From positions 1 through 36,754 of the forward strand of contig CAJOJB010000022.1 of NCBI GenBank assembly GCA_905234635.1: 36,754 nt of DNA, in the 5' to 3' direction. The stretch comes from an uncultured Eggerthellaceae bacterium (lineage in GTDB: Bacteria; Actinomycetota; Coriobacteriia; Coriobacteriales; Eggerthellaceae). The notes beneath the pieces are model-generated. The model was given only the letters and a program-made list of their open reading frames with translations. It was not told the origin of the DNA and made no database searches. The translations under genes and the position numbers were made by a program. Position 1 is the stretch's first letter. Every line of letters starts with the position of its first letter. Shown one piece after another: positions 1-36,754 of the stretch.

Positions 1-97
1 TTCTGCCGCAGCTTGGGCAGCTGGTGTAGCCTGCGATTCTGCCGCAGCTTGGGCAGCTGGTGTAGCCTGCGATTCTGCCGCAGCCTTGGCTTCAGAC
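1..97. repeat. 36-bp tandem repeat encoding QATPAAQAAAES units in the TauE-like protein
   Basis: ttctgccgcagcttgggcagctggtgtagcctgcga occurs at 1-36 and 37-72, with a partial copy from 73. The array runs off the window edge. Confidence 0.9.
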
Positions 98-507
98 GCA
101 GATGTATTACCGTGATCAGCCCTTGTGGCGCTACTCTTAGGCATGGCCAAGCCTTTACACAGCATGGTTGAAGCCGAATATGCAATAACGCAGCCGGTGG
201 CAAGCATAACCAGCCACGCAGGCGACATATTGGCAAGACGAACGCCCAAGGGCGAAGTACATGCCCCACACACCCCGGCAATTAAACCCAAGGGCACAAG
301 GCAGGTACGGTTACGAACATGGGTAATACTGCCCGCCGCCGCGGTAAAGATCATCGCAAAAAGCGAAGTGCCCGTGGAAGCAAGGGCAGAAAGTCCAAAA
401 CCCAAACGGAAGATGGGCACCATCATGGAGCCGCCGCCCACGCCCAGAAGGCCCGAAAGAATGCCAACAACTATCCCGCAGAGGGCTGCACCAATGACAA
501 CTTCCAA
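1..507 (-). CDS. TauE/SafE-family sulfite exporter-like permease, N-terminal part (3' end beyond the left edge)
   Basis: Not in the ORF track because it is open at the edge. My minus-strand translation is LEVVIGAALCGIVVGILSGLLGVGGGSMMVPIFRLGFGLSALASTGTSLFAMIFTAAAGSITHVRNRTC..., with the typical GLLGVGGG motif. TTG start preceded by AGAAGG, immediately after the TAG of the glycosyltransferase. Confidence 0.8.
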   Translation of the reverse strand, partial: MEVVIGAALCGIVVGILSGLLGVGGGSMMVPIFRLGFGLSALASTGTSLFAMIFTAAAGSITHVRNRTCLVPLGLIAGVCGACTSPLGVRLANMSPAWLVMLATGCVIAYSASTMLCKGLAMPKSSATRADHGNTSASEAKAAAESQATPAAQAAAESQATPAAQAAAE

Positions 508-516
508 GACAACCTT

Positions 517-1788
517 CTATTCGTCAAGGTTAAGGCGAATTTCACCCGTTGAACCTGGGTCGATATTGCGCACTTCCTGCGACTGTTCCTGATCGTCGGG
601 AACGATGGAATGCAAAAGGGCTGCCGAAAGCGGCTTGTCGCCTTCAATGCGTGCCATAATCTCGGGCCAAATAGACTGGAATTCAAAATAGTTTGCACAG
701 TTTTCCTGAGCGTAAGCCGCCGCACCGCTCGTAGCAGCACTCGCCGCTTCGCGATAAGCCGCTTTGTCGGGGCGCCCCAGGCTGCGCAACCAGGCCGTAC
801 GCTTCACGCGCTTTTCAATACCTTCTTCCAGGAAGGGGCCCGGATAAGGTTCAAGTGACGAAGGCTTAATCTGCTGTAAGTCCACCTGCGATTTGCTGTA
901 TTCGATCTTGCGGAATTCATAAAGCCAGCGATAGATGTCCTGACGGAAACGCGTGCCTTCACTGCGGGTTTCGGGTGGCAGGTGATGCAAGCGCCAGGTA
1001 TTGTCAAACCATACGTCGGAACCGAACATGCGCAGATTGAGCAAGTAGTCCAAGTCTTCGCCACGCACAATCCAGGGATCAAAACAGACGCGCAAAAACG
1101 CTTCGCGATGAATGGCCAAACAACCACCGCACACGTGGTTAGAACGGGAAAGACGCGGGCCCTTCATGGCCTTGTCTATCCACTTATTGAAGGCACGACC
1201 CTGTTCCCAGTAGCGGTTGTACCACTTGTCTTGGCTCATGGAATGATAGTTGCCTTCAGAATTAAGGTAGTAGCCCGTCTTGGCCAAAATAGGAATGCCG
1301 CGCTTGGTAAGTTTGCCCAGGCCATACATGGCTCGCGACATAAAGTCGGGATCGTCGACAACTTCGTCGTCGTCTAAGAACAGCACGGCGTCGAAACCAA
1401 GTACATTGGCTAAAACAAGCCCTAAGTTGCGCACCGCACCATAACCAGTAAGACCAATTTCGGTTTCGTGAGTGTCCAGGTTCAGCTGCTCGAAACGCTT
1501 ACGCACCAGGGCAAGCTCGGCTTCGCCCACAACCAAAATATCCAGACTGGGGAACTGATTGCAAATTGCGCGCACACGTTCCGTTGCGGGTGCCGCCAGG
1601 TCGGGGTCGGCTGCGACCAAGACAGCAATGGGGCCCATCTGTTCAACATTGACCAAAGATTCGAGGCACCGAGGCAGTTCGTCAATTTTGCCCAAGGTTG
1701 AAGGATGGTCGTAAACCGCAACCAGGGAATTGCTGCTGCTACGCGTACTTGCGCTAATAAAAACCGGTATAACTATGAGTGGATTCAT
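517..1788 (-). CDS. Glycosyltransferase family 2-like protein
   Basis: ORF 517..1800; the likely start is the internal ATG (MNPLIVIPVF). GT-A-like pattern with VLFLDDDEVVDDPDF and GEDLDYLLNLR. Confidence 0.75.
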   Translation of the reverse strand: MNPLIVIPVFISASTRSSSNSLVAVYDHPSTLGKIDELPRCLESLVNVEQMGPIAVLVAADPDLAAPATERVRAICNQFPSLDILVVGEAELALVRKRFEQLNLDTHETEIGLTGYGAVRNLGLVLANVLGFDAVLFLDDDEVVDDPDFMSRAMYGLGKLTKRGIPILAKTGYYLNSEGNYHSMSQDKWYNRYWEQGRAFNKWIDKAMKGPRLSRSNHVCGGCLAIHREAFLRVCFDPWIVRGEDLDYLLNLRMFGSDVWFDNTWRLHHLPPETRSEGTRFRQDIYRWLYEFRKIEYSKSQVDLQQIKPSSLEPYPGPFLEEGIEKRVKRTAWLRSLGRPDKAAYREAASAATSGAAAYAQENCANYFEFQSIWPEIMARIEGDKPLSAALLHSIVPDDQEQSQEVRNIDPGSTGEIRLNLDE

Positions 1789-1913
1789 GCTCTTACACAC
1801 CCTCTTCCGTGCGGCATAACGCCAGCGTCCAACAATAAGATACGACTACGTTATCGCGCACGCTTGAACGGCTTATTATAGCAAGGCAAGACGCTTGAAA
1901 CCATGCAAGCGCA

Positions 1914-2495
1914 TTATTCTTCTTCAGTTATACCGAAGCGCTTCAGGGCACCAATTAAAGGAAGTCCGAGTACATAGATCACAACCGCTTCACCAATACC
2001 AATGGCAATGACGCCAAAAAGATACATCAGCGGATACATACCGTCGAGCGCGATATCAGTGAAGGGAATGGTGTAAAAGCCCAAGCCCTGCAGAATAATA
2101 GGCAAATAAGCAGGCACGATGAGCGCATTGCTTACCACAAAACCTCCGATGGCCAGCAGGGGCTTATCGCGAAACTTACGACACCACAGGGCGCCCAGGA
2201 AGGTTGCCAAACCGCCAAACACTACGTCAAGCATGCCCAGCATGCCCATGCCGCTGATAGCCACATTGATAAGATTGGCAATAATGCAGCCTATGGTCAG
2301 ACCAGGGACCGCTGGTGCTGAAAAGAGCGCAATTACGCACAGGGCTTCAGAAATGCGAAATTGCACGGGCCCCCAGGCAAGCCCTTGCAAAAGCAACATG
2401 CACACCAAGGTTGCAGCGGCATAGACCGCCGCGATAATGCCCGCTTGAGCAAGCGAACGCGTCTTAAGACTAGTCCTGTCCAGGGAAGCTTCCAT
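1914..2495 (-). CDS. queT: QueT family queuosine-precursor transporter (ECF S-component-like)
   Basis: LAQAGIIAAVYAAATLVCMLLLQGLAWGPVQFRISEALCVIALF is typical of QueT; RBS GGAAGGAG upstream of ATG. Confidence 0.85.
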   Translation of the reverse strand: MEASLDRTSLKTRSLAQAGIIAAVYAAATLVCMLLLQGLAWGPVQFRISEALCVIALFSAPAVPGLTIGCIIANLINVAISGMGMLGMLDVVFGGLATFLGALWCRKFRDKPLLAIGGFVVSNALIVPAYLPIILQGLGFYTIPFTDIALDGMYPLMYLFGVIAIGIGEAVVIYVLGLPLIGALKRFGITEEE

Positions 2496-2504
2496 AATAA
2501 TCTC

Positions 2505-2591
2505 CTTCCGCGCAGGTATTCCTACGGGCTATGGGCAGCGTATTACATGGCCAATGCAGGGCCCAACGATGCAAAGGCATGGGCGAGTATA
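2505..2591 (-). promoter_or_regulatory. Candidate -10 (TATACT) and structured 5' leader of queT
   Basis: Minus strand: TATACT at 2591-2586, then a leader that can form GCCC-AUGC-CUUU-GCAU-GGGC and CGUAGG-AAUA-CCUGCG hairpins, the second abutting the GGAAGGAG RBS. Confidence 0.4.
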
Positions 2592-2714
2592 GCAGACTTA
2601 TAAGATTCACACGCAGAAAAACGAAACATACGCACGTATGCTTAATGCGCACCCAAGACGTACTTAAGGTTGTACCCAGGGTGTGCTTAATGCGCGCTTC
2701 GTATGGTGCGCTTG

Positions 2715-4652
2715 CTAGTTTTGAAGCGACTCGCTCACCGAAAAGAGTTCGTCACGATGCCCTTCTACAGTGCCTATCATCCTTGAAAGCGGTGCAACTA
2801 CTTCCAAGATGCCATTGTCGACCAACGGTACCAGCTGAGATGCAACAAGGCTGCGAACTTGGGGCGTAGGAGCGGGCGTAATGCCTTCCCGTTGCAAGAT
2901 TTCGCGTGCCTGAGCGGGGTCGGGCACTTCGGGATTGCCCATTTCTTCGAGCAGTTCCTGCATTTCGTTCATCACTACTTCAGGGCGTCCAAAATTATGA
3001 CGCCTGCACATGACATAGGCCGCCAGCGCCGCTTCCTTACGCCCCGCTTGCCACAGGGCAAAAGCCAAGCGATAGTAGATAAACGGAATAGCGTTGTCCG
3101 ACGTGGAATAGGACAAGGCCTGTTCCAAATACGGAATGGCTTCAGCATGCTGCTGCTTGGAAAAAAGCGCGTTGACCATGTCGGTATAACCAATGGTGCT
3201 CGTCGGTGCAAGCTCTATGCACTTTTCTGCCTGCTGTATGGCGCGGTCGGGTTCGCCCATGTCGCAATACAGGTCGCACAAAATTGAACGCGCACGGAAA
3301 CCCGAATCGGAATAACGGACAAAGCGCGTTCCTTCGTCAACCTTGTTCAGGGGAAGCAGGAATCGAGAAACCACGTCGGAACAATAGAGTGCCTTGGTGT
3401 TTGCGGGCAGGTCTTCCACTTCCTTGTCGGCCGCGTCGACCACGCTTTCTAGCACCGCAATCGCAGCGAGGGGCGCTTCCTGCCTGTCTTCTTCGGCCGC
3501 ATGGACCGTGTCCCACGAATCGCTGGGCATGTCAGAAAGAACGTCAAGTTCGCCAACGGTGTCGGCATAAAGGGTTTCGCGCATGTCCTGCGGAATGGGG
3601 CGCTCGTCACCTATCGGATGCTTGTGGTTAACATGAACCGCTTTGTCGAACGCAGGGTCCGACGTCACTGAAGCGTTGAGCAGTTCCTGCATCCAGTTAA
3701 AATCGCGCGCCTCGATGCGCGGAAGAACCTTGGCAATAAACGACAGTCGATCGAAATACAAAGTCATAGCCGCATCGTTGTCCAAGCTGACGGGGTGGCT
3801 CGCAATACGAACGCGCGAAATGCCTACACTCGTACCGAAGGCAACGGCCGCCAAAATGGCCCCCACCGACAAGGCATAGCGCGCCGCGTCCTGCGACGTC
3901 TGAGCAGAACAGTCGACCCACATCCCACTTACTGCGTCGAAACGATGCTGCTGCATCCATGACGCAAGAGGAGCCGTATAGTCTATACTGAAAAGGCCTT
4001 CGGTCACATTGCAGTCGTAGGTGTAGGTCAGTCGATAGGGCAGGCGAAGCGCTTCGACCATCAAGGCAAAACGCGTGCGCACGTCCCATTCCCCACCCAT
4101 GCGCCCCTGGGTGCCATAGATTTCAAGCAGGGGGTTGTTCGTCATGCCCTTCATTTGTTCAGGCGCGGCACCAGCAATAGAAGCAATAAGACTTGCGTCG
4201 GCCAGAGCGCAGTCCACTTCGGTCCATGTCGGAGCACTGCTTTGCGCGTCAAACGCTTCCTTAACAAAAAGTAGGCGGTTCATAGCGGCTTCGGCGGCGA
4301 ATACCGAAGACAGTTCGTCGGGTTCTAATTCGCCATGGGGAAAGCGTATCCAAAAGGTTCCCGTATTGGACAAGCGGATAACATCGATGTCGTGACTGGC
4401 CGCAATACTACGAATCCGCGATGCTCCCACATCTGAAAACAGACGTGCCGCGAAATGAGCAAAGCCTCTGCCGGGGCTGCCTTCTTCCGCTTCACTTGGC
4501 CCGAGCATAACAATGTCAATGGCGTCGGGCAGTTCGGTTTGAAGGAAGCGGACGAGCAAATCACCCATAGCCTGCGATTCTTGTTCTTTGGGGGAAAGCT
4601 GGGTCTTGTTTTCAGGCTGAATGTTTTCAGAAGAGTTGTTAAATAATGCCAT
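2715..4652 (-). CDS. Tetratricopeptide-repeat protein of unknown function
   Basis: Long ORF; C-terminal half contains TPR-like helices (ARSILCDLYCDMGEPDRAIQQAEKCIELAPTSTIGYTDMVNALFSKQQHAEAIPYLEQALS). Confidence 0.75.
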   Translation of the reverse strand: MALFNNSSENIQPENKTQLSPKEQESQAMGDLLVRFLQTELPDAIDIVMLGPSEAEEGSPGRGFAHFAARLFSDVGASRIRSIAASHDIDVIRLSNTGTFWIRFPHGELEPDELSSVFAAEAAMNRLLFVKEAFDAQSSAPTWTEVDCALADASLIASIAGAAPEQMKGMTNNPLLEIYGTQGRMGGEWDVRTRFALMVEALRLPYRLTYTYDCNVTEGLFSIDYTAPLASWMQQHRFDAVSGMWVDCSAQTSQDAARYALSVGAILAAVAFGTSVGISRVRIASHPVSLDNDAAMTLYFDRLSFIAKVLPRIEARDFNWMQELLNASVTSDPAFDKAVHVNHKHPIGDERPIPQDMRETLYADTVGELDVLSDMPSDSWDTVHAAEEDRQEAPLAAIAVLESVVDAADKEVEDLPANTKALYCSDVVSRFLLPLNKVDEGTRFVRYSDSGFRARSILCDLYCDMGEPDRAIQQAEKCIELAPTSTIGYTDMVNALFSKQQHAEAIPYLEQALSYSTSDNAIPFIYYRLAFALWQAGRKEAALAAYVMCRRHNFGRPEVVMNEMQELLEEMGNPEVPDPAQAREILQREGITPAPTPQVRSLVASQLVPLVDNGILEVVAPLSRMIGTVEGHRDELFSVSESLQN

Positions 4653-4831
4653 AGCTGCTACCTCGCTTGTGCTCGTTTTCTTACCCTTTCATCTTATCGC
4701 AAAAGCAGGCAACAAATATCAACAAGCGCGCAACAAAACCTTCAATATCTCAGGCACCAATGAAGCATTGTTCAAACATTATTGAATCGCAGCATTTAAA
4801 ACGCCGCTCATGCAGAACGACGTAATAAAAA

Positions 4832-4864
4832 CAGCAGCCGGCATTACGCTCGGACCGGCTGCTG
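4832..4864 (-). terminator. Rho-independent terminator overlapping the 3' end of the 86-aa CDS
   Basis: Minus-strand CAGCAGCCGG-(loop)-CCGGCTGCTG followed by TTTTTATT. Confidence 0.85.
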
Positions 4865-5104
4865 GTTATGTTGTTCCGCGGGCTGAACCTGCGAGATAGG
4901 CGCAGTATCAGCGGTCGCCTGTGGAGGCTCTGCGAAAGCCAAAAATGCCGAGCGCATGCACCAGGCGAATATGACAGAAAGGACGGCCAGAAGAAGCAAT
5001 TTCATAAGTAATTGCCGCCTTTGACGCTGTTCGTGGGCACTAAAAACATAGTGTTCCACGGGGCCCCCGCCATACACGTTCACACCCTGAATCCGTTCAT
5101 TCAT
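4844..5104 (-). CDS. Small single-pass membrane protein
   Basis: 86-aa ORF with one hydrophobic helix (LLMKLLLLAVLSVIFAWCMRSAFLAF); followed by a terminator. Confidence 0.6.
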   Translation of the reverse strand: MNERIQGVNVYGGGPVEHYVFSAHEQRQRRQLLMKLLLLAVLSVIFAWCMRSAFLAFAEPPQATADTAPISQVQPAEQHNQQPVRA

Positions 5105-5318
5105 GCTGCGTCTTTTCTCTAGTACGTTTATATTGCTGTATTTAGATGTAACAGGTGCATCTGGGTACTATTTCTACCATATATTGTGGTTTGCGTCTAG
5201 GAAAAATGCCTTATTTAGCGAATTATTTGCAAAAAACATCGACTTTTCCATAGACGTAATGTCCGCAAATTCAATAAGGCAAAAATATGGGATTGTAATG
5301 CCAGGTAAGCTCCGTTGA

Positions 5319-6221
5319 CTAGCTGGACCTTTCAGCGTGATGTTGCTGTTTCATGGTATACATGCGTTCGTCGGCTTTGTTGAAAAGGTCTTCCCACACC
5401 CACGCGCCTTGCACCATTTCTTCAGTTGAAGCCGTGCCGTACGAAAGCGTAAAGGGAATGGTTGTCATTTCGTCGATGTAACAGCTCATGCGCATGTGGT
5501 TATAGCCATCTTCGATTTCCTTAGCAAAATCGTCGTAGCTACCCTCGCAACAAATAACCATCATTTCGTCGCCACCAAAACGAATGGTTAAGCGTTCCTT
5601 ATTCTTCTTGCGGCTGTCGAAACGAGCCTTCCAGAAGCCGCCAACGTCGGTTAGTAGTTTGTCGCCCGCAGCGTGACCATAGGTGTCATTGACGTCCTTG
5701 AAATTGTCGAGGTCGATAATGGCCAAATGGATAGGCATCTGACTTGCACGGCGGAAGCCCACCGTAGGCAAGAAAATAGTATCCAGGTAGTTGCGATTAA
5801 ACACGCCTGTCAATGAATCAAAAACGACCTGATTGTTGTAGCCATCAATGATTTCGCTAATCTGATCGGCGCTGCCACCTTCAATAATAATGGAGTCGGT
5901 GGTATCGACCACATATTCAAGCACGCAGTCATGACCTTCGACATTGAGATAGCGCGAAATAATCCAGTAGATGCGGTCGTCGCAGAACTCCATTTTGTAA
6001 AGCACGTCCTGTGTTTGCAGGGCACGCAGCGAAGAACAATTTTCACAACGATGAGGACGGCCCCATACCGAACGACAAATGTTTCCCACCTGCAAGGTGC
6101 CGTCGGTGTTAACCAAGAATTCACTTAATGGATCAACGAGACGCACTATATTAGTTTCATCGCTCAGTAAATCGATGAGATACTCGACTTCTTCCCTGGT
6201 AAATTCCTTTTTGAATGCCAC
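5319..6221 (-). CDS. GGDEF-domain protein (probable diguanylate cyclase) with N-terminal Cys-containing sensory region
   Basis: RFGGDEMMVI motif and FDSLTGVFNRNYLD entry. Likely GTG start (VAFKKEFTREE) preceded by AAAGGGG; the longer ORF to 6902 runs into pit and is not credible. Confidence 0.85.
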   Translation of the reverse strand: MAFKKEFTREEVEYLIDLLSDETNIVRLVDPLSEFLVNTDGTLQVGNICRSVWGRPHRCENCSSLRALQTQDVLYKMEFCDDRIYWIISRYLNVEGHDCVLEYVVDTTDSIIIEGGSADQISEIIDGYNNQVVFDSLTGVFNRNYLDTIFLPTVGFRRASQMPIHLAIIDLDNFKDVNDTYGHAAGDKLLTDVGGFWKARFDSRKKNKERLTIRFGGDEMMVICCEGSYDDFAKEIEDGYNHMRMSCYIDEMTTIPFTLSYGTASTEEMVQGAWVWEDLFNKADERMYTMKQQHHAERSS

Positions 6222-6279
6222 AAGTACCCCTTTTGTACGCTTATACGTTTCTTTGCCTGAAAAGTTTAGCATTATTATA

Positions 6280-6393
6280 GGGCAAGTTCGCTGCTGGTTG
6301 TTGGGCAAGTTCGCTCTTAGCTGTTGGACAAGTTTGCTCCTAGGCATAGGGCAAGTTTCCCAATGGACATAGGCAAGTTTCCCACTGCGCTGT
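6280..6393. repeat. Five imperfect 23-bp direct repeats (consensus GGGCAAGTTYSCY...)
   Basis: GGGCAAGTTCGCTGCTGGTTGTT / GGGCAAGTTCGCTCTTAGCTGTT / GGACAAGTTTGCTCCTAGGCATA / GGGCAAGTTTCCCAATGGACATA / GGCAAGTTTCCCACTGCGCTG. The CAAGTT cores are spaced 23, 23, 23 and 22 bp. Confidence 0.9.
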
Positions 6394-6414
6394 TTTCGCA
6401 ACGAAAAAGGTCGG

Positions 6415-6420
6415 ATATAA
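6415..6420 (+). promoter_or_regulatory. Candidate -10 box of the pit promoter
   Basis: TATAAT about 80 bp upstream of the pit start and just downstream of the 23-bp repeat array; -35 is weak. Confidence 0.4.
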
Positions 6421-6498
6421 TAATGCAGCTTAGAAAAAGCGCTATTTGCGTGGTATGCCGCTTGTAAAACGGTTTGATCATAGAAACAAAGGACGCCT

Positions 6499-7554
6499 TT
6501 GCTCAACTTTAGCTTCAGCGCAGTTTTACCTGCCATGATGGACCAGCCCGCTCTGGCGGCCATCATTTTGCTTTCCTTGGGTACCCTTTTTATGAACGGT
6601 GCCCACGATGCAGCCAATGCCATTGCGGCAGCGGTGGCAACGCGTTCTATTTCCCCTGGTAAAGCACTCCTTATGGCGGCACTCTGCAACTTCTTCGGCG
6701 TTTCACTGGCAACGCTTATTTCGACAGCGGTCGCCAAAACCATGATTACCATGGTGAATTTTTCGGGCGACAACCAGGCGGCACTCATTGCCCTTTGCGC
6801 GGCCATGGTAGCCATTATTATCTGGGGTGGAGGCACCTGGTATTTAGGAATCCCATCTAGCCAAAGCCATGCCCTTATCGCGGGGGTAACAGGTGCAGCC
6901 ATTGCGCTTCAGGGTGGTATTGACGGCATTAACTTTAATGAATGGGTGAAGGTAATCTGGGGTTTGCTCGTAGCGGTCGGCTTAGGATTTTTCCTGGGGT
7001 GGGGCCTTTCAAAGCTGGCAGGAATCCTGTTTAAAAATGTCGAACGACGAGCTTCTGAAAAAACCTTCTCACATCTTTTGAACTTTACCGCAGGGGTACT
7101 TGCCTTTGAACATGGCATGCAAGACGGTCAGAAGTTCATGGGCGTATGCTTCTTGGCTATTGCCCTGGCCATGGGCGCTGACCAAAGCGTAGACCTCGAA
7201 TTCCCCTTATGGCTCATGATTTCGTGTTCGCTGTGCATGCTTATTGGCACAGCTATTGGTGGCAAGAACATTATTAAGAATGTCGGTCTGAACATTGTAG
7301 CCATGGACAAATGGCAAGGTTTCATCGCATCGCTTTCTGCTGCTATTTGTATCGGCATTTCAAACATGACTGGTCTGCCCATTTCAACCACGCATGCCAA
7401 CACAACCGCCATCATGGGCGTAGGCACGGCAAAGGGTCGCAAGAAGGTAAACTGGGGCGCATCAACCAACATGGCCAAGGCATGGATATACACCTTCCCT
7501 GGGTGCGGCCTGATGGGTTATGTGTTTGCCAAAGTCTTTATGATGCTGTTTTAA
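6499..7554 (+). CDS. pit: Inorganic phosphate transporter, PiT family
   Basis: TLFMNGAHDAANAIAAAVATRSISPGKAL and GIPSSQSHALIAGVTGAAIA signatures; TTG start with AAAGGA upstream. Confidence 0.9.
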   Translation: MLNFSFSAVLPAMMDQPALAAIILLSLGTLFMNGAHDAANAIAAAVATRSISPGKALLMAALCNFFGVSLATLISTAVAKTMITMVNFSGDNQAALIALCAAMVAIIIWGGGTWYLGIPSSQSHALIAGVTGAAIALQGGIDGINFNEWVKVIWGLLVAVGLGFFLGWGLSKLAGILFKNVERRASEKTFSHLLNFTAGVLAFEHGMQDGQKFMGVCFLAIALAMGADQSVDLEFPLWLMISCSLCMLIGTAIGGKNIIKNVGLNIVAMDKWQGFIASLSAAICIGISNMTGLPISTTHANTTAIMGVGTAKGRKKVNWGASTNMAKAWIYTFPGCGLMGYVFAKVFMMLF

Positions 7555-7677
7555 AGTTTCTACCGCGCCAGGAGTATTTCTTTTTACGCTTCGGTACCAA
7601 GCGCGTTGCTTTCCCTCAAAGCACACTATAATTCAATGCACAGAATTAATGCTAAAAACCTGTGAGTAGGCGCCTAC

Positions 7678-10600
7678 GTGATAGAACTTAAAGACTTACG
7701 CAAGTCATATAAAACGGGATCCTTCGAGCAAAAAGCGCTCGACGGGGTTACGCTTGCGCTGCGCGACAACGAATTCGTGGCCGTGCTCGGTCCTTCTGGT
7801 TCGGGGAAAACCACCCTGCTCAATGTACTTGGTGGCCTTGATCGCGCCGATTCGGGCGACATCGTTATCAATGGCACTTCGACGGCTCGGTATAAAAGTG
7901 CCGACTGGGACACCTATCGCAACCATCGCATAGGCTTTATTTTTCAAAGCTATAACCTTATTCCGCACCAAAGCGTGCTGGCCAACGTAGAACTTGCGCT
8001 TACGCTTGCGGGCATTGGCAAGAGCGAACGAGTAAAGCGGGCAACTGAAGCGCTTGAACGTGTTGGTCTGGGCGAACATATCAACAAAAAGCCCAACCAG
8101 CTTTCGGGCGGACAGATGCAACGTGTGGCTATTGCGCGAGCCCTGGTAAACGACCCCGACATCGTACTCGCTGACGAACCGACAGGTGCCCTAGACACGG
8201 AAACCGGCATCGCGGTTATGAACCTGCTTAAGGAAATTGCCAACGACCGCCTTGTGGTTATGGTGACGCACAACCCCGAACTTGCCGAACAATATGCCAC
8301 GCGCATCGTGCGCCTGGCAGACGGCAAGATAGTAAGCGACTCTCACCCGCTCGATTCTCTGACAGAAGAGGCAACGGGGGCAGAAAGCGCTGCGGCATCG
8401 GGGGCAGCAGGCGCAGTTGCGGCAGGGGCAACGGAAGCCGCACCCAGCAAAGCATCCGACTCTTCCCCAAAGCGGCGCGCACGGATGAACTTCCTTACGG
8501 CACTCGGGCTGTCCTTTAATAACCTTATGACAAAAAAGGGTCGTACCTTTATGACGGCCTTTGCGGGAAGCATTGGCATTATTGGTATTGCCGCGATTCT
8601 GTCGCTGTCTAACGGTGTGAACAACTATATTGCCGACACCGAAGAACGGGCACTCACAAGCTATCCGCTCACCATTACCAAATCGAGTTTCGACTTCTCG
8701 AGTTTGCTGGGGTCGAGCATGGGTGTAGAACCAAACGAAGGCGACGCAGAGGAAAAGAGCAATTTCGAAAAAGGCCTTCAAGGGCTTGCGGGTGAAAAAA
8801 CCGAAGAACCTCAAAAAGAAGAGAAAAAAGGCAACGCCATTGTGGAAGTACCCATGATGACGCAAATGTTTGCCCAGGTAAAAAACAATAACCTGAAGTT
8901 ATTCAAGACCTTCCTTGACAGCGACGAGTCGGGCATTTCGCCCTACGTGCATACCATTCAATATAGCTACAACATTATTCCGCATATTTATAAGGCGGAC
9001 ACGAGCAAAGACGTAGTACAGCTCAATCCATCCTCCTTGGGGAATTTCTTTTCGGGTGGCGTAGACTATTCATCCTTTGGCATTTCAGGCTCTGGCGCCG
9101 AGGTGTTTTCCGAAATGATGGATAATCGCGAGTTGCTCGAAAACTATATGGATGTTGTGGCGGGCAGGTGGCCTGAGAAGTATGACGAATGCGTGCTCGT
9201 GCTTTCTTCGACAGGGCGCCTCATGGACTACACCCTCTATAGCATCGGCTATTACGACCCTGATGTGATGGATGAAATGACCAAGGACGCTCTTGATGGT
9301 AAAGAGGTTACGGCGCCTGAAACAGCTCAGGATTTCACCCTTGAAAAAGCGCTTGAGCTGGAGTTTTCTGTAATACCAGCAACAAGTTTTTACCAATACA
9401 ACGCCGACCAAAACATCTGGACCGACATTTCAAACGATAAGGCCATTATGAAAAAGCGCGTCGATGAAGGCTTGCGCTTAAAGGTTGTGGGCGTGGTGCA
9501 ACCTTCCCCCGACAGCAATGCCACCACCATGCAGCAAGGAATTGCCTATACGCCCGAACTGACCGACTACCTTATGAAGGAAGCGGCCAATTCTGAAATC
9601 GTCAAACAACAACAGCAGCACCCCGACATTGACGTTTTTACAGGAAAGAGCTTTGAAGAACTGCGCGAAGACGATGACATGGGCTTTGATTTTGAATCCA
9701 TGTTTACCGTGGACGAAGAACAACTCAACAATGCCTTTTCGTTTGACACGAACGCGCTCAATGCAAGCGACATGACTTTTGACCCCAGCGCGCTTGCCAT
9801 CGATCCCAATGCGGTACAGATTGACCCTAACGCTTTGCAGGCCGACCCGAGTACCTTTGACGATGTCTTTTCTGAAGACGCCATGCGTACCATGCTGCAG
9901 GGGGCTCCGCAATTTAAGCTAGAAGATTCAGGCATAGTCGACGACGTAGAGCTCACCCCTGAACAGGAAAAGCTTCTTAACGATGCCACCACGGCACTTT
10001 CGGCCGACTTCATTGCCTGGGCAACCATTAACAGGAAAATTACCCCTGGTCAACAGCCCAATTATGGTACCCTACTCCAGGAATATCTGCAGACTGAAGG
10101 GGCTCAAAAGATTCTCGACCCCGTTATGAAAGAAGCTGGCGGCGAAATTGAAAAACGCTTCAATACCGCCATGCAAAAATACCTGACCGAACAATTCGCG
10201 CCCTACATTGCCCAGAACATGCAACAGATGATGGTCCAAGCAGGCATGCTCATGGCCAACAGCATCGCAAGTGGCATGACAAAACAGATGCAGCTTGTTA
10301 CCCAAACGCTGGGGGAATCGATTGCAACGTCTATTACAGGCGAACTGCAGCGTCAGCTTTCTGGTTTACAGGACGCCTTGGAAGGTGGCTTTAGCTTCGA
10401 TGCGGAAGCAATGGCAAACGCCATTCAGTTCAATATGTCCCAAGACGACCTGACCAGTCTGCTTACCAACCTTATGAATTCCAGCGACTTGTCCTACGAC
10501 AACAATCTGAAAAAGCTTGGTTACGCGCAGCACGACAGCCCAGAATCGGTGAGCATCTACCCCAACGACTTCGAAGCGAAAGAAGCTGTCCTCAAGATTA

Positions 10601-11112
10601 TTGATGGCTACAACGAAAAGGCTAAGGCCGCGGGCGACGAAGAATCCGCTATTCAGTACAGCGACTTTGCAGGCGTGCTTATGAGTTCGGTTACCAACAT
10701 TATCGATGCTATATCGCTGGTGCTTATTGCCTTTGTATCCATTTCCTTGGTGGTAAGTTCCATCATGATTTCTATCATTACCTATATTTCGGTTTTGGAA
10801 CGCAAAAAAGAAATTGGCATTTTGCGCGCCATGGGTGCTTCGAAGGGCAACATCGCCAACGTGTTCAACGCCGAAACCTTTATCGAGGGTCTTATTGCAG
10901 GCGTACTGGCCATCGCGGTGGTTCTGGCTGTTTCGGTACCTGTGAACAAATTTGTTGAAGCGGGCTGGAACGTGCCCCACATTATGACGCTACCCTTAGA
11001 AGCGGCGCTGGTGCTCATTGGTATTAGTGTGCTGCTCACCTTCTTGGCTGGTCTTATCCCCAGCCAGGCGGCGTCGCGGCGCGACCCTGTTGAAGCACTC
11101 CGCAGTGAATAG
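7678..11112 (+). CDS. MacB-like ABC transporter with fused ATP-binding and FtsX-like permease domains
   Basis: Walker [10 protein letters not shown], signature [15 protein letters not shown], Walker [14 protein letters not shown]-terminal FtsX-type permease ([21 protein letters not shown]). GTG start. Confidence 0.92.
9778..9861 (+). repeat. Four 21-bp / 7-aa repeats in the ABC transporter extracytoplasmic region
   Basis: [28 protein letters not shown]; a related FDTNALN lies just upstream. Confidence 0.8.
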
Positions 11113-11197
11113 ACTTCGCGACGCAGTCCGTTAAGCGCGGACTCGTTAAGCGCGACCCCGTCAAAGCTCACCGTAGCAAATAAGGTATGAACTGGTC

Positions 11198-11867
11198 TTA
11201 GAGGCCCCGCAAGAAGCGTTCCCACCAGTCACGCGAACCCATGCCCGTTGACGCAAGCATATCGAGCATGCTGTTCTGGGCGTCGGGTGGCAGGCTTGAG
11301 TTGCTGCTGGAATCGTTCTGGATGCGCCTGCAAATCCGCCATGGCCTGCTGCATCTCGGCGATAAGGGACGCGTCGGGCCCACCTTCAGGTGCCCCCGCA
11401 AAAAAGGCACTCATGTCGGGAAGGCCTGGTATCCCTGGCAAGGCCGTTTGCGCGGTTATCCCCGGTGCATCGTCGGCACCAGGACGCGGTAAGTCAAGTT
11501 GGTAAAGCTCTTCCAGCAGGGCATCGAAGCCTTCGGGGACATTGCTCCCCCCTGCACATTCCTGGGTGTACACGCCTTCCTGAAAGACAATCTTAAGGCG
11601 CCACTGCTTGCTTCCTGGGGCCACATCGTCGGCATAGGTTTCGTCCCAGCCGAACACGCCCAATTCTGCAAGCGCATCGCGCAGGGTTTCCGCCGTCTTG
11701 CGGGGCACGGTACGCGTGAAGTCGGTCGTGAGCTGTGTGGTGGGCCCTTTTTCAACATGCAGTTCATAGACGTCGTCGTCTTGCTGTTCCATGCGGAAGA
11801 GCACGCGTCCATTCACGCGATCGGTCAAGCTAAATATCAGTTTCTGGAAAGGGGCTTTTTCACTCAT
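11198..11867 (-). CDS. Conserved hypothetical protein, probably frameshifted near its C-terminus (annotated ORF 11229..11867)
   Basis: MSEKAPFQKLIFSLTDRVNGRVLF... The in-frame tail KPATRRPEQHARYACVNGHGFA looks unnatural, while the +1 frame gives SLPPDAQNSMLDMLASTGMGSRDWWERFLRGL* ending at 11198. Confidence 0.6.
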
Positions 11868-11873
11868 AACTAC

Positions 11874-13472
11874 CTACTCGTCAGAATTGTTTGCGTAGTC
11901 CTTACCTATGACCACTAAGAAGTCTTCTGACATGATGTATTCCAAGTCGTTCTTTTCTACGTGGCCTTCGCCAAGCACGGCCACGATATCTGCCGCTTCT
12001 TCGGCGCGGTCGGGATCTTCGTACACCACCACCGTTTGGTTGTAGTTAAACGAATCTGCGTCGCCAATGTCGGACACCGTATAACCTTGGGCCTCCAGAC
12101 GTTTTTGCACCGTGGCGGCCAGGCCGTCGACGCCCGAACCGTTGCGCACGGCAATGGTTCCTGTCTTAGCCGCAAGGTCCTCACCCGACTGCCCCGACTT
12201 CCCTGCACTACCAGCATTGGCAAGTACCGTGCCTGTCAAAAAATCAATTGAACTGTCTTCCGTTGGCGGCAGACCAGAATCGACGCGTTGCATCATCTGG
12301 CTCCAATCGGGTTCGATGATACGTTCAAACCACAGTTCGTCTTCAAAGAACGATTCGGTGGGCATACTGCCTGTCCAGATATTGTTTTCGGTGTCCATAC
12401 CCTGGAAGGCCTGGGCAAGACCAACGATGTCGTTTACCTGAAGGTCGGTCTGCACCGCACCCGAAAGTGCTCCAACAGTATTGGCAATAGTGCCCACGTC
12501 AGAAGCAAGGAGCTTGTTGGCAATGGCCTGAATAACCAGGCGCTGGTTGGCTGCACGATACACGTCGCCATTGCCGTAGTCAGAATAGGCATTACGGGCA
12601 CGACACAGGATAAGAGCTTCCCAGCCACCCAGGGTCTGTACGCCCGCAGGCAGATAACCGCCCGCATCGTCATCCCAAATTTCCATGGGTACATTAACTT
12701 CGATACCGCCCAAGGCATCCACGACGTCCTGGAGACCATTCATGTCGATGAGTACAAAGTGCGAAATGCCCACACCCGCAAGCTCGCTCACGGTTGAAAT
12801 GGCCAGTTCAGGCCCACCAAAAGTGTAGGCGGCATTGAGTTTTTGCTTTCCATAACCAGGCAAGTCGACCTGAGTGTCGCGCTGCATGGAAACGAGCGTG
12901 ACCTGTTTTTCAATGGGGTCGATGCGCGCCAAGATAATAGTGTCGGTACGGTAGATGCCGTCAGTCGACATGTTTTCATTGCGGTCGATAGATTCGTCGG
13001 TGCCCAAAAGCAACATATAGAAGGGCTCCTGCGTGAGATTCGTTTCAACCAATACATCATTGACCGAAGAATCAACGCCTTCGGTAAGACGACTATTAAT
13101 CCATTGAGCGTAGCCGAAGGCTCCAATGCCAGCTAAGGCAGCCACAATAAGAAGACCAGCAAGCACCTTGGTAAACATGCCCGAACGCCTGCGTTCCTTT
13201 TGCTTGGAATTAACGTAGCGATTAGCCGCAGCATTACGAGAATAGCGATTGTCGATTTCGTTTTTCGCCAAGGTTTCGTCAGAATCTTCATGCTGCGCAT
13301 TCCGTGCCGTTTCATTCGCACGAGCGGCTAGGGCAGCTTGTGCAGCCCCCAAAGGTTCTGCCTGATCGAGCATGTCAATATAGGTGGGTTCTTCGGCATG
13401 ACGTGCTGCCTGTTCAGCTTGCGCAGCAAGGCGCGCAGGCGATGTAGTAGTGCGTTGAGGTTTCTTTGCCAT
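11874..13472 (-). CDS. LytR-CpsA-Psr (LCP) family protein with LytR_C domain
   Basis: FYMLLLGTDESIDRNENMSTDGIYRTDTIILARIDPIEKQVTLVSMQRDTQVDLPGYGKQKLNAAYTFGG is an LCP core; C-terminal TIAVRNGSGVDGLAATVQKRLEAQGYTV is LytR_C-like. Confidence 0.92.
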   Translation of the reverse strand: MAKKPQRTTTSPARLAAQAEQAARHAEEPTYIDMLDQAEPLGAAQAALAARANETARNAQHEDSDETLAKNEIDNRYSRNAAANRYVNSKQKERRRSGMFTKVLAGLLIVAALAGIGAFGYAQWINSRLTEGVDSSVNDVLVETNLTQEPFYMLLLGTDESIDRNENMSTDGIYRTDTIILARIDPIEKQVTLVSMQRDTQVDLPGYGKQKLNAAYTFGGPELAISTVSELAGVGISHFVLIDMNGLQDVVDALGGIEVNVPMEIWDDDAGGYLPAGVQTLGGWEALILCRARNAYSDYGNGDVYRAANQRLVIQAIANKLLASDVGTIANTVGALSGAVQTDLQVNDIVGLAQAFQGMDTENNIWTGSMPTESFFEDELWFERIIEPDWSQMMQRVDSGLPPTEDSSIDFLTGTVLANAGSAGKSGQSGEDLAAKTGTIAVRNGSGVDGLAATVQKRLEAQGYTVSDIGDADSFNYNQTVVVYEDPDRAEEAADIVAVLGEGHVEKNDLEYIMSEDFLVVIGKDYANNSDE

Positions 13473-13478
13473 ACGCCA

Positions 13479-13484
13479 ATTATA
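13479..13484 (-). promoter_or_regulatory. -10 box placing the transcription start at or near the LCP start codon
   Basis: Minus-strand TATAAT-TGGCGT-ATG; no SD sequence upstream of the ATG. Confidence 0.5.
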
Positions 13485-13576
13485 CCGTAGCTGCTCTTCA
13501 CGCAAGATTCTTGTGACCAAACATCACATGCTGTTTTACGGTCACACGTTTACGCCACAAGGGCAATCGTAACGAA

Positions 13577-15748
13577 TTAAAGCTTCAGGCGTTCTGCCAT
13601 ATAGTCACTCGCCGCTATGTCAATGGCGTCGTCGAGGGCGACCAAATTCGCTGGCAAACCTTTGCGCTCCAAGGCACGAGCCAAAATCCAATCGGCAAGT
13701 TCAGGGCTTTTTGCTAACACGGGCCCATGGACATAGGTGCCAACTACGTTCTTATACAGAATACCTTCGGTCGCATCGCCTTCATTGTTACCGATGCCTT
13801 TCAGCACGGTGCCAAATGGCTTAAGCCCATCTTCCAGAACGGTTACCCCCGCGTGGTTTTCAAAACCAATAACGGGACGTGCGGCCAATTCGGTCTGCAC
13901 CGCAATGTTACCGACGATCCTTTCATGTTTGCCGTCGGCACGACCGCTCGTCATACCTATGACACCCAAACCTTCAAGTTCGTTTTCATCGATATGCCAG
14001 GTAGTGCCCAGAATTTGCAGACCCCCATCAATGGCAAGCACCACGCCATTGTCTTCTACATACTGCGCAAAGCTTTCCCTATAGGGAAGCAATTCTTCAT
14101 ACGCAAGACGTTGCTGGCGATCGAAGCCGTCTCCCAATACAACGATATCGACCTCTGAAAAATCGGGCGCTTCCCCACTTACGACAGTTTGTACATGCAC
14201 GGGAATGCCACGCCATTCACAGCGCTTGGCCAGCACGGAAACATTTCCTGCGTCCCCACCCTGGTCGAGCAGGTCGGGGAACAGGTGCATAATGCGGACG
14301 GGATTGCCTTCGACCATGTGGCCTGCAGGGGGAACGGAAGCCTCAATTGGTTCTTCGAGGGGCTTGGATGCTTCAATGGCCTGAGGCGCAACAGACACTT
14401 CAGCCATTTTTACGCATTCTGCACGCACGACAGGCAAGCTCGTATAGTTTGCGATAACAAAGACTTTGTAATCGCTCGGCAAAGCCGCAACATAACGCAT
14501 GAGTTCCGTAGCGTCTTCAACAATATGCGCCGCGACGCCCGCATACTTCAAGCGAACCTGCAGGTCGTTTGCGCGCATACCGCCCACAAAGACCTTGGTA
14601 TTGGCTCGGCCGGCCAGCGCTTCAAAGTCCACGTCCCATATCCAACTTACGTCGTGGCCATCGCCTTCCATGTCGTTCACAAAAAAGCTTGCAACGACTG
14701 GTTCGGTTTCCTGAAGGACGAGTCCTAAGTTTTGATTAAAACCCGTAGGGTTCTTCGCCAGGTTCAACAGCACACTGCGCCCATGAACATCCATGTGCTC
14801 AAGACGGCCGTTATGCTGGTCGAAAGACTTCATCGTCATCTGAATAACATTGTTTGAAAGTCCAATGGAATGGCCTACGGTGTAAACCGCAAGCAAGTTG
14901 TACACCATATAGGCACCTGAATAGGGTGCCTCAATAGTGGCTATAGCGCCGCCTGCCACTGCCCGTTCATCGGACGCAGCAACCACGTCGAATTTCAAGC
15001 CACCAAGTCCAACCTCACAATTTCTCGCCATGAAACGCAGATGGGCGCGCTTGAAGTCGCATTTTGGACACGAAAAAGCTCCGAGCTGACTATAGGTACG
15101 ATACTCATATTCGAGCATGCTATCGCACTGTTGACACATTTGTGCATCAACTGCGGAACCATATAAAGAATCGAGCCCTTCGCTCACACCAAATGGAATA
15201 GAGGCATGAGGGAGTTCTCGGGCAATCTTTTCACAATGCGGATCGTCAGCATTATAAACAAGTATGGTCTGAGGTGATTGTTGTAGGGCTTCAATAATGC
15301 TTTCCTGGATACGGTCGATTTCACCAATACGATCGAGCTGGTCGGGGAACAAGTTAAGCAAAACCACGTAGCGAGACTGCAGGTGGGGCAAGATTTTTGC
15401 AAGCCACAATTCATCGCATTCAAACACGCCCCAGTCTGAGTCATGGGCAGCAAGTAAGCTGGTAGCAACACCTGAATCGAGGTTAGCGCCAGTACGATTG
15501 CAAACAACGCGTTGACCTGCGGCAACCAGGCAATCCGCGAGCATATTTGTGACGGTAGTTTTACCGTTGGTACCCACTACGCAAATACTGCCACGTTGCA
15601 GTTTGCTGGCCATGTCGGCAATGATAGAGGGCTCGATATACAGGGCCAGCTTTCCTGGAAAGTTCCCCGCGGGCCTATGAAAAACATGGCGCAAGGTGGC
15701 GCTTGACATACTGCTTGCTGCTTCAGCAACTGATTTTCGGATACCCAT
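13577..15748 (-). CDS. MurT-GatD fusion: Mur ligase (DUF1727) plus class I amidotransferase-like domain (lipid II isoglutaminyl synthase-like)
   Basis: VVGTNGKTTVTNML P-loop, CQQC...CPKC zinc ribbon and LAKNPTGFNQNL (MurT), then a continuous ORF into IMHLFPDLLDQGGDAGNVSVLAKRCEWRG...GTYVHGPVLAKSPELADWIL (GatD). Start MGIRKSV; the upstream extension to 16138 is antisense to the SPOR gene. Confidence 0.88.
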   Translation of the reverse strand: MGIRKSVAEAASSMSSATLRHVFHRPAGNFPGKLALYIEPSIIADMASKLQRGSICVVGTNGKTTVTNMLADCLVAAGQRVVCNRTGANLDSGVATSLLAAHDSDWGVFECDELWLAKILPHLQSRYVVLLNLFPDQLDRIGEIDRIQESIIEALQQSPQTILVYNADDPHCEKIARELPHASIPFGVSEGLDSLYGSAVDAQMCQQCDSMLEYEYRTYSQLGAFSCPKCDFKRAHLRFMARNCEVGLGGLKFDVVAASDERAVAGGAIATIEAPYSGAYMVYNLLAVYTVGHSIGLSNNVIQMTMKSFDQHNGRLEHMDVHGRSVLLNLAKNPTGFNQNLGLVLQETEPVVASFFVNDMEGDGHDVSWIWDVDFEALAGRANTKVFVGGMRANDLQVRLKYAGVAAHIVEDATELMRYVAALPSDYKVFVIANYTSLPVVRAECVKMAEVSVAPQAIEASKPLEEPIEASVPPAGHMVEGNPVRIMHLFPDLLDQGGDAGNVSVLAKRCEWRGIPVHVQTVVSGEAPDFSEVDIVVLGDGFDRQQRLAYEELLPYRESFAQYVEDNGVVLAIDGGLQILGTTWHIDENELEGLGVIGMTSGRADGKHERIVGNIAVQTELAARPVIGFENHAGVTVLEDGLKPFGTVLKGIGNNEGDATEGILYKNVVGTYVHGPVLAKSPELADWILARALERKGLPANLVALDDAIDIAASDYMAERLKL

Positions 15749-15831
15749 TTCTGCTACTTTCGCCCGTAAACCATATGGAGGGAGTGCGCACAGAATATGT
15801 ACAAACTCGCACCTCCCTTTGCTCTTTTTAG

Positions 15832-15837
15832 TATAAT
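15832..15837 (+). promoter_or_regulatory. Candidate -10 box upstream of the SPOR-domain gene
   Basis: ttagTATAATag in the intergenic region; -35 is weak. Confidence 0.35.
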
Positions 15838-15964
15838 AGTCCCACATTAGTGTTACGAAGAAGTAAAAGACGCTAATGAACATATATTGGAGTGTAAGGG
15901 CAGCAAAAAACGGAATACACGCTCCGCGCTTGCAGGCGCACCAGCGTGAGAAAGCAGGCAAGAT

Positions 15965-16891
15965 ATGGCTGATAACATCAACGAAGAAAATTTGAATGAA
16001 TGGGCTGCGGAAGCGGCAGAAGCGGGTCGCGTGAACCTCAATGACGGCACAGCGCCCAAGCGCGAAATCGTCATGCCTCCTGGTGGCGATTCCAAGGCGG
16101 CCGTATACAGTTACGGCACACAGAAAAAGAAGAAGCACACCGGTGCCATTGTGGCCGGTGTTATTGCTGCGGCTATCGCTGCTGGTGGCGCTGGTTTTGC
16201 CATTGGTGGCGGCAACCCGCTCGACGTGCTGCGGGGTGACGACGGCAGCAGTTCGGCTACCGTAAGCCTTGCAACAACCGATTCCAGCACGGCTTCTTCC
16301 AGTTCAACGGGCACTACCACAAGCTCGGCTTCAAGCTCAAGTTCCACAAGCAGCTCCAGTTCTTCGTCAAGTACGAGCAGCTCGAGCGCCAGCAGTTCAA
16401 GTGCTGCCGATTCGAGCGCCGCGAGTTCAACCGATGCTGCAAGCGAATCGAGCACCAGCGAACAGGCTGCTACCGCTGAAACGCAGGCAAGCACCGAAGG
16501 AAGCACCACCGAACAGCAGGCCACCGAACAAGCCACTACCGAACAGCAAGCGGCCCCTGCCCAGCAGGTGCAACCCGAATACAGCGATTCTGCCGATGCG
16601 GCACCCGCTTCGGGTGGCGGCTTCCATGAAGGCGACCCCTTCTGGGGCGTATGGGTTGGCGCTTTTAGTTCCAAGGCCAATGCCGAAGCCAGGCAGCAGG
16701 AAATGCGCAATCTGGGCTACCCCGACCCACGCGTTTACTGGTCGGCCGACTATACCGACCTGAACCAGGACGGCTACTGGGTAGTGGCTGCAGGTATTTA
16801 TGACAGCGAAGCCAACGCGAAGTACCACATGGACAAGGCCAAGGGTGCATATTCAGACACCTACGTGAAGTACTCCGGCAGCCATAAGTAA
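15965..16891 (+). CDS. Membrane-anchored protein with Ser-rich linker and C-terminal SPOR-like domain
   Basis: One TM helix (GAIVAGVIAAAIAAGGAGFAIGGG), a long Ser/Thr/Ala/Gln linker, then FWGVWVGAFSSKANAEARQQEMRNLGY...YWVVAAGIYDSEANAKYHMDKAK. Confidence 0.85.
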   Translation: MADNINEENLNEWAAEAAEAGRVNLNDGTAPKREIVMPPGGDSKAAVYSYGTQKKKKHTGAIVAGVIAAAIAAGGAGFAIGGGNPLDVLRGDDGSSSATVSLATTDSSTASSSSTGTTTSSASSSSSTSSSSSSSSTSSSSASSSSAADSSAASSTDAASESSTSEQAATAETQASTEGSTTEQQATEQATTEQQAAPAQQVQPEYSDSADAAPASGGGFHEGDPFWGVWVGAFSSKANAEARQQEMRNLGYPDPRVYWSADYTDLNQDGYWVVAAGIYDSEANAKYHMDKAKGAYSDTYVKYSGSHK

Positions 16892-16912
16892 GCCACAATA
16901 CATCGCACACCT

Positions 16913-16932
16913 AAGGGCCCTTCGGGGCCCTT
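16913..16932 (+). terminator. Rho-independent terminator with UUCG tetraloop
   Basis: AAGGGCCC-TTCG-GGGCCCTTTTC directly downstream of the SPOR gene. Confidence 0.9.
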
Positions 16933-16972
16933 TTCATGCCAGTTTGCTTCCTCAATGCGTGCAGATTTGCGC

Positions 16973-17527
16973 TTATGCGCCAAGAAGCTTCCCTAAGGCG
17001 CTGAAGTCCGCCTCGAGCTGGGGCAAGACCGTATTGCGATTGCGGAGCGCATAAGCAGGATGGAAGACAGGGTACACCTTAAAGCGCCCCGCTACATGAA
17101 TACGTCCGCGCAACTTGGTTACACCCAGGTCGGTCTTCAAAATAAACTGCGTGGCAAAATTGCCTACCGTCACAATAAATTCGGGATTGATAATGCGCGT
17201 CTGTTCACGCAGCCACGGGGTGCAAGCCTGTATTTCTTCAGGCAGTGGGTTGCGGTTGTCGGGCGGTCGGCATTTTAAGATGTTGGCAATATAGACGTCT
17301 TCGCGCGAAAGCCCTGCCGCTTCAAGCATTTCGGTAAGCAGCTTGCCGCTGCGCCCCACAAAAGGTTCACCCTGAGCGTCTTCTTCGGCACCAGGGGCTT
17401 CCCCCACCACCAGAACGCGAGCCTGCGGATTGCCTACCCCAAAGACCAGGTTCGTACGACCCTGCCACAGCGTGCAAGCCCGACAGGCGTCCGTTTCAAT
17501 ACACAATTGTTCTAAGGCCGCAGACAT
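16973..17527 (-). CDS. Uracil-DNA glycosylase, family 4-like (Fe-S)
   Basis: LVVGEAPGAEEDAQGEPFVGRSGKLL, NILKCRPPDNRNP and PVFHPAY motifs; ATG overlaps the alr stop (TAATG). Confidence 0.9.
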   Translation of the reverse strand: MSAALEQLCIETDACRACTLWQGRTNLVFGVGNPQARVLVVGEAPGAEEDAQGEPFVGRSGKLLTEMLEAAGLSREDVYIANILKCRPPDNRNPLPEEIQACTPWLREQTRIINPEFIVTVGNFATQFILKTDLGVTKLRGRIHVAGRFKVYPVFHPAYALRNRNTVLPQLEADFSALGKLLGA

Positions 17528-18804
17528 TAGCGATACACCCGCGGAAGGCGGCGCGAAAAATTGCACGCCACTTCATAATCGATGGTTCCAATAACACGCG
17601 CCATGTCGGTAAGACTGGTTGCTGCGTCTCCGTCGCGCCCGACGATAGTAACGACATCACCCACGTGCGGGTCGAGGCGCACGCGCGAACCGAAGGAACG
17701 CATATCGACTTCAAACATGCACTGGTCCATGCAAATAGTTCCCACCTGGCGCACAAGTTGACCCTGCAAAATGAAATCCCACTTACCCGAAAGACTGCGG
17801 TTCAGCCCATCAGCATAGCCAAGCGGGACCGTACAAATTTTTACGCTACCGGGACTGCGATAATGCAAACCATAGCTCACGCCTTCGCTCATAGGCACGG
17901 TTTTAACGTCGGTAATGCGCGCTCGTATTTCCATGGCGGGCCACAAATCCACCATGCCACGCGTTTGCTCGCAGGGATGGCAGCCATACATGGCGATACC
18001 CAGGCGCACCATGTCGAACTGAACGTCGGCGTAGCGGAAAAGCGCTGCCGAATTTGCCGCATGAACTATGCCAGGGTCTATACCTGCCGTCCGAAGGGCA
18101 CTAATGGCGTTAATAAAACGACGCACCTGACTGTTAAAGTCGATGGTGTCCGTACTGTCGGCCGTAGCAAAATGGGTAAAAGTGCCCTCTTGGACCAGGG
18201 CACGATGGAAGTTTATCTGCTGCTCAAAGGCGATAACGTCTTCAGCGCGTACCCCAATGCGATTCATGCCCGTGTTCAGGGCCAAATGGAAGGGCGCCTT
18301 CATATTGTGCTTGTCTGCTTCTTCGGCATAGGCAAGCGCGAATTCTGCGGTATAGACCGAAGGAGTAATGTGCTTTGCCAGCAAAAGGGGTGCTGCCGTA
18401 ACGGGCGGTTCAGCAAGGATAAGAATCGGAGCGGAAATACCGGCGTCACGCAGGGCAAGCGCTTCGTCGACCGTTGCGACGCCCAACTGTTCGGCACCGC
18501 TCGCGAGCGCCTTCTGGGCGCATTCGATCGCACCATGGCCATAGGCGTCTGCCTTAACCACGGCCATAAGCTTCACGCCAGGACGCAAGAAACGCTTTGC
18601 TTCCACCACATTATGCGCAACAGCTTCGAGATTAACTTCCATCCAGGCCCAGCGCCTGTCCATTACAGGAATAGCCGCAAGGCTCGAATCTTCAAAGGCG
18701 ATTTCGGCCGCAGCCTGTATTTCTTCTTGGTCACGTGAATACTGGAACTGCGCTTGGTTCTTGCGCGCGAATCCCGTAAAGCCATTCAAAGTATCGTCTT
18801 GCAT
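17527..18804 (-). CDS. alr: Alanine racemase
   Basis: AVVKADAYGHGAIE PLP-lysine motif; YGLHYRSPGSVKICTVPLGYADG and GTICMDQCMFEV motifs. Confidence 0.93.
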   Translation of the reverse strand: MQDDTLNGFTGFARKNQAQFQYSRDQEEIQAAAEIAFEDSSLAAIPVMDRRWAWMEVNLEAVAHNVVEAKRFLRPGVKLMAVVKADAYGHGAIECAQKALASGAEQLGVATVDEALALRDAGISAPILILAEPPVTAAPLLLAKHITPSVYTAEFALAYAEEADKHNMKAPFHLALNTGMNRIGVRAEDVIAFEQQINFHRALVQEGTFTHFATADSTDTIDFNSQVRRFINAISALRTAGIDPGIVHAANSAALFRYADVQFDMVRLGIAMYGCHPCEQTRGMVDLWPAMEIRARITDVKTVPMSEGVSYGLHYRSPGSVKICTVPLGYADGLNRSLSGKWDFILQGQLVRQVGTICMDQCMFEVDMRSFGSRVRLDPHVGDVVTIVGRDGDAATSLTDMARVIGTIDYEVACNFSRRLPRVYR

Positions 18805-19027
18805 GGCATACCTTTCTTCTTGCTGATATCAGTATAAACCCCCGCTTGCTTCACGGGAAATAATAGGACTTCCACGGGGATTAATTCAATAAATGTTGCT
18901 TATAAGCCTACTTGTGCGCTTTAGCCAAACAACACGCTTCTCATAAGGGCGGAATAGGTACCAGCGTATACTGAATTCACATAAAATCCTACCGAATAGC
19001 TTGGTAGCAGCACAGACGGGAAGTGCT

Positions 19028-19270
19028 ATGAATATTCTTGCAGTTTTTGGAGACAATGTACGTCACTATCGCATTGAGCGGAATCTTTCGCAGGAAGCGT
19101 TCGCAAAGAAATGCGGCTTACATCGCACCTATATTAGTGCGGTCGAGCGCCACAAGCGCAGCATTTCGCTTAACAATATTCAAAAGATTGCAGAAGCTTT
19201 AAGCGTAGACACCTATCTACTGTTCTTGGAACCAGGCATGACGGTGCCGCGTATTCACCGTCAAAGTTAA
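19028..19270 (+). CDS. XRE-family HTH transcriptional regulator
   Basis: GDNVRHYRIERNLSQEAFAKKCGLHRTYISAVERHKRSISLNNIQKIAEAL is a clear HTH_3/XRE domain. Confidence 0.85.
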   Translation: MNILAVFGDNVRHYRIERNLSQEAFAKKCGLHRTYISAVERHKRSISLNNIQKIAEALSVDTYLLFLEPGMTVPRIHRQS

Positions 19271-20175
19271 CCAAACAGCGCAACAGCAATACAGCATGCA
19301 AGTCCTGCCATGAGCAGGGCTTTTTGTTTGAAAGAAAAGCTTTGCGCGTGCAGCTCTGTTGCCTTGCCTGTCCCATAGCAGCGGGCATCCATGGCAAGAG
19401 CAAGCGTGTCGGCACGACGATAGAGTCCTACAAAAAGTGGCACGAAAACGCTCGCCCAGGACTTAATACGGGTAAAAAGTCCCCCAGTATCAAAGTCGGC
19501 CCCCCGCGATGTCTGGGCCGCACGGAGCTGCTGGAATTCGTCGATACTCACCGGGATAAAACGCAGGGCAATAGATACTACTGTCGCAATGTCGTGCGTT
19601 GGAAGCCCAAAGCGTTCCAAGGGGCGCAAAAAGCTTTTGATGGCCTGGTTTATTTCAGTCGAAGACGTTGTTGTGGTTAACACAAGTGAAGCAATCAGGA
19701 GCAGTACGATACGCAATACATAATAACAGCCACGTACAAAGCCCTCTGGAACGAAACCAAAGGCACCCACGAGCGCTATAGCTGGAGTTTCGGCAAAAAT
19801 ACCTACAGAAACTGAACCGGGCATATGCGCTGGATCATAACTGCGTACATCGAGCACAAAGGAATTGACCAAGAGGCTTATAGCAAGAATGAACACAAGG
19901 GGCAACATGGTACGCGCAGCCTGCCCCACGTCGAGGCGCGCCAAGACAGCAGCCACCAGTGCGATAAGGGCAAGCAGACCAATTCCCCACCACGAATGTA
20001 CACAAAAGAGCGCAATGGAATATGCCAGTACCAGCACTATCTTCACGCGCGCGTCTACTCCATGCACGCAGGTGAGACGAGGATTGTATGTCGCAATATT
20101 TACGGGCATTTCGGTTTTAGTATCGCAAGTGGTCGAAGTATTGGCCTTAAAGTGAAGCGAGGGCTGGAACCCCAA
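19267..20175 (-). CDS. ecfT: ECF transporter T component (start may be 20109)
   Basis: Multi-TM protein; ALRFIPVSIDEFQQLRAAQTSRGADF and YRRADTLALAMDARCYG resemble the two EcfT coupling motifs. Confidence 0.82.
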   Translation of the reverse strand: MGFQPSLHFKANTSTTCDTKTEMPVNIATYNPRLTCVHGVDARVKIVLVLAYSIALFCVHSWWGIGLLALIALVAAVLARLDVGQAARTMLPLVFILAISLLVNSFVLDVRSYDPAHMPGSVSVGIFAETPAIALVGAFGFVPEGFVRGCYYVLRIVLLLIASLVLTTTTSSTEINQAIKSFLRPLERFGLPTHDIATVVSIALRFIPVSIDEFQQLRAAQTSRGADFDTGGLFTRIKSWASVFVPLFVGLYRRADTLALAMDARCYGTGKATELHAQSFSFKQKALLMAGLACCIAVALFG

Positions 20176-20207
20176 CCCCCGCTCTCAATCTCAATGCAGC
20201 CGTGTTA

Positions 20208-20900
20208 CTATTCGGCCTTTTCGTCAGCGTCCGTAGCTTCTTCGGCAGCTTCTTCGGTGGCTTCTTCGCTTGCCTCGGCAGCTTCTTCGGTGGCTTCAGC
20301 AGCTTCGGCTTCCGCTTCTTCAGCAGCGGCTTCAGTTTCTTCAGTAGCTTCTTCGGCTTCCGCAACCTCTTCGGTGGCTTCAGCTTCGGCAGCTTCTTCG
20401 GTAGCCTCAACGGCTTCTTCAGCGGATTCCGTTGCTTCTTCGGCTACTTCTTCAGCAGCTTCTTCAGCAGCGTCAGCAGCCTTAGCAGGCTTTTCTTCCT
20501 TGGCGGGCTTGTCTGCCTTCTTCTTTTCCTTCTTGGCCACCGGTTCAGTAACCAGCTCCAAAATGACCATAGGGGCATTGTCGCCCTTGCGGTTACCCAG
20601 CTTCATAATGCGCGTGTAGCCGCCTTCGCGATCCTTGAATTGGCCCTGTTCGACCTTTTCAAACACTTCGCGCACCAGTTCTGCGTCGCCCAGGGCCGCA
20701 ATAGCCAGACGGCGGGAATGCAGGTCACCGCGCTTTGCCCACGTAATAATGCGATCAACATCGGGGCGAATTTCCTTGGCGCGAGCTTCTACGGTCTTGA
20801 TGCGGTCGTTAGTAAACAGCGCCACGCACAGGCTCTTCTTCATGGCCTTAGTATGGCTGGCATCAGTACCGAGTTTGCGCCCTTTCTTGTAGTGTCTCAT
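20208..20900 (-). CDS. rplQ: 50S ribosomal protein L17 with long acidic Glu/Ala-rich C-terminal tail
   Basis: MRHYKKGRKLGTDASHTKAMKKSLCVALFTNDRIKTVEARAKEIRPDVDRIITWAKRG is L17; the tail consists of TEEAAE-like repeats. Confidence 0.95.
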   Translation of the reverse strand: MRHYKKGRKLGTDASHTKAMKKSLCVALFTNDRIKTVEARAKEIRPDVDRIITWAKRGDLHSRRLAIAALGDAELVREVFEKVEQGQFKDREGGYTRIMKLGNRKGDNAPMVILELVTEPVAKKEKKKADKPAKEEKPAKAADAAEEAAEEVAEEATESAEEAVEATEEAAEAEATEEVAEAEEATEETEAAAEEAEAEAAEATEEAAEASEEATEEAAEEATDADEKAE

Positions 20901-20918
20901 CTTTATAAACCTTGTCTC

Positions 20919-21869
20919 TTATTGCTTTAAGTTCAGTTCCATGGAAATGAGCTTGTCTTTCACTTCCTCGATGGACTTCGCACCAAAATTGCGAATGTTC
21001 AGCAGGTCGTTTTCGCTGAATTCAACCAGCTGACGTACCGAATGGATGCCGGCACGCTTCAGGCAGTTGTAAGAACGAACCGAAAGGTCCAGGTCTTCAA
21101 TCTGCTTGTCCAGGTCGGCATTGGTTTCCTGGCCTTCAGGAGCAAAGATAGAAACAACTTCTACTTCTTCGTCTTCTTCGGTTTCGTTCAGGCTCAGGAA
21201 TGCGCCCATGTACTGGGACACAATATTTGCCGCACGACACACCGCTTCTGTTGGGGTGATAGAACCGTCGGTTTCCACTTCCAGGATAAGCTTGTCGTAG
21301 TCGGTGCGCTGGCCCACACGGGTGTCGTCTACCGACTTAGCGCAGCGGCGCACAGGCGAAAACAGGCTGTCGACATGGATGATGCCGATAGGGTCTTCGG
21401 TGCGCTTGTTGTCGGCAGCGTCAACGTAGCCACGACCAACACCAATGCGGATGGTCATGTCAAGCTGGCCGCCGTCGGCAACCGTTGCGATAACGTGTTC
21501 AGGGTTGATAAGCGTAAACTCGGTGGGAACCTGCAGGTCTGCACCGGTTACCACGCAGGGGCCTTCGGCCGAAACATGCGCAGTCGCTTCCGTAATTTCG
21601 TCGTTAAGCGCTTGGAACACAAGACCTTTCACGTTCAAAACGATGTCGGTAATGTCTTCGATAACGCCTTCCGCCGTGGTGAACTCATGCTGCACACCGT
21701 CGATCTGGATAGCGGTAGCCTTGGCACCGTCAAGGGAACCCAGCAGCACACGACGCATGCTGTTACCCAAGGTGTCGCCATAGCCACGTTCGAGCGGCTC
21801 AACGATAAAACGCGAAACGGTTTCGTTCACTTCTTCTGTTGTAATAGTAGGCCTCATGAACTCTGTCAT
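20919..21869 (-). CDS. rpoA: DNA-directed RNA polymerase subunit alpha
   Basis: FIVEPLERGYGDTLGNSMRRVLLGSLDGAKATAIQIDG; alpha-CTD LDLSVRSYNCLKRAGIHSVRQLVEFSENDLLNIRNFG. Confidence 0.97.
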   Translation of the reverse strand: MTEFMRPTITTEEVNETVSRFIVEPLERGYGDTLGNSMRRVLLGSLDGAKATAIQIDGVQHEFTTAEGVIEDITDIVLNVKGLVFQALNDEITEATAHVSAEGPCVVTGADLQVPTEFTLINPEHVIATVADGGQLDMTIRIGVGRGYVDAADNKRTEDPIGIIHVDSLFSPVRRCAKSVDDTRVGQRTDYDKLILEVETDGSITPTEAVCRAANIVSQYMGAFLSLNETEEDEEVEVVSIFAPEGQETNADLDKQIEDLDLSVRSYNCLKRAGIHSVRQLVEFSENDLLNIRNFGAKSIEEVKDKLISMELNLKQ

Positions 21870-21919
21870 AGGTATATAGCCTCCTTAAAATACCGCGTAT
21901 AGGTGTCAATAAATCGAAA

Positions 21920-22522
21920 CTACTTGGAGTACAGTTCGACGATGAGCTGCTCGTTAATGTCCAGGTCGATCTGGTCGCGGGTGGGAAGGGACAGCACGCT
22001 GCCCTGCAGCTTTTCGATGTCCACTTCGAGCCATGCGGGAACCTGAACACGCTCGTTGGAAACCAGAGCGCTCTTGATAACCAGCAGGTCTTTAGCCTTT
22101 GGCGCCACAGCGATTAAGTCGCCGGGGCGAACGCGATACGATGGGATGTCCACACGCTTACCGTTTACGGTAATGTGACCATGGGTAACGGTCTGACGTG
22201 CTTCCTTGCGCGTGCTCGCAAAACCCAGACGGAACACGATGTTGTCCAAACGGGATTCAAGAATCGCCATCAGGTTTTCACCGGTAATGCCAGGCATGCT
22301 CTTGGCACGCTTAAAGTAACCACGGAACTGCTTTTCCAGAACGCCATATATAAACTTGGCCTTCTGCTTTTCGCGAAGCTGCATTCCGTATTCGCTTTCC
22401 TTGCGGCGGCGGCGGGGCTGGCGGATAGATTCCGTCTTGGCTTTTGAAGTGTAGCCAAGGTCTACCGGGTTAATGCCCAGCTGCCTGCAACGCTTCAGAA
22501 CCGGAGTTCTGTTAATTGCCAT
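21920..22522 (-). CDS. rpsD: 30S ribosomal protein S4
   Basis: LESRLDNIVFRLGFASTRKEARQTVTHGHITVNGKRVDIPSYRVRPGD. Confidence 0.96.
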   Translation of the reverse strand: MAINRTPVLKRCRQLGINPVDLGYTSKAKTESIRQPRRRRKESEYGMQLREKQKAKFIYGVLEKQFRGYFKRAKSMPGITGENLMAILESRLDNIVFRLGFASTRKEARQTVTHGHITVNGKRVDIPSYRVRPGDLIAVAPKAKDLLVIKSALVSNERVQVPAWLEVDIEKLQGSVLSLPTRDQIDLDINEQLIVELYSK

Positions 22523-22542
22523 TTCTCTCACTCCTCCTCAAA

Positions 22543-22938
22543 CTAGACGCGACGACGCTTGCGCTGACGGCAACCGTTGTGCGGGATGGGCGTGCAATCT
22601 TGAATGGAAGCCACTTCCAGGCCTGCAGCTTGCAAGGAACGGATAGCGGTTTCGCGGCCGGAGCCAGGACCTTTTACGAACACAGAAACCTTCTTCAGGC
22701 CATGTTCCATAGCGATCTTAGCTGCAGCTTCAGCGGCCATCTGGGCAGCAAAGGGAGTGGACTTACGGGAGCCCTTAAACCCAACGGTGCCAGCAGACTG
22801 CCAAGAGATCACGTTGCCCGCAGGATCGGTGATCGAAATGATGGTGTTGTTGAAGGTGGACTTAATGTGAGCCGCACCCACAGCAATGTTCTTGCGTTCT
22901 GAACGCTTAATGCGTGAACGTACGTTTTTCTTAGCCAT
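22543..22938 (-). CDS. rpsK: 30S ribosomal protein S11
   Basis: [44 protein letters not shown]; ends KRRRV. Confidence 0.97.
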
Positions 22939-22949
22939 TTACGCGCCCC

Positions 22950-23295
22950 CTACTTCTTCTTGCCGCCGATTTGCTTGCGCGGGCCCTTACGCGTACGAGC
23001 GTTAGTGTGGGTGCGCTGACCGCGGGTAGGAAGACCCCTGCGATGACGCAGACCGCGATAGCAACCGATTTCCATCAGGCGCTTCACGTTCTGGCTGACT
23101 TCGCGGTGGAGGTCGCCTTCAACGGTGAGGTTTTCATTAATGTAGTCGCGCAGTTTTGCCAGGTCGTCTTCAGACAGGTCCTTGACGCGGACGTCTGGGT
23201 CGACACCGGTTTCTGCAATAATCTTCTTGGCCGTGGTCAGGCCAATTCTCGATGCGCTATTCACGAGGAAGGTCAACACCAACTAAACGTGCCAT
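22950..23295 (-). pseudogene. rpsM: 30S ribosomal protein S13, 5' region disrupted (premature TAG and frameshift) or sequence error
   Basis: RBS GGAGGG plus ATG at 23295 gives [15 protein letters not shown] (23259-23257); the rest of S13 ([24 protein letters not shown]...RKQIGGKKK) is intact in the +1 frame. Confidence 0.85.
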
Positions 23296-23308
23296 GTTTT
23301 ACCCTCCT

Positions 23309-23422
23309 TTAACCCTGGCGCTGCTTGTGACGGGGGTTTTCGCAAATAACCAAAACCTTGCCACGACGCCTAATGATCTTGCATTTGTCGCACATCTTCT
23401 TGACCGAAGGACGTACCTTCAT
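23309..23422 (-). CDS. rpmJ: 50S ribosomal protein L36
   Basis: My translation is [37 protein letters not shown]; too short for the ORF track. Confidence 0.95.
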
Positions 23423-23600
23423 AGTTAATTCCTTTCGGTAATGTATGTGTTTCTATATAGCCACACCCAGCCGCAGGTGATTTCTTTCTTCATTGCACTG
23501 CGCTTCGGCTTTAAGCGCAGATAACTTTTTGTGCGAAGGGCAGCCAAAACCCTTTGTGTATCTCCACAAAATCCGCACGTTTACAGGCCCTAAAACCTGC

Positions 23601-23624
23601 AAAAACCGGCACTATTTGTACCGG
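23601..23624 (-). terminator. Intrinsic terminator/attenuator-like hairpin overlapping the infA stop codon
   Basis: Minus strand: CCGGTAC-AAATA-GTGCCGG-TTTTT, with the infA TAG inside the hairpin. Confidence 0.7.
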
Positions 23625-23830
23625 TAGGTAATGCGACCACGTTCCAAGTCGTATACGGAAAGTTCCACGGTCACCTTGTCACCGGGCAAAATTTTGATGT
23701 AGTGCATACGCATTTTGCCCGAGATATGTGCCAATATCTTGTGGCCATTCTCCAGTTCAACCCTAAACATTGCGTTTGGGAGGGCTTCGAGAACGGTACC
23801 CTCAAGTTCGATGACATCTTCTTTGCTCAA
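23612..23830 (-). CDS. infA: Translation initiation factor IF-1
   Basis: (L/M)[74 protein letters not shown] start after GGAGG. Confidence 0.95.
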
Positions 23831-23983
23831 AAGCAATCCTCCATACGTTTTGCCTTTTACACAGCGACCGATAATGTTAGCAAAAGTGCAGGTGGCTATG
23901 CAAACAAGCACACAGGGTCTTCACCTTTTTGTGGGTGGGCAAACATATATCCCTGCTGCAAAAGTTTCATGGTCAAAACGAGT

Positions 23984-24011
23984 AAAAAGGGCGGGACTTA
24001 ATGCCCCGCCC
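23984..24011 (-). terminator. Intrinsic terminator of the CoA-transferase operon
   Basis: Minus strand: GGGCGGG-(gCATTAAGTc)-CCGCCC followed by TTTTT. Confidence 0.85.
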
Positions 24012-24032
24012 AACGTGTTACATACGCACCTT

Positions 24033-25274
24033 TTAACGCCCCACGAGGGTATCGAGGTCAACTTCGCCGCAAATTGAACCATCTGCCAAAGCTGCATCGA
24101 TGGTGGCCTGGTCGTACCCGAGTTCCTGCATAACGGCAATGGTGTCGGAACCCAGCTTGCCCGTTGGGGCAAATTCAGCCGTTTCGAGCAGTTCAAACTG
24201 CACCGGAGCCGTTGGGCACCAACGCCCACCAGCAGGATAAGGAACCTGCTTGATGTATTCGTTGACGATAGCGTTTTCGTCTTCGTAAATGTCGGTTGGC
24301 GTTTGTGCCGGTTCACACGGCATGTCATTTTCCTTGAACATAGCAAGCAGCTGATCACGCGTAAACTGCGCAAAGCCGTCGTCAAGAATCTTTACAACCT
24401 GGGATGCCAGACCCTTGGCATTCACCGCGTCGATGCTTGCCATGTCGGCGTCGCCCTTTAGGTCTTCACGGCCAATGAGTTCAAGCACGCGCGGCCAGTC
24501 GCGGTCGTACTCAGGCAAGCACAGCACAACCCACTTTTCGTCGCTTGAGCGGAACACGTTGTTTAATGGATTGTTTACTTCCAGACGGCTCTTCGGATAA
24601 GGATTGCCATACTGAGCAGAAACCATACCCGTCGAAAGCGCATAAATGCCCGCATGCTGAAGTGCACAGGTTACGTATTCGCCCTGGCCAGTCTTTTCAC
24701 GCGCAATGTAAGCAGCCAGCAGACCTGCACACAAAAACATTGATGCCTGGAAATCGCCGTAGCCATTGGTGGGAATCATGGGGAAGCTGTCCTTATCCAC
24801 CGTGGTACCAAAGACGCCACCACGACCCATGTAGCAGGTTACGTCAAAGCCCGCGGCGTCCTTTTCGGGACCTTTCTTCCCATAACCTAAACCATGACCC
24901 ATGATAAGACGCGGATACTTCGCATGGAGGCTTTCCCAGTCCAAGCCCATCTTTGCAAGGCTTTTCGTGCGCGTGTTGGTAATAAAAATGTCGGCGTCGG
25001 CCAAGAGCTTATTAAAGGCTTCCAGGCCCACTTCAGACTTAAGATTAAGACTGATGCAACGCTTATGCATATTAGCCATGTCAAACGCAAGGTTTTCTTC
25101 GTCGGTATAGGGCATGCCATACACAGGCGCCTGGTTAACACGGGTGGGGTCGCCCTTGGAAGCTTCAACCTTAATAACCTCTGCACCCCATTCGCCCAAT
25201 ACGCGACCGGTGGTGGGAGTTGCCAAGAAGGTCGTGAGGTCGACAACCTTTACTCCATCTAGTGGTTTAGTCAT
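24033..25274 (-). CDS. Family III CoA-transferase (CaiB/BaiF-like)
   Basis: PLDGVKVVDLTTFLATPTTGRVLGEWGAEVIKVE and LMGHG-type segment; AGFDVTCYMGRGG retains the Asp expected as catalytic residue. Confidence 0.92.
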   Translation of the reverse strand: MTKPLDGVKVVDLTTFLATPTTGRVLGEWGAEVIKVEASKGDPTRVNQAPVYGMPYTDEENLAFDMANMHKRCISLNLKSEVGLEAFNKLLADADIFITNTRTKSLAKMGLDWESLHAKYPRLIMGHGLGYGKKGPEKDAAGFDVTCYMGRGGVFGTTVDKDSFPMIPTNGYGDFQASMFLCAGLLAAYIAREKTGQGEYVTCALQHAGIYALSTGMVSAQYGNPYPKSRLEVNNPLNNVFRSSDEKWVVLCLPEYDRDWPRVLELIGREDLKGDADMASIDAVNAKGLASQVVKILDDGFAQFTRDQLLAMFKENDMPCEPAQTPTDIYEDENAIVNEYIKQVPYPAGGRWCPTAPVQFELLETAEFAPTGKLGSDTIAVMQELGYDQATIDAALADGSICGEVDLDTLVGR

Positions 25275-25364
25275 TGTTCTTCCCTTCTATTCAAAAGGGG
25301 ACCACGTGGATACCCGCGTAATCCCCTTTTTGCCTATTTAGTCAGCAAGTTGCTCAAGCCAAAT

Positions 25365-26561
25365 TTAGAAGTTGTACTTAACTTGGCCTTCCTTGTTCTG
25401 GCATTCGCGAGCGATGGTGATGCGCTGTACGTTCGGCGCACCTTCTTCAAGCCACATGGCGCGGCAGTCGCGATACAGACGCTCGGTAGGACCATAGGGG
25501 CTGTCCTCGAAGTAGCCGTCGCCACCGAAAATCTCGAGCATTTCGTCGGAAACCTTCTTCACCGTTTCGATGGAGAACAGCTTGCAGATAGCAGCCTTTT
25601 CGGTGATGTACTCGTTCTTCGGGTCGATGTCATAGTCACGCGCAAAGTCATAGATGGCGGTGCGCAGCACATGGATCATCATCTGCATGTCGGCAATCTT
25701 GGCCTTGATCATCTGGCGCGTAGCAATGGGCTTGCCAAAGGTTACGCGGTCATTGGCACGACGCAGGGACATTTCAAGCATGCGCTGAGCCATACCCAGG
25801 TTAGACATAGCGATGTGAACGCGGGAAACGGAAAGGCTGTGGATAGCAACTTCCATGCCCTGACCTTCTTCACCCAGCAGGTGCTTCGGCTCGAGCTTGA
25901 CGTTGGTGAACTTCAGGCCTGCATGGCCAGCACCGCGGCAGCCCATCATATGAGGCATTTCGATGATTTCAAAACCAGGAGCATCGTCGGGTACGATGAA
26001 TGCGCTCAGGCGGTCGTCCTTGGTCTTGTTGGGGTCGGTAACCGCGATAACATAGGTGTAGTCAGAGCAGTCGGTGTGGGAAATGAGCCACTTTTCGCCA
26101 TTGAGCAGGTAGGTGCCGTCAGGCTGCTTTTCGGCCGTCGTGTGCAGGTCGGCGCCCGTACCACCGGTCTGCTCGGTAAGAGCAAAGTTCACATAGACAG
26201 ACTTGTCCTGGAACTTGTTCATCAGTTCGTCCTTCATTTCCTGGGTGCCGTAGTCGTCCAGGATGCGCCAGTTCAGGTCAGCTGCGTGGTGCAGATGCAT
26301 GCGCATACCGCCAGGACCGCGAGAGAACTCTTCCTGAACACGCAGGATCTCAAGCTCGTTCAAGTCCCATCCACCATACTGAGAAGGCAGATAGTAACGA
26401 TACAGATCGTTTGCCTTGGCCAGTTCGTAGAATTCCTCGGGGAACTTGTTGGTTACTTCGATTTCCTTCTGCATTTCGTCGAATGGGCCTTCTGCCAATT
26501 CGCGAATCTGCTTCAGATAAGCCTCAAACTGTTCGTCGGTGATTTTCGCATTTGGATTCAT
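25365..26561 (-). CDS. Acyl-CoA dehydrogenase family protein
   Basis: FALTEQTGGTGADLHTTAEKQPDGTYLLNGEKWLIS; FGKPIATRQMIKAKIADMQM; MWLEEGAPNVQRI near the C-terminus. Confidence 0.92.
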   Translation of the reverse strand: MNPNAKITDEQFEAYLKQIRELAEGPFDEMQKEIEVTNKFPEEFYELAKANDLYRYYLPSQYGGWDLNELEILRVQEEFSRGPGGMRMHLHHAADLNWRILDDYGTQEMKDELMNKFQDKSVYVNFALTEQTGGTGADLHTTAEKQPDGTYLLNGEKWLISHTDCSDYTYVIAVTDPNKTKDDRLSAFIVPDDAPGFEIIEMPHMMGCRGAGHAGLKFTNVKLEPKHLLGEEGQGMEVAIHSLSVSRVHIAMSNLGMAQRMLEMSLRRANDRVTFGKPIATRQMIKAKIADMQMMIHVLRTAIYDFARDYDIDPKNEYITEKAAICKLFSIETVKKVSDEMLEIFGGDGYFEDSPYGPTERLYRDCRAMWLEEGAPNVQRITIARECQNKEGQVKYNF

Positions 26562-26727
26562 TGGTCCTCCTTATTAACTTGCGCGTTGGACATACAAAAA
26601 GCCTTGCTTTCCGTTACACCCATTTTGCAACCACAAAGACCAGAAATCCAATTGATAGCAACACGCGTTTCGTAACTTTTTTATTTCATAAATTTATACA
26701 TGGCCCTGAACTGGGCAAATAGAGGCA

Positions 26728-27354
26728 TTATGATTGGGCACGCCTAAACCCAGCGTCACTTTCCCCTGCACCACTCGCCCGCATACGGTCAAAACCCATA
26801 CGTACAAGGCCCAAACCATCTACATAAATATAGGCTGCCATTCCATACTTGCAGCGAAACATGCATTCTTCACACGGGTCTGAATCGCAATAGCAATAGG
26901 CGTCTTCGTCGGCAAAGGCGAAGGTTAGTGGCGAATACTTTTTGGGTGTCAGGTATTTAAGCTGGGTACCAGTAAATGTCTTGAGCGCAACCCATTCAAT
27001 TTTATAGGGCGCACCCATTTTAATATTCCACTTCACTTTGACGCAGTTAGCGTTAAAACCACCGCGGAATTGAAAGTCGAACGTGATGTCTTCTGGCAAG
27101 TCGCCCACGTCGAGCAGAGGCATGACTTCCATGGGTGTACCACACGCTGCACAGAAGGGCGCTTCCATGTTTTGGTAGGGCAATTCGACTATCTTCGAGC
27201 GCCCGTCCCCAGAATAGTCTATGTCAGCGCCGCTCGTTATACCCTGGTATACGTGCCCGCAATTTGGGCAACGGAAAAAGGGTAGATCCGCTTCAGTCAC
27301 ACGTGGCTTCCACGATGCCTTCGAACGAGTCGCTGAAAAAACTTGCTGCGACAT
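26728..27354 (-). CDS. Uncharacterised Cys-rich zinc-ribbon protein, possibly superoxide-reductase-like fold
   Basis: CPNCGH...CAACG zinc-ribbon pairs; C-terminal YKIEWVALKTFTGTQLKYLTPKKYSPLTFAFADEDAYCYCDSDPCEECMFRC. Starts 3 nt after the ligase stop. Confidence 0.7.
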   Translation of the reverse strand: MSQQVFSATRSKASWKPRVTEADLPFFRCPNCGHVYQGITSGADIDYSGDGRSKIVELPYQNMEAPFCAACGTPMEVMPLLDVGDLPEDITFDFQFRGGFNANCVKVKWNIKMGAPYKIEWVALKTFTGTQLKYLTPKKYSPLTFAFADEDAYCYCDSDPCEECMFRCKYGMAAYIYVDGLGLVRMGFDRMRASGAGESDAGFRRAQS

Positions 27355-27357
27355 GGG

Positions 27358-28995
27358 CTACTCCCCGTCTGTACGAGTCATACGGAACAACAATTCTTTG
27401 GCTAGCTCGTAGCGCTTAACCTTGCCTGTTGCAGTAAGAGGTATTTTATCAATGAATTCGAGGCGTTCGGGACGCAAACGCTTAGGTACACCGATGCTGT
27501 CCAAATAGGCAATAACTTCATCAAGTGTTGGCGGATTGCCACTTGGCACCACAAAGGTACAGATGCGTTCTCCCAGGCGTTCGTCGGGCATTCCGATGGT
27601 GGCGTGTTGGCCAATACCGGGGCACCCTGAAAGCAGTTCATCTATTTCATGCGCTGAAATATTCTTCCCACCGCGGATAATTATTTCTTTCTTACGCCCG
27701 TTAATACGTATGCGCCCCTGCTCGTCCATATAGCAAAGGTCGCCACTATAGAACCAACCTTCGTCATCAAGCGCTTTATTGGTGCGTTCTTCGTCGTCAA
27801 GATAGCCGACGAACATATGCGGCCCGCGCGATGCTTCTTCACCTTGCACGCCCGCAGGAACAACCTGGTGGTTTTCATCCACGACGCGCACTTCAATATG
27901 CTCATAGGGAATACCCGACCACGCACCATTCCATTCCACGCAGTGCTCGGGTGGTACATATATATGTGGGCAGCTTTCGGTCGACCCATAGGACTCGCAC
28001 AGCAAAACATCGTATTCGAAAGCATGCTGCACCAAGGCGGACGGCACGGGCGCTCCCCCGCATAAAAACAGGCGCAGACTCGGTACCCTGCGATCCGCTT
28101 GGTCCAATTCGGACAGCAGGTCATAGATAAATGGTGTGGCACCATGCGACCACGTGCAGCCATACTGGTTAATAAGATCCACGGCGTCTTTTGCCGAATA
28201 TTCCTGCTGAAGAACGGTGCTACCACCGAGCAACATAACCGAAATCATGCCATGGAAAAAGCCCGTGGCATGATTGAGCGGCGACGGCATCCACATCACG
28301 TCGTCGCTCGTTAAGCCCAAAGGAGAAAGATACGACCGTTCCGAAAAGAGAATCGTGTTGTGGGTGGTTAACACGAGCTTAGGAGGACCTGTGGTACCCG
28401 ACGTAGTAAGTATGCACGCCACGTCGTCGGAAGCAGATCCTGCAAGCCCTGTATATGGTTCATGACTTTCCAAAACCTGGGAAAGCACCGGATACGCTTC
28501 GTGTGCGGTCGGTATTTCACGGTCTACGAAGAGCACCGCCTTAAGCGTAGGAATCTGGTCTTCAATCCGCAGGAAAATATTTTCGACACTAATGCCGCGG
28601 TACGTAGTCGGGCAAATAAAGGCCGAAGTCTTGGCCTTATTCAAAGCATAGATAATTTCTGTTTCGCCACAGTTTATGGACAAGGGATACATGACCGCGC
28701 CAACCTTCAGGCAGGCAATATAGATGATACAAAACTCTGCCCACTTGGGCATTTGGAAGGAAACGACATCGCCTGTTTCTATACCTACTTCACGCAGCCA
28801 GGTAGCTAAACGTGCAGCTTTTTCATCTATTTCGGTGTAGGTATAACTCGAACCGCAATCATCGGTGATATAGGTTTTTGGGCCGTACTTGGCAGCGCTT
28901 GCACTCCAAGCATCGATAAGGGTTTCAGTCCCCCATAGACCCTTTTCGTAATAGTCCTGTTTAAGCTTCTCGTTTATTTTCAGGTTTTCAATCAC
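27358..28995 (-). CDS. AMP-forming acyl-CoA synthetase/ligase
   Basis: LTTSGTTGPPKLVLTTH P-loop-like motif, YGSTE, DEGWFYSGDLCYMDEQGRIRINGRKKEIIIRGGKNIS, PLTATGKVKRYEL. Confidence 0.93.
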   Translation of the reverse strand: MIENLKINEKLKQDYYEKGLWGTETLIDAWSASAAKYGPKTYITDDCGSSYTYTEIDEKAARLATWLREVGIETGDVVSFQMPKWAEFCIIYIACLKVGAVMYPLSINCGETEIIYALNKAKTSAFICPTTYRGISVENIFLRIEDQIPTLKAVLFVDREIPTAHEAYPVLSQVLESHEPYTGLAGSASDDVACILTTSGTTGPPKLVLTTHNTILFSERSYLSPLGLTSDDVMWMPSPLNHATGFFHGMISVMLLGGSTVLQQEYSAKDAVDLINQYGCTWSHGATPFIYDLLSELDQADRRVPSLRLFLCGGAPVPSALVQHAFEYDVLLCESYGSTESCPHIYVPPEHCVEWNGAWSGIPYEHIEVRVVDENHQVVPAGVQGEEASRGPHMFVGYLDDEERTNKALDDEGWFYSGDLCYMDEQGRIRINGRKKEIIIRGGKNISAHEIDELLSGCPGIGQHATIGMPDERLGERICTFVVPSGNPPTLDEVIAYLDSIGVPKRLRPERLEFIDKIPLTATGKVKRYELAKELLFRMTRTDGE

Positions 28996-29072
28996 GGTGT
29001 CTCTTTCGTAATAGAACCTGGTTTACCTTCCCGAGTGCTGAAACAGTAATCAGCATGCTTTTAGTGTACCGT

Positions 29073-29112
29073 GATATAAGAGCAACAATTTATAAATGTT
29101 GGCGCTTATATC
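29073..29112. repeat. 40-bp inverted repeat (GATATAAG...CTTATATC with inner AACA/TGTT and central ATTTATAAAT)
   Basis: GATATAAGAGCAACAATTTATAAATGTTGGCGCTTATATC read directly. Confidence 0.9.
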
Positions 29113-29211
29113 GCTCCAAAACTATTCAAAAATATTTTGCGCAGTTTTCGCATGCCAGATTTTGTCCACATCAACTCTTGCGTGCTCTTGATAAATTTTG
29201 CCCTACCTTTT

Positions 29212-29244
29212 TTAGTATTCTCTTCGTATACTAACAGGTATAAT
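29212..29244 (+). promoter_or_regulatory. Candidate LysR-gene promoter with perfect 7-bp dyad upstream of -10
   Basis: TTAGTAT-tctcttcgt-ATACTAA at 29212-29234, TATAAT at 29239-29244. Confidence 0.55.
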
Positions 29245-29316
29245 ACAGATTCAAGGGGGGCGCTTGTTAAGCCCTCAATGATGTATTGCTTATTTGTGGG
29301 GGAAACGGGTGATGTT

Positions 29317-30222
29317 GTGAATCTTGCTCAGTTGCAATACTTCTGCAAGCTCGCTGAACTTCAGCATTACACCAAAGCTGCCGAAGAGCTCTTCATTACC
29401 CAGCCCACCCTGTCCAATTCCATTTCCCGCCTTGAAGACGAATTGGGCGTTCCCCTTTTTGAACGTAAAGGGCGCAATGTTTACCTTACCAAGTACGGAC
29501 ACGAGTTTTATGACCATGCACGTGCAGCGCTTGAAACACTCGAACGCGGCACGCAGCTTGCTCAGGCTCAGGCAGGACAATTGGGTGGCACTATAGACAT
29601 CGGTGCCATTTATCCTATCCAGCGTGACTACCTGCCTTCGCTTATTCATGAATACCGAAATGCCTATGGTGACGGGCCTTCCATTAGTGTTCATCAGGGC
29701 CTCACCCTGCCTCTTGTCGCAGGTATAGAAGACGACACGTTCGACCTTGCCTTCGGTGCTTTTGTCCCTGGCAAGGAAGACAAACTTGCTTTTGAACTCG
29801 TGCTCTACCAAAAGCTCATCGTTATTGCGCACAGCAATAATCCCCTCGCGTCACAACGAGAAATTGACTTGGCAGACTTGCGGGGACAATACATTGTGTC
29901 CTATACCCTGGGGCGTCCCATTGGCAACGAAGTCGCTACCTTGCTTGCCGATGCCCATTTGTCGGCAAATGAAACTTGCGAAGATGAAATTACTCTTGCG
30001 TCCATGGTGCAAAGCAATAAGAATGCCGTCGGCTTAACCCTTGAAACCATTGGTCTTAGTTCCTTTGAAAACCTTGTGCGCATTAATTTAAGGGACGTGC
30101 CCGACAACTTCCATGGCGTGTATCTCATTTATAAAAAAGGCACCTACAAAACGCCTGCAACTCAGCACTTTATTGAAACAACACGCGCATTTACCTGGCC
30201 CATAGAAGAATCGGCAGAATAA
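29317..30222 (+). CDS. LysR-family transcriptional regulator
   Basis: VNLAQLQYFCKLAELQHYTKAAEELFITQPTLSNSISRLEDELGVPLFERKGRNVYLT HTH; GTG start proposed; the ORF track extends upstream to 29137. Confidence 0.93.
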   Translation: MNLAQLQYFCKLAELQHYTKAAEELFITQPTLSNSISRLEDELGVPLFERKGRNVYLTKYGHEFYDHARAALETLERGTQLAQAQAGQLGGTIDIGAIYPIQRDYLPSLIHEYRNAYGDGPSISVHQGLTLPLVAGIEDDTFDLAFGAFVPGKEDKLAFELVLYQKLIVIAHSNNPLASQREIDLADLRGQYIVSYTLGRPIGNEVATLLADAHLSANETCEDEITLASMVQSNKNAVGLTLETIGLSSFENLVRINLRDVPDNFHGVYLIYKKGTYKTPATQHFIETTRAFTWPIEESAE

Positions 30223-30245
30223 AGAAAGATTCTTATCGAGCTGTC

Positions 30246-31703
30246 TTAGGATGCAGTATCTTCCTGTATAGACTGCTGCTTCTTGAAGGCTTCTCGGTTC
30301 TGCGTAAATTCACGTTGCATAGCAGCTGAGCGTTCGTCTTCTTCTTGCTGACGCCGCTTGTTTTCCGCATAGTCGTTGCGAATCTTGGTATTGTCGGCAA
30401 GAAGCAGGTAGAGCACGATACCTGCGATAAGGCCAACACCGCCACCACGTGCAAGAATGAAACCAGCCATCATGCCTGCAATTCCTTGGTCGAGTTTGTC
30501 GCGCACAAGATCAAAGCAGATCTGCGCACAGACAAAGCCCTGGATGCAAAGCACAACAACCAAAATAGCGGCCGAAGCCGATGCAGCAGCTTCATAAATT
30601 GGATAGATAAACAGACCAACCACGGTAAAAATAATGTTTGTACCACTTCCGTCGTAAATTGAGTCCATCCCCTGGCGACCCGACTTCTTGTAGCGCTGAT
30701 ACGTTGCCACGCAGTACGGTGCAGAAAGCGGACCAGCCAGTGCCGGATAGGGCGCAAACAGGGCAAGAATAAAATTGCGGATGCCGCAGATAACATTGGT
30801 ACGGTTTGGATCAAATTCAATATATTCGTCGTCGCGCTGCGCCTGTTCACCGAGTTGTTGCACGGTAATAAAGTCGCCGTATGCAATAACCCAGGCGATA
30901 AGGGCAATGGGCAAAGCACTGATCCAAATGCTTGGTTCTGCCCAGCCAATAAAGAAGGGCGAAACCGTGGTAATAAGCAAACCGAAATCGGGCACTTTAA
31001 AAAGCTGTCCGGAAAATTCGTAGGCAAATTCCCCTGAAATACCCCCCGCTATAAAGAGGGCAAGCACCGCCCAGAGAAAGCTGTAGTTGCCCAATATCTG
31101 CAGCACACGATTACCTTCCATGTGCTTACGTACGCGCTGGCTAAACATGAGCAGGAAGACTACCGTAAGACCACAAAGACAACCGATAGTAACCGTATCG
31201 ACCGCACCGCCTTGCTGAAGACGTACATATACGGCGTTGACGCCAGCGCCCAATACGATGCCGCCCTTTACCGCAGGCGGAACTAAAGTATTAAGGCGCT
31301 TCGATAAACCGGTGAGTCCCAGCACAATAAAGAGCACAGCTAGTTCAAGCTGAACCGCCGTAAGCGCCTGAAGGCGCACCGCTCCTTCCGGGAAGCCTTC
31401 CAAATAGACAATAACAATAGCCATGGCAGGGGTAATCCAACCACAGATAGAAGGTTCGCCAAGCAACCAATTAAGCATGTACATCATAGTTTCGAGCACG
31501 ACCAAAGCCCAGGCAACTTCAGGATCAAGCCCCAAAGTAACGGTAAGCACAGCTAAGGCACCATAGCTGGTACAGGCATTCATAAGGCCCGTGACAATTT
31601 CAGGCGGGGAGATTTTGAAATGGATGAAGGGTAAGCGAATGCGTAATAAACCGAAAGGAATATAGGGTTGAATACCGCCATCGGTACGCTTCATAAAAGC
31701 CAT
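30246..31703 (-). CDS. Polytopic permease, NCS2/xanthine-uracil-permease-like
   Basis: About 12 hydrophobic segments; GLMNACTSYGALAVLTVTLGL, PPAVKGGIVLGAGVNAV; likely start MAFMKRTDGG. Confidence 0.6.
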   Translation of the reverse strand: MAFMKRTDGGIQPYIPFGLLRIRLPFIHFKISPPEIVTGLMNACTSYGALAVLTVTLGLDPEVAWALVVLETMMYMLNWLLGEPSICGWITPAMAIVIVYLEGFPEGAVRLQALTAVQLELAVLFIVLGLTGLSKRLNTLVPPAVKGGIVLGAGVNAVYVRLQQGGAVDTVTIGCLCGLTVVFLLMFSQRVRKHMEGNRVLQILGNYSFLWAVLALFIAGGISGEFAYEFSGQLFKVPDFGLLITTVSPFFIGWAEPSIWISALPIALIAWVIAYGDFITVQQLGEQAQRDDEYIEFDPNRTNVICGIRNFILALFAPYPALAGPLSAPYCVATYQRYKKSGRQGMDSIYDGSGTNIIFTVVGLFIYPIYEAAASASAAILVVVLCIQGFVCAQICFDLVRDKLDQGIAGMMAGFILARGGGVGLIAGIVLYLLLADNTKIRNDYAENKRRQQEEDERSAAMQREFTQNREAFKKQQSIQEDTAS

Positions 31704-31867
31704 GACTTGCCCTTTCACGCTCTTAAAAACTGCCCCGAATTCTGAGCATGTAAGAAAATGTACTTCGCAGAGCATGCGTTTCAATGGACAGATTTTTAAT
31801 TCTGTGGGATTACAAGTCTATCATCTGCTTTTATTTCAAAAAATAATCAAACAGCGCAAAAAGTATC

Positions 31868-31934
31868 ACGAACAACAATTGGAATATTGAAGACGGCCGA
31901 CATAGTATGGTTGCTGGAGTGTAGTGTTGTTCGT
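31868..31934. repeat. Perfect 10-bp inverted repeat ACGAACAACA / TGTTGTTCGT upstream of the MFS gene
   Basis: ACGAACAACA at 31868-31877 and TGTTGTTCGT at 31925-31934. Confidence 0.9.
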
Positions 31935-32010
31935 TTTGACATGTACAACCAGGGCATGTACGGCTAACAGTTCACTTCAGAGGAATCATTTTTTAATCAA
32001 GGAGGACAAA

Positions 32011-33369
32011 GTGAGTGCTGTAGAACATGCGAAGAAATACTTGTTCGCTATTGTCACGGTATATATGTGCTACCTGACACATGGCGTTCAAGCTATTATC
32101 TTCAGCCAAAACCAGGTCGACTTTTATACCCAATGGGGCTTCACCGACCACGCCTTAGGTGCCGCTGCTGTTTCCACGGCAATTGTGTGGACTGGTGTTG
32201 GTAAGTTCATTTCCGTATGGGCCGGCGGTGAACTTTCCGACCGCATTGGACGTAAGATTCCCGCTGTCCTGGGTGGCGTCCTTTACATTATTTCATTCAT
32301 TATCATGCTGACCACCACCAATGCCACGGTTGCTGCCGTTGCCGGTTTCCTTACCGGTGTAGCCACTTCTGGTTTCTGGGATGGTTCTTTGTATCCGGCA
32401 ATTGCTGAAGCTAACCCTCGTCAGTCTGGTGCAACCACTATTGGCATCAAGGCCGTTATTTCGGTTGCGGGCATCATCTACCCCATCTTTGCTGCCCTGA
32501 ACGCAAACCATGTATATGACAAAGCTACCGAAACTATTGTTACTACCGCAAACACAGGCGACTGGCACATTAACATCTGGATTGCCATTGTTCTTTCGGT
32601 TATAGCAACCATACTCGCCATTATTACGCCGTTCATCTACGACGACAAGCGCAAGCAGGTTGGCGAAGACGCTGAAGGCAAGGCTGCTGCCAAGAATGCT
32701 GCTGAAGCTGAAATTCAGGCCGCACGCGATGCCATGCTTCAAAAGCCCAGCTTTGGCGTTCAAGCAGTTACCTTGCTCTATGGTTTTGTCATCATGTTTA
32801 TCATGTATGGTGCTCAGCAGTACTCCAAGCAGTTTGGCCAGGCTCACCTAGGCCTCGACCCGGTTGCTGCTGCTGGTATGACCTCCATTTATACCGCTGC
32901 TTCCCTTGCCGCTGTGCTCTTCTGGGCCTTCATGATGGGCAAGCTTCGTTGGAATCCCACTAAGGTTATCCTTATCGACTCCATTATTGCTATCTGTGGT
33001 CTGGGCATCGTGCTTTTGGCTCTGCCTCTGGGCATTGGTGCTGGTGCGGTGTATGTTGGCATCGCTCTGCTGGGCTTCGGCGCAGCTGGTGGCATGCTGC
33101 AAACTGGTGTTACCCAACGCCAGCTGTACTGCCCTGGCCCCCGTGGTCGCAACGTTGGTATGTACTACACCTTCATGGGTGCTGCTTCGGTATTCCTGCC
33201 GGGTATCGTAGGTGCCATGACTGCCGCCACGGGCGAAGCAAACGCGGTTTGGGTCATGATGATCCTCCTGCTTGCTGCAGCAGTTCTTTCCTTGCTCATG
33301 GCATTCTATCTGGTTGGCCAATTCAAGAAGCAATTCGGCTACAGCGCCATGGCCAAGATGCAGGACTAA
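32011..33369 (+). CDS. MFS transporter
   Basis: GELSDRIGRKIPAVLGG MFS motif; GTG start with AAGGAGG upstream; 12-TM pattern. Confidence 0.88.
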   Translation: MSAVEHAKKYLFAIVTVYMCYLTHGVQAIIFSQNQVDFYTQWGFTDHALGAAAVSTAIVWTGVGKFISVWAGGELSDRIGRKIPAVLGGVLYIISFIIMLTTTNATVAAVAGFLTGVATSGFWDGSLYPAIAEANPRQSGATTIGIKAVISVAGIIYPIFAALNANHVYDKATETIVTTANTGDWHINIWIAIVLSVIATILAIITPFIYDDKRKQVGEDAEGKAAAKNAAEAEIQAARDAMLQKPSFGVQAVTLLYGFVIMFIMYGAQQYSKQFGQAHLGLDPVAAAGMTSIYTAASLAAVLFWAFMMGKLRWNPTKVILIDSIIAICGLGIVLLALPLGIGAGAVYVGIALLGFGAAGGMLQTGVTQRQLYCPGPRGRNVGMYYTFMGAASVFLPGIVGAMTAATGEANAVWVMMILLLAAAVLSLLMAFYLVGQFKKQFGYSAMAKMQD

Positions 33370-33430
33370 CTCTTACAAAACATATTCATGTGCAAGCTAT
33401 CTCCCCCTATATAAGCTTGACACATGCAAG

Positions 33431-33456
33431 CGACCCCGCCCACACAGGCGGGGTCG
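33431..33456. terminator. Strong GC hairpin downstream of the MFS gene
   Basis: CGACCCCGCC-CACACA-GGCGGGGTCG; only a weak T tract (TTCAT). Confidence 0.65.
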
Positions 33457-33593
33457 TTCATAAAAAGCAAGTATTTACAGAAGCCGAGTTATGAGCCAAA
33501 GCGTTCAAATAAAGAAATAGAGACAATTCTGTGCCGCAAAGATAAAGCAATAGAGAACTTGCTATTATTAAATACGTAAGATGAAAGAAAGGC

Positions 33594-34103
33594 ATGAGCA
33601 TGAACATAAACTTCCGCTTTGCAACAGCCGAAGATACCGCGCTTATTCTTAAGTTTATTCGTAAATTCGATCAATTCCAGCACAACATGGATACGGTCAC
33701 TGCTACGGAAGAATCACTCAAGAAATGGTTTTTTGAAGAAGGGAAAGCAGAAGCCCTCTTTGCGCTCGACGGGGACAAAGAAATAGGTTTTGTGCTCTGC
33801 AACCATAGCTTTTCTGCCCATCAGGGGAAGCCAGCACTGTTCCTTGAATGCTTCTTTATCGAAGAAGAATATCGTGGGCAGGGCATTGGCGCGGCGCTTA
33901 TTCGCAAGGTTGCCCAGACATGCATCGAACGCGGCTGGGTGCGCGTGGAATGCAATAGCCCCGACTGGAATGCCGCAAGTGTTAAGTTCTACAACCACCT
34001 TGGTTTTGAAGAAATGAATGGCTGGACGGTATATCGCATTGACGGCGAAGCTCTCGATGCTCTTGCAAATGGAAAGAAGCTCGACTACAACGAAGAAATC
34101 TAG
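33594..34103 (+). CDS. GNAT-family N-acetyltransferase
   Basis: FLECFFIEEEYRGQGIGAALIRKVAQTCIERGWVRVECNSPDWNAASVKFYNHLGFEEM. Confidence 0.9.
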   Translation: MSMNINFRFATAEDTALILKFIRKFDQFQHNMDTVTATEESLKKWFFEEGKAEALFALDGDKEIGFVLCNHSFSAHQGKPALFLECFFIEEEYRGQGIGAALIRKVAQTCIERGWVRVECNSPDWNAASVKFYNHLGFEEMNGWTVYRIDGEALDALANGKKLDYNEEI

Positions 34104-34116
34104 GCAGGGCACGAAC

Positions 34117-35289
34117 TTATTGCCCCGCACCTTCTTCACGCGCGTAACGCTCGAGGAGTAATGGAGCGGCAATGCGCACCATAATCTGATCGGTGCCTTC
34201 AGCAATCTGGTTTCCGCGGCAATCTTGCCACATCCAACTCACGCGTTCACTTTCGGTATAGCCACGCCCGCCAAAAATCTGAAGCGCGTCGCTTACCACT
34301 TCGGTTGCCGCGGCGGGTACATAGCGCTTCATCAACGCCACCGAAAGACGCTTACCTTCCGCGCTGTGGTCAAGATCCCACGCAGCCCGATAAACCATAT
34401 TGCGCATATTAACGAGCTTCACTTCCATGTCCACAAGCATTTGCTCGATTTGCTGGAAGCTCCCGATATTGGTACCAAAAGCCATGCGAGTATTTGCATG
34501 TGCCACCGCGTCTTCCATGGCAGCCTGCGCCATACCAAGCGACTGCGCACACACCATCAAGCGCCCCACTTCAAGAATATGAAAGAGTTGGGGGAAGCCC
34601 GCACGCGCGGAGTTTTCAAGCTTTTGCGCAGGGTCAAGCACCACTTTTTCAAAAATAACGTCGGAAAATGGCAGGATCTTCTGTCCAATTTTGTCGATGG
34701 GATACGCGCTAATACCGGGGGTGTTCAGGGGCACAAGCCAGAATGAAAGTGCCGGATAGCGCCCTTCTGGTGCTGTTTTATCGATTGCGGCCACCATAAT
34801 CGATGGAGCGAATTCACCGTTCACGACAAAGGTCTTGCGACCATCAAGGACAAGCCTGCCCCCCTCTTCGTAAACAACGGTTTCCATTCCCATGGTGTCG
34901 CTGCCAGCCCCCGGTTCAGAAATCGCCAAGGAAAAGGCCAAGCGCCCCGATGCTCGGTACGCTTCTTCAATAGGAGCAATTTGGCTCGAGGCGGCAAATT
35001 CGCGCATGATAAGAAGGTTCAGTAAATCGTTACCGAAGGGAAGCGAAATGCCTGCGCTGCGGGAAAGCTCTTCCATGATAAGTGCTTGGGTGAGGAAGGC
35101 CCCTGTTGCAGCGTGGTCGCCATTTTCGGGAAAACTATAAAACAGGTCGGCTATCTGTTTGCAGACGTCGTCGGGCAAGCCTCGTTCGCGCTGCCAGCTG
35201 AGCACTTCGTCGTGCGAAAACAAACGCTCACCAAGCCCGCGAAACGTGCGCACCATTTCCCTTTGTCTTTCAGAAATTTGATAATCCAT
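34117..35289 (-). CDS. Acyl-CoA dehydrogenase family protein (second)
   Basis: LAISEPGAGSDTMGMETVVYEEGGRLVLDGRKTFVVNG; FGTNIGSFQQIEQMLVDMEV; QIAEGTDQIMVRI. Confidence 0.92.
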   Translation of the reverse strand: MDYQISERQREMVRTFRGLGERLFSHDEVLSWQRERGLPDDVCKQIADLFYSFPENGDHAATGAFLTQALIMEELSRSAGISLPFGNDLLNLLIMREFAASSQIAPIEEAYRASGRLAFSLAISEPGAGSDTMGMETVVYEEGGRLVLDGRKTFVVNGEFAPSIMVAAIDKTAPEGRYPALSFWLVPLNTPGISAYPIDKIGQKILPFSDVIFEKVVLDPAQKLENSARAGFPQLFHILEVGRLMVCAQSLGMAQAAMEDAVAHANTRMAFGTNIGSFQQIEQMLVDMEVKLVNMRNMVYRAAWDLDHSAEGKRLSVALMKRYVPAAATEVVSDALQIFGGRGYTESERVSWMWQDCRGNQIAEGTDQIMVRIAAPLLLERYAREEGAGQ

Positions 35290-35331
35290 GTCTCCCATTA
35301 TCATAAAAGAAGTCATGCGAAAACAGCAGTC

Positions 35332-36210
35332 TTAGTCGGCAAATAGCTGGTGTTTTATCTCTTCGATAGGCATGTCCACGTTATACCAAATTTTTTCGCC
35401 CGCTGCGGCCTGCTCTATCATCATGCCCAGACCAGAAATTGTCGTGCACCCCTTTGCCTTGGCGTCCTTGATAAGCTGTGTTTCACGCGGATTATAGATG
35501 GCATCGGCCACGACCATGCCCTCTTTAATAAGGGCGCTTTCAACAGGAGTGTCGGTACAGTCGATGCCCATGCCTACGCTTGTGGCATTCACGAGGATAT
35601 CGGCAGCGGCAATACAAGTTGCGAGGTCGTCCGTATTGTTCATGTCGTGCAAAACTACCTGGCAGCCCGTCTTGGCTACCACACGGTCTATGAGCCCCTG
35701 CGCCTTCAGATAGCTCTTACCACCTGCGCGCGCAAACACATCGATATGACCAACGCCGTCAAGCGCCACCTGTACTAAAATAGCACTTCCCGCTCCACCG
35801 GGGCCAAGTAATACCATCCGCTTACCTGCTGCTTCAACGCCATGCTTGGCAAGGTTTGCCATAAAGCCCACCCCGTCGGTGTTGTAGCCGATGGCCTTGC
35901 CATCGACGCACTTCACGACATTAACCGCCCCCATAAGCTCGGCTGCATCGTCGAGCCCATCGAGATATTGAATAATATCCTGCTTGCAGGGCATGGTTAC
36001 ATTGCATCCATCCCAACTATCCATCGCCTTAAGGGCAGCGACAGTCGCGCCCAGACCGTCGGCTTCTACATCGAAGCACAGATACACGGCGTCAATGCCC
36101 AAAAGCTCGAAAGAAAGATTGTGCGTTGCAGGCGACATAGAATGGCTGGTTGGTTTGCCTATCAAACCGATAAGACGGGTATGCCCACTAATGCGATTCG
36201 CTTCTGGCAT
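35332..36210 (-). CDS. Shikimate/quinate 5-dehydrogenase family (YdiB/AroE-type)
   Basis: LIGLIGKPTSHSMSP, GCNVTMPCKQDI, GYNTDGVGF, GPGGAGSAI, ADILVNATSVGMG, GMMIEQAAAGEKIW. Confidence 0.9.
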   Translation of the reverse strand: MPEANRISGHTRLIGLIGKPTSHSMSPATHNLSFELLGIDAVYLCFDVEADGLGATVAALKAMDSWDGCNVTMPCKQDIIQYLDGLDDAAELMGAVNVVKCVDGKAIGYNTDGVGFMANLAKHGVEAAGKRMVLLGPGGAGSAILVQVALDGVGHIDVFARAGGKSYLKAQGLIDRVVAKTGCQVVLHDMNNTDDLATCIAAADILVNATSVGMGIDCTDTPVESALIKEGMVVADAIYNPRETQLIKDAKAKGCTTISGLGMMIEQAAAGEKIWYNVDMPIEEIKHQLFAD

Positions 36211-36249
36211 ATGATTCCTCCTTATGCCGCCTCGGTTCTTAAGAGTATC

Positions 36250-36690
36250 CTAGGGAAGAACAAAAAGAGTAAAGCTGGCTTCAGCAATAAGCTTTTCCGC
36301 TTCGCTCATAACACTGACATGATGCACGAGCGTGCTGCGTCCGTTATGGCTTGTAGAAGTCTCGACCAGTAAGGATTGGCCGAGTTCGCAACGCCTTATA
36401 TAGTTAATAGACCCATTAAGCGCCACGTTGTTCTTCCCCAATGTAGAAGCGGTCATACCAGCTGCAATCTCACAGAGGGTATAGACCAGTCCACCATGCA
36501 CATTGCCATGAAAATTAGCAAGGCTTGCTGGCGGGGTAAAGCAATAAACAACGTGACCTTCTTCGGCCTGGGTAATCTCGATGGATTGCAGATCTGGCAA
36601 TGCAGGAATGTTTTTTCGCAGATCTTCTTCGGTAAATGAAACATAACCGCTCTCTTTGGTCTGTTTCTTGTTTTTGCTAAATAGTCCCAT
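36250..36690 (-). CDS. PaaI-family hotdog thioesterase
   Basis: NFHGNVHGGLVYTLCEIAAGMTAS hotdog signature. Confidence 0.88.
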   Translation of the reverse strand: MGLFSKNKKQTKESGYVSFTEEDLRKNIPALPDLQSIEITQAEEGHVVYCFTPPASLANFHGNVHGGLVYTLCEIAAGMTASTLGKNNVALNGSINYIRRCELGQSLLVETSTSHNGRSTLVHHVSVMSEAEKLIAEASFTLFVLP

Positions 36691-36754
36691 GATTTTTAAA
36701 GATTAAATGGTAAATATTAAATATTAGATTATGGCCGATGAAATGGCTTGCGGT

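Follow-up and report, generated by a model that had tools for sequence, protein, structure and literature searches.

Background

For several Gram-positive pathogens, MurT/GatD is either essential or important, and it has been discussed as a drug target. It is known as the lipid II isoglutaminyl synthase of Staphylococcus aureus, Streptococcus pneumoniae, and Streptococcus pyogenes (PDB 6gs2, 6fqb, and 9sq9). In S. aureus, MurT alone is inactive with any donor, and the GatD substitution C94G abolishes glutamine-dependent amidation while leaving NH3-dependent amidation unaffected at pH 8.5; at pH 7.5, neither the wild-type enzyme nor C94G uses NH3 or NH4Cl (PMC3266927). The S. pneumoniae structure places Asn28-Thr29-Tyr30 so that they obstruct the passage from the GatD site to the MurT opening, with GatD Tyr30 occupying the place of the channel-plugging Tyr136 of IGP synthase and MurT Arg135 bordering a negative gate; the GatD substitution Y30A severely lowers activity in vitro (PMC6085368). 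Fused murT-gatD ORFs were described in 2012 as rare cases in Actinobacteria (PMC3267633). In human CPS1, Ser stands where the catalytic Cys would be, and the enzyme uses free ammonia (PMC4655335); by analogy, vertebrate CPS1 offers a clear precedent for a switch from glutamine to ammonia. Our literature search found no paper on a GatD that lacks its Cys.

A murT-gatD fusion with an intact MurT half

The window (the whole stretch of DNA that was analysed, 36,754 nucleotides, from an uncultured Eggerthellaceae bacterium) carries a murT-gatD fusion gene next to a cell-wall gene:

13577..15748, minus strand: murT-gatD fusion gene, 723 aa counted from the Met at 15748; stop codon 13577-13579
14414..15748, minus strand: MurT ligase half, residues 1-445 (PDB 6fqb/9sqj MurT chains, TMt 0.79-0.81)
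14300..14413, minus strand: linker joining the halves, residues 446-483 (segment 460-477 low-confidence in the AlphaFold model)
13580..14299, minus strand: GatD-like half, residues 484-723 (PDB 6gs2_A/5n9m, TMt 0.88-0.90, rmsd 2.1-2.2)
11874..13520, minus strand: LytR-CpsA-Psr cell-wall protein, downstream of the fusion

Pfam places Mur_ligase_M, MurT_C, and GATase_3 on the protein, each above its cut-off (for the GatD half, GATase_3 scores 92.1 bits against a cut-off of 27). An AlphaFold model built from 18 sequences (pLDDT 83.8, pTM 0.82) fits the solved MurT and GatD chains from S. aureus, S. pneumoniae, and S. pyogenes, and in this model the GatD fold is retained. The fusion stays below the NCBIfam equivalog cut-offs for MurT (NF045635, 205.6 versus 800) and GatD (NF045636, 149.6 versus 400). 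Both domains and their fold are like those of the known synthase, and so are the following residues, which are retained:

15557..15574, minus strand: P-loop GTNGKT, residues 59-64, intact (column comparison)
15059..15136, minus strand: four-Cys zinc-ribbon-like insertion, C205, C208, C227, and C230, intact
14633..14653, minus strand: DVSWIWD, residues 366-372, intact; equivalents of MurT Asp355, Trp360, and Asp361 facing the GatD site
14252..14254, minus strand: Asp499, equivalent of catalytic Asp32
13919..13921, minus strand: Arg610, equivalent of the glutamine-capturing Arg142 (HMMER alignment; invariant column; role from PMC6085368)
13727..13729, minus strand: His674, equivalent of catalytic His206 (HMMER alignment, column comparison)

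The MurT equivalents of the P-loop Lys, Asn85, Glu110, Asp112, Glu113, the hinge Arg304, and Lys321 are all present as well, as are the contact residues Trp371 and Gly501. A preliminary description of this DNA, made from the letters alone, had stated that the P-loop, the four Cys, and the His region of GatD are kept, and this is correct in each case. The intact MurT active site and Cys ribbon, together with the GatD His and Asp, are points of likeness to the MurT/GatD synthase, and lipid II amidation by the fusion is predicted from the retained MurT residues.

By fold, MurT residues, and gene neighbourhood, the window gene is a vertically inherited orthologue of the MurT-GatD lipid II amidase of Eggerthellaceae. 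Paralogue status for the window genus was ruled out on two grounds: the same LytR-CpsA-Psr neighbour adjoins canonical murT-gatD in other genera, and the clade nests beside the canonical loci L013 and L055 in a tree of the MurT half. A hypothetical protein without a match in Pfam (11229-11867, minus strand) lies downstream of the LytR-CpsA-Psr gene and has a counterpart in L053 (7827-8519). Most Eggerthellaceae loci collected have murT and gatD fused, which is the norm of the family.

Loss of the nucleophile and of neighbouring elements

Four sites in the fusion differ from the known synthase, in that Asp replaces the nucleophile Cys, the oxyanion loop is broken, and both the Tyr plug and the gate Arg are missing:

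14027..14029, minus strand: Asp574 (GAT) replacing the catalytic Cys (translation, HMMER alignment, column comparison)
14126..14134, minus strand: oxyanion-hole loop Gly-Asp-Gly (539-541), not Gly-Gly-Gly (Gly at 539 and 540 in 198/198 canonical loci)
14258..14266, minus strand: residues 495-497 Asp-Gln-Gly, not Asn-Leu-Tyr (S. pneumoniae equivalents Asn28-Thr29-Tyr30)
15344..15346, minus strand: residue 135, Pro for the MurT gate arginine (S. pneumoniae Arg135; Arg in 193/193 canonical loci with data)

Around the nucleophile site the translation reads ...NGVVLAIDGGLQILG..., and in an HMMER alignment to the solved GatDs Asp574 falls on Cys94 of S. aureus and Cys107 of S. pneumoniae. Asp does take the place of the catalytic Cys, as the preliminary description had proposed. 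The AlphaFold model has a strand at 569-573 and a helix at 575-580, so that residue 574 sits at the nucleophile elbow. The sole Cys of the GatD half, residue 510, lies on another helix, which rules out an alternative Cys nucleophile. Five congeneric orthologues were recovered, four with Asp and one with Gly, and the possibility that close relatives have Cys here is thereby removed. Sequencing or assembly error at residue 574 was ruled out, since Asp is common to three other congeneric assemblies (L007, L008, and L009, 66-81% identity), which encode it with GAC. The window codon, GAT, is two substitutions away from TGT, as first described, and the Gly codon of the sister species L010 (GGC) makes a stepwise TGC-GGC-GAC path plausible.

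The altered glycine loop had likewise been recognised from the start; it reads GDG at 539-541, the oxyanion-hole triplet Gly72-74. Two changes had been overlooked, the missing Tyr plug (residue 497) and the substitution at MurT Arg135. At the plug position, 196 of the 197 canonical loci with data have Tyr and one has Phe, and the equivalents of residues 495-497 read Asn-Gln-Gly in L008 and L009. The Arg135 position holds Pro or Tyr in the Asp clade (Tyr in L008 and L009) and His in two other Cys-less lineages. The 193-198 canonical loci with data for each site show no change at the Cys, the first two oxyanion glycines, or Arg135. Judged by its residues, the window protein lacks what defines a GatD that hydrolyses glutamine. 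The earlier proposal, in which an intact MurT is joined to a domain unable to use the normal route of glutamine hydrolysis, is thus well supported; the other residues that are missing and the independent losses in other lineages strengthen it. Annotating these proteins as glutamine-hydrolysing is probably wrong.

Repeated loss of the nucleophile in the family

Over all loci collected, the nucleophile Cys is present in 198 and absent in 17, both counts including duplicate records of the same genes. A tree of the MurT half only requires four separate losses, and a single Cys-less origin was ruled out, as forcing all Cys-less rows together gave p-AU 0.003. The family has therefore lost the nucleophile on four or more occasions. 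The first lineage is the window genus (Asp, with Gly in L010). The second is L019, which has a Gly nucleophile, His replaced by Gln, and a three-residue deletion that takes out the Tyr plug; it is the sole copy found in its genome, which is 93% complete. The third is a paralogous fusion in genus g3 (L038, L179, and L180) with an Asp nucleophile, the oxyanion loop GTG, and Gly34 replaced by Lys, and a canonical Cys copy stands beside it in 3/3 genomes. The fourth, L058/L149, has Asn, and its genome (77% complete) holds two further Cys copies.

The oxyanion pair is broken in all four lineages, and Arg135 is altered in three of them. The Tyr plug is altered in the three other lineages (in one merely to Phe) and in the window genus except L010. 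Since there are just four independent pairs, a sign test cannot reach significance, so the case for an association between these changes is made by comparing the counts with those in about 195 canonical loci. A natural glutaminase-dead series of this kind would reveal which parts of GatD are needed beyond glutamine hydrolysis and how the ammonia channel opens.

Ammonia-dependent amidation as the most likely mechanism

The most likely mechanism, at a probability of roughly 55%, is an amidase with a dead glutaminase, whose GatD persists to support a working MurT as its scaffold and ammonia inlet. The residues strongly suggest that the GatD half has lost glutamine hydrolysis, and those retained in MurT suggest that it would activate the D-Glu alpha-carboxyl in lipid II with ATP; the activated D-Glu would then be amidated with free cytoplasmic ammonia. 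The GatD half, with the Tyr plug between the sites and the gate arginine gone, may be the ammonia inlet, and these two losses would ease ammonia entry. More speculatively, Asp574, Asp540, and Asp499 together with MurT Asp366 and Asp372 could form an acidic pocket that draws in NH4+. The GatD half would be retained because MurT needs GatD physically, as demonstrated in S. aureus. Given the biochemistry of C94G and of MurT alone, a natural protein that combines Asp or Gly at this site with an intact MurT should amidate in an ammonia-dependent way and require GatD as an obligate scaffold.

By analogy, the C94G mutant or CPS1 is the most likely model for how the window clade works, and both comparisons have limits. 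The nucleophile is removed in C94G, and the natural L010 and L019 carry the very same residue, Gly. However, C94G is a laboratory single mutant that used NH3 at pH 8.5 only, whereas the natural proteins carry oxyanion-hole changes as well, and the majority are also altered in plug and gate. Similarly, vertebrate CPS1 has a class I glutaminase-like domain without the catalytic Cys within a free-ammonia enzyme, which is the use predicted for the window fusion, but it is another synthetase in another pathway, has Ser rather than Asp, and is activated by N-acetylglutamate.

The main objection to the ammonia proposal is that the S. aureus enzyme does not use ammonia at pH 7.5; ammonia use in vivo would thus need an improvement, which we infer here. 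Y30A is harmful in S. pneumoniae GatD in vitro, and by analogy this counts against the proposal. The retained glutamine-capturing Arg and the retained His and Asp of the site also speak against it, as a pure scaffold could dispense with them. The window's own genome has glutamine synthetase matches of GlnA length and of the longer GSIII length; glutamine auxotrophy as a driver was therefore ruled out for this genome, and the lack of a glutamine shortage that would force the switch is a further point against the proposal. The named congeneric records are MAGs, one of them from roe deer jejunum. An ammonia-rich gut would suit ammonia use, and is context rather than evidence.

An alternative with a smaller but real chance of being correct is relaxation, in which D-Glu amidation is unimportant in the genus, the glutaminase is decaying, and the fusion amidates barely or not at all, or else serves a different, structural purpose. 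Measured against MurT, the GatD half evolves faster in all Cys-less lineages than it does in canonical proteins (residual z 2.7-5.2; 2.7-3.4 in the window genus), and the replacement residue differs between lineages (Asp, Gly, Asn), both of which favour relaxation. Against it, every MurT catalytic residue tested is intact, and Asp is preserved in four species via both GAT and GAC codons. Additionally, pairwise dN/dS is about 0.05-0.2 in both halves between species whose proteins differ by about 19-34%, although dS approaches saturation in many of the comparisons; purifying selection acts on both halves. The low dN/dS together with the faster GatD half fits a domain that is minus one function yet still needed.

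Somewhat less probable than relaxation is a changed amine, whereby MurT would couple the D-Glu alpha-carboxyl not to ammonia but to some other amine or an amino acid, and a glutaminase would consequently be useless. The altered gate Arg135 and the missing Tyr plug are compatible with this, and a second family from the same order, GatD2/MurT2 (see below), has the Cys, the His, and the MurT gate acids altered together. However, the MurT active-site residues of the fusion match those of canonical MurT, and a direct amine ligase would not need the GatD half or the contact residues Trp371 and Gly501, all of which are retained.

Supply of ammonia in trans by another GATase is improbable. The window's own genome, in which no second GatD was found (besides the fusion, just CobB/CobQ-type and HisH matches), is only 81% complete, and congener G004 has a second, Cys-containing copy. 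Yet the GATase_3 matches in congener G002, which is 96% complete, comprise the fusion, a CobB/CobQ-type protein, and a HisH-type match only, with no second GatD. The G004 copy lies on a 3.1-kb contig of a MAG that is 70% complete and clusters with another genus in the tree; given this placement and the short contig, it may be contamination. The position of GatD is, moreover, already filled by the fused half. In congener G001, loss of the whole gene was not accepted, since its LytR-CpsA-Psr orthologue begins at a contig edge and the fusion gene may fall in the gap.

Hydrolysis of glutamine with Asp574 as an alternative nucleophile or general base is very unlikely, for despite the retained His674, Asp499, and Arg610, Asp540 also puts a negative charge in the oxyanion hole, the Gly of the sister species is unable to act in this way, and C94G ends glutamine use in S. 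aureus.

The preliminary description had listed free ammonia, a scaffold role, a partner glutaminase, and a different MurT substrate as possible meanings. The first two fit best and amount to one mechanism, the partner glutaminase is disfavoured by the absence of a second GatD from G002, and a different amine substrate of MurT has a small but real probability.

GatD2/MurT2 pairs in Coriobacteriales

A divergent family of GatD-like proteins, here named GatD2 and encoded beside or fused to a MurT-like gene, was found in 41/399 Coriobacteriales genomes, and in 9/397 genomes sampled phylum-wide, all nine in the same order. No literature on the GatD2/MurT2 pair was found. In all 30 GatD2 loci that were read, the nucleophile position is taken by Gly or His and the His position by a residue other than His, and NQ[AG]GD replaces the NLYGD of canonical GatDs; one further tandem copy has SQGGD. 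The loci of this family are labelled L042, L045, L250-L279, and L280-L285.

Like the window clade, GatD2/MurT2 combines a MurT-like protein with a GatD-like one that lacks the nucleophile Cys and has an unplugged motif. It differs in that it is about 28% identical to the window fusion, the catalytic His is also absent, and the MurT gate acids and KNP motif are altered. At so low an identity, the shared Gln and small residue at the plug look like convergence. The MurT2 of L042 and L045 has Lys, Tyr, and Gln for the gate residues Asp355, Trp360, and Asp361, and KGE for KNP; these residue changes hint at an altered donor or geometry.

A broader reading, which we advance tentatively and consider less probable than the mechanism for the window fusion itself, is that Coriobacteriales repeatedly turned a glutamine-fed MurT-GatD into an ammonia-fed one. 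The nucleophile and oxyanion hole would have been lost, in several lineages the channel would also have been unplugged or the gate changed, and the GatD half would have become an inlet for ammonia or ammonium; in GatD2/MurT2 this, or an altered amine, would be the rule, with the canonical pair largely replaced. Bacteria would then offer a concrete example, open to experimental test, in which the move from glutamine to ammonia evolved repeatedly, with vertebrate CPS1 as a parallel. Just 2 of the 41 GatD2 genomes (G213 and G347) also give a strong match to canonical GatD; the two types are largely mutually exclusive. G347 has two MurT2-GatD2 pairs close together, and G360 has two GatD2 genes.
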